A stretch of DNA of 50,303 nucleotides from an uncultured Ruminococcus sp. (GTDB lineage: Bacteria; Bacillota; Clostridia; Oscillospirales; Acutalibacteraceae), in contig CADACB010000024.1 in NCBI GenBank assembly GCA_902786345.1, positions 1-50,303 on the forward strand. The letters are read 5' to 3'. Position numbers and translations under genes: made by a program. A model generated the notes under the pieces. It worked only from the letters and a program-made list of their open reading frames with translations, ran no database searches and was not told the DNA's origin. Positions 1 through 50,303 of the stretch are shown piece after piece (positions within the stretch are counted from its first letter, which is position 1; the number at the start of each line of letters is the position of its first letter).

Positions 1-1
1 A

Positions 2-2014
2 CAAAGGTACTTTGACGGCAGCGATAATGAGATCACCGAGGTTGCCGACGGCGAGGTGTATGTCCGTCAGTCTCTTCTTGACAACAGCAATGCCAAGGTC
101 GGCGACAAGGTTGAGTTAACCGTAGCGGATGTCACCCGCACCTTTACGGTCAAGGACACGCTCAAGGACGCGGTGCTCGGATCAAGAATGATGGGAAATG
201 CAAGGTTTTTGATTTCCGAAAACGAGTACAAGGCGTTTGAAAAAGCCGAACCTCTCGAGCCGTATCTGTTCTACATAAGTTTTATTGATACCAATGACAT
301 TCCCACGCTTGAAAAAGAGCTGAATGCATGCGACGCGATATTATTCAGCGGAGATCGCTCTTTAATACAATTTTCTTACATTATGGAAATGATAATCGCA
401 GGAATTCTGCTAGTAGTCAGTGTTTCGCTGATATTGATTGCCGTCGTGATTCTACGCTTTACTATCAGCTTTACTATCAGTGAGGAATTTCGTCAAATCG
501 GTATTATGAAGGCAATCGGAATTACCAACGGAAAAATCCGTTCTTTGTATCTGGTAAAGTATCTGGCGATTTCCGTTATAGGTGCAATCGTAGGCTTGGC
601 GCTCTCTTTTCCGTTCGGCAGTATGCTGCTCAAAATGGTGTCGCAGAGTATCGTTATGGACAACTCGGGCAGTGTTCTGCTGAGTATTTTTTGTGCGGCT
701 GCGGTTGTCGGAATCATTATACTGTTCTGCTTTCTTAGCACTCGCAAGGTAAAGAAATTCACAGCTGTTGATGCGATACGCAGCGGTGTTACAGGAGAAC
801 GTTACAAGAAAAAAGGAGTTATGCGGCTCAGCAAAAAGCCAATTTGTCCCGTGGTGTTTATGGCAGTCAACGACATTCTCAGCAGTCCCAAGCGGTTCTT
901 GATCATGCTGTTCACTTTCTTCGTCGGAATCTCTATGCTGATGGTCGGTCTGAATATTTCCTCAACGATGACGAGCAGCAAGATGCTCAACTGGATCAAT
1001 ATGGCTCAGTGTGACGCGGTACTTGTGGAATCGGGTACGATCGAAAAATACATGGTAGCGGACGGCAGAGAAAAGTTGAACCAAAAAATATCTGAGATAG
1101 AATCCGACCTTTCGGAAAAGGGCTGGGAAGCGGATTGCTTTGTAGAAGTACTTTCAACCGTTATCGTCACCAAAGGTGATACAGAGTTGAAAACTAGCGG
1201 CACAGAGGGAGTCAATATGACCCCAGATGAATATATGTATCTGGAAGGCACCGCGCCGCAGAGCAAAAACGAGATAGCCATGTCCTATGTTGTCGCCGAT
1301 AAATTGGGCGCACAAATCGGCGATACCGTCACAGTCAAAACGCCTGATGGCGAAACAGAATGTATGATCACGGCTATTTACCAAACAATGATGTCCTTGG
1401 GCAATAATATTCGACTTTATCCGGGTCAAAATTACAGCTTTCAAAATCTTGTCGGTATAAATGATTTCCAGGTTCGTTTTCACGACGCTCCGAGCTCCGC
1501 CGAGATCGAGAAAAGAATAAAAACGATAAAGGAGATGTACCCTGATAGCAATGTGATGAACGCGGGCGATTATGTAGACTACTGCGTCGGCGGCGTAGGA
1601 GGTGTGATGGATGGAGTAACAGGTCTGCTGCTGCCGATTATTATACTGATTGATATTCTGGTGGCAGTTCTGATGGAAAAGAGTTTTCTCACCAAGGAAC
1701 GCGGCGAAATCGCTATGCTGAAAGCAGTCGGCTTCAAAAACCGTTCTATTATCCTCTGGCAGACTTTGAGAATCGGTATTGTTATGATAGCGGCTGTTCT
1801 GCTGTCAGTGGCGCTCGCCGACCCGATCGGCAAGCTGACGACAGGCGGTATCTTCCAAATGATGGGCGCTAAGAATATTATCTTTGATATGGATATATTA
1901 AAAACCTTCGTTATCTATCCGGCGATCATCCTTGCCGCAACCGTGTTTAGCGTATTACTGATCGCTCTCGGTATCTGCAAGGTAAATTCAAACGAGATCA
2001 ATTCTATAGAGTAA
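2..2014 (+). CDS. ABC transporter permease, FtsX/MacB-type (5' end outside window)
   Basis: The reading frame is open from base 2, so the true start is beyond the left edge; a GTG at 56 is only the first start-like codon inside the window. The visible 670 residues hold two similar halves. Each has an extracytoplasmic region with motifs such as KVGDKVEL and KLGAQIGDTV, followed by an FtsX-type group of membrane helices containing the stretch 'ISEEFRQIGIMKAIG' or 'ERGEIAMLKAVGF', the cytoplasmic coupling segment of this family. The family exports or senses peptides and lipids with a separate ATPase. The stop is followed at once by AAGGAG for the ATPase gene, so the two are co-transcribed. Base composition looks richer in G+C than the purine and chaperone genes further right, which hints at transfer. 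Confidence 0.88.
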   Translation, partial: QRYFDGSDNEITEVADGEVYVRQSLLDNSNAKVGDKVELTVADVTRTFTVKDTLKDAVLGSRMMGNARFLISENEYKAFEKAEPLEPYLFYISFIDTNDIPTLEKELNACDAILFSGDRSLIQFSYIMEMIIAGILLVVSVSLILIAVVILRFTISFTISEEFRQIGIMKAIGITNGKIRSLYLVKYLAISVIGAIVGLALSFPFGSMLLKMVSQSIVMDNSGSVLLSIFCAAAVVGIIILFCFLSTRKVKKFTAVDAIRSGVTGERYKKKGVMRLSKKPICPVVFMAVNDILSSPKRFLIMLFTFFVGISMLMVGLNISSTMTSSKMLNWINMAQCDAVLVESGTIEKYMVADGREKLNQKISEIESDLSEKGWEADCFVEVLSTVIVTKGDTELKTSGTEGVNMTPDEYMYLEGTAPQSKNEIAMSYVVADKLGAQIGDTVTVKTPDGETECMITAIYQTMMSLGNNIRLYPGQNYSFQNLVGINDFQVRFHDAPSSAEIEKRIKTIKEMYPDSNVMNAGDYVDYCVGGVGGVMDGVTGLLLPIIILIDILVAVLMEKSFLTKERGEIAMLKAVGFKNRSIILWQTLRIGIVMIAAVLLSVALADPIGKLTTGGIFQMMGAKNIIFDMDILKTFVIYPAIILAATVFSVLLIALGICKVNSNEINSIE

Positions 2015-2025
2015 GGAGAATCACT

Positions 2026-2733
2026 ATGGCTAAAATTCTGGAAGTTATAGACCTTTGTAAAACATATATCACCAACAAAAGACAGAACAATGTGCTGCGT
2101 AACGTCAGTTTTTCGGTTGACGAGGGCGAGATGACTGTTTCAGGAATGGACAGTATGACGGCAGGAACGGTTCTGTTTGGCGGAAGAGATATTTCCGCTC
2201 TGAAGCCGACAGAGCTTGCAGAACTGCGGCTTGATGAAATGGGCTTTATCTTTCAGCAGATGTATATGCTCAAAAACCTTTCTGTGCTTGATAATATTAT
2301 TCTTCCCGCACGTCAGTCAAAAGTCAATCCTCTTTCCACAAAAGAAAAACTTGAGAGAGGTAAGGAACTGATGCGTAGGCTTGGAATCATTGAAATCGCC
2401 GACAATGACATCAACGAAGTGTCGGGTGGTCAGCTCCAAAGGGCATGCATCTGCCGCAGTATGATAAATAAACCCAAGATGATTTTTGCCGATGAGCCAA
2501 CAGGAGCGCTTAACCGCCAAAGCTCCAACGAGGTAATGGAGGAACTTTGTAAAATCAACGCAGATGGTACCACAATTATGCTTGTTACCCACGATGCAAA
2601 GGTGGCTGCAAAATGCTCCCGCGTACTATATATTGTTGACGGAAATATTCAGGGAGAGTATAATTTAGACGGAACAGACGAAAGAACAAAGGAACGCACC
2701 CTAAACAACTGGCTGTTGGAGCAGGGTTGGTAG
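2026..2733 (+). CDS. ABC transporter ATP-binding protein lacking the Walker A loop
   Basis: The 235-residue protein is a LolD/MacB/BceA-type ATPase. The Q-loop (Q77, IFQQMYML), ABC signature (VSGGQ, 132-136), Walker B (MIFADEP, 152-158, with D156/E157) and switch histidine (H189) are all present. The P-loop is missing: the chain runs from EGEM (33-36) straight into TVSGMDSMTAG (37-47), where family members have about 16 residues including GxxGxGKST. The gap is in frame, at about base 2133/2134, and the rest is intact. As written the protein should not bind ATP normally. It may be a recently disabled gene, a regulatory remnant, or an assembly collapse. It follows the permease by 11 nt and precedes the regulator genes. 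Confidence 0.9.
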   Translation: MAKILEVIDLCKTYITNKRQNNVLRNVSFSVDEGEMTVSGMDSMTAGTVLFGGRDISALKPTELAELRLDEMGFIFQQMYMLKNLSVLDNIILPARQSKVNPLSTKEKLERGKELMRRLGIIEIADNDINEVSGGQLQRACICRSMINKPKMIFADEPTGALNRQSSNEVMEELCKINADGTTIMLVTHDAKVAAKCSRVLYIVDGNIQGEYNLDGTDERTKERTLNNWLLEQGW

Positions 2734-2755
2734 TCGGATTTTGGAGTGAGAAATA

Positions 2756-3421
2756 ATGATAGACATTCTTGTAGTCGAAGATAATCATGAAATGGCAACG
2801 CTGCTGTGTGATTTTCTGAAAGCGGAGGGCTATTCCGTACAGAATTGCATAGATGGAGAGAGCGCATTAAATACCTTTGAAGCGGAGGGCGCAAGGCTCG
2901 TAATCCTCGATATTATGCTGCCGGGGCTTGACGGCTTTACGGTTTGCCGCAAAATCCGTGAGAACGCCAACACGCCTATCATCATTGTCAGTGCCAAAAC
3001 CGAAAAGGACGATAAGCTTAACGGTTTGATTCTCGGTGCTGACGATTACATCGAAAAGCCCTATGATATTGACATTCTGCTTGCAAAAATCAAAGGAATA
3101 TTTACACGGCATTATCAGGACGACGTGCTGTATGACGGCTTTTTGAAAATCGACAAGAGCAAGCGGATAGCTTACAAAGAGAATACACCTCTTGACTTGA
3201 CACAAAAGGAATTTGATTTGCTGCTCATTCTTGCAGAGAATGCAGGCAAAACGCTCAATAAAGATTATTTGTTCAATCAGATTTGGGGATTCGACAGTTT
3301 TTCTGAACCACAAACGCTGACAGTTCACATCAAATGGCTTCGGCAGAAAATTGAAGCTAATCCCAAAAAACCTGATCACATTGTGACGGTCTGGGGTGTT
3401 GGCTATCGTTACGAGAGGTAA
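2756..3421 (+). CDS. OmpR/PhoB-family response regulator
   Basis: This is a 221-residue two-domain regulator. The receiver domain (1-115) has the acidic pair E8/D9, phospho-acceptor D52 in VILDIML, the switch residue S79 and K101 in YIEKPYD. The C-terminal winged-helix domain (about 125-221) ends in the typical 'TVHIKWLRQKIE...VWGVGYRYE'. It should bind DNA once phosphorylated by the sensor kinase encoded 3 nt downstream. Together with the permease and ATPase upstream it forms a four-gene module of the kind used in Firmicutes to sense and expel antimicrobial peptides. That function is inferred from gene order only. Confidence 0.93.
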   Translation: MIDILVVEDNHEMATLLCDFLKAEGYSVQNCIDGESALNTFEAEGARLVILDIMLPGLDGFTVCRKIRENANTPIIIVSAKTEKDDKLNGLILGADDYIEKPYDIDILLAKIKGIFTRHYQDDVLYDGFLKIDKSKRIAYKENTPLDLTQKEFDLLLILAENAGKTLNKDYLFNQIWGFDSFSEPQTLTVHIKWLRQKIEANPKKPDHIVTVWGVGYRYER

Positions 3422-3424
3422 ACT

Positions 3425-4645
3425 ATGAAAAGCTTTATCAAATTGACGGTTGCTGTTATTTCAATCCTCGCAGTAATCTTTACAGTAGCAAACATCATTT
3501 TACATAACGAAAACAAGGGTGACGCAGGTCGCCCTTATCGTGTTGAAGCACAGAGAATCGCAGAAAAAATCGAAAATAGTGAGGAATACTCTCTCGATGA
3601 TTACCGATATATAAAAAATGTGGAAATTGAGGAGGACGGTTTCCAGGGCAGCGACAGCGACTATCTTGTCAAGGAGATCGGCGGAAAGCTCTACCGCTTT
3701 GATTATTCTTATCAATCAGACAACAGTAAATCTATAAAAATTTTAAACATCTGCTTCATCGTAACGGCAGCGTTTGTATTGCTCCTGATGTTGTTTCTAT
3801 TCATCAGAATCATCCGTCCGTTTGAGAAAATCAGCGCTTATCCTACGGAGCTTGCAAAGGGAAATCTGACAGCGCCGCTAAAGGACAGCAAAAGTAAATA
3901 TTTCGGCAAATTCCTATGGGGACTTGATCTGCTGCGTGAGAAGCTGGAAAGTCAAAGATCCGCCGAGCTTGCCCTGCAAAAGCAGAACAAAACGATGGTG
4001 CTCTCGCTCTCGCACGATATCAAAACGCCTCTCGGTGTAATCGAGTTGTACGCAAAAGCACTTGAAAAGGGATTGTACAAGGACGAACAAAAGAAGAAAG
4101 AGGTTGCCGTGGGTATTACGGAAAAATGTGAGGATATCCGCGGCTATGTAGACGGCATTGTAAAAACTTCAAGCGAGGATTTTTTGAATTTAGAGGTAAA
4201 CGACGGCGAGTTTTATCTGTCGGCGCTAATCGACAAAATCAAGGCGTTTTACACCGATAAGCTCAGCCTGCTGAAAATCGACTTCGCTGTAGACGCTTTT
4301 TCCGACCATATTCTCTCCGGCGATTTGGAGAGAAGCATTGAAGTGCTGCAAAACATTATCGAAAACGCCGTCAAGTACGGCGACGGCAAGAGAATACGCA
4401 TTGCGTTTTCAAGGGAGGATGACTATCAGCTTATTCATATCCTCAACAACGGTTGTACTCTCAGCGAAAACGAGATACCGCATATTTTTGACAGTTTCTG
4501 GCGAGGTTCTAATACGGGCAGCACCAGCGGCAGCGGTTTGGGGCTTTATATCTGCCGTTCTCTTATGCGAAAAATGAACGGTGATATTTTTGCCGAAATT
4601 AAAGACGGATATATAACTGTAACATCTGTATTTTCAATTTCATAA
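3425..4645 (+). CDS. Sensor histidine kinase
   Basis: The protein has 406 residues. A first membrane helix (about 5-27), a short extracytoplasmic loop of about 75 residues and a second helix (about 106-130) are followed by a HAMP-like linker, the phospho-acceptor segment SLSHDIKTPL with H197, and an HATPase domain with an N-box (NIIENAVKYGDG) and a G-box (GSGLGLYICR). It is the partner of the response regulator just upstream (3 nt gap). The small sensor loop suggests it either detects membrane-close ligands or takes its signal from the transporter, as BceS-type kinases do. The ligand cannot be deduced. Confidence 0.92.
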   Translation: MKSFIKLTVAVISILAVIFTVANIILHNENKGDAGRPYRVEAQRIAEKIENSEEYSLDDYRYIKNVEIEEDGFQGSDSDYLVKEIGGKLYRFDYSYQSDNSKSIKILNICFIVTAAFVLLLMLFLFIRIIRPFEKISAYPTELAKGNLTAPLKDSKSKYFGKFLWGLDLLREKLESQRSAELALQKQNKTMVLSLSHDIKTPLGVIELYAKALEKGLYKDEQKKKEVAVGITEKCEDIRGYVDGIVKTSSEDFLNLEVNDGEFYLSALIDKIKAFYTDKLSLLKIDFAVDAFSDHILSGDLERSIEVLQNIIENAVKYGDGKRIRIAFSREDDYQLIHILNNGCTLSENEIPHIFDSFWRGSNTGSTSGSGLGLYICRSLMRKMNGDIFAEIKDGYITVTSVFSIS

Positions 4646-4763
4646 ACAAAACAACAAGGAGCACTATCATCTCTGTACGGTTACGAACCGTGAATTTGAT
4701 AACGGTTGGTTACCTACATCACTTATACCTTTAGTGTAAAATGATTATTGAAATTTATTAAAG
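4646..4763 (+). other. Intergenic stretch before repeat copy 1
   Basis: No gene is seen here. There is an inverted repeat AACCGT (4686-4691) / ACGGTT (4702-4707) that could be a weak operator or hairpin. No convincing terminator follows the kinase gene. Confidence 0.3.
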
Positions 4764-4912
4764 CTAACTGTCTTTTTTACAGAACACTTCCGAAATCACG
4801 ATGCAGGAGTGAGTGGAAGTGAAAACCGCGATCGGTGTATGTTTGGTTTGGATAGTCAGAGTGAGCTTTAGCGAACACAATCGCGAACATGGGTGCGGTA
4901 GCTTGTTGCGAG
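4764..4912 (+). repeat. Dispersed hairpin repeat, copy 1 (upstream of the GH31 gene)
   Basis: This is one of three clear copies of a repeat of about 150 bp (others at 9365-9512 and 34178-34330). Stem P1 is CACTTCC (4785-4791) with GGAAGTG (4815-4821). The inner stem P2 is TCAC (4796-4799) with GTGA (4809-4812). A distal pairing joins CGCGAT (4827-4832) to ATCGCG (4880-4885), and the tail GCGGTA/TGTTGC pairs with G-U wobbles. Compared with the other copies, P1 and P2 differ on both strands so that pairing is kept. The copy ends about 88 nt before the GH31 start codon. Confidence 0.75.
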
Positions 4913-4924
4913 TATCAGATAGTG

Positions 4925-4953
4925 TTGAATTTTCCGAAAAACTATGGTATGGT
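4925..4953 (+). promoter_or_regulatory. Weak sigma-A-like promoter for the GH31 gene
   Basis: TTGAAT at 4925-4930 and TATGGT at 4948-4953 are 17 nt apart, just after repeat copy 1. The -10 box is poor, so this is tentative. Confidence 0.3.
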
Positions 4954-4999
4954 TTTAGTAAAGTAAAGCTTAAAAAACGGACAGTAAAGGAGAATTGTT

Positions 5000-6886
5000 A
5001 TGATCACAAAATATACAAGTGGAAATCCGATTAATACTGAAGCTGTAGAGGAACACTTTGATGCGTTTTCAACGGAAGAATTTCCTTTGAATCACTATAT
5101 CAAAAACGGAAAATTTATTTTTGAGTTTGATATGCAGCCAGATGACATTGTGTACGGTTTGGGAGAAGCACCAAGGGGAATAAATAAACGAGGCTGGATA
5201 TACGAGAGCTGCTGCACCGATGATCCTTTCCATACAGAGACTAAAAGCTCACTGTATGCCGCACATAATTTTATTATGCTGAACGGCATCCGCAAGTTTG
5301 GTGTATTTGTTGATTTTCCTGCGCGAATCCGATGGGATATTGGCTATACCCTGCAGAACAAAACAACCGTTACCATTGAGGGAACTGATTTTGACATTTA
5401 TTTTATCACAGGAGATAAGCCCATTGATATTGTAAGGCAATTTCGTGCTGCAATAGGTAAAAGCTATGTTCCGCCGCTATGGGCATTCGGGTATCAGCAG
5501 AGCCGCTGGAGCTATCATAACTCTGATGCAGTAGACAGGGTGATAGAAAAATATAATGAAGCACAAATTCCGTTGGATTGTGTATATCTCGACATAGACT
5601 ATATGGATCATTACAAGGATTTTACTATCAGTGAAGAAGCGTTTCCGCATTTCAAGGAATATGTTTCCGAAAAACGCAGACAGGGAATTCATCTGATCCC
5701 GATTATAGACGCAGGTGTAAAAAAAGAGGATGGATATGAAATTTATGAGGAGGGTAAAGAAAAGGGCTATTTCTGTAAAAAAGCAGATGGTTCTGATTTT
5801 GAAGCAGGCGTATGGCCCGGTATGTGCTGTTTTCCTGATTTTCTTGATCCTGAGGTGCGTGAATGGTTCGGCGGCAAATACAAGGTGCTGACTGATATGG
5901 GGATTGATGGATTCTGGAACGATATGAACGAACCGGCACTGTTTTATTCTGCTGAGGGAATCGAAAGTGCACTTGAAAAGGCAACAAAACTGAAAGGAGA
6001 AAATTTGGATCTGAGTAAATTTTTTGGATTGAAGGATACATTTGCCGGACTTTCCAATAATCAGAATGATTATGCCTCTATGTATCATAATATTGGCAGT
6101 AAGCAGGTCAATCATCAGTGTGTGCATAATATTTACGGTGCAAATATGACAAAAGCGGCAGGCGAATATTTTGCAAAGGAGTTCGGTGAGGGCAAGATAT
6201 TGATGTTCTCACGTGCATCATACATAGGAGCACATCGCTCAAGCGGTATCTGGTTTGGTGATAATCATTCCTGGTGGTCACATATACTGTTGTGTCTGAA
6301 AATGCTGCCGTCTGCAAATATGTGCGGGTTTCTTTATTGCGGTTCAGATCTGGGCGGATTTAACGAAAATGCAACACGAGATCTGGTTCTGCGTTTTTTG
6401 GCACTGGGAGTTTTTACACCATTAATGCGGAATCATTCTGCACTCGGCACAAGAGATCAGGAATGCTATAGCTTTGAAAACCCGGAAGATTTCCGTGACA
6501 TTATTCAGGTTCGTTATCGGCTGATACCTTATTTATATAATGCCTTTCGTAAGGCAAGCAAGAATAACGATATGCTGTTTCGACCACTTTCCTTTGACTA
6601 CCCTGATGACAGCATAGCACGAGAATGTGAGACTCAGCTTATGCTTAGCGAGGAATGTATGATAGCACCGGTATATGAGCAGAATGCAAAGGGAAGAATG
6701 GTATATCTGCCTGAGAATATGACGTTTTTGAGACTAAGCGGTGAAAGAGTGAAGAAGCAGGAACTTGAAAGGGGAGTACATTACATTGAGGTTGCACTTA
6801 ACGAGGTACCGTTATTCGTAAAAAAAGGAAAAGAGGTTCCTCTTGTCAAGCCGGTTATGAGAACGGCTGAGCTGAATATTCTCTGA
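5000..6886 (+). CDS. GH31 family alpha-glycosidase (alpha-glucosidase/alpha-xylosidase type)
   Basis: The 628-residue cytoplasmic enzyme has no signal peptide. An N-terminal galactose-mutarotase-like region (VYGLGEAPRG, GVFVDFPARIRWD) leads into the (beta/alpha)8 barrel. The catalytic nucleophile is D308 in GFWNDMNEP, and the acid/base is D421 in IWFGDNHSWW. The downstream CGSDLGGF and LMRNHSALGTRDQE segments are also typical. It hydrolyses alpha-linked glucosides or xylosides at the non-reducing end; the exact linkage cannot be read from sequence. The start is ATG 5000 with AAAGGAG (4987-4993) upstream. The gene stands alone, with no transporter next to it. Confidence 0.93.
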   Translation: MITKYTSGNPINTEAVEEHFDAFSTEEFPLNHYIKNGKFIFEFDMQPDDIVYGLGEAPRGINKRGWIYESCCTDDPFHTETKSSLYAAHNFIMLNGIRKFGVFVDFPARIRWDIGYTLQNKTTVTIEGTDFDIYFITGDKPIDIVRQFRAAIGKSYVPPLWAFGYQQSRWSYHNSDAVDRVIEKYNEAQIPLDCVYLDIDYMDHYKDFTISEEAFPHFKEYVSEKRRQGIHLIPIIDAGVKKEDGYEIYEEGKEKGYFCKKADGSDFEAGVWPGMCCFPDFLDPEVREWFGGKYKVLTDMGIDGFWNDMNEPALFYSAEGIESALEKATKLKGENLDLSKFFGLKDTFAGLSNNQNDYASMYHNIGSKQVNHQCVHNIYGANMTKAAGEYFAKEFGEGKILMFSRASYIGAHRSSGIWFGDNHSWWSHILLCLKMLPSANMCGFLYCGSDLGGFNENATRDLVLRFLALGVFTPLMRNHSALGTRDQECYSFENPEDFRDIIQVRYRLIPYLYNAFRKASKNNDMLFRPLSFDYPDDSIARECETQLMLSEECMIAPVYEQNAKGRMVYLPENMTFLRLSGERVKKQELERGVHYIEVALNEVPLFVKKGKEVPLVKPVMRTAELNIL

Positions 6887-7163
6887 TAGTTTTGGTTAAA
6901 TTATTTTTCGGATGAAAGTAAAATTCATATAAACAGACCGGCTCCTGTATCGTGATAAACGGTGCAGGAGCTGTAATAATATGCACAACTTTTTCTTATG
7001 GATGTATGTTGATGTGGATTGATCTTTATAAGCGTTGATCTTTTTTATAATTTAAACCAGTTGTATTTACAATGATGATATATCATTGTGAAAAATAAGA
7101 AATAGTTAGAATAATTGAGAAAACAAGAGTAATTTAAAGTAAATGATTTGAAAGTTGCTGTTT
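6887..7163 (+). other. Intergenic region with one hairpin
   Basis: GCTCCTG (6941-6947) pairs with CAGGAGC (6965-6971), probably a transcript end for the GH31 gene although no T-run follows directly. The rest is AT-rich and no gene is seen. Confidence 0.35.
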
Positions 7164-7196
7164 TTAGACTTTGTTTGACTTTGACCTTTTCTGACT
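7164..7196 (-). promoter_or_regulatory. Two imperfect upstream CtsR boxes
   Basis: On the minus strand the CtsR consensus RGTCAAA-N3-RGTCAAA reads TTTGACY-N3-TTTGACY on the plus strand. TTAGACT-N3-TTTGACT (7164-7180) and TTTGACC-N3-TCTGACT (7180-7196) each match with one mismatch in one heptad. They overlap the -35 box of the ctsR promoter. Confidence 0.6.
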
Positions 7197-7209
7197 TTGT
7201 GTATATAAT
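7181..7209 (+). promoter_or_regulatory. Sigma-A promoter of the ctsR operon
   Basis: TTGACC (7181-7186) and TATAAT (7204-7209) are 17 nt apart. Transcription should start near 7216, inside the operator region. Confidence 0.8.
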
Positions 7210-7219
7210 TAGTTTACAA

Positions 7220-7236
7220 AGTCAAAGAAAGTCAAA
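7220..7236 (+). promoter_or_regulatory. CtsR operator (perfect tandem heptad)
   Basis: AGTCAAA-GAA-AGTCAAA matches the known CtsR box (two direct RGTCAAA heptads, 3 nt apart). It lies just after the predicted start of transcription, so CtsR binding would block the operon under non-stress conditions. Confidence 0.88.
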
Positions 7237-7262
7237 GCTCAATTGAAGTTGAGGTGATAAAA

Positions 7263-7727
7263 ATGAAAATGAGTGATATTGTAGCTCAGTATATAATGCG
7301 AATGCTTGATGAAACAGACGGCAACGCTGAAATACAAAGGAATGAGCTTGCAAATACGCTTGGATGCGTTCCAAGTCAGATCAACTACGTTATTACGTCA
7401 CGTTTCACGCCTGAACAGGGGTATATTGTAGAGAGCAGAAGAGGCGGCGGAGGGTATATAAGAATTACAAGAGTGACTACAGACCGTCGTGTAGCAATAA
7501 TGCATATAGTCAATTCTATAGGAGATCGCATATCTTCATCCTCGGCTTATACGATACTGAGCAATATGTCAGACCGCGGAATGATTACTGAATATGAAAG
7601 AATATTAATTTCCTCGGCACTGTCAGACAAGGCATACAGCAGTATAACCCAGGAAAAAAGAGATATACTGAGGGCAGCAATAATGAAGAATATGCTGATA
7701 ACATTGGTTGTTTTGGAAAACAGATAA
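7263..7727 (+). CDS. ctsR: CtsR, class III stress gene repressor
   Basis: This 154-residue repressor carries the typical winged-helix segment 'LGCVPSQINYVITSRFTPEQGY' and the glycine-rich wing 'ESRRGGGGYIRI' that reads the heptad repeats. ATG 7263 is preferred over the GTG at 7254 because the ribosome binding site GAGGTG (7251-7256) overlaps that GTG. It represses its own operon through the three boxes upstream. Known biology of the family: under stress the repressor is released and marked by McsB for ClpC-dependent degradation, and all partners are encoded here. Confidence 0.95.
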   Translation: MKMSDIVAQYIMRMLDETDGNAEIQRNELANTLGCVPSQINYVITSRFTPEQGYIVESRRGGGGYIRITRVTTDRRVAIMHIVNSIGDRISSSSAYTILSNMSDRGMITEYERILISSALSDKAYSSITQEKRDILRAAIMKNMLITLVVLENR

Positions 7728-7742
7728 TAAGGGGGTAATTTT

Positions 7743-8261
7743 ATGTTATGTCAGGCATGCGAAAAAAGACAGGCAACTACACATATCAAGACCATATTGA
7801 ATGGTGAGCTTAAGGAATACAATCTTTGCAGTGAATGTGCACATAAGAACGGCTACAGTTCATTTTTTGGTGATCTCAATTTTGATCTTGATAAGCTGTT
7901 CGGAAGCTTTATGGACAGCATAGGACCTTCAAAGATACGTAAACGCTGTCAGTGTTGCGGAAGCAGCTTTGAGGATATTGCAAAGTCAGGAAAGGTGGGT
8001 TGTGCAGAGTGTTATGATGTATTTTATGATGAGCTTCTTCCTTCGGTACAGAGAATACACGGAAGAACCTCGCATACAGGCAAGCTTGCACATTCCGCAG
8101 GTACAGAGGTTAAGGTTAGAAATGAAATTGCCAGATACAGAGCAGAGCTTGAAAAGGCTATAAAATCACAGGAATTTGAGAAGGCTGCCGAGCTTCGTGA
8201 CAAAATCAAAGAGCTTGAAAAATATGAAAGTGATAATAGTGCGGCACAGGGAAAGGAGTGA
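7743..8261 (+). CDS. mcsA: McsA, zinc-binding activator of McsB
   Basis: The 172-residue protein begins MLCQACEKRQATTHI. It carries CxxC pairs (CQAC, CSEC, CQCC, CAEC) for zinc and a C-terminal UVR coiled segment (EKAIKSQEFEKAAELRDKI). McsA activates the arginine kinase McsB and supports CtsR inactivation. GGGGG lies 6 nt before ATG 7743. The stop overlaps the McsB ribosome binding site, which indicates translational coupling. Confidence 0.93.
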   Translation: MLCQACEKRQATTHIKTILNGELKEYNLCSECAHKNGYSSFFGDLNFDLDKLFGSFMDSIGPSKIRKRCQCCGSSFEDIAKSGKVGCAECYDVFYDELLPSVQRIHGRTSHTGKLAHSAGTEVKVRNEIARYRAELEKAIKSQEFEKAAELRDKIKELEKYESDNSAAQGKE

Positions 8262-8266
8262 GAGAT

Positions 8267-9343
8267 ATGTCGGAAAAAAAATATACAGATCTGAAAAACG
8301 TCAGTGATGTGGTAATAAGCACACGTATAAGATTTGCAAGAAATCTTCGGGAATTTCCGTTTCCTTGCAGACTGAGTGATGAAAAGAAAAGAAAGGTTGC
8401 CAACATTATAAAGGAATCCGTTCTTGACGGACATTCGGCAATTTCTGAAAGATTCAGGTATATTCAAATGTCAGAGCTTACACAGGAAGAGGCAGTTTCA
8501 CTTGTTGAAAGACATCTTGTAAGTCCCGAGTTCATATCTGACAGACAAGGAAGGGGACTGTTGCTTCTTGATGATGAATCTGTAAGTATTATGATAAATG
8601 AAGAAGATCACGTAAGAATTCAGGTGATAAACTCAGGTATGAAGCTTGAAGAGGCATTTGATCTTGCAGATAAGATAGACACTCTTCTTGATGAGCAGCT
8701 TGATTTTGCATTTAATGACAAGCTTGGCTATCTGACACAGTGCCCTACAAATATCGGAACAGGAATGAGGGCATCGCTTATGCTTCATCTTCCTGCATTG
8801 CAGGAAAGCGGAGCTATGGGTAAGATCGGAGCGTCTCTGTCTAAGCTTGGTCTGGTTATAAGAGGCTTATATGGAGAGGGAACAGAACCAAGCGGTGCTA
8901 TATACCAGCTGTCAAATCAGGTTACTCTGGGAATATCTGAAAGAGAAGCAATAAACAATCTTCGTGACATTGCCTTCCAGCTTGTAGTTCAGGAGAGAAA
9001 TTCACGTGAAGCCTTATCAAGAAACATAAATGTTCTTGACGCAATATACCGTTCATACGGAATAATGCTTTATGCAAAGCTTATGAGTAATGATGAGTGT
9101 ATGAAGCTTATTTCAAACGTCAGATTCGGTGTGGAAATGGGGCTGTTCGACAATATAGATTTTGATACGCTGAACAGGCTTATAATAGAAATACAGCCGG
9201 CAACTCTGATGAAGAATATAGGAAAGAAGCTTACTCCGGCAGAACGTGACCGTATACGCGCGGAGCTTGTCAGAACGGCGATAACACAGCAAAAGATTCC
9301 TGTAAGCCACAGACTTGAAAACAGTGAGAACAGTGTAAAATAA
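8267..9343 (+). CDS. mcsB: McsB, protein arginine kinase
   Basis: This 358-residue member of the phosphagen kinase family phosphorylates arginines on proteins to target them for ClpCP. Visible motifs are STRIRFARNL (nucleotide-binding arginines), the active-site cysteine C159 in QCPTNIGTGMRAS, and the 'VIRGLYGEGTEPSGAIYQLSNQ' region. ATG 8267 is chosen because AAAGGAG sits about 7 nt upstream; an in-frame GTG at 8258 overlaps that site. The gene lies 5 nt past the mcsA stop. Confidence 0.94.
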   Translation: MSEKKYTDLKNVSDVVISTRIRFARNLREFPFPCRLSDEKKRKVANIIKESVLDGHSAISERFRYIQMSELTQEEAVSLVERHLVSPEFISDRQGRGLLLLDDESVSIMINEEDHVRIQVINSGMKLEEAFDLADKIDTLLDEQLDFAFNDKLGYLTQCPTNIGTGMRASLMLHLPALQESGAMGKIGASLSKLGLVIRGLYGEGTEPSGAIYQLSNQVTLGISEREAINNLRDIAFQLVVQERNSREALSRNINVLDAIYRSYGIMLYAKLMSNDECMKLISNVRFGVEMGLFDNIDFDTLNRLIIEIQPATLMKNIGKKLTPAERDRIRAELVRTAITQQKIPVSHRLENSENSVK

Positions 9344-9364
9344 TAATGGTGTTTTTTCATCTGT

Positions 9365-9512
9365 CTGTTTGTTTACACAAAACCCTTCCGAAAGCACAAC
9401 GTTATGAGTGCGTGGAAGGGAGAACCGCGATCGACGTATGTTTGTTTTGAATAAACAACATGAGCTTTTGCGAACGCAATCGCGAATACGGGTGCGGCAG
9501 CTTGCCGCGAAC
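9365..9512 (+). repeat. Dispersed hairpin repeat, copy 2 (between mcsB and clpC)
   Basis: Stem P1 is CCCTTCC (9383-9389) with GGAAGGG (9414-9420), and P2 is GCAC (9394-9397) with GTGC (9408-9411). The distal pair is CGCGAT (9426-9431) with ATCGCG (9479-9484), and the tail hairpin is GCGGCA (9494-9499) with TGCCGC (9503-9508). It splits the stress operon and ends about 90 nt before clpC. TTGCCG (9502-9507) and TATGAT (9526-9531) at 18 nt spacing could form a secondary clpC promoter. Confidence 0.78.
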
Positions 9513-9603
9513 TGTTTGAGTAAGATATGATATAAAGAGGAAGATATTTTATATTACAATTTAAAAAAGAAAAAAACTTAAATAGAAACAGGGGGTATAG
9601 ATT

Positions 9604-12060
9604 ATGTATAAATTCAATGGTTTCACAGAAAAGGCAAACAACGCAATCAACCTTGCAATTGAATCCGCACAGGAGTTCGGACACACATATGTAGGAAGTG
9701 AGCATATACTTCTCGGATTGCTGAAAAATAATGACGGAGTTGCATATACAGTTCTTTCACAGTGCGGGGCAGCAGAAGACAAGCTTACTGAGCTTATCGT
9801 TCAGGAAACGGGAACAGGAGATATTACAAGACTTACACCGGATGATTTTACCCCAAGAACCAAAAGAGTTCTTCAGACTGCAATTATGCAGGCTTCCAGA
9901 ATGGGACATAATTATGTAGGTACAGAGCATATTCTTATAGCTCTGATTTCTGATTCAGAAAGCTATGCTGTAAGCTTTCTCGGTAGAATGAACATAAGAG
10001 TATCCGATATAATAAGAATGCTGAACGAATCACTGGGAAGTGAGGGAGAAAGCGAATTTTCCGGAGCGGGGGCTGATTCTCATGGTGGAAGAGCGTCCTC
10101 GGGAAGTACCAAGGTGCTTGATAAGTTCGGCAGAGATCTGACGGATATAGCATCCAAGGGTGAAATTGATCCTGTTATAGGAAGACAGGATGAGATAGAG
10201 AGAGTTATACAGATTCTTTCAAGAAGAACGAAAAATAATCCTTGTCTTATAGGTGAGCCTGGCGTGGGAAAAACAGCAGTTGCAGAAGGACTTGCACTCA
10301 AGATAGTTTCCGGAGATGTTCCTGAGCCTTTGAAAAATAAGAAGATCATATCACTTGACCTTACAAGTATGATAGCAGGTACAAAATACCGCGGTGATTT
10401 TGAGGACAGGATCAGCAATGCAATTGCAGAGGTAAAAAAGGCAGGAAATATAATTCTGTTTATAGACGAGCTGCATACGATAATAGGAGCAGGCTCTGCC
10501 GAAGGCTCTGCTGATACTGCTAATATCCTCAAGCCGTCACTTGCAAGAGGTGACTTTCAGGTTATCGGTGCAACAACTATAAATGAATACCGTAAGTATA
10601 TTGAAAAGGATGCGGCACTTGAAAGACGTTTTCAGCCTGTAATGGTCGGTGAGCCAACAGAAGAAGAGGCTGTGCTGATTCTGAAGGGCTTGCGTGACAG
10701 ATATGAGGCTCATCATAAGGTAAGAATAACGGATGAGGCAATCAATGAAGCTGTAAAGCTCTCGTCGAGATATATTGCCGACAGGTTCCTGCCTGATAAA
10801 GCGATCGACCTTGTTGATGAAGCTGCATCCAGAGTAAGACTCAGAACATATACAGCTCCGGACGATCTTCAGACAATTGAAAATACACTGAAATCTCTTG
10901 AACAGGAAAAAGCTGAGGCTGTGAACACTCAAGATTTTGAGCGTGCAGCTAAGATAAGAGATGAAGAGAAAAAGCTCAGGGAAGAGCTTGACAACAAGAA
11001 AAAAGAATGGCAGGAAAAAAATGAGCATAAAAATGACGAGGTTACAGGTGAGGATATTGCAGAGATAGTTTCAAGTTGGACAGGCGTTCCTGTATCACAG
11101 CTTACACAGGAAGAGAGTGAAAGACTTTTAAAGCTTGAAGAGATCCTCCATAATAGGATTATCGGACAGGATGAAGCTGTATCAGCTGTATCAAAGGCTA
11201 TCCGCAGAGGAAGAGTCGGCTTGAAGGATCCTAATCGTCCTGTGGGTTCGTTTATATTCTTAGGGCCGACAGGAGTCGGAAAAACAGAGCTGTGCAAGGC
11301 TCTTGCACAGGCAATGTTTGGTGATGAAAATGCAATGATACGTTTTGATATGTCTGAATATATGGAAAAACATACCGTATCAAAGCTTATAGGTTCACCT
11401 CCGGGATATGTAGGATATGATGAAGGAGGTCAGCTTACAGAGAGTGTAAGACGTCATCCTTATTCAGTACTCTTGTTTGATGAAATAGAGAAGGCTCATC
11501 CTGATGTATTTAATATGCTGCTTCAAATACTTGATGACGGAAGACTTACTGATTCACAGGGCAGACACGTTAATTTCAGAAATACAGTTATCATTATGAC
11601 ATCAAATGTAGGTGCAAGACTTATTACCGAAAAACAGAGCAATCTCGGATTTTTCGGAGGAGATGAAAAAGAATCTGATGATGATAACAAGATAAAAGAG
11701 GCGGTTCTTTCAGAGCTTAAAAAAGTATTCAAGCCTGAGTTCCTGAACAGAGTGGATGATACTATTGTTTTCAATAAGCTTACTGAAGATGATATTTGTA
11801 AAATTGCGAAAAATCTTCTTTCAAATCTTGAGAAGCGTCTTGAAGACATAGGTATTTCGGCAGAGTTCACAAGTGCTGCTGTAAAGGCGGTTGCCGATGC
11901 CGGATTTGATGAGCTTTATGGTGCAAGACCTTTGAAAAGAGCTATCCAGTCAAAGATAGAAGATGCTGTATCTGAAAAAATGCTTGACGGAACTGTGAAG
12001 TCCGGAGGTAAAATTATATGTGATTATAAAGACGGCAAATTTACCTTTGAAAATAAATAA
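9604..12060 (+). CDS. clpC: ClpC, AAA+ unfoldase of the ClpCP protease
   Basis: The 818-residue Hsp100 protein has two N-terminal Clp repeats (1-145), AAA-1 with Walker A GEPGVGKT (217-224), a middle domain with the UVR-type segment 'AVNTQDFERAAKIRDEEKKL' that marks ClpC rather than ClpA/ClpE, AAA-2 with GPTGVGKT, and a C-terminal sensor-2 'GARPLKRAIQ'. It unfolds arginine-phosphorylated proteins and CtsR for ClpP, which is not encoded here. The start is ATG 9604 with GGGGG about 9 nt upstream. It is last in the CtsR operon and is followed by a strong terminator. Confidence 0.96.
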   Translation: MYKFNGFTEKANNAINLAIESAQEFGHTYVGSEHILLGLLKNNDGVAYTVLSQCGAAEDKLTELIVQETGTGDITRLTPDDFTPRTKRVLQTAIMQASRMGHNYVGTEHILIALISDSESYAVSFLGRMNIRVSDIIRMLNESLGSEGESEFSGAGADSHGGRASSGSTKVLDKFGRDLTDIASKGEIDPVIGRQDEIERVIQILSRRTKNNPCLIGEPGVGKTAVAEGLALKIVSGDVPEPLKNKKIISLDLTSMIAGTKYRGDFEDRISNAIAEVKKAGNIILFIDELHTIIGAGSAEGSADTANILKPSLARGDFQVIGATTINEYRKYIEKDAALERRFQPVMVGEPTEEEAVLILKGLRDRYEAHHKVRITDEAINEAVKLSSRYIADRFLPDKAIDLVDEAASRVRLRTYTAPDDLQTIENTLKSLEQEKAEAVNTQDFERAAKIRDEEKKLREELDNKKKEWQEKNEHKNDEVTGEDIAEIVSSWTGVPVSQLTQEESERLLKLEEILHNRIIGQDEAVSAVSKAIRRGRVGLKDPNRPVGSFIFLGPTGVGKTELCKALAQAMFGDENAMIRFDMSEYMEKHTVSKLIGSPPGYVGYDEGGQLTESVRRHPYSVLLFDEIEKAHPDVFNMLLQILDDGRLTDSQGRHVNFRNTVIIMTSNVGARLITEKQSNLGFFGGDEKESDDDNKIKEAVLSELKKVFKPEFLNRVDDTIVFNKLTEDDICKIAKNLLSNLEKRLEDIGISAEFTSAAVKAVADAGFDELYGARPLKRAIQSKIEDAVSEKMLDGTVKSGGKIICDYKDGKFTFENK

Positions 12061-12077
12061 GACTTATAGGTGAAATA

Positions 12078-12120
12078 AAGCTCCGTTGTATGAGAAAACT
12101 CATATAACGGAGCTTTTATT
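12078..12120 (+). terminator. Terminator of the ctsR-clpC operon
   Basis: AAGCTCCGTT (12078-12087) pairs with AACGGAGCTT (12106-12115), with further pairing of TATGAG and CTCATA around an AAAA loop, followed by TTATT. Confidence 0.9.
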
Positions 12121-12270
12121 ATTCCTGATTCGTTGTAAGCAGAAAAAAACCGGTTAATAATATTAATGTTTATATCACTCTTGCTTTTTTGAGCAATATA
12201 ATATAAAATAATAATCGGAGTATTTTTGTATTCCTATAATCCGGAATAAAAGTAAAGGGGAGTATTTATT

Positions 12271-12786
12271 ATGTCTGAACAGAAAAAAGCAGCAGTTATA
12301 ATGGGCAGCGACAGCGATTTTCCCATAGTATCGGGAGCAATAAAAACGCTTGATCAGTATGGAGTACCTTTTGAGGTACACGTTATGTCAGCACACAGAA
12401 CTCCGGAGGCAGCAGCGCAATTTGCTGCAAATGCACGTAAGAACGGATTCGGTGTTATTATTGCTGCAGCAGGCAAGGCGGCTCATCTTGCAGGTGTTCT
12501 TGCGGCACATACAACTCTGCCCGTAATAGGTATACCGATAAAATCATCAACGCTTGATGGTCTTGATGCACTTCTTGCAACGGTACAGATGCCAAAGGGT
12601 ATTCCTGTTGCTACAGTTGCCATAGACGGAGCGGACAATGCGGCTATACTTGCTGTTCAGATGCTCGCATTATCAGATGCTTCGCTTGCCGAAAAGCTTG
12701 AAAATGAAAAGCTTGAGATGAAAAGCGGTGTTGAGAAAAAGGATGCCGCAATTCAGGAAAGGGCAGCAGAGCTTATTAAAAAATAA
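12271..12786 (+). CDS. purE: PurE, N5-carboxyaminoimidazole ribonucleotide mutase
   Basis: The 171-residue class I PurE contains MGSDSDFP (phosphate binding), the catalytic histidine segment MSAHRTPE and [12 protein letters not shown], where GMAAHL is usual. It converts N5-CAIR to CAIR in purine synthesis. AAAGGGGAG precedes ATG 12271. It opens a seven-gene purine operon. No purine riboswitch or clear PurR box could be recognised in 12121-12270, and no promoter with both boxes well placed was found there. Confidence 0.95.
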
Positions 12787-12797
12787 GGAGTATAATT

Positions 12798-14213
12798 ATG
12801 TCTGAGTTACACGATGAATGCGGTGTTTTCGGAATATTTACCAATGATGCTTCCGTTAATATAGTAGAAGAAACCTACCTTTCACTTTATGCACTTCAGC
12901 ACAGAGGTCAGGTGGGTGCGGGAATTGCCGTGAATAATAACGGTAATATTATATATCATAAGGATTTCGGTATGATACCTGAGGCACTGCCTGAACGGGA
13001 GCTTTTAAGGCTGGGCAGCGGCAGAATTGCAATAGGCCATGTAAAATATTCGTCCGGTGAACAGGTGGATCACGAAAATCTGGCTCCCCTTGTAATGAGA
13101 TATATCAAAGGACAGCTTGCTTTATGTATAAACGGTGCTCTTACAAATTATCACGAACTGAGAAATGATCTTAATCAGGGAGCAGCTATTTTTCAGTCAA
13201 ACGGAGATACTGAGGTGATAGCATACCTTATTGCACGTGCAAGGATCAATACCTCTTCAATAGAAGAGGCTGTCAGACAGGCTGTCTGTAGGTTAAATGG
13301 CGCATATGCACTTGTGATGATGTCGCCAAGCAAGCTTATAGGCGTTCGTGATCCAATGGGAATACGTCCGTTGTGTTATGGTAAGATCGGCAGCAGCTAT
13401 GTAATAGCTTCGGAATCCTGTGTGTTTGACAGTATGGGCGGTGAATTCATAAGAGATATACAGCCCGGAGAAATGCTTGTTATTGACAGCGAGGGTGTAC
13501 ACAGCTATACGGATGACTGCGGCGGCAAAACTGCCTTGTGTATGTTTGAATATGTTTTCTTCTCACGTCCTGACAGTGTAGTGGACGGTGTTTCTGTCAA
13601 TCAGGCAAGACAAAGGGCAGGAAAACTGCTTGCAAAGCAGCATCCGGTTGAGGCGGATATTGTCTGCGGAGTGCCTGACTGCGGAATAGAGTCGGCAATC
13701 GGCTATGCTATGGAATCCGGTATACCATATGCAACTGGTCTTATAAAAAACAAGTATATTGGAAGAGCGTTCAATGACAGAAAAAAGAATTCCGAATACC
13801 TTATGCGTATCAAGCTGAATGCATTGAAAAATAACGTAAACGGAAAGCGTGTTATTGTTATAGATGATTCTATACTTAAAGGCAAAACAAGCAGACATAT
13901 TGTAGAACTTCTGAGAAATGCAGGCGCAAAAGAGATACATATGAGAATTGCTTCTCCGCCCTTTATAAGTCCTTGTTATCTTAACAGTGATACCACATCT
14001 AAGGATAAGCTCATAGCTTCAACCAAGAGCATTGATGAGATGCGTGATTATATGGGAGCCGATTCACTCGGTTTTTTGTCGGTTGAAAGTATGCGTGAAA
14101 TTGCTAAGGAAAGCAAGCTTGGATTCTGTGACGCGTGTTTTACAGGAAACTATCCTATGGATGTTTCAGATACTTCAAGAGAGGATAAATATTCAAGAAA
14201 AATTGAATCATAA
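12798..14213 (+). CDS. purF: PurF, amidophosphoribosyltransferase
   Basis: The 471-residue enzyme commits PRPP to purine synthesis. The N-terminal Ntn glutaminase nucleophile is C8 after a seven-residue propeptide (MSELHDE|CGVFGIF). The PRPP site is VIVIDDSILKGKTS. Cysteines at the places known to bind the [4Fe-4S] cluster in the Bacillus enzyme are present (LCMFEYVFF, SPCYL, and CDAC near the end), so this is the iron-sulfur, processed type. It lies 11 nt after purE with AAGGAG upstream. Confidence 0.96.
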   Translation: MSELHDECGVFGIFTNDASVNIVEETYLSLYALQHRGQVGAGIAVNNNGNIIYHKDFGMIPEALPERELLRLGSGRIAIGHVKYSSGEQVDHENLAPLVMRYIKGQLALCINGALTNYHELRNDLNQGAAIFQSNGDTEVIAYLIARARINTSSIEEAVRQAVCRLNGAYALVMMSPSKLIGVRDPMGIRPLCYGKIGSSYVIASESCVFDSMGGEFIRDIQPGEMLVIDSEGVHSYTDDCGGKTALCMFEYVFFSRPDSVVDGVSVNQARQRAGKLLAKQHPVEADIVCGVPDCGIESAIGYAMESGIPYATGLIKNKYIGRAFNDRKKNSEYLMRIKLNALKNNVNGKRVIVIDDSILKGKTSRHIVELLRNAGAKEIHMRIASPPFISPCYLNSDTTSKDKLIASTKSIDEMRDYMGADSLGFLSVESMREIAKESKLGFCDACFTGNYPMDVSDTSREDKYSRKIES

Positions 14214-14266
14214 GTATATTACCTGTTCAAATGATACAGGCTTTATGAAAAATATGGAGGCATAAT

Positions 14267-15304
14267 ATGAAAAGCTACAGTGACAGTTATAAAGCAGCAG
14301 GCGTTGACGTAACAGCCGGTTACAAATCGGTAGAGCTTATGAAGCAGTATGTTGCAAAAACAATGACAGACGGTGTTCTTTCAGGAATAGGCGGTTTTGG
14401 AGGTCTGTTTGAGATAGATACAACCGGTATCAATAAGCCTGTTCTTGTTTCCGGTACAGACGGAGTGGGTACAAAAATCAAGCTTGCTTTTCTGCTTGAT
14501 AAGCACGATACAGTAGGTATTGACTGTGTGGCAATGTGTGTTAACGATATTATATGCTGTGGAGCAAAGCCGCAGTTTTTCCTTGATTATATTGCAATAG
14601 GCAAGAATTATCCGGAAAAGGTTGCAAAAATCGTTTCAGGTGTTGCAGAGGGCTGTATACAGAGCGGCTGTGCATTGGTCGGCGGAGAAACTGCCGAGCA
14701 CCCCGGACTTATGCCGGAGGATGAATATGATCTTGCCGGTTTTGCAGTAGGTGTTGTTGATAAGGATAAGATCCTCAAGCCTGAAACTCAGAAACCCGGA
14801 GATGTTATGATAGCTATAAAGTCAAGTGGTGTACATTCAAACGGTTTTTCGCTTGTCCGCAAGGTTTTTGATATTAATGAGACAACAATAACAAAATACT
14901 ATGAAGAGCTTGGCGGAACACTTGGAGAAACATTACTTACTCCCACAAGAATATATGTTAAAGCAATAATGTCGCTTGTTGACAGTGTAAGAGTGAAGTC
15001 AATATCTCACATTACAGGCGGTGGTTTTTATGAGAATATCCCGCGTTCTTTGCCTGATGGTATATCTGCAAAGATAAAACGCAGTGACGTTCAGGTGCTT
15101 CCTATATTTGATCTTATAGCAAAAACCGGAAATATACCCGAAAGAGATATGTTCAATACATTCAATATGGGTGTAGGTATGACTGTTGTTGTTGATAAGA
15201 ATGATGTTGAAAAAGCAATAGAGATACTTAAAGCATCCGGTGAGGAGGCATATGTACTCGGTGAGCTTGTTGAGAGCAGCGAGGGTGTTATAATAGAGTA
15301 TTAA
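14267..15304 (+). CDS. purM: PurM, phosphoribosylformylglycinamidine cyclo-ligase
   Basis: The 345-residue AIR synthetase shows [15 protein letters not shown], the nucleotide-binding [21 protein letters not shown], and [13 protein letters not shown]. It closes the imidazole ring of AIR. The ribosome binding site TGGAGG is 6-7 nt before ATG 14267. It is separated from purF by 53 nt, in which no promoter is seen. Confidence 0.96.
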
Positions 15305-15330
15305 TGCTTTGCCGAAAGGAAGATCATTAA

Positions 15331-15957
15331 ATGAAGAATATCGTAGTACTGGTTTCCGGCGGCGGAACAAATTTACAGGCTTTGATTGACGCACAGGAAA
15401 ACGGAATTATTAAAAATGGCAGGATAACCTGTGTGATTTCGTCCAAGCACGATGTATACGCACTCGAACGTGCAAAAAATCATAATATAAAATCAAAGGT
15501 CATAGCAAGAAAAGACTTTAACGATTCTGTCGAATACAGCAGGGCTATCCTTGAAGCACTTAATGAAGAGAAAGCAGACCTTGTTGTGTATGCAGGATTT
15601 ATGACGATTCTTGATGAGCTTGTTGTAAAAGCATATCCTAATAAAATGATGAATGTTCATCCGGCACTTATTCCAAGCTTCTGCGGCAAGGGTTATTACG
15701 GACTCAGAGTTCACGAAGAGGCAATAGCAAAGGGCGTAAAAATCACCGGCGCTACTGTTCATTTTGTGACTGAAGTCTGTGACGGAGGACCTATTATACT
15801 GCAAAAGGCAGTCGAACTTAATGATGATGATACACCTGAGGTTCTCCAAAAGAGAGTTATGGAACAGGCAGAATGGAAAATTCTTCCTCAGGCAGTGTCA
15901 CTGTTTTGTGATGACAGGCTTGAGGTCAGAGACGGACGTGTGTTCATAAAAAACTGA
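15331..15957 (+). CDS. purN: PurN, phosphoribosylglycinamide formyltransferase
   Basis: The 208-residue folate-dependent GAR transformylase starts with LVSGGGTNLQALIDA. Its catalytic triad is visible: N and H in MNVHPALIPSF, and D in CDGGPII. It transfers formyl from 10-formyl-THF to GAR. It is placed between purM and the IMP cyclohydrolase gene with 2 nt to the next open frame, in one operon. Confidence 0.95.
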   Translation: MKNIVVLVSGGGTNLQALIDAQENGIIKNGRITCVISSKHDVYALERAKNHNIKSKVIARKDFNDSVEYSRAILEALNEEKADLVVYAGFMTILDELVVKAYPNKMMNVHPALIPSFCGKGYYGLRVHEEAIAKGVKITGATVHFVTEVCDGGPIILQKAVELNDDDTPEVLQKRVMEQAEWKILPQAVSLFCDDRLEVRDGRVFIKN

Positions 15958-15977
15958 CAGTGAAAGGAAATGATGAA

Positions 15978-16685
15978 ATGACAGATCTTAAAGCAGAGGT
16001 TTCTTCAACTACTTATCCCGGCAGAGGAATAATAATAGGTAAGAGTGCTGACGGCAAAAAGGCAGTAACGGGATATTTTATTATGGGCAGAAGTGAAAAC
16101 AGCCGCAACAGAGTGTTTGTTGCAGAAGGCAAGGATCTTAAAACACAGGCATTTGATCCTTCAAAGCTTGTTGATCCTTCTCTTATAATTTATGCTCCGG
16201 TACGTACTCTGAAGAACGTGACTGTTGTTACAAATGGTGATCAGACAGATACTATAAGAGATTTTATTCTTGAGGGGAAAACTTTTGAGGATGCTCTCAG
16301 AACAAGAACCTTTGAGCCTGATCCGCCTAACTTTACTCCAAGGATCTCAGGTATTATGGAGTTTAATGACGGTGATTTCTCATATAAGCTTTCAATTCTC
16401 AAAAGCAATTGCGGCAGAGAGAAATCAGCGCTTCGCTTCTTCTATGAATATGCACAGCCAGTTGCAGGTGAGGGACATTTCATCCATACATATAAGTGTG
16501 ACGGAAACCCGATTCCGTCATTTGAGGGAGAACCTACTCTTGTTAATATAGAGGGTGATATTGATACTTTTACAAACAATATATGGAATGCTCTTAACGA
16601 AGATAACAAGGTATCTCTGTATACAAGATTTACCGACCTTGCGACAGGAGAATTTGAGGACAGAATAGTTAACAAGAATGTATAA
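15978..16685 (+). CDS. IMP cyclohydrolase, PurO-like stand-alone enzyme
   Basis: The 235-residue protein begins MTDLKAEVSSTTYPGRGIIIG. The motifs GYFIMGRSENSRNRVF and PDPPNFTPRISGI are those I associate with the archaeal-type IMP cyclohydrolase family (PurO, PF07826), which is unrelated to the cyclohydrolase half of fused PurH. It would close FAICAR to IMP. The next gene supplies the AICAR transformylase step, so the two together replace PurH. ATG 15978 with AAAGGA (15963-15968) is preferred over the GTG at 15960. Confidence 0.85.
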   Translation: MTDLKAEVSSTTYPGRGIIIGKSADGKKAVTGYFIMGRSENSRNRVFVAEGKDLKTQAFDPSKLVDPSLIIYAPVRTLKNVTVVTNGDQTDTIRDFILEGKTFEDALRTRTFEPDPPNFTPRISGIMEFNDGDFSYKLSILKSNCGREKSALRFFYEYAQPVAGEGHFIHTYKCDGNPIPSFEGEPTLVNIEGDIDTFTNNIWNALNEDNKVSLYTRFTDLATGEFEDRIVNKNV

Positions 16686-16735
16686 TTGATTTATGGCGGA
16701 GCAGTCCGCGTAATAATAAAGGAGATGTTGTCACA

Positions 16736-17914
16736 ATGGCTAACGAACTTGAATTGAAATATGGCTGTAACCCTAATCAGAAGCCGTCAAAAATCTATAT
16801 GCAGGACGGTTCAGAACTTCCTGTTACTGTACTTAACGGAAGACCCGGATATATAAACTTTCTTGATGCATTTAACAGTTGGCAGCTGGTATCAGAGCTG
16901 AAAGCGGCAACCGGACTTCCGGCTGCGGCTTCATTTAAGCATGTAAGTCCCGCAGGTGCGGCTGTAGCTACTGAGCTTTCAGATACGCTTAAGAAAATTT
17001 ATTTTGTTGATGATCTGGAGCTTTCTCCGATCGCAAGTGCTTATGCAAAGGCAAGAGGTGCTGACAGAATGTCATCCTACGGTGACTGGGTAGCTCTTTC
17101 AGATACCTGCGATAAGCAGACAGCTCTTCTTTTGCAGAGAGAGGTTTCTGATGGTATCATCGCTCCCGATTATACAGACGAGGCACTTGAAATACTCAAG
17201 TCAAAGCGCAAAGGAACATATAACGTTGTAAAAATTGACAGTTTATATAAGCCTGCGGCGCTTGAGCATAAGCAGGTTTATGGCATTACCTTTGAGCAGG
17301 GAAGAAATGATCTGAAAATTGATGAGGAAATGCTGAAAAATATTGTAACCGAGAATAAAGAGCTTACTGAGGATGCAAAGCGCGACCTTATCATTGCACT
17401 TATCACATTGAAATATACACAGTCCAACTCTGTATGCTATGCAAAAGACGGACAGGCAATAGGTGTTGGCGCAGGTCAGCAGTCAAGAATACACTGCACA
17501 CGTCTTGCAGGAAATAAAGCAGATATATGGTATCTTCGTCAGTGCCCAAAGGTTCTTGCACTTCCTTTTAAGGAGGATATACGCCGTCCGGATCGTGATA
17601 ATACGATTGACGTTTATATTTCTGATGATTATGAGGATGTACTTGCTGACGGTGTATGGGAGCAGTTCTTTACCACAAAACCCGAACCCCTTACTAAAGA
17701 AGAGAAAAAAGCATGGCTTGCAACATTCAGTGGAGTTTCACTTGGCTCTGACGCATTCTTCCCCTTTGGAGATAACATTGAGCGTGCAAAGCGCAGCGGT
17801 GTACAGTTTATTGCACAGCCTGGCGGTTCAATCAGAGATGATAATGTTATAGATACCTGTAATAAATACAATATGACTATGGCATTTACAGGCATTCGTC
17901 TTTTCCATCACTGA
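16736..17914 (+). CDS. AICAR transformylase, stand-alone (PurH transformylase domain only)
   Basis: The 392-residue protein matches the formyltransferase half of PurH. It begins ELKYGCNPNQKPSK, carries the catalytic Lys-His pair in ASFKHVSPAGAA, and has 'YTQSNSVCYAKDGQAIGVGAGQQSRIHC' and DAFFPFGDNIERA. It formylates AICAR with 10-formyl-THF. No cyclohydrolase domain is attached; that activity is assigned to the gene just upstream. AAAGGAGATG is 10 nt before ATG 16736. Confidence 0.93.
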   Translation: MANELELKYGCNPNQKPSKIYMQDGSELPVTVLNGRPGYINFLDAFNSWQLVSELKAATGLPAAASFKHVSPAGAAVATELSDTLKKIYFVDDLELSPIASAYAKARGADRMSSYGDWVALSDTCDKQTALLLQREVSDGIIAPDYTDEALEILKSKRKGTYNVVKIDSLYKPAALEHKQVYGITFEQGRNDLKIDEEMLKNIVTENKELTEDAKRDLIIALITLKYTQSNSVCYAKDGQAIGVGAGQQSRIHCTRLAGNKADIWYLRQCPKVLALPFKEDIRRPDRDNTIDVYISDDYEDVLADGVWEQFFTTKPEPLTKEEKKAWLATFSGVSLGSDAFFPFGDNIERAKRSGVQFIAQPGGSIRDDNVIDTCNKYNMTMAFTGIRLFHH

Positions 17915-17932
17915 TAAAGGGAGGATACTTAA

Positions 17933-19198
17933 ATGAGAATACTTGTAATAGGCAGCGGCGGACGTGAGCATGCTATCATCCGCAAGCTTAAGGAAAGTCC
18001 TAAGGTAGATAAGATATATGCAGCCCCCGGCAACGGCGGCATATCCAAGGACGCCGAGTGTGTCGATATAGGTGCAATGGATAAAGAAAAAATAGTTGCA
18101 TTTTCTAAGGAAAATGCTATAGATATTGTATTTGTGGCTCCTGACGATCCGCTTGCAGCCGGAATGGTAGATGCTCTTATTGCCAACGGAATACGTGCTT
18201 TTGGTCCACGTGCTGAGGCTGCAATTATCGAGAGCAGCAAGGTTTTCTCTAAGAACCTTATGAAAAAATATAATATTCCTACGGCGGATTATGAAGTATT
18301 TAATGATCCTGCAAAGGCTATTGAATACATAGAAGAAAAAAATAAATATCCTGTAGTTATCAAAGCAGACGGTCTTGCACTCGGAAAAGGCGTTATTATT
18401 GCACAGACTCGGAAAGAAGCAAGAGACGCCGTAAAAGAAATTATGGAGGATAAGAAATTCGGCGATTCAGGCAATAATGTTGTTGTTGAGGAATTTCTTA
18501 CAGGTCCTGAGGTATCTGTTCTTGCATTTACAGACGGTATAGCGCTTAAGCCTATGGTTTCTTCAAAGGATCATAAGCGTGCCTATGACAATGACGAAGG
18601 TCTTAATACGGGCGGAATGGGAACAATAAGTCCTAACCCATACTATACCGATGAAATAGCAGAAGTTTGCCGTAAGACGATCTTTGAGCCGACTGTTTCA
18701 GCTATGAACAGTGAAAACAGAACCTTTAAGGGTTGTTTGTATTTTGGTCTGATGATAACGCCTGACGGTCCAAAGGTAATAGAATACAATGCACGATTCG
18801 GCGATCCGGAGGCACAGGTTGTTCTTCCAAGACTGAAAACAGATCTTGTTGATATAATTGAAGCTGTTATTGATGAAAGACTTTCTCAGCTTGATATTGA
18901 GTGGAAAGATGAGGCAACAGCCTGTGTTGTAATGGCGTCAGGCGGCTATCCTCTTGCATATAAGAAGGGCTTAGAGATCACAGGTCTTGATGAAGACGGT
19001 CAGGTGAGCGGCGCTGAAGTGTTCCACGCAGGCACAAAACTCGAAAACGGAAAATTCTATACAAACGGCGGACGGGTTTTAGGTGTTACATCATCGGCAA
19101 AAACACTTGATGACGCACTTGCAAAGGCTTATGAAGCGGTAAAGAAAATATCCTTTGAGGGTGAACACTACAGAACGGATATAGGCAGAACCAAATAA
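17933..19198 (+). CDS. purD: PurD, phosphoribosylamine-glycine ligase
   Basis: The 421-residue ATP-grasp enzyme starts MRILVIGSGGREHAI. It has the ATP-grasp core (YPVVIKADGLALGKGVI, VVEEFLTGPEVSVLAF) and the metal-binding EYNARFGDPEAQ. It makes GAR from phosphoribosylamine and glycine. GGGAGG precedes ATG 17933. It closes the purine operon; purC, purB, purL and purQ are not in this cluster. Confidence 0.96.
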   Translation: MRILVIGSGGREHAIIRKLKESPKVDKIYAAPGNGGISKDAECVDIGAMDKEKIVAFSKENAIDIVFVAPDDPLAAGMVDALIANGIRAFGPRAEAAIIESSKVFSKNLMKKYNIPTADYEVFNDPAKAIEYIEEKNKYPVVIKADGLALGKGVIIAQTRKEARDAVKEIMEDKKFGDSGNNVVVEEFLTGPEVSVLAFTDGIALKPMVSSKDHKRAYDNDEGLNTGGMGTISPNPYYTDEIAEVCRKTIFEPTVSAMNSENRTFKGCLYFGLMITPDGPKVIEYNARFGDPEAQVVLPRLKTDLVDIIEAVIDERLSQLDIEWKDEATACVVMASGGYPLAYKKGLEITGLDEDGQVSGAEVFHAGTKLENGKFYTNGGRVLGVTSSAKTLDDALAKAYEAVKKISFEGEHYRTDIGRTK

Positions 19199-19204
19199 TG
19201 AAAT

Positions 19205-19255
19205 AAATCATTCCGGACGAGAGTCAGCATTAATCGTCCGGAATGATTTGTCTTG
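19205..19255 (+). terminator. Terminator of the purine operon
   Basis: A perfect 16-bp stem (19205-19220 with 19234-19249, core CATTCCGGACGA) and a 13-nt loop are followed by TGTCTTGT. The arms end in AAA/TTT, so it may work in both directions. Confidence 0.9.
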
Positions 19256-19352
19256 TCATAATACGGCAGATGATTTGTATATATAATTATAGCTAAATGA
19301 TGCTGTTAGCTGCTTTTTTATAAAATAATTATAAAAATCTTTCCTAAGGTAC

Positions 19353-19380
19353 TTGATTTTTCCTGAAAATGAGTTATAAT
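19353..19380 (+). promoter_or_regulatory. groESL sigma-A promoter
   Basis: TTGATT (19353-19358) and TATAAT (19375-19380) are 16 nt apart and sit directly before the CIRCE element. Confidence 0.75.
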
Positions 19381-19384
19381 TAAT

Positions 19385-19411
19385 TTAGCACTCAAGGAAA
19401 GAGAGTGCTAA
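19385..19411 (+). promoter_or_regulatory. CIRCE operator (HrcA binding site)
   Basis: TTAGCACTC-N9-GAGTGCTAA is a perfect match to the CIRCE consensus. It overlaps the predicted transcription start of groESL, so HrcA (encoded elsewhere) represses it. No CtsR box is seen here, which keeps the two heat-shock regulons of this window separate. Confidence 0.97.
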
Positions 19412-19457
19412 ATTAAATTTATAATATTTAATAATTGCTTAAAGGAGGCAATATATT

Positions 19458-21397
<1,940 letters not shown>

Positions 21398-21417
21398 TAA
21401 ACGAAATATAAAAATCT

Positions 21418-21449
21418 GCATCCGTACGATTTCGTGCGGGTGCTTTTTT
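21418..21449 (+). terminator. Terminator after groEL
   Basis: GCATCCGTACGA pairs with TCGTGCGGGTGC (two G-U pairs in RNA) and runs into TTTTTTA. Confidence 0.88.
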
Positions 21450-21577
21450 ATATTTTGTTACGGATTCTGAAACGGTAAAACATCAAGAAACAAAATTTTA
21501 CTTAGATATTGATTTTAAAGGATAATTATAATAAAATTATAATTAGTTCAAAAATATAAATTAAGGTGAGGTAAAAA

Positions 21578-24214
21578 ATGCAAGCTTTTAAAGGTCTTAC
21601 ACAGAAGGAAGCTGAAAAGCGTCTTCTTGAAAACGGAAAAAACAAGCTAAGGGAAGAAAAGCCAAAAACAGTGTTCCGTATGTTTATGGAACAGATACTC
21701 AACTTTACAAATGCTATTCTTGCCGCGGCAATAATAATCTCTGTTATTCTTGGCGATTATGGAGAAGCAATTATTATGCTTGTAATTGTGATCGCGAATG
21801 CAATCATCGGTGTTATTCAGGAAGGCAAGGCACAAAAAGCACTTGACGCACTTAAAAAAATGTCTATGCTGAAGGCTACCGTTATTCGTGATGGTGAAAC
21901 CAAAGAGATCTCTTCGGAAGATCTTGTTGTAGGTGATATTGTTGTTTTAGAGGCAGGAAAGCAGATACCTGCTGATTTAAAGCTTCTTGAAACGGCTAGG
22001 TTAATGGTTGATGAAAAAGCACTTACGGGTGAGTCTGTACCTGTTGAAAAAGACAGTAAATTTGTTCCGGATGAAAAAACGGGTATAGGTGACAGACTTG
22101 ATCTTGCCTATATGTCTACAATCGTTACATACGGCAGAGGAATCGGTGAGGTTGAAAAGGTAGGTATGGACACACAGATTGGCAAGATTGCTGATATGGT
22201 TGGTCAGGAAAAGGATAAACCCTCTCCGCTTCAAAAGGGTATGGATGGTCTCAGCCGTGTTCTCGGTATTGGTGTTATTGTTATATGTGCTGTTGTGTTC
22301 CTGATTGGCTTCATACAGGGAAGAGAGATACTTGAGCTTCTTATGACAGCTGTTTCACTGGCAGTTGCCGCTATCCCTGAGGGTATACCTACAATTGTTA
22401 CTATAGTGCTTGCTCTTGGAATGCAGCGTATGGCAAAGATAAATGCGATTGTAAAGAATATGCCTGCTGTAGAAACACTTGGTGCAGTAAGCTATGTGTG
22501 CTCAGATAAGACAGGTACTCTTACTCAGAATCGAATGACAGTTGTTAAGGCATTCGAGGACGGTCATTATATAGATCTTGATACTCTGGATGCTGAAAAA
22601 CACGATACCCTGCTCAAGGGCTTTATGTTGTGTAATGATGCAAGTATAGCATCTGACGGAACTGAGGTCGGAGATCCTACAGAAACTGCGCTTGTGGCGT
22701 TTGCAAAAAGATACGGTATAGAAAAATCCGAAACTGAAAAAACAATGATCAGGATAAATGAGAAGGCTTTTGATTCCGACAGAAAGCTTATGACAACAGT
22801 CCATACTACACCTGATAAAAAGATTATATCGTTCACAAAAGGCTCTACAGATGAACTGCTTACACGCTGTTCACATATAAGATCAGGCGGTACTGTCCGT
22901 GAGATCACACCGGGTGATATTGCGCTTATCTCAAAAACTATGTCTGAGATGTCAAATGATGCTCTTCGTGTACTTTCACTTGCTGTGCGTGATGGCAATA
23001 AAGATGCAGCAGAACAAAACCTGACATATATCGGTATGATAGGAATGATAGATCCCGAAAGACCTGAGGTTGTGGAGTCCATAAAGACATTCAAGCGTGC
23101 AGGCATTAAGACTGTAATGATAACAGGTGATCACAAAGATACTGCTCTTGCAATTGCAAAGAAGCTTGGCATAGCTGAAAGACCCAACGAATGTATTATG
23201 GGACACGAGCTTGATGAAATGACAGATGAGCAGCTTCAGAAGAGAATACCGGATCTTTCAATATTTGCCCGTGTATCTCCCGAACATAAGGTGAAGATCG
23301 TAAAGGCGATACAGGAAAACGGAAATATCGCAAGTATGACAGGTGACGGAGTTAACGATGCCCCCTCACTTAAAGCAGCAGATGTTGGCGTTGCAATGGG
23401 CATAACCGGTACGGATGTAGCAAAGGGTGCTGCTGATATTGTTTTGCAGGATGATAAGTTCACAACAATTGAAAAAGCTGTCAAAGAAGGAAGAAATATT
23501 TATGAAAATGTAAAGAAATCTATTCTTTTTGCATTGTCATCAAATGTAAGTGAGATAATCGTTATGTTTGCAGCTATTGCGGCAGGCCTTGCAGCACCTC
23601 TTAAGGCGGTGCATATACTCTGGATAAATCTGCTGACAGACTCACTTCCGTGTTTTGCACTCGGAGTTGACCCTAACTCATCATCTGATGTTATGAATAA
23701 AAAGCCGCGTAAAAACGGAGAATCCATCTTTGCAAACGGCGGATTCCTAAAGGTAGGAATTTACAGCATAGTTATAGCCCTTGTTACGCTTGCTGCATTT
23801 TTATATACACCAATATGCGAATTGATAAATGCAGGTCAATTGGTTACACTTCAGGGCATAATTGAAAGCTTTGGAAATAAAGAAATACTTATACAATCAC
23901 AGACACTTGCTTTTTGTACTCTTGCAATGGCAGAATTGTTCCACGCTATAGGAATGCGTGATACAGAAAATTCTATATTCAGATTCAATCATCTTGATAA
24001 TAAGGTAATGATACTTGCACTTGCCGTTGGTGTTATCGGACAGGTTGCAGTTACGGAAATTCCTTTCCTTATGAATATATTCGGAACAGCAAGAATGACA
24101 GCAACTAGGTGGCTTTTTGTTGTAGTAATATCGCTGGTACCTGTTCTGGTACATGAAATATGGGTCATCATTAAAAAGATAGCCGGAAAAAATAAATCAA
24201 AAAGAGCTCAATAA
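21578..24214 (+). CDS. P-type Ca2+-transporting ATPase (P2A, PacL/LMCA1-like)
   Basis: The 878-residue membrane pump has the cation-ATPase N-terminal domain, a TGES loop (LTGESVPVEKD), the M4 ion-site AVAAIPEGIP, the phosphorylation site D310 in CSDKTGTLTQ, a nucleotide-binding KGSTDELL, the hinge TGDGVNDAPSLKAADVGVAMG, and six C-terminal helices with LWINLLTDSLPCFALG. The PEGIP and NLLTD motifs point to calcium export. AAGGTGAGG lies upstream of ATG 21578. It has its own terminator and is probably a single-gene unit. Confidence 0.92.
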   Translation: MQAFKGLTQKEAEKRLLENGKNKLREEKPKTVFRMFMEQILNFTNAILAAAIIISVILGDYGEAIIMLVIVIANAIIGVIQEGKAQKALDALKKMSMLKATVIRDGETKEISSEDLVVGDIVVLEAGKQIPADLKLLETARLMVDEKALTGESVPVEKDSKFVPDEKTGIGDRLDLAYMSTIVTYGRGIGEVEKVGMDTQIGKIADMVGQEKDKPSPLQKGMDGLSRVLGIGVIVICAVVFLIGFIQGREILELLMTAVSLAVAAIPEGIPTIVTIVLALGMQRMAKINAIVKNMPAVETLGAVSYVCSDKTGTLTQNRMTVVKAFEDGHYIDLDTLDAEKHDTLLKGFMLCNDASIASDGTEVGDPTETALVAFAKRYGIEKSETEKTMIRINEKAFDSDRKLMTTVHTTPDKKIISFTKGSTDELLTRCSHIRSGGTVREITPGDIALISKTMSEMSNDALRVLSLAVRDGNKDAAEQNLTYIGMIGMIDPERPEVVESIKTFKRAGIKTVMITGDHKDTALAIAKKLGIAERPNECIMGHELDEMTDEQLQKRIPDLSIFARVSPEHKVKIVKAIQENGNIASMTGDGVNDAPSLKAADVGVAMGITGTDVAKGAADIVLQDDKFTTIEKAVKEGRNIYENVKKSILFALSSNVSEIIVMFAAIAAGLAAPLKAVHILWINLLTDSLPCFALGVDPNSSSDVMNKKPRKNGESIFANGGFLKVGIYSIVIALVTLAAFLYTPICELINAGQLVTLQGIIESFGNKEILIQSQTLAFCTLAMAELFHAIGMRDTENSIFRFNHLDNKVMILALAVGVIGQVAVTEIPFLMNIFGTARMTATRWLFVVVISLVPVLVHEIWVIIKKIAGKNKSKRAQ

Positions 24215-24219
24215 ATATG

Positions 24220-24263
24220 AAAACAGACAGGAAAGTTCACATATACTTGCCTGTCTGTTTTTT
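24220..24263 (+). terminator. Terminator after the P-type ATPase gene
   Basis: AAAACAGACAGG (24220-24231) pairs with CCTGTCTGTTTT (24250-24261) and ends in a T-run. The following 24264-24467 is AT-rich with no gene. Confidence 0.9.
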
Positions 24264-24467
24264 AAATCATATAATATTGTTCAATTATAAAAATGAATAA
24301 ATTCAATTTCCTTGTCGGCTTATGTATGATAATTGATATATGATTGCAGTATTATACATAATATATTTTTTCTTTGATGCATAAGCTTAAAAAGCATTAT
24401 ATTCAAAATATGGAAAAATACTGATGAATAATTTGTCGTTTTTTTTTATTAAAATCAAATAAAAATC

Positions 24468-24496
24468 TTGATAGATTTAATTTTTAGTGTTATAAT
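24468..24496 (+). promoter_or_regulatory. Sigma-A promoter of the WYL regulator gene
   Basis: TTGATA (24468-24473) and TATAAT (24491-24496) are exactly 17 nt apart, 43 nt before the start codon. Confidence 0.8.
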
Positions 24497-24538
24497 GATT
24501 TTATTAAGAAAATTGACAGCCGTTTCGGAGGTGCAAAT

Positions 24539-25597
24539 ATGTCAAAAGGCGACAACAGATTAAAAATACTCTATGTACTTGATGAACTAAAAAATAACAC
24601 AAAAGTAAAAAGCAGCGACAATGAATCACGTTTCCTTAGCGCAACTGAACTAATCGATGCCTTGAACCAGAAACACCATTTAAGTGCGGACAGAAAATCA
24701 ATATATAGCTATATTGACAGCCTTATAAAATATGGATATGATATTGAAAAAAGCCGCAGGGGATATTATTTGCAGGAGCATTACGACCCATATGACGAGA
24801 AATCAAGATTTGAACTTCCTGAGTTAAAAATGGTCGTAGACGCTTTGAGTGCTTCAAGATTTATATCTGTCAAAAAAACCAAATCTATAATTAATAAGCT
24901 TGAAAAGCTTGCCGATGATAATAATTCGGAACTTCACAACCGTCGAGTATATCTTGAAAAAGCTGTAAAAAGTGATAATTCGTCTGTTATTTATAGTATA
25001 GATGCTATACATTCAGCAATAACTGAAAATAAAAAAATATGCTTTAAATATCAGAAGGTATATGTTAACTTTGATGCCGGCTCAGTAAAATTATTGACGG
25101 TAAATAAAAAGGATAACTTAGATAATGATAAGGAGTATATTCAGAGTCCATATGCTCTTGTATGGAAAAATGAATATTATTATCTTATATGCTATGATTC
25201 TGAATCAAATGCTCCAAAAACCTTTCGTGTTGACAGAATGAAGGATGTAAACGTATGTAATGAAAGCAGAGAGGGAATTGAATATTTTGATGAAATCAAC
25301 ATTTCTGAATATGTAAATACTGCATTTTCTATGTTTGGCGGAGAAACAATAAATATAGTTCTTCGCGTTAAAAATGATCTTGCTGGAGTGATTGCTGACA
25401 GGTTCGGAAAAAATATAAGTATCTATCACGATGACACTGAAGGCTATTTTCGTTGTTCGGTAAATGTACAAAAAAGCCGCCAGTTCTATTCGTGGCTGAG
25501 TGGTTTTGGGGGAGATGTAGAGCTTATTTTCCCAAAAGATGTAAGAGCGGATTATATACAGTATCTTGAAGGTCTTATATTGAGCTACAGTAAATGA
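24539..25597 (+). CDS. WYL-domain transcriptional regulator
   Basis: The 352-residue regulator has an N-terminal helix-turn-helix (residues about 5-75, 'DRKSIYSYIDSLIKYGYDIEK') and a WYL domain. The WYL domain carries 'SPYALVWKNEYYYLICYDS' and FRVDRMKDV, followed by a C-terminal extension. WYL domains sense nucleic acids or other ligands and control stress and defence genes. The ligand and target are unknown. CGGAGGTG lies 6-7 nt before ATG 24539. It is monocistronic, and the minus-strand asparaginase gene converges on it. Confidence 0.88.
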   Translation: MSKGDNRLKILYVLDELKNNTKVKSSDNESRFLSATELIDALNQKHHLSADRKSIYSYIDSLIKYGYDIEKSRRGYYLQEHYDPYDEKSRFELPELKMVVDALSASRFISVKKTKSIINKLEKLADDNNSELHNRRVYLEKAVKSDNSSVIYSIDAIHSAITENKKICFKYQKVYVNFDAGSVKLLTVNKKDNLDNDKEYIQSPYALVWKNEYYYLICYDSESNAPKTFRVDRMKDVNVCNESREGIEYFDEINISEYVNTAFSMFGGETINIVLRVKNDLAGVIADRFGKNISIYHDDTEGYFRCSVNVQKSRQFYSWLSGFGGDVELIFPKDVRADYIQYLEGLILSYSK

Positions 25598-25604
25598 TAT
25601 ATTA

Positions 25605-25640
25605 AAAAGCCGATGGGTTTATTACCTTATCGGCTTTTGA
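25605..25640 (+). terminator. Bidirectional terminator between the WYL and asparaginase genes
   Basis: AAAAGCCGAT (25605-25614) pairs with ATCGGCTTTT (25629-25638). A-run and T-run arms suit both converging genes. Confidence 0.88.
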
Positions 25641-25652
25641 TATTGTCGAAAC

Positions 25653-26663
25653 TTACAGAATTTCAAAATATAAATTTTTGTTGATAAGTTCGTGTCTACT
25701 CTCCGGAAGGTTACAGCTTAATAAAAGCTTTGAATAGGCTGATTCATCTGACATATGGGGAAGAGGAACAGCACCTGCTTTTATAAGAGTATCGGTGCTT
25801 TCATAGATGGGATTACCGCTGGATTTAAACGAACACATATATAACTTTATTCCGTATCGTTCACATTCAGAGATCAGGGTTAAAACACTGTTATCATTAT
25901 CCGAACAGGCTGTTGAAGAATGATATGTTATATGAAGAACAGCACCTATATTATTGTCAAGCTTTATAAGATCGTATCTTAATGAAGGATATGCCCTTAT
26001 CATAAGAATATCCTTTTCAAGCTTCAGGGGCAGCTTTAAGCTAAGCTTATTTGTGTGAGAAATAAGACTGTTTTGCTCAGGATTATCTGAAAGGCACGTA
26101 AAATGGTCATTTTTTACGATACCGAAGGGCTTGCCGTCAATGCTTGTAAATCGGTCAAGAAACCTGTCTGCTTCGTGAAGTCTTGTTGGCATAAATACTG
26201 AACAATAGTCGTCTCCGGGATTACGATAAACAGTCAGTACACATTTTTTAAAAAGCTCAATAAGCAAAACAGCGGCTCTTATATTTTCTACAGCATTGCT
26301 TTCAGGATGTTCAGGAATGAGATTTGCAGCAGTTATAATTATTGGTTTTTGTATACTGCACAGACACATTGACAACATAGCAGATGAATATGAAAGAGTA
26401 TCGCTGCCGTGAGTTATAATAATTCCGTCGTAATCAGATAAGTTTTCCGATAAAATATAGTTTACTATAATTTCCCAATAATGCTTGTTCAAATTTTCAC
26501 TGAGTATATTAAGTACGCGATGAATCCTGAAGCACACATCATTGCCATATTTTTTATTATACATTTCAATAGCAGTACAACTGCTTTCAGAAACTGAAAT
26601 AATTCCGTTTTTGTTGCTGCTTCCTATAGTACCGCCTGTCATAACAATGAGTATAGTTTTCAT
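25653..26663 (-). CDS. L-asparaginase family amidohydrolase
   Basis: The 336-residue protein has the two threonine motifs of the asparaginase/glutaminase family: MTGGTIGS (first catalytic Thr) and IITHGSDTLSYSSAML (second Thr and Asp). PIIITAANLIPEHPESNAVENIRAAV follows. No signal peptide is seen, so it is cytoplasmic type I. It would release ammonia and aspartate from asparagine. AAAGGA lies 7 nt before ATG 26663. Sequence around the motifs is divergent (HGSDT for HGTDT), so the substrate is only probable. Confidence 0.85.
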   Translation of the reverse strand: MKTILIVMTGGTIGSSNKNGIISVSESSCTAIEMYNKKYGNDVCFRIHRVLNILSENLNKHYWEIIVNYILSENLSDYDGIIITHGSDTLSYSSAMLSMCLCSIQKPIIITAANLIPEHPESNAVENIRAAVLLIELFKKCVLTVYRNPGDDYCSVFMPTRLHEADRFLDRFTSIDGKPFGIVKNDHFTCLSDNPEQNSLISHTNKLSLKLPLKLEKDILMIRAYPSLRYDLIKLDNNIGAVLHITYHSSTACSDNDNSVLTLISECERYGIKLYMCSFKSSGNPIYESTDTLIKAGAVPLPHMSDESAYSKLLLSCNLPESRHELINKNLYFEIL

Positions 26664-26695
26664 ATGCTGTTCCTTTCGATCAAGTGATATATTAT

Positions 26696-26724
26696 ATTAT
26701 ACATCAAAAACATATGGATTACAA
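26696..26724 (-). promoter_or_regulatory. Sigma-A promoter of the asparaginase gene
   Basis: On the minus strand TTGTAA (26724-26719) and TATAAT (26701-26696) are 17 nt apart. Confidence 0.7.
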
Positions 26725-26762
26725 TTGTATGTTTTTCAGCCTTTGGTGAGTGACCTCACTGG

Positions 26763-26809
26763 ACAATTTGCGGCGACAAGCTGTTGCACCAATACTCGCG
26801 ACTGCATTC
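26763..26809 (-). repeat. Diverged copy of the dispersed repeat tail (copy 4)
   Basis: The reverse complement reads GAATGCAGTCGCGAGTA then GGTGCAACAGCTTGTCGCC. This aligns over about 46 nt with GAACGCAATCGCGAATA...GGTGCGGCAGCTTGCCGC of copy 2. The 5' hairpin half is not clearly recognisable further right. It lies about 100 nt upstream of the asparaginase start, on the same strand as that gene, which is the arrangement of the other copies. Confidence 0.5.
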
Positions 26810-26983
26810 CTGCATTGGGTTCAGATGTGCGATACCTGACGACCCAAGAAGTTGAGCGGAATGAGAACGCTTATTAGCTGTCGGAAGTTATGCGAAATGT
26901 AATTAAGCCAAAGCCCTTGGTGGGCTTAAGGGCAAAGCACTGACTATATAGAAAAATACTCAGAGATTTTGTAGGAGCAACTG
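26810..26983. other. Intergenic region with a small hairpin
   Basis: No gene is seen. AAGCCC and GGGCTT around 26916-26932 form a short hairpin. The rest may be decayed repeat sequence. Confidence 0.25.
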
Positions 26984-27012
26984 TTGACATTAAAAGTACA
27001 ATACATTATTAT
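26984..27012 (+). promoter_or_regulatory. Sigma-A promoter of the CNNM/CorC-type gene
   Basis: TTGACA (26984-26989) and TATTAT (27007-27012) are 17 nt apart; transcription should begin about 28 nt before the start codon. Confidence 0.7.
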
Positions 27013-27046
27013 ATAATTGAATAATTGAAATCTGTATATAAATAAT

Positions 27047-28366
27047 ATGAATATGTCTCCCGGAATGACAGTTGTTTTGTGTGCAGCGGCACTGCTGTTT
27101 ATTTTTATATGCTTTTTCTGTTCGATGTGCGGATTTGCTGTTTCAGCTTCGAGCACTTCATCTTTGAAATCTGCACTTCAGAATAAAAACGACAAGAAAA
27201 CTGAACGTGCACTGAAAATAAAATTAAAAAGTGAGAGATATATCGGCTGTGCATATACGGGAGTTTTTATTAATTCAGCAATATCACTTATATTATTATC
27301 TGAGTTGTTTTGTCCTATACTCTATGGATTATTCAAGAACCTGCCTGATAACGCTGCTGCCGTATTATCCTATACTGTTGTTTTGGTAGCGTATGCTGTG
27401 ATATTTATATGTTTTGTATGTTTTATCCCTAAAAGGATTGCTGAGTTGTCAGCGGAAAAAAAGCTGGCAAATAATTCAATTCCGTTTACCATACTGTCAG
27501 CAGCGTTTCTGCCTATAGTGTTTGTTGGCAGTGCAGTAAGTGGTATTCTTCTCAAGGTATTCGGGCGTGGCAGCAGTAAAAACAGTGATAATCCAACCGA
27601 AGAAAAGATACTGATGATGGTAGATGAGGGAGAAGAAAACGGTACAATTGAGGAAAACACCAAGAGTATGATAGAAAACGTTTTTGATTTTGACGATACG
27701 ACTGTCGGGGAAATAATGACACACAGAAAGGATATAGTTGCTGTACGTGATGACGATACAATTTCCAGACTGACAAAAATCGCAATTGAAAGCGGCAGAT
27801 CAAGAATACCTGTTTATCAAAACGATATTGACAACATAATCGGGGTAATATATGTAAAGGATCTTTTAAAGTATGTTGGTGTAGGGGGCAGCGATAAATG
27901 CTCTGCCAAAGAGATAATCCACAAGGCAATATATGTGCCTGAGTCAAAAAGCTGCAGTGAGATGTTCAAATATATGACGGCAAATAAGATACAGATAGCT
28001 GTTGTAGTTGACGAATTCGGCGGTACAGGCGGCATAATAACAATGGAAGATTTGATCGAGTCAATACTCGGAAATATTCAGGATGAATATGATAATGAAG
28101 ATGAGGATATAGAAAGAGTGAATGAATACAGCTTTAGTGTTGACGGTGCAATGCCGCTGGATGAGATAGAAGATCTTACTGGTATATGCTTTGAAGGAGA
28201 TCAGAATGATACAATAGCAGGAATTATGCTTGACAGAATGGGGCATATACCCAAAGACGGAGAGCATCCCTCTATAATGATAAACGGTACACGCTTTACT
28301 GTATCAGAGGTCAGCAACAGAAGAATATCTAAGGTGTTGGTTGTAAAAAGCCACAAGGGAAAATAA
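27047..28366 (+). CDS. CNNM/CorC-type membrane protein with CBS pair (hemolysin C family)
   Basis: The 439-residue protein has an N-terminal DUF21/CNNM membrane domain (about 1-175, four hydrophobic stretches), a CBS pair (GEIMTHRKDIVAV near 220 and 'MTANKIQIAVVVDEFGGTGGIITMEDLIE' near 310-340), and a C-terminal CorC/HlyC domain (YSFSVDGAMPLDEIEDL, ending near 435). The family is linked to magnesium or cobalt homeostasis. No good ribosome binding site lies before ATG 27047; a second ATG at 27053 is possible. A terminator follows. Confidence 0.9.
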   Translation: MNMSPGMTVVLCAAALLFIFICFFCSMCGFAVSASSTSSLKSALQNKNDKKTERALKIKLKSERYIGCAYTGVFINSAISLILLSELFCPILYGLFKNLPDNAAAVLSYTVVLVAYAVIFICFVCFIPKRIAELSAEKKLANNSIPFTILSAAFLPIVFVGSAVSGILLKVFGRGSSKNSDNPTEEKILMMVDEGEENGTIEENTKSMIENVFDFDDTTVGEIMTHRKDIVAVRDDDTISRLTKIAIESGRSRIPVYQNDIDNIIGVIYVKDLLKYVGVGGSDKCSAKEIIHKAIYVPESKSCSEMFKYMTANKIQIAVVVDEFGGTGGIITMEDLIESILGNIQDEYDNEDEDIERVNEYSFSVDGAMPLDEIEDLTGICFEGDQNDTIAGIMLDRMGHIPKDGEHPSIMINGTRFTVSEVSNRRISKVLVVKSHKGK

Positions 28367-28407
28367 TATTCCGTGATGATTTTGCCATAAGCAAAGAGAA
28401 TATAAAC

Positions 28408-28450
28408 AAAAAGCCGATGAAGCTGTGATTCTTCATCGACTTTTGTTTTT
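28408..28450 (+). terminator. Terminator after the CNNM/CorC-type gene
   Basis: CGATGAA (28415-28421) pairs with TTCATCG (28432-28438), flanked by an A-run and CTTTTGTTTTT. It may serve the converging DUF4340 gene too. Confidence 0.82.
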
Positions 28451-28496
28451 ATTGAAGGACTTTATTTTGAACAGTCCACTATATTTTATGTATAAC

Positions 28497-30056
28497 TTAC
28501 TTGGATGATTCAGACTGACTTTCAGATGAAGCAATTTCAAGCAGGTCATCTATAAGATTTTTTTTCGGAACAAGCTTTGCCTGTTCAATAACTTTATCTG
28601 CATATTCACTGTCTACATAGATTCCCGGTTGATCATTCAAAACAGCAATAGTTTTGTTATCTGACGTTCTGTAAAGCTTCAGACAGTCTGTGTCTTCGGT
28701 TTCATTGAAGGTGAGTTCAATGCTGAAAATTTCCCGGCTGCCGTCAGGTTTCTTCGCAACATCATCCGAATTTTTAAGTCCGCCAAGATTGTACAGGTAT
28801 TGTGAGACATTTGAATAGTTAACCTGAATGCCACCCAAATAAACTGTGGTAATGATATTTTCGGTATAATCCATACCAACTGCTTCTTCATATTTGAATA
28901 CATACTTAAAATCATTTTCTCCAAAGGCAATATTCATTGTGTTAATATGGTTCAAATCAGGGGAGAGTATTGCATCTGTAAGAAGATCGTTTTTGCCTAT
29001 ACCATACCATTCAAGCTCTGAGACGTCCATACGGAATATTTTCGTCTGAGTAGGATTCATAAGATAGCACTTGCCTTCACTATCCTTTTCACTTGCAACT
29101 ATTGTTACATAAGTATCATCATCTGCTTTAGCTGTGATCTGTTCAAAAGGCTTATCAAGTCCAAATTTTTTAATATCTTCTTCTGTTGCTTCAACAGCAG
29201 CAATCTCTGTTCCTTCAAAACCATACAACGATTCTCCTATAGCTCTTACTCTTTCATCGCTGCAGCTTGCACGATAAGGTTTATCCATTATATATTTACC
29301 TGAATTTGTTTTTGTTTTGTTTTCACTGACGATAAGTTCATTTTTGTAGCCTTGACCTTTTACTTCCAGACCGCTGATAAAGCTTTTCTCATCCAATACC
29401 GAAGAAATATTTTTATCGAACATCTGAAGCTTATCAACAAAAAAAACATCTACCAGATTAGCGGGTACAAGATAAACATTTTTATTTTCACCAAGCTTAA
29501 AATAAACCCCCATATTATCAGGAGCTTCATTTCCAAGCTGCATTTGTATGCTTGAATTATCACTGTATATTACACTGATCTCTGCACGCGGAGAATCCAG
29601 CCCGTATTCCTTGTAATTATTGCCGGAACGGTCAATTATTTTTGTTGCAGCCATATAGCAGCATTCTTCATATAAACTATCTGTCAGTGTTTTTGAAAGT
29701 GTTTCATTGGGATGATCCTGCATAGTATAGATCATCTTGATTTTATCATCCTCATCTTCTTCATCGTTGTCATTGGCGGTTTCTGATGATGCAGCAGAAC
29801 TTGTTTTTGATTCGGAAGCTTTTTGACTCACATATGTTTTGTATTGGTATCCAAGCAGCTGATATTCGCCGCTTTCGTTTTTTACGGTAATATCCTCCGG
29901 CTCAAGATTTTGTTTGTCAAAAAGCAGTATTGCATCATCGTTAACAACCTCAATCTGTTCATTTTGGGATGGCAGCATCAATACCACAGCAAGAGCAGCT
30001 CCAAGAATACCGACACCAATAGCTGAACCTATGAGAAGCTTTGTGTTCTTCTTCAT
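28497..30056 (-). CDS. DUF4340-domain membrane-anchored protein of a Gld-like ABC locus
   Basis: The 519-residue protein starts MKKNTKLLIGSAIGVGILG with one N-terminal membrane anchor, then a long extracytoplasmic region. This region contains an acidic, serine-rich linker (about 85-105), repeated beta-rich DUF4340-like segments (YGLDSPRAEISV, FGLDKPFEQITA) and a serine-rich tail. ATG 30056 is chosen because GGAGGT (30070-30065) sits 8 nt upstream; an in-frame TTG at 30065 overlaps that site. It is the last gene of a minus-strand operon with a GldG-like protein, an ABC-2 permease and an ATPase. The substrate is unknown. Confidence 0.82.
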   Translation of the reverse strand: MKKNTKLLIGSAIGVGILGAALAVVLMLPSQNEQIEVVNDDAILLFDKQNLEPEDITVKNESGEYQLLGYQYKTYVSQKASESKTSSAASSETANDNDEEDEDDKIKMIYTMQDHPNETLSKTLTDSLYEECCYMAATKIIDRSGNNYKEYGLDSPRAEISVIYSDNSSIQMQLGNEAPDNMGVYFKLGENKNVYLVPANLVDVFFVDKLQMFDKNISSVLDEKSFISGLEVKGQGYKNELIVSENKTKTNSGKYIMDKPYRASCSDERVRAIGESLYGFEGTEIAAVEATEEDIKKFGLDKPFEQITAKADDDTYVTIVASEKDSEGKCYLMNPTQTKIFRMDVSELEWYGIGKNDLLTDAILSPDLNHINTMNIAFGENDFKYVFKYEEAVGMDYTENIITTVYLGGIQVNYSNVSQYLYNLGGLKNSDDVAKKPDGSREIFSIELTFNETEDTDCLKLYRTSDNKTIAVLNDQPGIYVDSEYADKVIEQAKLVPKKNLIDDLLEIASSESQSESSK

Positions 30057-30071
30057 AAAAACCAACCTCCG

Positions 30072-31601
30072 TTATCTGTTACGACGCAGCAGATATACTG
30101 TAAGACCTGCGCCAAGGATCATTATCGGTATCAAAGCATATGTAATAAATCCAAGTGAGACAGCAGTATTTTTGTCAATAGTAATATCATAGTCTGATAT
30201 TACCTTTTCTGCAACGGTTATCTGACTTATATCACGACCATTAAGCACTCCAAGCATTGTGGTAAGATAAGTCTGATTGCTGTAAACAGAGCCGAAATAC
30301 TGCTGATCAAAGATATTATAAGAACCTGAAACAACCACAGTAGATATTGCATTTTCATTTCCTGAGATTCCCTGAGCAAGAACACATTCCTTACCTGTTA
30401 TTGCCTCTGTCATATCCCAATTGTCAGGGTCAGCATCATAGGGGCATTCACCTGAAGCATCCGAAAGCACAAGAAGAGGCTTAGCATTTTCGCCGAGCGT
30501 ATATACAGGGCGTGACAAGCCTGTAATTACAGGATAGTCTTTTTCTGCAAGGTTATCTGTGTAAAGCTCGGAATAATAATTGCAGAGAATTCCGTCATAA
30601 TAATTCTGGCTTCTGCTGTCTATCTTAGAAGTATCTGTTTCAAAAACAAGGGCATGTTCAAGCTCCATACCATATTCAGCAAGCAGTTTGTCAAGGTTTG
30701 GTGTTTGTGTATCTACCGAGTCTGCCGCATAGATAAGGTTTTTGCCGTATTTTCCGTTATTTTCAAGAAATGCTTTAAGCTCGGAAACTGCCTTTTCGGA
30801 ATAGTCCTTTGAAGGTGCATAGATTATCACCATATCCGTATCGGCAGGAATATCGCTTTCATCAAGAGAAATTTCAGATACTGTATATCCGTTTGACGAG
30901 AGTGTGTTTTTAAAATAAGTATAATCCTCTTTGCTGTTATCTTTGATGAATACAACATTTGTCACCTTATCATTTGTTACAAGAGCCAGTGCATTGTCAA
31001 TCATCTGTTCGGCTTTTGATGAGGTTATATAGGTATATTGATCTGAATAATAATCAAAATTAAAGAGATCTGTTGCTCTTAATATTTTATTTTTCTGTCC
31101 ACACGATACTATTACATCAGTGGTACTCAGATTGCTGTCAGAATAATCATTGGCAAATGTAGGATTTTTCAGAAGATCTATATATTTAACTTCGATCATT
31201 CCGTCAGAGTGTTTTGAAAGTTCTTCTGCTATAAAAGCAGTTTGTTTGCAATAGGGATCAATATTGGAATATGAGCTTTTATCCGTCAAAAAGGTTATTT
31301 CGGTTTTTTTGCTCATACCTTTTGCAAGCTTTATTGACTGCTCTGAAATATCAAAGGACTTTATACTTGTTATATCAGCCGTTAGAGATGAGAACTTTGA
31401 TGTAAGTGTTACAGCAATAATATTTACAATAACCACAGCTGCCACAACAAGCAGGCTGATAATACCCGAAATAAGTCCGTGTCTGGTTTTGCGATTCATT
31501 TTATTGTTTTTTATTTTGTTATCAAAGTTTTCAGATGATTCTTGTTTGTTGTCAACAGTTTTATTTTCATTATTGTTATTTAAAGTTTCTTTTTCATCCA
31601 T
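30072..31601 (-). CDS. GldG-like protein (ABC-associated extracytoplasmic subunit)
   Basis: The 509-residue protein has a charged, asparagine-rich cytoplasmic N-terminus (1-40), a membrane helix (about 45-68), a large extracytoplasmic ABC_transp_aux-like domain with 'FDISEQSIKLAKGM' and 'DMVIIYAPSKDYSEKAVSEL', and a C-terminal helix ending in arginines (YLLRRNR). The family was named from gliding motility, but in Firmicutes it accompanies ABC-2 exporters of unknown substrate. It lies between the permease (15 nt) and the DUF4340 gene (15 nt), so one operon is likely. Confidence 0.85.
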   Translation of the reverse strand: MDEKETLNNNNENKTVDNKQESSENFDNKIKNNKMNRKTRHGLISGIISLLVVAAVVIVNIIAVTLTSKFSSLTADITSIKSFDISEQSIKLAKGMSKKTEITFLTDKSSYSNIDPYCKQTAFIAEELSKHSDGMIEVKYIDLLKNPTFANDYSDSNLSTTDVIVSCGQKNKILRATDLFNFDYYSDQYTYITSSKAEQMIDNALALVTNDKVTNVVFIKDNSKEDYTYFKNTLSSNGYTVSEISLDESDIPADTDMVIIYAPSKDYSEKAVSELKAFLENNGKYGKNLIYAADSVDTQTPNLDKLLAEYGMELEHALVFETDTSKIDSRSQNYYDGILCNYYSELYTDNLAEKDYPVITGLSRPVYTLGENAKPLLVLSDASGECPYDADPDNWDMTEAITGKECVLAQGISGNENAISTVVVSGSYNIFDQQYFGSVYSNQTYLTTMLGVLNGRDISQITVAEKVISDYDITIDKNTAVSLGFITYALIPIMILGAGLTVYLLRRNR

Positions 31602-31616
31602 TTAAGCCACCTCCTG

Positions 31617-32321
31617 TCAAGCCCATCTGCGTCTGTCAATGATCCTGTCTGTAAAGAATAGGAACATAAATGTAATTGTTAGAAAATATACAATGTCCGA
31701 AAGTGAGATAAGACCGAGTGAGAAATTTCCGTATTTATTCTGAAATGAAATAATATTAAGCACATCTTTCAGAAATGTCCAAGAAATTGTAGACGAAATG
31801 GAATCAATAAGACTTATCAATACATTTGCCATAAATGAGAAAACAGCGGCAATAATTATATTTTCTGTAAGTGACGATATAAAAATTCCTATTGCTATAA
31901 ATGAAGACCCCATCAGAAGCATTCCGAATACGCTTCCGATTATAACGCTCCAGTCAGGAGAAGCAATACATGAAAGTATAATACCCTCAATTATATAAGA
32001 TGACAGGCATATTACAAGCATGGTAAGAGCAGAACAGAACTTTGCAGTTACAATTGCAGGTATGCTGACAGGTGAAGTTATAAGTGCCTGATCGGTTTTG
32101 TTTTTCCTATCATCCGAAAAAAGTCTCATCGTGAGTAATGGTATCAGAAAAAGGACTATAAAGAACATACTCTGAAAGACACCATACATATTTGATGTAG
32201 CGGAATAAAGGCATTGTATGTAAAAGAACACACCGCTGAAAGCCATAAATGCAGCAATCACTACATAACCGACCGGAGAACTGAAATATGAAGAAAGCTC
32301 TCTTTTGAATATTGCAAACAT
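31617..32321 (-). CDS. ABC-2 type permease (GldF-like)
   Basis: The 234-residue membrane protein starts MFAIFKRELSSYFSSPVGYVV, the typical N-terminus of this permease family, and has six hydrophobic stretches including ALITSPVSIPAIVTAKFCSA. It pairs with the ATPase encoded 13 nt upstream on the same strand. AGGGAGG lies before its ATG at 32321. Confidence 0.9.
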   Translation of the reverse strand: MFAIFKRELSSYFSSPVGYVVIAAFMAFSGVFFYIQCLYSATSNMYGVFQSMFFIVLFLIPLLTMRLFSDDRKNKTDQALITSPVSIPAIVTAKFCSALTMLVICLSSYIIEGIILSCIASPDWSVIIGSVFGMLLMGSSFIAIGIFISSLTENIIIAAVFSFMANVLISLIDSISSTISWTFLKDVLNIISFQNKYGNFSLGLISLSDIVYFLTITFMFLFFTDRIIDRRRWA

Positions 32322-32334
32322 AAAGTATCCTCCC

Positions 32335-33267
32335 TTAGTTATCTTTTCCTGAAATTATATTAAGATAGGTTTCCTCAAGGCTGTGGCCCTGGGGCTGCAT
32401 CATAAGAATGTTGCAGTCAGTTCTGGAAACAGCTCTGTATACAGCTCTGCGAATATCCTTTTTGCTTTCTACAGTAAATGCATAGCAGCCTTTTTCTGTT
32501 TCACCTATCTTATTAACGGAAATAACATTGTCCGTGTTTTTCAGAGCAGAATAAATTGCCTGTTCTCTGCCTTCAATCTCCAGACGGATAATACGTGTGC
32601 CTTTGCCTGAGCCTGTCAGTTCGTCCGTTGCCCCCTGAGCAGCTATTTTCCCGTTATTAATAATTATTATCTTATCGCATACAGCTTCAATTTCCGAAAG
32701 AACGTGTGAAGAAAGGATAATTGTATGTTTTTCGCCCAGTTCTCTTATCAGTTTGCGTATTCCGATAATCTGAGCCGGGTCAAGACCAACAGTCGGCTCG
32801 TCAAGGATAATTACAGGCGGATTTCCAAGAAGTGCCTGAGCAAGTCCAACACGCTGACGATAGCCCTTTGACAAATGCTTTATGATTCTGTCCTGAACAT
32901 CATCTATGCCTACCTTTTTGCATATTTCAGAAATATGTTCCTTTTTTGGCAAACGTACTTTTTTAAGATCAAACATAAAAGACAGATATTTTTCTACAAT
33001 CATATCATTATACAGCGGCGGCATTTCAGGAAGGTATCCAATATTCTTTTTGGCATTTGTCGGGTCATCAAGAATATTAATACCATTTATTATAACGTCA
33101 CCTGAATCACTTGATATATATCCTGTAATGATATTCATTGTTGTGGATTTACCTGCACCGTTAGGTCCGAGAAAACCGAGTATATCACCCTTTTCCAACG
33201 TAAAGCTAACATTTTCCAGAGCTGTATGTTTTCCGTAATGTTTTGTTATATTTTTTACCTCAATCAA
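32335..33267 (-). CDS. ABC transporter ATP-binding protein (GldA-like)
   Basis: The 310-residue ATPase has Walker A GPNGAGKST (36-44), the Q-loop GYLPEMPPLY, the signature LSKGYRQRV, Walker B VIILDEPTVGLDP, the H-loop SSHVLSE, and a C-terminal DUF4162-type tail. All ATPase motifs are intact, unlike the copy at 2026. It energises the permease downstream and is the first gene of the Gld-like operon. Confidence 0.94.
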   Translation of the reverse strand: MIEVKNITKHYGKHTALENVSFTLEKGDILGFLGPNGAGKSTTMNIITGYISSDSGDVIINGINILDDPTNAKKNIGYLPEMPPLYNDMIVEKYLSFMFDLKKVRLPKKEHISEICKKVGIDDVQDRIIKHLSKGYRQRVGLAQALLGNPPVIILDEPTVGLDPAQIIGIRKLIRELGEKHTIILSSHVLSEIEAVCDKIIIINNGKIAAQGATDELTGSGKGTRIIRLEIEGREQAIYSALKNTDNVISVNKIGETEKGCYAFTVESKKDIRRAVYRAVSRTDCNILMMQPQGHSLEETYLNIISGKDN

Positions 33268-33282
33268 GCTTTTTCACTCCTT

Positions 33283-34050
33283 TTAAATGTTTATTTCAAG
33301 AACGACAGGACAGTGATCGCTTCCATAGACATCAGAAAGAATATCTGCTCTTGTGATGTTATCCTTTATGCGTTCTGAAACGATAAAATAGTCAATGCGC
33401 CATCCTGCGTTGTTTTTTCTTGCATTGAAACGATATGACCACCAGCTGTAGCGTCCTGTTTCATCAGGATGCAGATAGCGAAAACTATCTACAAAACCGG
33501 AGTCAAGAAGCTCAGAAATTTTACCGCGTTCTTCGTCGGAAAATCCGGCATTTCCTTTGTTGGTTTTTGGGTTTTTCAGATCTATTTCATTATGAGCCAC
33601 GTTAAGATCTCCGCAGTAAATTACTGGTTTTTCCTTATCAAGACGCATAAGATATTCCCTGAGATCGGATTCCCACTGCATTCTGTAATCAATACGCAAA
33701 AGTCCGTCTTTTGCATTTGGCGTATAGACATTTACTAAATAGAAGCTTCCCATATCCAGAGTTATCATTCTGCCTTCGTGAGCATGGTCATCAATATTCA
33801 TACCGTTGTAAATTACAGAGTCAGGGAAGTGTGGGGTAAATATTGCAGTACCTGAATAGCCTTTTTTTTCGGCACTGTTAAAATATTTATTATAACCATC
33901 AAGCGGGATAACAGCCTGTCCCTCCTGCATTTTGGTTTCCTGCAGACATATAAAATCGGCATTCTGACTGTTTACAAAATCTATAAAACCTTTTTGCAAA
34001 CAAGCACGAAGTCCGTTTACGTTCCAAGATATTAACTTCGTAAAGATCAT
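33283..34050 (-). CDS. Exodeoxyribonuclease III / AP endonuclease
   Basis: The 255-residue enzyme of the ExoIII/APE1 family shows ISWNVNGLRA, ICLQETKMQ, VNVYTPNAKDG, YCGDLNVAHNEIDL, WRIDYFIVS and DHCPVVLEI, so the metal and catalytic residues (N, E, D, N, D, H) are all there. It repairs abasic sites in DNA. The start is odd: ATG 34050 directly abuts AAGGAG with no spacer, and at the place where relatives start (MKLISWN) there is ACG AAG TTA. An ACG start is possible. Confidence 0.93.
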   Translation of the reverse strand: MIFTKLISWNVNGLRACLQKGFIDFVNSQNADFICLQETKMQEGQAVIPLDGYNKYFNSAEKKGYSGTAIFTPHFPDSVIYNGMNIDDHAHEGRMITLDMGSFYLVNVYTPNAKDGLLRIDYRMQWESDLREYLMRLDKEKPVIYCGDLNVAHNEIDLKNPKTNKGNAGFSDEERGKISELLDSGFVDSFRYLHPDETGRYSWWSYRFNARKNNAGWRIDYFIVSERIKDNITRADILSDVYGSDHCPVVLEINI

Positions 34051-34177
34051 CTCCTTATATTACAATTTGTCAAAATAAATTATATCACAAGGACTGAATA
34101 CTTGGCAAGACCGAAGTTGATGCAAAATAATTATGGAAGTCAGTTCAAAATAATTATAGGAGATTAATAAAATTAAC

Positions 34178-34330
34178 TACCCGTTTTTACAGACCCCTTC
34201 CGAAAGCACAACGCAAGGAGTGCGTGGAAGGGAAAACCGCGATCAGCGTATGTTTGGTTTGGATAGACAGAGTGAGCGTAAGCGAACGCAAACGCGAATT
34301 GTCCTGTGCGGTCACGCACCGCTTGACAAT
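34178..34330 (+). repeat. Dispersed hairpin repeat, copy 3 (upstream of folC)
   Basis: P1 is CCCTTCC (34195-34201) with GGAAGGG (34226-34232), and P2 is GCAC (34206-34209) with GTGC (34220-34223). The distal pairing is CGCG only, because ATCGCG is here AACGCG. The tail differs from copies 1 and 2: ATTGTC...GACAAT encloses GTGCG/CGCAC. The 3' edge contains TTGACA, the -35 box of the folC promoter. Confidence 0.78.
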
Positions 34331-34351
34331 AATGTTTTATTAGTGTACTAT
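34323..34351 (+). promoter_or_regulatory. Sigma-A promoter of folC, -35 inside the repeat
   Basis: TTGACA (34323-34328) and TACTAT (34346-34351) are 17 nt apart. The -35 box belongs to the last stem of repeat copy 3. Confidence 0.7.
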
Positions 34352-34392
34352 TCTGTTAGATTTTCGGATAAAATTGGTTAGGAGATAATAAT

Positions 34393-35706
34393 ATGACATA
34401 TAAAGAAGCAATTGAAAAAATAAACTCGCTGCTAGTTTTCGGCAGCAAGCCGGGACTCGAAAGAGTAAGAGAGCTTGTTGAAAGAGCAGGCTCTCCACAA
34501 AAAAAACTCAGATTTATACACGTTGCAGGCACTAACGGTAAAGGCTCTGTGTGTGCAATGCTTTCTTCAGTGCTGAGATGTGCAGGATATAAAACAGGTT
34601 TATTTATATCTCCGTATGTACTCGAATTCCGTGAAAGATTTCAGATAAACGGTGAAATGATACCGGAAGAAACGCTTGCAGAAATTGTTGATAAGCTTTT
34701 TCCTATTGTGGAACAAATGAAAAATGAAGGAAAAATAATAACCGAATTTGAGCTTGTTCTTGCCGTCGGACTTGAATGGTATGCACAAGAAAACTGTGAT
34801 GTTGTTGTTCTTGAAACAGGACTTGGCGGACGTTTTGATGCTACAAACATTATTGATACTCCTTTAGCATCGGTTATTATGTCAATCTCACTTGATCATA
34901 CTGCTATATTGGGTGATACATATGAAAAAATAGCTTTTGAAAAGTGCGGCATAATCAAGCCCGGCGGCATTACAATACTGTACGGAGATCAGCCGGAGGG
35001 TGTTCGGGAGGTTGTTGAAAAGGCTGCCAATGAAAAAAATAATCGTTTGATGATCGCTGATAAAAATTCGGTCAGAAAAATTGATGTATCACTTGACGGC
35101 ACACGGTTCGTTTTTTCTTCTGACTGCTTCAATAAGGGGACAGAGCTTGAATTTAAGATCCCGTTTATAGGTGAACATCAGATAAAAAATGCAGCAGCAG
35201 CTTTATATACTATCTCTGCTTTGAGGGATAACGGTATGAATATTCCCACTTCAAAAGTTGCAGAAGGTTTAAAAAATGCTGTTTTCCCTGCAAGAATGGA
35301 GGTTTTTGGAAAAGCCCCTGTTATAATACTTGACGGTGCACATAATCCCGGAGGAACTCACGCTTTAAGTGCAGCAATAAGCGAACTGCTTCACGATAAG
35401 CATATAATCGGCATAGCCGGTATGCTGGCAGATAAGGATGTTAAGGGTGCGCTTGCTGAGCTTGTTCCTTTATTTGACAGGATAATAACAGTAACTCCAG
35501 ACAATCCAAGAGCAATGCAGGCAAGTGAACTTTCACAGATCGTTTCATCTTTTGGTGTTTCTTCACAGGCTGAGGATGACTATAAAACGGCGTTTGAAAA
35601 AGCTATGTCATACACTGACAGTAACGGTGCTATTGTTGTTTTTGGTTCGTTGTATCTTGCGTCTGATATGAGAAGGGTAATAACTTCATATTTTGAAAAT
35701 AATTAA
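34393..35706 (+). CDS. folC: FolC, folylpolyglutamate/dihydrofolate synthase
   Basis: The 437-residue Mur-ligase-type enzyme has the P-loop HVAGTNGKGSVCAML, LETGLGGRFDATNI, SISLDHTAILGDT and LDGAHNPGG. It adds glutamate to folates and possibly to dihydropteroate. This links to the folate-using steps of the purine operon to the left. The start is ATG 34393 with AGGAG (34380-34384) upstream. It stands alone behind its own promoter. Confidence 0.95.
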   Translation: MTYKEAIEKINSLLVFGSKPGLERVRELVERAGSPQKKLRFIHVAGTNGKGSVCAMLSSVLRCAGYKTGLFISPYVLEFRERFQINGEMIPEETLAEIVDKLFPIVEQMKNEGKIITEFELVLAVGLEWYAQENCDVVVLETGLGGRFDATNIIDTPLASVIMSISLDHTAILGDTYEKIAFEKCGIIKPGGITILYGDQPEGVREVVEKAANEKNNRLMIADKNSVRKIDVSLDGTRFVFSSDCFNKGTELEFKIPFIGEHQIKNAAAALYTISALRDNGMNIPTSKVAEGLKNAVFPARMEVFGKAPVIILDGAHNPGGTHALSAAISELLHDKHIIGIAGMLADKDVKGALAELVPLFDRIITVTPDNPRAMQASELSQIVSSFGVSSQAEDDYKTAFEKAMSYTDSNGAIVVFGSLYLASDMRRVITSYFENN

Positions 35707-35946
35707 CAAATCACATACAAATTTCGAGTCTTTATTTGCTGTTGCTGTGATATAAATAAATGTACTTAAGGGTTGCATTTGAAAATGTGATTATAATATT
35801 ATTCTCTGATATTGTACGTTTAAAAAATGAATACTTTTATTTTCGGATAATACCCGTTAAAACGGAAATATGATGATATATTATAAATTTTATGCATATA
35901 ATTTCCGTGACGAACGCTCAGACTATAAGGAGGGATTTTTCTGGCA

Positions 35947-36378
35947 GTGACCGCAGCAAGATCAGAACAGGCATATACGGCACTTTGCAGTGTTCTTGAA
36001 AGGAATGATATTGATTATCAAAAGGTAAAAGGGAAAAATATAAGGTGTAGTATAAGCGGAACAGAAAAAGACATACAGCTTATTTTTACAATTGATGAAT
36101 CCAAAATGCTTGTAACGCTTTATTCGCCTGTTTTCAGGGATGTACCGCCATATAGAGCAACAGATATTGCTCTGGCAATCTGTATGATCAATCATTCACT
36201 GACGGACGGTATGCTTTGTTTTGACATTAAAGAAGGCTTTGTATATTTTAAAATGACGTCAAGCTTTTATGAATCCGGACTTAACTCGTCAATTTTTGAA
36301 TATATGCTTTTCGTTTCCGCAGAGATAATAGAGAAATACAGTCCTAAAATAAAAAAGTTGATAAATGCAGTCAAATAG
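35947..36378 (+). CDS. YbjN-like protein of unknown function
   Basis: The 143-residue acidic soluble protein shows an alpha/beta pattern (VLERNDIDYQKV, TLYSPVF, NHSLTDGMLCFDIKEGFVYF) resembling the YbjN/type III chaperone-like fold; this is a shape-based guess. The start is uncertain. GTG 35947 is 13 nt from AAGGAGGG (35927-35934), while the in-frame CTG at 35941 has ideal 7-nt spacing and may be the real start. It precedes the deacetylase gene by 82 nt. Confidence 0.6.
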   Translation: MTAARSEQAYTALCSVLERNDIDYQKVKGKNIRCSISGTEKDIQLIFTIDESKMLVTLYSPVFRDVPPYRATDIALAICMINHSLTDGMLCFDIKEGFVYFKMTSSFYESGLNSSIFEYMLFVSAEIIEKYSPKIKKLINAVK

Positions 36379-36460
36379 TATGAGAATAAAAAATTCAGAC
36401 TCCGAATATATATTCAGCAAAGACTTATTTACGTCATACTGAATAAAAGGGGTGCTGCTT

Positions 36461-37270
36461 TTGTATTTTATATTAAAAAGAAAAACGATCACAGGAATAA
36501 TATCAGCTGTTCTTGTGATCTGTGCTGTTGTTTTTATAGGTGCAGGAATCACTGACAATAAGGCGTCAGTTGCAGCTTCAGCGGAGATGAATTGGGGGCT
36601 AAGCTTCAATACAGCTGATGGTATACCAAACGGCAACGCTTCAAAAGCGGATTTGAAGGAGTATAATGCATTCTATCTGGGAAATACTGATGAAAAAACG
36701 ATATACCTGACGTTTGACGCCGGCTACGAAAACGGTTATACCGAACGGATACTTGATACATTAAAAAAACATAATGTAAAAGCGGCATTCTTTTTAGTAG
36801 GAAACTTTATTGAAACCTCTCCCGGACTTGTCAAGCGTATGGTTGAAGAAGGACATACAGTTGGCAATCATACAATGACTCACCCGAATATGTCATCAAT
36901 ATCAGATAAAGAATCCTTTTGTAAAGAATTATCAGGGCTTGAGGAGCTATATAAATCTGTAACCGGTCAGGAAATGAAAAAATTCTACCGTCCTCCACAA
37001 GGCAAATTCAACACAGATAATCTTAAAATGGCTCAGGAACTTGGATATACCACTCTGTTCTGGAGTCTTGCCTATGCCGACTGGTTAATAGATAAACAGC
37101 CAACAAAGGAAGAAGCTTTCGATAAGCTTATTCCAAGAATACACAACGGTGCGATCGTGCTTCTTCACAGTACCTCTGAAACCAATTGCAATATACTTGA
37201 CGAACTGCTTACAAAATGGGAGGATATGGGCTATCGGTTTGGAGAAATATCTGAGTTTTCAGACAGTTGA
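36461..37270 (+). CDS. Polysaccharide deacetylase, PdaA-like
   Basis: The roughly 269-residue protein has an N-terminal membrane anchor or signal and a NodB-type domain: TFDAGYENGYTERIL (motif 1), GNHTMTHPNM (metal histidines), FYRPPQGKFN and IVLLHSTSE. The AGYENG variant is that of the PdaA/PdaC-like peptidoglycan N-deacetylases linked to spore cortex delta-lactam. It acts outside the membrane. The start is TTG 36461 behind AAAAGGGG; GTG 36452 is too close to that site. Confidence 0.85.
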   Translation: MYFILKRKTITGIISAVLVICAVVFIGAGITDNKASVAASAEMNWGLSFNTADGIPNGNASKADLKEYNAFYLGNTDEKTIYLTFDAGYENGYTERILDTLKKHNVKAAFFLVGNFIETSPGLVKRMVEEGHTVGNHTMTHPNMSSISDKESFCKELSGLEELYKSVTGQEMKKFYRPPQGKFNTDNLKMAQELGYTTLFWSLAYADWLIDKQPTKEEAFDKLIPRIHNGAIVLLHSTSETNCNILDELLTKWEDMGYRFGEISEFSDS

Positions 37271-37486
37271 CAAGTTTATATTTTGTAATTGCAGATATGA
37301 TCTGGTGGTCATATCTGCAATTTTATTTAGGAAATAGTATGATCGGTTTTTTATTTCACTGATAAAAATAGTTTTATTTCGATAATTGTTGACAAAAAAC
37401 AAGTTGGATAGTATCATAAAATCGGATGTGCAGTCTGCCAAAATTCAACTGTGTGACAGCATAAATTAATCAAACAGGAGGTCAAA

Positions 37487-38593
37487 ATGGAAAGCGAAGC
37501 TAAACAATTTCATTGCCCTAATTGCCATGCAGATCTTAAATTTTCCCCAGACAGTCAAAGCTTTACCTGTGAATACTGCAAAAGCTCTTTTAATGAAGCT
37601 GAGGTGCTAGAATACCAGCGGAAATATATGGAGCAGGAAAAAAAGTATGAACAGAATAAAGATCAGATGCCGCCTGAGCCTGATATGTCTGATGAAGAAA
37701 GAAAAGCAAGAGAACAGTTTAATGAAGAAACAAAGCTGTATTCTTGTCCAAGCTGTGGCGCTGAGATAATGTGTGATTCCAATACCGCAGCAGCGTTCTG
37801 TTATTACTGTCATAATCCGGTTATATTAAAGGGACGTGTTGACGGAATGTATAAGCCCTCAATGGTGCTTCCGTTTGCATTTGATAAAAATGCAGCTGTA
37901 GAAAAATATAAAGATTGGGCAGAAAAAAAGTGGTTTATTCCGAAGGATCTGATCTCAAGCGTTCAGATTGAAAAGCTTACAGGACTTTATGTACCCTTTT
38001 GGGTAGCTGATTCAACAACTTCATCAAGAATGGAGGCAATAGGTGAAAACGTAAGAAGCTGGACCTCCGGAAGTTATAGATATACAGAGACAAAACGCTA
38101 TAGAGTTATACGTGAGGCACAGATAAAATATAACGGTGTGCCTGCTGACGGCTCACAGAAAATAGAGGATCTGCTTATGGAGGCAATAGAACCCTTTGAT
38201 TATTCTAAGGCTAGACCTTTCAATATGGCATATCTCAGCGGTTTTTATGCAGATAAATATGACGTTGACAAGGAACAGGTGCTTCCGAGAATACAGCAGA
38301 GAATGTATACAAACAATTCAAGCATTCTTGATTCCACAACTCATTATAACCACATTACAAAAAGAAAACAGTATGACAGAACAGATGATTTAAAGTGGAA
38401 TTATATGATGCTGCCTGTTTGGTTTATGACATTTGATTACAAGGGCAAGCTGTGGGAATATGCCGTTAACGGTCAGACAGGAAAGGTTTCGGGTGAACTT
38501 CCTATTTCCAAGTCAAAGCTTACAGCTTTATGCACTATCGTGGGAATTTTGACGGCATTGATAATATTTCTGGGAGGTTACTTTTTATTATGA
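37487..38593 (+). CDS. Zinc-ribbon membrane protein
   Basis: The 368-residue protein has two N-terminal zinc ribbons: CPNCHADL...CEYC (near 9-30) and CPSCGAEI...CYYCHNP (near 88-110), separated by a charged helix. A long conserved middle domain follows (about 110-330, PFWVADSTTSSRMEAIGENVR, WNYMMLPVWFMTFDYKGKLWEYAVNGQTGK), and one C-terminal membrane helix (about 345-367). Similar proteins occur next to TPM-domain proteins; their role is not known to me. AGGAGG lies before ATG 37487. Its stop overlaps the next start. Confidence 0.8.
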   Translation: MESEAKQFHCPNCHADLKFSPDSQSFTCEYCKSSFNEAEVLEYQRKYMEQEKKYEQNKDQMPPEPDMSDEERKAREQFNEETKLYSCPSCGAEIMCDSNTAAAFCYYCHNPVILKGRVDGMYKPSMVLPFAFDKNAAVEKYKDWAEKKWFIPKDLISSVQIEKLTGLYVPFWVADSTTSSRMEAIGENVRSWTSGSYRYTETKRYRVIREAQIKYNGVPADGSQKIEDLLMEAIEPFDYSKARPFNMAYLSGFYADKYDVDKEQVLPRIQQRMYTNNSSILDSTTHYNHITKRKQYDRTDDLKWNYMMLPVWFMTFDYKGKLWEYAVNGQTGKVSGELPISKSKLTALCTIVGILTALIIFLGGYFLL

Positions 38594-39570
38594 TAAAAAA
38601 ATCTGTTATAAAAATCTCCGCCCTTCTTACCGTATTTATAATACTAATGGTGAATGTTTCTGCCGTAAATGCATTTGGTGCTGATTTCTATTATAAGGGC
38701 GGATACAGACTTACAAAGACAACGTATCTTTATGACGGCTCTGATACCCTCAGCGTTATCGAACAGGATAATGTAATGGATATGCTGAATAAAACGTCTG
38801 ATGAGATCGGATTCAATATTGCTGTATATGCCAACGGAGTGTCTGCCTCTGATGCACAAGTCAAGGATATTACCGTCAGCGGTGCAAAATATCTTTTTTC
38901 TGAAAGTGAATACAGCGGAACAATCTTTCTTCATATTGACCTTGATGGTCTTACAAATGCATATGATACAATAGCAACATATCACGATGCATTTCTGTAT
39001 TATCCTGATGATGCATTCGGTGATATATCAGGAAAAATTATCAGGGCATTTCAGTCAAAAATGCCGTCAGGCGGTAATAAAGCTTCGTCTAAACAAGTCA
39101 TAAGCGGAATTGAAGTATTTTGCGAGCAGTTAAAGTATTACAAAAAACAAGGTCCTAAGAATGGCAGCTTCTATGAAAACGATGTAGACTTTACCGTGCA
39201 TACCAAAAATGGTATTGAAGAAAGAAAAAAAGGTGAATATACGTTAGCTTCCTCCGGAGAGATAAAGCAATCGCATTTTAAACCATATAAATACTGGTAT
39301 TTCGGTCTTGCAGCAGGAGCAGCTGTTGCATTGATAATTGTTGCAATAATAAGTATTTCGGTTAAAAAGAGGTATAAATTCAAGTCTTCTACAAATGCCT
39401 CTGTCTATACATCCAAGAACAAGATATGTATGATAGATTCTCAGGATATTTTCTTGGGACAGACTGTTACTAAAACAAAAATAGAAACCAGCAGCGGCGG
39501 AGGAAGCAGCAGCGGCGGCAGCTTTGGCGGAGGTCACGGCGGCGGCGGTTTCTCCGGAAGTCATCGCTGA
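38590..39570 (+). CDS. TPM-like secreted/membrane protein with glycine-rich tail
   Basis: ATG 38590 overlaps the previous stop (ATGA), with GGAGG 10-12 nt upstream. The 326-residue product has a signal peptide (MIKKSVIKISALLTVFIILMV), an extracytoplasmic domain with a TPM/YgcG-like pattern (IEQDNVMDMLNKTSDEIGFNIAVY, SESEYSGTIFLHID), a C-terminal membrane helix (about 255-280) and a cytoplasmic tail very rich in glycine and serine (SSGGSFGGGHGGGGFSGSHR). Proteins of this layout are thought to be membrane assembly factors; the function here is unproven. Confidence 0.75.
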   Translation: MIKKSVIKISALLTVFIILMVNVSAVNAFGADFYYKGGYRLTKTTYLYDGSDTLSVIEQDNVMDMLNKTSDEIGFNIAVYANGVSASDAQVKDITVSGAKYLFSESEYSGTIFLHIDLDGLTNAYDTIATYHDAFLYYPDDAFGDISGKIIRAFQSKMPSGGNKASSKQVISGIEVFCEQLKYYKKQGPKNGSFYENDVDFTVHTKNGIEERKKGEYTLASSGEIKQSHFKPYKYWYFGLAAGAAVALIIVAIISISVKKRYKFKSSTNASVYTSKNKICMIDSQDIFLGQTVTKTKIETSSGGGSSSGGSFGGGHGGGGFSGSHR

Positions 39571-39654
39571 TGATTTTCTAAGCAGTAAAGCTAAAACAGC
39601 AGATGCTTCACAAAAGTGATTTATATGCTGTTTGCTGATCAGGAGTTACCAATT

Positions 39655-40278
39655 ATGAAATTGAAAAAATTTTTGATAACAGCTATCTTTATGGTGATGG
39701 TAATGCCGGTGTTTTCTTTGAGAGCATATGCTTACACGATACAAGTTAATTCCACAAAAATAGATACATCAGTTATAATTCCTGTCATTATTGTAATTGC
39801 AGTAATTATAATAGCTTTTAAAGGTAAATCGGGAAAAACAGATAATGATAATTTTGGAAATAACACCAACGGCTGGTTCACCAAAACCCACGACTATAAA
39901 GATGAATATGGCCTTAACAACGAAGAAAGACAAATGCTGCGTTTGTATGAAATGGAAACAGAACGAAAAAAGCCAAATCCTGTAAGCACACACTGTCCAA
40001 ACTGCGGTGCACCTGTCACCATAAGAGATCGGGCGGTATGTCCCTACTGTCAATCGGATATTATAAACAACAGCGTAGAATATCAGGAATCTCACAAACG
40101 TAAGCCTATCCCACCCACTGAATATAACCCTACACGTTATTATGATGAGAACCTTACCGGATATGAAAGAAATCATCGTTCAAACAACAACAATTATATG
40201 AGTAACAATGACAGATATGATGAATATGGCAATCCGCCATATTCCGATTATCCGGACGATTACAATAATAACAGATAA
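39655..40278 (+). CDS. Small membrane protein with zinc ribbon
   Basis: ATG 39655 is used because CAGGAG lies 9-10 nt upstream. The 207-residue protein has a signal peptide or first helix (MKLKKFLITAIFMVMVMPVF), a second helix (about 37-53), then a soluble part with one zinc ribbon CPNCGAPVTIRDRAVCPYC and a long tail rich in N, Y, D and P. It is the third gene of a zinc-ribbon/TPM-like cluster and may partner the two proteins upstream. Confidence 0.72.
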   Translation: MKLKKFLITAIFMVMVMPVFSLRAYAYTIQVNSTKIDTSVIIPVIIVIAVIIIAFKGKSGKTDNDNFGNNTNGWFTKTHDYKDEYGLNNEERQMLRLYEMETERKKPNPVSTHCPNCGAPVTIRDRAVCPYCQSDIINNSVEYQESHKRKPIPPTEYNPTRYYDENLTGYERNHRSNNNNYMSNNDRYDEYGNPPYSDYPDDYNNNR

Positions 40279-40293
40279 AATTTTTAGCAAAAC

Positions 40294-40340
40294 AAAAACG
40301 ACTGCTGCATTATAAAATTTGCAACAGTCGTTTTTATTTA
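40294..40340 (+). terminator. Bidirectional terminator
   Basis: AAAAACGACTG (40294-40304) pairs with CAGTCGTTTTT (40325-40335), with extra TGC/GCA pairing, between two converging genes. Confidence 0.9.
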
Positions 40341-40372
40341 AGGCTTTGTTGGCACAGTAAGCTTATATAAAA

Positions 40373-40588
40373 TTACTTTTTACCAAACAAGCTGCCTATG
40401 CTGCCTCCGATATTATCAAGGCTTATTTTTGTTTTGATACCGTCGGTAACAGCCTTGAGCTGATCCTCAGGGATGTTGCCTGCAAGTTCCTTTACTGTAC
40501 CCATAGGGTCATTGTTGAATTTTTCTTTGAGAGATTCATCGCCTGTTATTTTTGATGCAAGCTCACCGATTTTTCCTTTAATATCCAT
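40373..40588 (-). CDS. Small conserved protein (71 residues)
   Basis: This short, helical, lysine-rich protein (MDIKGKIGELASKITGDESLK..., ending GSIGSLFGKK) resembles a type of small clostridial protein I have seen without an assigned function. GGAGAA precedes ATG 40588. No signal peptide or metal motif is seen. It is encoded alone, converging on the zinc-ribbon cluster. Confidence 0.7.
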   Translation of the reverse strand: MDIKGKIGELASKITGDESLKEKFNNDPMGTVKELAGNIPEDQLKAVTDGIKTKISLDNIGGSIGSLFGKK

Positions 40589-40903
40589 ACTGATTTCTCC
40601 TTTTTTAAATTTTTATATCCAACACAGCAGGTAATAGCATGTAATATATTTGATCTTTATTAACATAACCATATTTCAAAAACCGGATTATACATAAATC
40701 TAAACTAAAGCTGTTCTATTGTTTTCGGTTCTGATCTTACCTCTGTTTTGTATTTAAAGAATAAAACTATTCACTATTCACTATTCACTGAGACCACCGA
40801 ACGCAGTGAGAGGGTATTTTTGTAAAACAGACTACAAAAAGTCACTTAGAGTGCGGCATAGGGCTCAAACTCCTGAAAAAGAGCGACCGCAGAGAGTACT
40901 ACG
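40589..40903. other. Non-coding chromosomal flank of the mobile element
   Basis: No gene is recognised. A short tandem CTATTCA repeat (three units, 40768-40788) is present. The sequence around 40850-40903 resembles decayed repeat material. Confidence 0.4.
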
Positions 40904-40928
40904 CGAATAGTCCCGTGCGGTCACGCAT
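40904..40928 (+). repeat. Fragment of the dispersed repeat tail next to the attachment site
   Basis: ACGCGAATAGTCCCGTGCGG followed by TCACGCA (40902-40928) matches the tail of repeat copy 3 (34291-34317) at 25 of 27 bases. It ends within a base of the tRNA remnant. Confidence 0.6.
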
Positions 40929-40973
40929 TGGCGTCCTCGGCGGGATTCGAACCCACGACCTTTCGCTTAGGAG
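40929..40973 (-). other. Attachment site: 3' half of tRNA-Arg(CCT), anticodon loop to CCA
   Basis: Read on the minus strand, the sequence gives the anticodon loop CTCCTAA with anticodon CCT, stem strand GCGAA, variable AGGTC, T arm GTGGG-TTCGAAT-CCCGC, acceptor strand CGAGGAC, discriminator G and encoded CCA. The bases that should form the 5' anticodon strand (TTCGC expected) are instead GGCTT, so tRNA identity stops exactly at the anticodon loop. The intact gene should lie at the other end of the element, beyond the right edge. Confidence 0.85.
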
Positions 40974-40975
40974 AA

Positions 40976-40994
40976 GCCCCCGAGGGGCATTTTT
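40976..40994 (+). terminator. Hairpin with T-run just inside the element
   Basis: GCCCC-CGA-GGGGC followed by ATTTTT. It could stop host transcription entering the element, or act as an integrase-binding arm region. Confidence 0.5.
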
Positions 40995-41282
40995 GACTCC
41001 CTACAAATCCCCGAAAATCCTTGATTTTACTGGCTTTTCTGGGATTTCACTGTTAGTAAATTCTCGTCCAAAACCTGCTAATTTTTCGTGGTTTTTTGCC
41101 TTCCTTTTAGCAGGGTATTAGCAAATGCAAAGAAATATGGGAAACATCATTGAGTTAATCTGTAGCCCATAAATCACAGGAAACGCATTTGAAGTTTACG
41201 CATTCTCTTATGCAAATCAATAATCTGTGTTCAAATATTATAATGGTTTTTCTTCTTGATTTCAAGATTTTTCAGGAATTAC
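40995..41282. other. Non-coding attachment arm region
   Basis: No gene is seen. CCTGCTAA (41074-41081) and TTAGCAGG (41107-41114) form an inverted repeat, and GCTAAT/ATTAGC recur around it. Such repeats between att core and integrase gene are candidates for arm-type integrase sites. Confidence 0.4.
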
Positions 41283-41312
41283 AAAAGGCAACCCTGACGG
41301 ATTGCCTTTTTT
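41283..41312 (-). terminator. Terminator after the integrase gene
   Basis: AAAAGGCAA (41284-41292) pairs with TTGCCTTTT (41302-41310). On the minus strand the stem runs into TTTTGT after the integrase stop. Confidence 0.82.
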
Positions 41313-41318
41313 GTATGA

Positions 41319-42782
41319 CTAAATTGTTTTCGCTAAAGCCTTTAATAATGCTGCTGTTTCCGGATTTGATAACAGTTTTGTGAGCAAGGCGGCGTTTTCA
41401 TCTGTACTGTTCTCAGCAGGCTTTTCTTTTTCAACTTCGCTCTCTTTTTGAACCTCTGCCATTGGGTCAAGGAGTTCAACCGAAGTTTCAAACTTGGGCA
41501 TTGGAGCAGTTTTACCTTCTTCCGCATTTTTGAGACCTTTAGCGTTGTAGAACTGTTCCTCAAACTTCTGTGCGTTATATCGCCTGTCCTCGTCGATTAT
41601 ATGGCTGTAAACATCGGCAACCATATCCATTCGGGCGTGTCCTGAGTCGCCTTGAACCGATTTCATATCGCCGCCGTTCCATTTCAGCTTGTAGGTTATA
41701 CTTGCGTGACGGAAGCTGTGAAATACCACATCGGGTAAGTCGTTGTCCTGTATCAGCTTTTTCAAAGCACGGTTGATTACCTGACCTTCCATCGGTCTGC
41801 CTGACGAATGGCAGAATACCAAGTCATAATCCAAATACTCATCACCGAAAAGCTCTTTCATTTCGTCAATCTGCTTTTTTCTCTCTAACAGCATTTGAGC
41901 TACGGTTGACGGCAAGAAGATTTTTCTCACACTTGTTTTAGTTTTTGGCGTTTTCAAAACAAGGGAGGTATTTGTATTTGACAGAGTTCTCGGAAAGACA
42001 CGGATAATGTCCTTATTATCAAGCACCTCCATTACATCTCTGTTTACTCGCTGAAGCTCTTTATCTACAAAAATGGAAGCGTTGTTTTCTTTCAGGCTTT
42101 CCTCCGAAATATCAATGCAATCCCAAGTAAGACCGAGCATTTCACCCATACGGAGTGAACAGGCAAAGGATAAATTGATGGCTAATGCGAGAATATCATC
42201 ATCGCACACTTCAAGAGCGTGCATAAGAGTTTCTGCTGTCCATATTTCTCGTTTCTGATGTTCCTCTTTCGGGAGCGTTGCATTGAGAACCGGGTTTCTT
42301 GTCATCAACTCCCATTTTACCGCCTGATTAAAGGCACTCCTTAAAAACTTATGGATTTCTCTTACGGTATGTACGGTCAGATACTCATTTTTAGGCTTTT
42401 TATTCTGTACCACTTTGGTCTTAACTTTCAGAAGGCTTTGATAGAATTTATCCATAAGTCTCGGAGTCAGTTCATCAAGTTTCACATCGCCGATAAGCGG
42501 AATGATGTAATTATACATAAGCCCTTTCTTTGAACGGTAGGTTGACATTGCCCAGTTATTTACTCCGTACACGGAGCAGTATTCTTCAAGCAAATCCGCA
42601 ACTGTCGTAGCATTAGGAATGATGAATGTACCGCTTTGCTGTTCAAACTCAATTTGAGTTTTTCTCTTTTTAGCGTCTGCGTTTGTATCAAAGGTTTCCC
42701 ATTTTTGATGTTGGTTTCCGTCATCGTCTTTGTAGGTATAAACGACGGAATATCGATTCTTTCTCTTTACAATAGAAGCCAT
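41319..42782 (-). CDS. Tyrosine recombinase (element integrase)
   Basis: The 487-residue recombinase has an N-terminal arm-binding domain (MASIVKRKNRYSVVYTYKDDDG), a SAM-like core-binding domain (about 60-165) and a catalytic domain. The catalytic residues are R211 (ACSLRMGEMLG), H355 and R358 (HSFRHASIT), H382 (GHARMD) and nucleophile Y392 (DVYSHI). A C-terminal tail of about 90 residues, rich in E and K, is extra. It integrates and excises the element at the tRNA-Arg site next to it. It is the last gene of the long minus-strand operon. Confidence 0.95.
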   Translation of the reverse strand: MASIVKRKNRYSVVYTYKDDDGNQHQKWETFDTNADAKKRKTQIEFEQQSGTFIIPNATTVADLLEEYCSVYGVNNWAMSTYRSKKGLMYNYIIPLIGDVKLDELTPRLMDKFYQSLLKVKTKVVQNKKPKNEYLTVHTVREIHKFLRSAFNQAVKWELMTRNPVLNATLPKEEHQKREIWTAETLMHALEVCDDDILALAINLSFACSLRMGEMLGLTWDCIDISEESLKENNASIFVDKELQRVNRDVMEVLDNKDIIRVFPRTLSNTNTSLVLKTPKTKTSVRKIFLPSTVAQMLLERKKQIDEMKELFGDEYLDYDLVFCHSSGRPMEGQVINRALKKLIQDNDLPDVVFHSFRHASITYKLKWNGGDMKSVQGDSGHARMDMVADVYSHIIDEDRRYNAQKFEEQFYNAKGLKNAEEGKTAPMPKFETSVELLDPMAEVQKESEVEKEKPAENSTDENAALLTKLLSNPETAALLKALAKTI

Positions 42783-42794
42783 AGTCGTTCCTCC

Positions 42795-43001
42795 TTATTC
42801 ATTATCCAGCCATTTATCAAAGCTGGTCTTTATTATGCGGTATCCGGTTTCGAGCATTACTGCCTGAAAACACCCCTGTTTGATGAGCTTATATACGGTC
42901 TGTCGGGTAATACCCAAGATTGACTGAACTTCCTCTACGGAATAGCTCTTTTTTGTATATGTACCGCCGTTTAATTCACGAACTCTATCCTCAATCGACA
43001 T
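42795..43001 (-). CDS. Excisionase-type HTH protein (single module)
   Basis: The 68-residue protein MSIEDRVRELNGGTY... carries one MerR-like/HTH_17 module (KSYSVEEVQSILGITRQTVYKLIKQGCFQAVMLETGYRIIKTSFDKWLDN). Position next to the integrase suggests an Xis role. ATG 43001 with GGAGGTGGAGGG upstream overlaps the end of the three-module gene by 11 nt, so translation is coupled. Confidence 0.85.
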   Translation of the reverse strand: MSIEDRVRELNGGTYTKKSYSVEEVQSILGITRQTVYKLIKQGCFQAVMLETGYRIIKTSFDKWLDNE

Positions 43002-43692
43002 ATCCCTCCACCTCCTCGATTTCCTTAACTTTAGTGTATTTACTTTGCGAAGCGTACCACTTATCAAAGCTTTCTCTTTTTATTCGGCGTTTACCGTCAA
43101 CCCATATAAACTCAACAATGCCATCGTTCATAAGGTCATTTGCGGTGCTTCTCGGAATGCCGAGTACCTTTGCAACAGTAAGAGGAGAGAGCGTTTTGCC
43201 GTATTTCTTACCGGGTCTTTCGCCGTTTACTTTCTCATAATGGAATTGTCCTGCATACCAATCTTCAAAGCTATCCACATCAACTCTCATTTTGCCCAGT
43301 ACCAAATAGGTCTTAAATCGGCACTGATTGATGAGTCGGTATGTAGCCGTCTTTCCAAGACCGAGTATTCTCATTACGTCGGGTACAGACATTGTCTTTT
43401 TGTCCTGATATGTAAGAACTGCCTTGACGATTTTCTTATTTTCTTCAACGCTTTTCTTTGAAGCTCTGTATTCGTTGCCGACTCGGTATGTTTTGAATAA
43501 GCCGCAATTCATCAGTTTCAGTGCTTCTTCTTCGGAAATGGAAAACAACCGAGATATTTCCTTGACAGAATAGGCTTGCCACTGTGCTTCCTCCTGAAGC
43601 TTTTCATCGCTGAACAATTCTGCCAAGCGTTCATTTTCCTCTCTGAGATTAAACTGCTCCACTCGGTCATTGAACATATTAACAAATGCCAT
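42991..43692 (-). CDS. Protein with three tandem excisionase-type HTH modules
   Basis: The 233-residue protein starts MAFVNMFNDRVEQF behind GGAGG (8 nt). After a coiled N-terminus come three HTH_17-like modules. The first is AYSVKEISRLFSISEEEALKL... (about residues 40-85); the second is TMSVPDVMRILGLGKTATYRL...FEDWYAGQ (about 100-150); the third is TLSPLTVAKVLGIPRSTANDL...FDKWYASQ (about 170-220). Each ends in the S/D-F-x-x-W signature. Three DNA-reading modules in one chain suggest binding to a long array of sites near the attachment site. It overlaps the genes on both sides. Confidence 0.85.
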   Translation of the reverse strand: MAFVNMFNDRVEQFNLREENERLAELFSDEKLQEEAQWQAYSVKEISRLFSISEEEALKLMNCGLFKTYRVGNEYRASKKSVEENKKIVKAVLTYQDKKTMSVPDVMRILGLGKTATYRLINQCRFKTYLVLGKMRVDVDSFEDWYAGQFHYEKVNGERPGKKYGKTLSPLTVAKVLGIPRSTANDLMNDGIVEFIWVDGKRRIKRESFDKWYASQSKYTKVKEIEEVEGYVD

Positions 43693-43930
43693 CTTCAGAA
43701 CCTCCTTTCTCGCCATTGAGCCAATTTTCAAAGCTCTTTTTAGATATTCGATATTGACCTCCGACACGAACGCTATGGAATTTCTTGCTTTTAAGCAGCT
43801 CATAGACGGTAGTTCTGCTCACTTTCAAGATGTGCTGTATATCATCTACCGTGTATGCTCGTATATCAGGTTCAGTCTGCCTGAATGTATTAGGAAGTCG
43901 AGTATCGCTCTTTTCAATTTTCTTTCGCAT
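43679..43930 (-). CDS. Excisionase-type HTH protein (single module)
   Basis: The 83-residue protein has one HTH_17 module (RAYTVDDIQHILKVSRTTVYELLKSKKFHSVRVGGQYRISKKSFENWLNGEKG). GGGGG lies before ATG 43930. Its stop overlaps the start of the three-module gene by 14 nt. A large inverted repeat lies upstream. Confidence 0.85.
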   Translation of the reverse strand: MRKKIEKSDTRLPNTFRQTEPDIRAYTVDDIQHILKVSRTTVYELLKSKKFHSVRVGGQYRISKKSFENWLNGEKGGSEDGIC

Positions 43931-43967
43931 TACCGTTTACCCCCGATTTCTTATTTGCCACTCTGAC

Positions 43968-44000
43968 TACCATATAGCCAAGTGACTTGGCTATATGGTA
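43968..44000. repeat. Perfect 15-bp inverted repeat
   Basis: TACCATATAGCCAAG (43968-43982) and CTTGGCTATATGGTA (43986-44000) flank TGA. A weaker outer pairing of CCGATTT and AAATCGG surrounds it. No T-run follows on either strand, so a protein-binding site or RNA-processing hairpin is more likely than a terminator. Confidence 0.9.
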
Positions 44001-44021
44001 CTGAAAATCGGAGTTTTTGTT

Positions 44022-44050
44022 AATTATGCGATTGGTTTAATCGCATAATT
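44022..44050. repeat. Perfect 12-bp inverted repeat across a stop codon
   Basis: AATTATGCGATT (44022-44033) and AATCGCATAATT (44039-44050) flank GGTTT. The stop codon of the neighbouring HTH gene lies in the loop. Confidence 0.9.
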
Positions 44051-44297
44051 GACAACCGGAGCTTTCGCTGTCCATATTATCAAGCCATCGGTCAAAGCTC
44101 TTCTTGGAAATTCTGTAATGTCCGCCGACCTTTACAAAATGGAAAACGCCTGAGTTGACGAGAGCATAAGCAGTGTTCTTTCCAATGCTGAGAATATCCA
44201 TTATTTCTTCTACCGTATAAACTCTTTTCTCAAAGCCGGAACTATCATCAACAGCGTTGGGTAGTTTGTTCATTGCTTCAATCTTATCTTCAAACAT
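44037..44297 (-). CDS. Excisionase-type HTH protein (single module)
   Basis: The 86-residue protein MFEDKIEAMNKLPNAV... has one HTH_17 module (RVYTVEEIMDILSIGKNTAYALVNSGVFHFVKVGGHYRISKKSFDRWLDN). ATG 44297 with GGGAGG upstream is chosen; it overlaps the stop of the PemK-like gene by 8 nt. Its last codons form one arm of an inverted repeat. Confidence 0.85.
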   Translation of the reverse strand: MFEDKIEAMNKLPNAVDDSSGFEKRVYTVEEIMDILSIGKNTAYALVNSGVFHFVKVGGHYRISKKSFDRWLDNMDSESSGCQLCD

Positions 44298-44868
44298 TGT
44301 CAACACCTCCCTTAGCGTGATGATGGTTCTTTTTGAAAATCATATAGTCATAGCCGTATCCTACCTGACATTTATCGCACATCTCTTTATCTGCCTGAAA
44401 GGGGTCAAGTCTTTTTACAATGTTTTCAGGGATAGACTGAAACTCGCTTCTGCAACGAGGGCAAAGACTTAGTACAATGCCTTTACGCTCTGTCTTGGGT
44501 TTAACGGGAATACCGACTGCAAATTTCAATCCTCGCTTGATTTCGCTGATTTTATCTGCGTCGGTAATTCTTCCGACAAAATTATCAAGCTCTGTGGCTT
44601 TATCCACGGTGCGTAGCTGCTCAAGCATTACCATCGACGGCTCTTTTAAGCCACAATCCGTGTTTAGCTCAATATGAGTATTCATTGCCGTTTTCTTTTT
44701 AACAGCCGTTATAGCGGCTACAACGACCGTAGGACTGCTTTCATTTAAGCGATTTGTCTGAACCACAAGAACCGGTCTCATTCCCGATTGCACACTACCG
44801 TTTGTAACCCCCAAGTCGCAGTAATAAATATCGCCCCATCTGACATTCTTAAATTCTTTTTCTTTCAT
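44290..44868 (-). CDS. PemK/MazF-type protein with C-terminal zinc-ribbon extension
   Basis: The 192-residue protein begins MKEKEFKNVRWGDIYYCDLG. Residues 8-120 match MazF/PemK endoribonuclease toxins: the GDIYYCDLG start, GMRPVLVVQTN, SPTVVVAAIT, and 'SMVMLEQLRTVDK'. A tail of about 70 residues adds CPRC and CDKC, a likely zinc ribbon, and ends GYDYMIFKK. No antitoxin-like gene sits upstream. It may therefore be a regulatory RNA-cutting factor of the element and not a classic toxin; that is inference. ATG 44868 with GAGG upstream is preferred over an upstream in-frame start. Confidence 0.82.
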   Translation of the reverse strand: MKEKEFKNVRWGDIYYCDLGVTNGSVQSGMRPVLVVQTNRLNESSPTVVVAAITAVKKKTAMNTHIELNTDCGLKEPSMVMLEQLRTVDKATELDNFVGRITDADKISEIKRGLKFAVGIPVKPKTERKGIVLSLCPRCRSEFQSIPENIVKRLDPFQADKEMCDKCQVGYGYDYMIFKKNHHHAKGGVDNV

Positions 44869-44968
44869 ATGTAAATCCTCGCTTTCGATTATTCTGAGGT
44901 AATTCATATCCGGATTAGAATTAACCCCTTCACTTGTTTGAAATGGGAGAGCGTTTTTGGGGGGTGTT

Positions 44969-45508
44969 TTAGAAAAATTTCCTCAACTTTTTTATTGCAC
45001 TGTTTACCGATTCCCTTACAGAAGTAAAATCGACTCCTTCTTCATCTGCGATTTTTTCAAGTGTTTTGTTGTAGAAGAAATACTTAAAAACTCTGCGTTT
45101 CTGTGTTTCGCTTAAGTAACACAAAACCTCCCGAAGTCGCTTAATATTGTCTTTCAGCATTATTTCTTCGATTGGGTCTGTATCGACTGCCAATTCCGGA
45201 TGATGCACTTCAAATTCTCCGTCATTGATGTCAAATGCGTGTCCGAAAAGAAGCCTTCTCATTCTCTCTCTTGCTTCGTAGTTCTGATACTCCGTTATCA
45301 CTTCGCCCTGAGCCATAGAAAGCAGAATGAACGGAGTGTACCGACGGATAACATCAGGGTATTTAACCCACAATTCTTCTTCCGCCAGTTCTGTTACAAT
45401 CGCCCATTTCTCCGTGCCGGTGTAGCCGTGATATTCATACCGCAGGTTAATGAGCTTGCAGTCGTTCGCAAATAATAATTCCTGTTGTTCTAATGTAAGT
45501 TTTGTCAT
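44969..45508 (-). CDS. Sigma-70-family-like regulator of the element
   Basis: The 179-residue protein has a C-terminal region resembling sigma region 4: 'RLREVLCYLSETQKRRVFKYFFYNKTLEKIADEEGVDFTSVRESVNSAIKKLRKFF'. The N-terminal part (1-110) is not a recognisable region 2. Proteins of this type occur in Tn916-like elements and are thought to drive element genes. Start ATG 45508 with AAGGAG (45523-45518). That ribosome binding site is paired in a long leader hairpin, so expression is probably attenuated. Confidence 0.82.
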   Translation of the reverse strand: MTKLTLEQQELLFANDCKLINLRYEYHGYTGTEKWAIVTELAEEELWVKYPDVIRRYTPFILLSMAQGEVITEYQNYEARERMRRLLFGHAFDINDGEFEVHHPELAVDTDPIEEIMLKDNIKRLREVLCYLSETQKRRVFKYFFYNKTLEKIADEEGVDFTSVRESVNSAIKKLRKFF

Positions 45509-45511
45509 TGT

Positions 45512-45571
45512 CGTAATCTCCTTAAATTTGAATTTTTGAATTTGGTTGAAATCAAAAATTCGGAGATTACG
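45512..45571 (-). promoter_or_regulatory. Shine-Dalgarno-sequestering hairpin of the sigma-like gene
   Basis: On the minus strand CGTAATCTCC (45571-45562) and GAATTTTTGA (45561-45552) pair with TCAAAAATTC (45539-45530) and GGAGATTACG (45521-45512). This gives up to 20 pairs with one 8-nt bulge (45529-45522). The last arm holds the GGAG of the sigma gene ribosome binding site. The stop codon of the leader peptide lies inside the first arm. Confidence 0.8.
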
Positions 45572-45608
45572 GATACTTGGCGATATACGCCAGCCACTTA
45601 TATGTCAC
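45567..45608 (-). CDS. Leader peptide MTYKWLAYIAKYP
   Basis: A 13-codon frame starts at GTG 45608 and stops at TAA 45569-45567. AAAGGAG (45622-45616) lies 7 nt before the start. The ribosome terminating here would cover the anti-Shine-Dalgarno arm (45571-45562) and free the ribosome binding site of the sigma-like gene. The mechanism would be like that of erm leader peptides. The peptide is too short for homology, so position is the main evidence. Confidence 0.6.
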   Translation of the reverse strand: MTYKWLAYIAKYP

Positions 45609-45614
45609 GGTCTT

Positions 45615-45629
45615 GCTCCTTTCGGGAGC
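45615..45629 (-). promoter_or_regulatory. Small hairpin holding the leader-peptide Shine-Dalgarno
   Basis: On the minus strand GCTCC (45629-45625) pairs with GGAGC (45619-45615) around CGAAA. The AAAGGAG ribosome binding site of the leader peptide is partly inside the stem. Confidence 0.55.
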
Positions 45630-45632
45630 GAC

Positions 45633-45692
45633 AAAAAAGCCGGACACCAAGAACATTAGGATATTTCTATCCCTTAATTCTCAGCGTCCGGC
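45633..45692 (-). terminator. Intrinsic terminator / attenuator upstream of the sigma-like gene
   Basis: On the minus strand GCCGGAC (45692-45686) pairs with GTCCGGC (45645-45639) and is followed by TTTTTT (45638-45633). Inside, GGATA/TATCC form a second stem with a GAAA loop. It lies between the Com-like gene and the leader peptide, so part of the operon transcripts should stop here. Confidence 0.75.
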
Positions 45693-45707
45693 AATTTGAT
45701 GACTCAA

Positions 45708-45719
45708 GAGCTTTCGCTC
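45708..45719 (-). ncRNA. GAAA-capped hairpin in the sigma leader
   Basis: On the minus strand GAGC-GAAA-GCTC forms a short stem with a GNRA-type tetraloop. It is one of three hairpins with GAAA-type loops in 240 nt. Confidence 0.45.
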
Positions 45720-45752
45720 AAGGACTCGTGGCTCGGTACATCTGTCCGATAT

Positions 45753-45950
45753 TTAATTGTTCGCTCTGTTACTACTTCTTGTTAATCTGTACTTGACTGT
45801 TCCCTTGCGTAGGGATAGGTCAACCTCTACTACTCTGTGGCAGTTCGGACATTTCAGTTCAATCACGCCTGTTGTCATTGTTACCTTGTCAAAAATACGC
45901 CAGCCACAGTTTTTGCACCTTACGATTATCTTTTGTTCCAACGATTTCAT
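45753..45950 (-). CDS. Com-like zinc-finger protein
   Basis: The 65-residue protein has CKNCGW (12-17) and CPNCHRV (34-40), a four-cysteine zinc finger like the Mu phage Com translational regulator. It ends in a basic tail. Com-like proteins bind mRNA and can open a hidden ribosome binding site, which is notable here because a sequestering hairpin follows directly downstream. The start overlaps the stop of the ImmA-like gene (ATGA type). Confidence 0.8.
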   Translation of the reverse strand: MKSLEQKIIVRCKNCGWRIFDKVTMTTGVIELKCPNCHRVVEVDLSLRKGTVKYRLTRSSNRANN

Positions 45951-46678
45951 AGCTCGCTCACCTCCGGATAAACCGTAACCAAATCAAAAGGATTATCAAG
46001 ATACTCCTTTTTCAAAAGTCCGAGCTGTTTCATTCGTATAGCAAGTGCTTTTTTGGAACACCCTAAAAAATCCGCAAGTGCATCAAATCTCTTATATACG
46101 CTCGGATAGTATATTTTGTTCAGACACTCAATCTTTTCTCCAAGACTGAACAGATACATTCCCTGCTTTATAAGGTTTTCGGGAAGAAGGATAGCAGCTC
46201 CAAGCGTATTTGCCTGCCATTCCTCCCAATCGGATATAGGCTTATTTCTCTCGGAATTTGCCTTGTAATAATGTACTCCGGCAGATTTCTGTGTCACACC
46301 GTAATCATTCGGGAACAACATCTTAAATATCTGATGGCTGCCCTCGTGCATTAAGGTGAAATTCTTTCTGCCTTTCAGCTTGCTGTCAAAGTTCAAGTCC
46401 TTTTCCACGAGAACGGTTTTTCCATCCAAAAAGAAAAAGGCTTCGTTATCATCATCTTCAAATACCTGAACACCCATTTCCGTAAATGAGGTCATTCCGA
46501 GAATACTACCGTCATAAGATAGGTGCTGGTATTCGACATTCAATCCGAGAACCTTCTCCAAGAGAAGCTCCGGGTCAATTCTGTATATTTGTGTGTTACG
46601 GACATCGGGAAGTGCCATATATGCCTGAACATACTTGTCGGCAATCGCTTCGATGTCAAATCTCGATAAATGTTTCAA
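45947..46678 (-). CDS. ImmA/IrrE-family metallopeptidase
   Basis: The 243-residue protein shows LMHEGSHQIF, an HExxH-type zinc site (H111, E112, H115), in a fold typical of ImmA/IrrE proteases, with 'WEEWQANTLGAAILLPENLI' supplying the third ligand region. A C-terminal part with an HTH-like 'DALADFLGCSKKALAIRMKQLGLL' is extra. The family cleaves DNA-binding repressors. The start is TTG 46678, 9 nt after GGAGG. A second protease of this family is encoded at 49161. Confidence 0.85.
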   Translation of the reverse strand: MKHLSRFDIEAIADKYVQAYMALPDVRNTQIYRIDPELLLEKVLGLNVEYQHLSYDGSILGMTSFTEMGVQVFEDDDNEAFFFLDGKTVLVEKDLNFDSKLKGRKNFTLMHEGSHQIFKMLFPNDYGVTQKSAGVHYYKANSERNKPISDWEEWQANTLGAAILLPENLIKQGMYLFSLGEKIECLNKIYYPSVYKRFDALADFLGCSKKALAIRMKQLGLLKKEYLDNPFDLVTVYPEVSEL

Positions 46679-46697
46679 GTTACAAAACCTCCTACCA

Positions 46698-46949
46698 TTA
46701 GGATTTTGCTTCTACAAACCACTTTCCGTTTTCTTCGTCGAACAGAAATGTGGGCTTGCCGCAAATCTGTACCGTGTAGCGGATACCGGTTCCTCCGACT
46801 TTGGTGGAAGCCGCACGGCATTTCTGAATTACACGGTCTATCTCATATTTTTCATCATTCTCAAACTTGATGAAGTTCGGACGAGCCGTTCCATCAGGTC
46901 TATGTGTTACATTTACTTCAACATAAACTTTTCTTCTTTCGGATTCCAT
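46698..46949 (-). CDS. Small conserved protein of unknown function
   Basis: The 83-residue basic protein (MESERRKVYVEVNVTH...) looks like a single beta-rich domain with VGGTGIRYTVQICGKPTFLFDEENGKWFVE. I do not recognise the family. GAGG lies before ATG 46949, and the gene is packed between its neighbours (2 nt and 19 nt). Confidence 0.65.
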   Translation of the reverse strand: MESERRKVYVEVNVTHRPDGTARPNFIKFENDEKYEIDRVIQKCRAASTKVGGTGIRYTVQICGKPTFLFDEENGKWFVEAKS

Positions 46950-46951
46950 TT

Positions 46952-47251
46952 TTATTCCTCGTAATTTCTCAAAGTCAAAACTAATCTTCCCAAGTGCTTG
47001 TATCCGTCGATGTTCTTATCCGACACCCTGTACTTGGGTCGGTCATCTCCGGCAGTATTGATGTAACAGGAAAGCCTTCCTTTCTTAAAGCGTTTTTTCC
47101 GGTCAAAGAAAAGAAACATTCCCTCATATATACCGTAGTCGGTAAAATGGTTTCCGCCGTCCGCACGAAAGATAACAATATCTTCGCTGCACCCCTGCAA
47201 AAAGCAGTCGGGCATCGTAACATAAGCCGTAACCTCTTTTTCGTCAATCAC
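46952..47251 (-). CDS. UmuD/LexA-like small protein without visible Ser-Lys dyad
   Basis: The 99-residue protein has a UmuD-like pattern 'DYGIYEGMFLFFD...GRLSCYI' followed by a late HLGRLVLTLRN. Active UmuD/LexA proteins have GDSM before that motif; here it is ADGGNHF, so the catalytic serine seems lost. It lies beside a Y-family polymerase gene, as umuD does beside umuC. GTG 47251 with GGAGG 7 nt upstream is the start. The family call is tentative. Confidence 0.5.
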   Translation of the reverse strand: MIDEKEVTAYVTMPDCFLQGCSEDIVIFRADGGNHFTDYGIYEGMFLFFDRKKRFKKGRLSCYINTAGDDRPKYRVSDKNIDGYKHLGRLVLTLRNYEE

Positions 47252-47263
47252 ATTTAGACCTCC

Positions 47264-48499
47264 TTAACCAACCATACCTGTCGGCATAGTGATTTCGGCT
47301 TTTTCCGGTGGTAGCCGCAAGTTCTGACACAGAACCCCATTCCTTATGCTGTCCTTTCCGAAACGCCGTCTGATTTCTTCAACACACTTTTCCATTCGCT
47401 CCAATTTGTCCTGCTTTGCGGCGTCCATAAACATATCTATTTGACGGGGCGTGTCTTGTGGAATAAGATTTATGGCTTGTACTGTCACAGAACGGATAGG
47501 GTTATTCCACCCATATCTTTTTTCAAACAACTGAAAAGCGGTCTTTGCAATAATCATCGGAGACTGTGTAGGAAGTGCAATCTTCGTCTGCCATTGCCTT
47601 GTATTGAGCGTGTTGTCTCTAATATGTATTGCGACACCTTCTGCACTCAGTCCGTGAACACGGAGCTTGTGTCCGATGTCTTGGGTTAATTCGAGAAACA
47701 CGGGCCACACCTGCTCCGGTTTCTCTAAATCTGCTACTGTTGTTATACCGTGTCCTACACTTTTTATAGGAGAAACGAAGTCTTTCTTGGCAACAAGGGA
47801 AAGGTCGTTGCCGTTGGCATAGTTCCATAAAACTACTCCGTTCTTTCCTAATCTTCTGCGTAAGAACTCAGGGTCGTTATTCGCTAAATCCCCGATGGTA
47901 CGAATACAATAGCTGTCAAGCACTCGCTGGGTTGCCCGTCCTACACCGAGCAGGTCAGCGGCAGGAAGTCCCCAAATCTTTTCTTTGAATGTATCCTTTG
48001 GTATAACGGTTACTGCGTCCGGTTTCTTCATATCCGAGCCGAGCTTCGCAAATATCTTATTAAAGGAAACACCCACAGAAATCGTCAAGCCGAGTTCAAA
48101 CTTCATCGTTTCACGAATTTCATTTGCCACCTTTTCCGGCGAACCGAAAAGGCTTTCTGTCCCGCTAATATCCAGCCAACACTCGTCCATACCATACGGT
48201 TCAACTTGGTCGGTATATCGCTCATAAACGCTTCTCGCAAGCTTTGAGTATTTGATATACTCCTCATAATGGGGCGGCACTACAACCAAGTCCTTGCACT
48301 TCTGTTTAGCCTGCCATACTGCGTCCCCGGTTTTCACATCAAAAGCCTTTGCTTTGTAGTTCTTTGCAAGCACGATACCGTGTCGTTCCTCCACAGAGCC
48401 GCAGACAGCAATCGGATATTTCTTCAATGCGGGGTCGAGCATACATTCGACGCTGGCATAGAAGTTGTTCATATCACAATGAAGTATGCTTCGTAACAT
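47264..48499 (-). CDS. Y-family DNA polymerase (UmuC/DinB-like)
   Basis: The 411-residue polymerase starts MLRSILHCDMNNFYASVE. Metal ligands D9, D105 and E106 (YGMDECWLDISG) are present, followed by the helix-hairpin-helix region (GLPAADLLGVGRATQRVL) and the little finger domain (SPIKSVGHGITTVADL). It copies past DNA damage and is error-prone. ATG 48499 is preferred because AAGGGGGG lies 8 nt upstream. It is the first gene of the minus-strand operon behind a repressible promoter. Confidence 0.92.
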   Translation of the reverse strand: MLRSILHCDMNNFYASVECMLDPALKKYPIAVCGSVEERHGIVLAKNYKAKAFDVKTGDAVWQAKQKCKDLVVVPPHYEEYIKYSKLARSVYERYTDQVEPYGMDECWLDISGTESLFGSPEKVANEIRETMKFELGLTISVGVSFNKIFAKLGSDMKKPDAVTVIPKDTFKEKIWGLPAADLLGVGRATQRVLDSYCIRTIGDLANNDPEFLRRRLGKNGVVLWNYANGNDLSLVAKKDFVSPIKSVGHGITTVADLEKPEQVWPVFLELTQDIGHKLRVHGLSAEGVAIHIRDNTLNTRQWQTKIALPTQSPMIIAKTAFQLFEKRYGWNNPIRSVTVQAINLIPQDTPRQIDMFMDAAKQDKLERMEKCVEEIRRRFGKDSIRNGVLCQNLRLPPEKAEITMPTGMVG

Positions 48500-48567
48500 T
48501 TTTTGAACCCCCCTTGACATTTTGGGAAGTTTAGTGTAAACTATGAGTAGTTCAACTTCCTGTTTCT

Positions 48568-48596
48568 TATTATACGCAGTTTAAGTGTACTTGTCA
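48568..48596 (-). promoter_or_regulatory. Sigma-A promoter of the polymerase-to-integrase operon
   Basis: On the minus strand TTGACA (48596-48591) and TATAAT (48573-48568) are 17 nt apart, a near-consensus promoter. One operator lies in the spacer. Confidence 0.85.
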
Positions 48597-48617
48597 AGAG
48601 TAAATGAGAAGTTAAAC
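48590..48617 (+). promoter_or_regulatory. Promoter of the XRE repressor gene
   Basis: TTGTCA (48590-48595) and TAAACT (48612-48617) are 16 nt apart. The -10 box overlaps an AGTTAAACT operator, which suggests autoregulation. The boxes are weak. Confidence 0.45.
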
Positions 48618-48649
48618 TGTAAATATTCTTTTAAGGAGTGAAATCAAAG

Positions 48650-49060
48650 ATGACATTCGGTGAAAAAGTCAAAGCAGAGAGGACTAAACTCGGTCTTAAT
48701 CAGGATGAATTGGCTGAAAAAATAGGCGTAACCCGACGTGTAATTTGTTCTTATGAAAATGATAAATCCCGTCCGAGAGGAACGGAAAGATACAAGAAGC
48801 TGGCAGAAGCATTAAATGTAAATGTGAATTATCTGCTGTCTGAGGATGACGCTTTCATCGCCGATGTAGAGGATAAATACGGACGCAGAGGGGCAAGACA
48901 GGCTCAGGAGTTGCTTGCAGAAGTTACCGGTCTGTTTGCCGGCGGCGAAATGGCTGACGAAGATATGCGTGAAATGGTTGACGCTATTCAGGAAGCATAT
49001 CTTATTGCAAAGAAGAACAATAAAAAATACACCCCGAAGAAATACCGCAAAGACGAGTAA
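48650..49060 (+). CDS. XRE-family repressor (ImmR-like)
   Basis: The 136-residue protein has an N-terminal HTH_3 domain (MTFGEKVKAERTKLGLNQDELAEKIGVTRRVICSYENDKSRP...) and a C-terminal alpha-helical part. It is followed by an ImmA-type protease gene, the arrangement of immR-immA in ICEBs1, where ImmA cleaves ImmR after DNA damage. It should repress the divergent operon. AAGGAG (48631-48636) is about 13 nt before ATG 48650; a GTG at 48638 is too close to be used well. Confidence 0.87.
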   Translation: MTFGEKVKAERTKLGLNQDELAEKIGVTRRVICSYENDKSRPRGTERYKKLAEALNVNVNYLLSEDDAFIADVEDKYGRRGARQAQELLAEVTGLFAGGEMADEDMREMVDAIQEAYLIAKKNNKKYTPKKYRKDE

Positions 49061-49160
49061 TCCTCACAGTGAACTAAGTCCAATATATGGGACACACAAT
49101 AGTTTATAATTTATTATAGGGTAAATATCCGATATACTATAATATGGGAGGTGAGCCGGA

Positions 49161-49694
49161 TTGGGGTATTACACTACGGCTGAAATTGTGAAAATCGTCA
49201 ACAAGCTCATTGACCGTTGCGGTACTCGTGACCCGTACAAGGTCGCAAAAGAGCTTGGTATCAATATTATCTACCGAGATTTTGAAAAGCAGCGTGGAGC
49301 ATACAAGGTCATTCTGAAGAACCGCTTTGTTTTCCTTAAAAACGGTATGCACCCGGTCGTGGAACAGATAGTGCTATGGCACGAAATCGGACACGATGTT
49401 CTCCACAGGCAAGAAGCGGTTGCTGTCGGCGGGTTCAAAGAGTTCAACATCTTTGATATGAGAGAGAACCGTATGGAGTATGAAGCAAATATCTTCGCTT
49501 CTCAGGCTTCGCTCCCGGACGACACCATTTTGGAATACATTGAAAACGGCTATGACATTCAGCAGATTGCACGGGCAATGTGTTCCGACATAAACCTAAT
49601 TGCTCTGAAAGTAGATACGCTGATTGCACAAGGCTATCAACTTCGCAAACAGGAACACCAAAACGATTTTCTTAAATACAGTAAAAAAATATAA
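49161..49694 (+). CDS. ImmA-like metallopeptidase
   Basis: The 177-residue protein carries LWHEIGHDVLH with zinc ligands H74 and H78 and catalytic E75, and 'RMEYEANIFASQASLPDD', where the E is the third ligand. It is the short, single-domain type of the ICEBs1 ImmA. It is expected to inactivate the XRE repressor encoded 100 nt upstream. The start is TTG 49161 behind GGGAGGTGAG. The unusual start could keep levels low. Confidence 0.88.
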   Translation: MGYYTTAEIVKIVNKLIDRCGTRDPYKVAKELGINIIYRDFEKQRGAYKVILKNRFVFLKNGMHPVVEQIVLWHEIGHDVLHRQEAVAVGGFKEFNIFDMRENRMEYEANIFASQASLPDDTILEYIENGYDIQQIARAMCSDINLIALKVDTLIAQGYQLRKQEHQNDFLKYSKKI

Positions 49695-49735
49695 GACCGT
49701 CAAGTCTCGAATGAGATCTGACGGTCTAATTTTTA
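49694..49735. terminator. Bidirectional terminator
   Basis: AGACCGTCA (49694-49702) pairs with TGACGGTCT (49719-49727), with A-run and T-run flanks, between the converging ImmA-like and GIY-YIG genes. Confidence 0.88.
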
Positions 49736-50206
49736 TCAGTTTTTATTATATCCGAATTGTCTTGTGCAAAGGGTATCTTTCCACCATTTTTCACGACTCA
49801 GTATGTAATTATCATCCATTCGTGCGTTATAGTTTTCTAATACTGAATACTGAAAATTTGCTTTTATATAATCAAACCCTTTGGTGTCAACAATATGTTT
49901 AAGTTCAACATTCCCACCGTGTCCATTGTCTATATAGTTAGTCCACCTTTGAAGCAACATTCCATACTGAGCAGTTGCCGAGCCAACATACATTTTTCCG
50001 TTGCTGGTATCAGTTATAAGATAAACTGCTTTTTGATTTCTCAAAGCATCAAGCCAACCGCTGCGTTTATTCCGAATAATCGTTTCCAGTTGTGAAAAAC
50101 TCAATCTTATGTTCTCATAACCCGGAAATTCGTCACCATCATAAGCAGTAGAAAGAATTTCTATTACTTCCAGTTCCTCCATCATAGACTCATAGGTTCT
50201 TCCCAT
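49736..50206 (-). CDS. GIY-YIG domain protein
   Basis: The product of up to 156 residues contains a GIY-YIG-type core (KAVYLITDTSNGKMYVGSATAQYGMLLQRWTNY), in which the second motif is MYVGS and the arginine is kept. The N-terminal part (about 1-60) is conserved-looking but not assigned. The start is uncertain. ATG 50206 has no good ribosome binding site, while ATG 50185 overlaps the stop of an upstream short frame that does have one. It may be a nuclease of the element. Confidence 0.72.
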   Translation of the reverse strand: MGRTYESMMEELEVIEILSTAYDGDEFPGYENIRLSFSQLETIIRNKRSGWLDALRNQKAVYLITDTSNGKMYVGSATAQYGMLLQRWTNYIDNGHGGNVELKHIVDTKGFDYIKANFQYSVLENYNARMDDNYILSREKWWKDTLCTRQFGYNKN

Positions 50207-50226
50207 GCCTTAACCCTGTATGCCAT
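50182..50226 (-). CDS. Short upstream frame MAYRVKAWEEPMSL
   Basis: A 14-codon frame starts at ATG 50226 with AGGAGG (50240-50235) 8 nt upstream, and stops at TGA 50184-50182, overlapping ATG ATG of the GIY-YIG frame. It may be a coupling leader peptide, or the true N-terminus of the GIY-YIG protein separated by a frameshift. Confidence 0.4.
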   Translation of the reverse strand: MAYRVKAWEEPMSL

Positions 50227-50295
50227 CCTGTTGTCCTCCTGCAAAAAATGAGTGAGGGGATTTCCATCCCTCACCCAGTAGCCCGCAGGATGGCA
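50221..50295 (-). terminator. Nested hairpins: terminator within a start-codon-sequestering stem
   Basis: On the minus strand GTGAGGG (50274-50268) pairs with CCCTCAC (50258-50252) and is followed by TTTTTT (50248-50243). An outer stem pairs TGCCATCCTG (50295-50286) with CAGGATGGCA (50230-50221); the second arm contains the ATG of the short upstream frame. Confidence 0.65.
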
Positions 50296-50303
50296 GGCTG
50301 TTT

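Follow-up and report, generated by a model that had tools for sequence, protein, structure and literature searches.

Leader-peptide attenuators are known mainly from resistance genes and amino-acid genes. In the Erm and Cat leaders, drug-induced stalling on the leader peptide controls the downstream resistance genes, and a 2005 study reportedly placed the regulators of a tetracycline-induced conjugative element of Bacteroides under leader-peptide translational attenuation. According to the accessible text of the cited papers, the MsrDL leader stalls at its UAA stop codon with a macrolide and acts through a terminator (PMC10314930), and in the termination arrest of CliM from C. difficile the residue before the P-site residue hinders the release factor (PMC13183943). 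The available sections on TnaC report that the R23F and R23H variants, ending in Phe-Pro-stop and His-Pro-stop, increase basal expression of the reporter by more than 20-fold and stall at lower L-Trp concentrations, with the Phe of R23F clashing with the catalytic loop of the release factor (PMC8429421). As far as the accessible portions of the papers go, Streptomyces lividans has RAPP/RGPP proteins encoded ahead of ECF sigma-factor genes, RGPP/RAPP uORFs are reported absent in many Gram-positive groups including Bacillota (PMC12992588), and termination and antitermination control has been published for Tn916 (PMC11658703).

Here, we describe a compact attenuator that appears to control a sigma-like regulator that heads the recombination genes in conjugative elements of several Clostridia, and that would offer a concrete switch for the timing of element excision. 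A literature search covering titles and abstract openings, with most subscription papers outside it, gave no earlier account of this leader from mobile elements.

Architecture of the leader and its hairpin

The window, that is, the whole stretch of 50,303 nucleotides analysed here, carries the features listed in Table 1. The preliminary description of this DNA had pointed to a 13-codon frame running from GTG to TAA with its own AAAGGAG, and to a leader stop codon lying in a strand exactly complementary to the Shine-Dalgarno (SD) arm of the sigma-like gene, with a second 10-bp arm extending the stem to 20 pairs. The frame is borne out by the window sequence, and so is the stem: CGTAATCTCC and GGAGATTACG are exact complements over 10 bases with the leader stop inside CGTAATCTCC, and the two 10-pair helices give a 20-pair stem split by an 8-nt bulge on the 3' side. 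Folding of the 131-nt segment gives a minimum free energy of -32.4 kcal/mol, compared to a shuffle mean of -18.0 (z -4.66; 0 of 200 shuffles as low). Because a U-run is absent 3' of the stem, it does not look terminator-like.

Table 1. Positions of the leader, its hairpins and the neighbouring genes in the window
Feature	Position	Strand	Remarks
Zinc-ribbon ORF, 65 aa	45950-45753	minus	Just upstream of the device; weak sub-threshold zinc-ribbon matches
Terminator-like hairpin	45692-45633	minus	GCCGGAC..GTCCGGC-TTTTTT (T6 tail); between zinc-ribbon ORF and leader
5-pair hairpin	45629-45615	minus	GCTCC-CGAAA-GGAGC, enclosing GGAG of the leader SD; sequence and folding
Leader SD	45622-45616	minus	AAAGGAG, 7 nt 5' of GTG
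Leader ORF, 13 sense codons	45608-45567	minus	MTYKWLAYIAKYP-stop; GTG 45608-45606, stop TAA 45569-45567
Leader Trp codon	45596-45594	minus	
Leader Tyr codon	45575-45573	minus	
Leader Pro codon	45572-45570	minus	Followed by the stop, 45569-45567
Anti-SD arm	45571-45562	minus	CGTAATCTCC; last two Pro-codon bases, stop codon and TCTCC
Inner 10-pair stem with 12-nt loop	45561-45530	minus	GAATTTTTGA (45561-45552) pairs with TCAAAAATTC (45539-45530)
SD arm of the sigma-like gene	45521-45512	minus	GGAGATTACG; ends 3 nt 5' of ATG (45508)
Sigma-70 region-4-like regulator, 179 aa	45508-44969	minus	Regulated gene; PF04545 E 0.0026, NF005248 E 3.2e-9, TIGR02937 E 4e-7
PemK/MazF-like gene	44290-44907	minus	Next downstream; PF02452 E 3.5e-23
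Tyrosine integrase of the element	41319-42782	minus	PF00589 E 5.7e-15; site-specific integrase in the annotated copy

As in translational attenuators, the window leader has an SD of its own (AAAGGAG), and the target SD is paired to a strand that a leader ribosome could cover, as found by folding and by the arm comparison below. Among 50 scanned relatives, 40 have a start codon with an SD-like match. An Rfam search of the window region gave no match at the gathering score and one sub-threshold microRNA match over the stem (E 0.32). In eight relatives it returned no family matching the leader/SD hairpin; the pemK RNA (RF02913), a different element, lies further downstream in six of them. A promoter scan near the leader gave 2 weak matches against 1.4 expected.

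Relatives of the device

Searching 200 genomes of the family by blastn with the 241-bp region gave matches in 16, of which two (L035, L036) contain only SD look-alikes and one (G059, with L034 and L039) a different leader. We built a covariance model, R1, from 16 hairpins plus the sigma ATG, excluding the leader codons 5' of the Pro codon. At E<=0.01 it matched 25 of the 394 genomes in the order sample, 15 of 391 in the class sample and 2 of 398 in the phylum sample; these samples overlap and include the own genome, and stricter filters applied in the large runs. Both phylum-sample matches come from the own order, one of them being the own genome itself. In this search, the device is found ahead of strongly diverged sigma-like genes in other Clostridia. 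R1 also weakly matches the opposite strand of many loci, since the stem is nearly palindromic. Among the fetched loci (one order-sample match, G523, lies outside them), L079 and L080 have no leader, that of L061 is degenerate and the rest end in [YFH]P-stop. A peptide-plus-arm pattern matched 11 of 245 order genomes, the own one included, and a reversed-pattern control gave 0 among the matches listed. Distant blastn matches comprise three phage-collection records, which are unverified faecal scaffolds, and two plasmid-collection records. In viral contigs, the peptide-plus-arm pattern matches two stretches, and one sigma query of the second leader class described below found no relative.

Conservation of the leader peptide

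The peptide counts for leaders of the window type (class I) cover 60 loci with 50 distinct 30-nt tails, in which position -1 is the residue before Pro. They omit L079 and L080 (weak model matches without leader), the truncated L006, and L034 and L039, which lack a class I frame and belong to class II; ten near-identical window-type loci (L002, L003, L008, L009, L012, L014-L018) never entered, and L031, L061 and L081 were retained as exceptions. Pro is the last residue in all 50 tails and is followed by a stop in all 50 (TAA 32, TGA 17, TAG 1), counts to which the modelled arm itself contributes. The model does not cover Trp or the aromatic residue: Trp occupies position -8, nine codons before the stop, in 47 of 50 tails, and position -1 is Tyr in 46, Phe in two, His in one and Ala in one, giving Tyr/Phe/His in 49 of 50. 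Ala is found at -3 in 41 tails and Ile at -4 in 37, and position -2 is taken by Lys, Glu, Arg, Ala and one Gly. The exceptions are L031, without Trp at -8, and L061 (ending SPRAP-stop) and L081 (ending NKFP-stop), with Trp at -6. Four leaders recovered by protein similarity, and thus independent of the hairpin model, read WQQSIAKYP-stop, WQPSIAAYP-stop, WRCDVAKYP-stop and WFWYYARYP-stop (L106, L120, L124, L125).

Codon use varies beneath this pattern, with all four Ala codons at -3, both Tyr codons at -1, both Cys codons at -6, and Pro encoded by CCG in 46 tails, CCC in two and CCA in two. Across 34 tails more than 3 nt apart, the synonymous share of codon differences is 0.312 in the leader frame, compared to 0.150 and 0.129 for the two alternative frames. 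With a different order of collapsing, 35 tails remain, 33 with Trp and 34 with Y/F/H. The TAG stop is rare (1 of 50, against 13% of 153 background ORFs; P 0.008), which the stem could explain as well.

Pairing and covariation of the arms

In the seed alignment, 96.5% of the cells pair and 2 of 20 pairs are changed on both sides, a number reached by 40 of 500 shuffles. The wider arm comparison covers 16 arm-pair types and 160 cells (43 loci in four types and 12 single loci), leaving out L065, L076, L078 and L081, whose register is shifted, and L049, which has no start codon. Paired cells make up 91.9% of the 160, compared to 86.4 in shuffles, and in eight cells both partners have changed, where shuffles give 2.2 and none of 500 comes as high. 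These double changes are confined to three of ten pairs, and 52 of 500 shuffles reach three, so that the pair count is not unusual. At the stop codon, a change from TAA to TGA is compensated by a T-to-C change of the SD arm (seven loci of one type, L023, L059), other TGA leaders retaining a G-U pair; at the Pro codon, CCG to CCC is compensated by C to G in the partner (L060, L062). A third position is doubly changed in L059, L062 and L077. The outermost pair is not conserved, being unpaired in 9 of the 16 types, G-U pairs occur at one position in 4 of 16, and bulge and loop lengths are variable.

The regulated gene and its mobile element

The matches of the window sigma-like protein to PF04545, NF005248 and TIGR02937 all fall below the curated cut-offs, and 'sigma-like' therefore denotes a family resemblance and a predicted function. 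Among 50 downstream proteins, including those of L034 and L039 behind class II leaders, identity to the first protein ranges from 11 to 60%, and TIGR02937 is found at E<=0.01 in 41 and Pfam Sigma70_r4_2 at E<=0.05 in 33. Since these proteins are diverged yet sigma-like, the RNA-peptide device is tied to one kind of gene and not to one close lineage. Some carriers look degraded: the sigma-like frame is short in L030 and L031, and the ATG is absent in L049. A ribosome-drug resistance gene, by which erm-type attenuators are classed, was looked for directly downstream, where the gene is sigma-like.

Downstream, the order is sigma-like gene, PemK/MazF-like gene, small ORFs and tyrosine integrase. 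A 121-bp piece of the device sequence is 100% identical in a Monoglobus pectinilyticus record, annotated with a sigma-70-family gene, a PemK/MazF toxin, four helix-turn-helix genes and an integrase; the earlier placement of the device ahead of an excision and integration module holds for the PemK-like and integrase genes, with the four helix-turn-helix ORFs between them in this annotated copy. In the Monoglobus copy, a VirB4-like conjugal ATPase is encoded upstream, as are predicted tet(O/32/O) and tet(40) genes, the latter two at 8492-11679 of that record (L091). Contigs titled Clostridiales bacterium VE202-01 and Acetivibrio sp. MSJd-27 share a 5,009-bp segment surrounding the device at 99.98% identity, and Lacrimispora amygdalina and Suipraeoptans intestinalis share it at 97.2-97.7%, a near-identity that suggests recent movement of the element.

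Compared to L008-L019, the window is about 95-98% identical over the upstream DNA, the leader and the sigma-like gene as far as its initial 212 bp, and the similarity stops inside that gene (window 45297). Its region-4 end and the module that follows look exchanged.

The region upstream of the leader

The interval assigned to the device in the preliminary description, 45509..45692, also includes the T6 hairpin, which that description does not mention. The 54 nt before its T-run fold at -33.8 kcal/mol (row L041), and the leader is probably transcribed by read-through of this hairpin. The promoter scan lists no terminator here, probably because the hairpin has internal loops. In a loose scan made without a control, one or more hairpins followed by a T-run lie upstream of the leader in 48 of 50 relatives, and in 23 of 50 (again by loose scan) the T-run ends 4 nt or less from the leader start.

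A motif like CGAGCAAGCGGAG..CTACCAAGCRCCGTAYGAAG precedes the first upstream hairpin in 23 of 63 loci, by a loose pattern with which at least the L056 match looks false. In L044, L045, L053, L024, L059, L073, L078, L089 and others, CGAGCAAGCGGAG, a hairpin and CTACCAAGCRCCGTAYGAAG are followed by a terminator-like hairpin. The last strand of the motif has two alternative partners, one within the terminator-like hairpin and one beyond it. Both pairings are double-changed in 15 aligned sequences, in 12 and 14 cells (each with 0 of 500 shuffles as high), a count that leans towards pairing because the sequences were picked for a third strand visible by eye; the number of doubly changed pair types among them is not unusual. 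Rfam gave no match over the motif in seven relatives with the upstream motif or its type, and the window's own upstream region has no match to it. By analogy with the termination/antitermination control of Tn916, layered upstream control would be plausible here.

A second leader at sister sigma-like genes

Gathering sigma-like genes by protein similarity, without the hairpin model, gave 40 loci besides the own one (L096, left out), of which 38 were assessable (L104 and L114 were not). Six have a W..YP-stop leader (L097, L098, L106, L120, L124, L125; the hairpin searches had already yielded L097 and L098), R-[S/A/G]-P-P is present in 22, and ten have neither. The second class (class II) was called among L100-L136 by R-[S/A/G]-P-P in a frame up to 110 nt upstream; L132, with K-S-P-P, was counted as neither class. 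Some loci are the same places as above (L122 is L034, the own locus of a protein query; L136 is L039, L097 is L051 and L098 is L026), and L101/L109 and L108/L111 are near-copies within the set. Dinucleotide shuffles of the same regions give on average 0.27 class II leaders (maximum 2) and 0.01 class I leaders (maximum 1). Among loci with CCNCCN more than 35 nt upstream, Arg-[SAG] codons stand right before it in 22 of 25. Shuffling the 36 nt before CCNCCN lowers this to 0.6 (maximum 3), against a background of 57 of 2183. In L110 and L115, which have neither leader, a hairpin with a T-run lies directly before the SD of the sigma-like gene.

The class II Pro codons lie in the SD-pairing strand or a few nucleotides before it, in folds judged by eye and unscored. 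The anti-SD strand could explain the Pro-Pro pair alone, but not the preceding Arg-x. Since the Ser codons (TCC, TCA, TCT, TCG, AGC, AGT) and Arg codons (CGT, CGC, CGA, AGA, AGG) vary, the peptide seems to be what is kept. Many class II starts are unsettled, as 15 of 22 rows (L132 in, L130 out) are without a start codon with a clear SD, while six have such a start within 15 codons and one has it far upstream; start positions for L121 and L130 were assigned by hand, and that of L115 is probably wrong. Leaders this short may have escaped the gene prediction behind the reported absence of RGPP/RAPP uORFs from Bacillota. Because sister sigma-like genes carry either leader, two unrelated stall motifs seem to serve the same switch, at the same place and in the same kind of RNA, with a putative stall register common to both classes, Pro in the P site.

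A putative arrest-driven switch and its alternatives

Both the peptide and the stem are kept across diverged loci, and the SD of the sigma-like gene is locked in the long stem. We modelled a leader ribosome by barring a footprint of -14 to +15 around the P-site codon from pairing. When the ribosome occupies the start, Trp, Tyr, Ile or Ala codons, GGAG stays paired; it loosens only with the last three codons (Lys, Tyr, Pro) in the P site. The predicted freedom is partial, 0.32-0.75 with Pro in the P site versus 0.42-0.95 one or two codons earlier, and folding alone thus does not single out the stop. As the SD opens only near the end of the peptide in this model, a pause there is what would open the gene. 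Conservation, covariation and footprint folding together support the earlier proposal that a ribosome on the leader would hide the anti-SD strand and free the sigma start; the arm covariation and peptide conservation in relatives that had been suggested as its check were both found.

These comparisons point to a translational attenuator driven by an arrest peptide and gating the sigma-like gene, which we consider probable; a TnaC-like pause or arrest at Pro-stop within an SD-sequestering attenuator is the reading that fits best. The leader ribosome would arrest with Pro in the P site, its footprint would cover the anti-SD arm and open the hairpin, and a second ribosome would then initiate the sigma-like gene, whose product would activate the PemK/helix-turn-helix/integrase module. 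Without leader translation, the sigma-like gene would remain shut. The arrest could be constitutive, so that leader translation acts as a licence, or dependent on a ligand or stress, and excision may thereby be tied to stress. Against this reading stand the ten of 38 protein-found sigma-like genes with neither leader.

Simple translational coupling, in which any ribosome at the leader end briefly melts the stem and the peptide sequence is irrelevant, would account for the stop codon lying within the stem in 50 of 50 class I tails and for the SD opening predicted while Lys or Tyr is still in the P site, and Pro-stop is generally slow to terminate. It would leave unexplained why Trp, the aromatic residue at -1, Ala at -3 and Ile at -4 are kept outside the stem in diverged loci through synonymous changes, and why sister loci have a known arrest motif at the same place, and we regard it as unlikely. 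The stem's near-palindromic sequence would also suit a DNA operator or a transcription attenuator with an incidental leader. However, the G-U pairs preserve RNA and not DNA pairing, and the variable bulge and loop lengths, the missing U-run after the window stem and the synonymous evolution of the leader make such a role most improbable.

The preliminary description had likened the device to erm-type attenuators and linked it to antibiotic stress. In an erm-type device, a drug-bound ribosome would stall on the leader and induce the sigma gene. This part is not supported: the W-x6-[Y/F/H]-P-stop tail resembles a termination-arrest signal and is unlike macrolide-arrest motifs, and one hairpin was found, without the alternative segments of erm leaders. 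The SD-sequestering logic is shared, an element copy has tet(O/32/O) and tet(40), and MsrDL, in the accessible part of its description, stalls at UAA with a macrolide (PMC10314930); the controlled gene is nevertheless not a resistance gene, and with a single hairpin this explanation appears very unlikely.

The arrest-driven attenuator would bring a new stall signature, W-x6-[YFH]-P-stop. A bolder generalization is that gating of a sigma-like excision activator by an arrest peptide is a general rule for Clostridial conjugative elements. The arrest peptide would use one of two unrelated stall signals, W-x6-YP-stop or R-[SAG]-PP, each with its codons in or beside the anti-SD strand, and leaders with the former would respond to a small molecule bound in the exit tunnel, for instance free tryptophan or some other metabolite. 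Taken as a whole, this is rather doubtful; if true, small-molecule sensing would make element excision follow host metabolism.

Comparison with known systems

With Erm/Cat and, as far as its accessible description goes, MsrDL, the device shares the proposed control of a downstream gene by leader-peptide stalling, MsrDL also arresting at the stop; those leaders are drug-induced and serve resistance genes, whereas a sigma-like gene follows here. The Bacteroides element of the 2005 study is reportedly similar in having attenuated regulators on a conjugative element, and differs in leader and genes. CliM resembles the proposed mechanism as a Clostridial termination arrest and differs, in the sections available, in monitoring membrane insertion, in its length of at least 76 residues and in its place upstream of yidC. 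The likeness to RAPP-like peptides, judged from the accessible text of two reports, concerns the sister leaders, which carry RAPP, RGPP or RSPP (PMC10951233, PMC12992588); R-A/G/S-P-P is absent from the window leader and present in 22 of the 38 sister loci. The S. lividans proteins are described there as predicted four-transmembrane proteins, in contrast to the 10-25-codon leaders here.

In its peptide, the device resembles TnaC of the E. coli tna operon, for which the available text describes a short leader whose Trp is essential and whose final residue is Pro (PMC8429421). Phe or His before this Pro strengthens the TnaC arrest, and window-type leaders have Tyr, Phe or His there. According to the same sections, TnaC acts on Rho-dependent transcription and targets tryptophanase, whereas here the SD is masked and the target is an element regulator; TnaC also has Asp16, and a conserved Asp is absent from the tails here. 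Trp lies 12 residues before Pro in TnaC compared to 8 here, and because of this difference in spacing, the relation to TnaC is one of analogy rather than membership.
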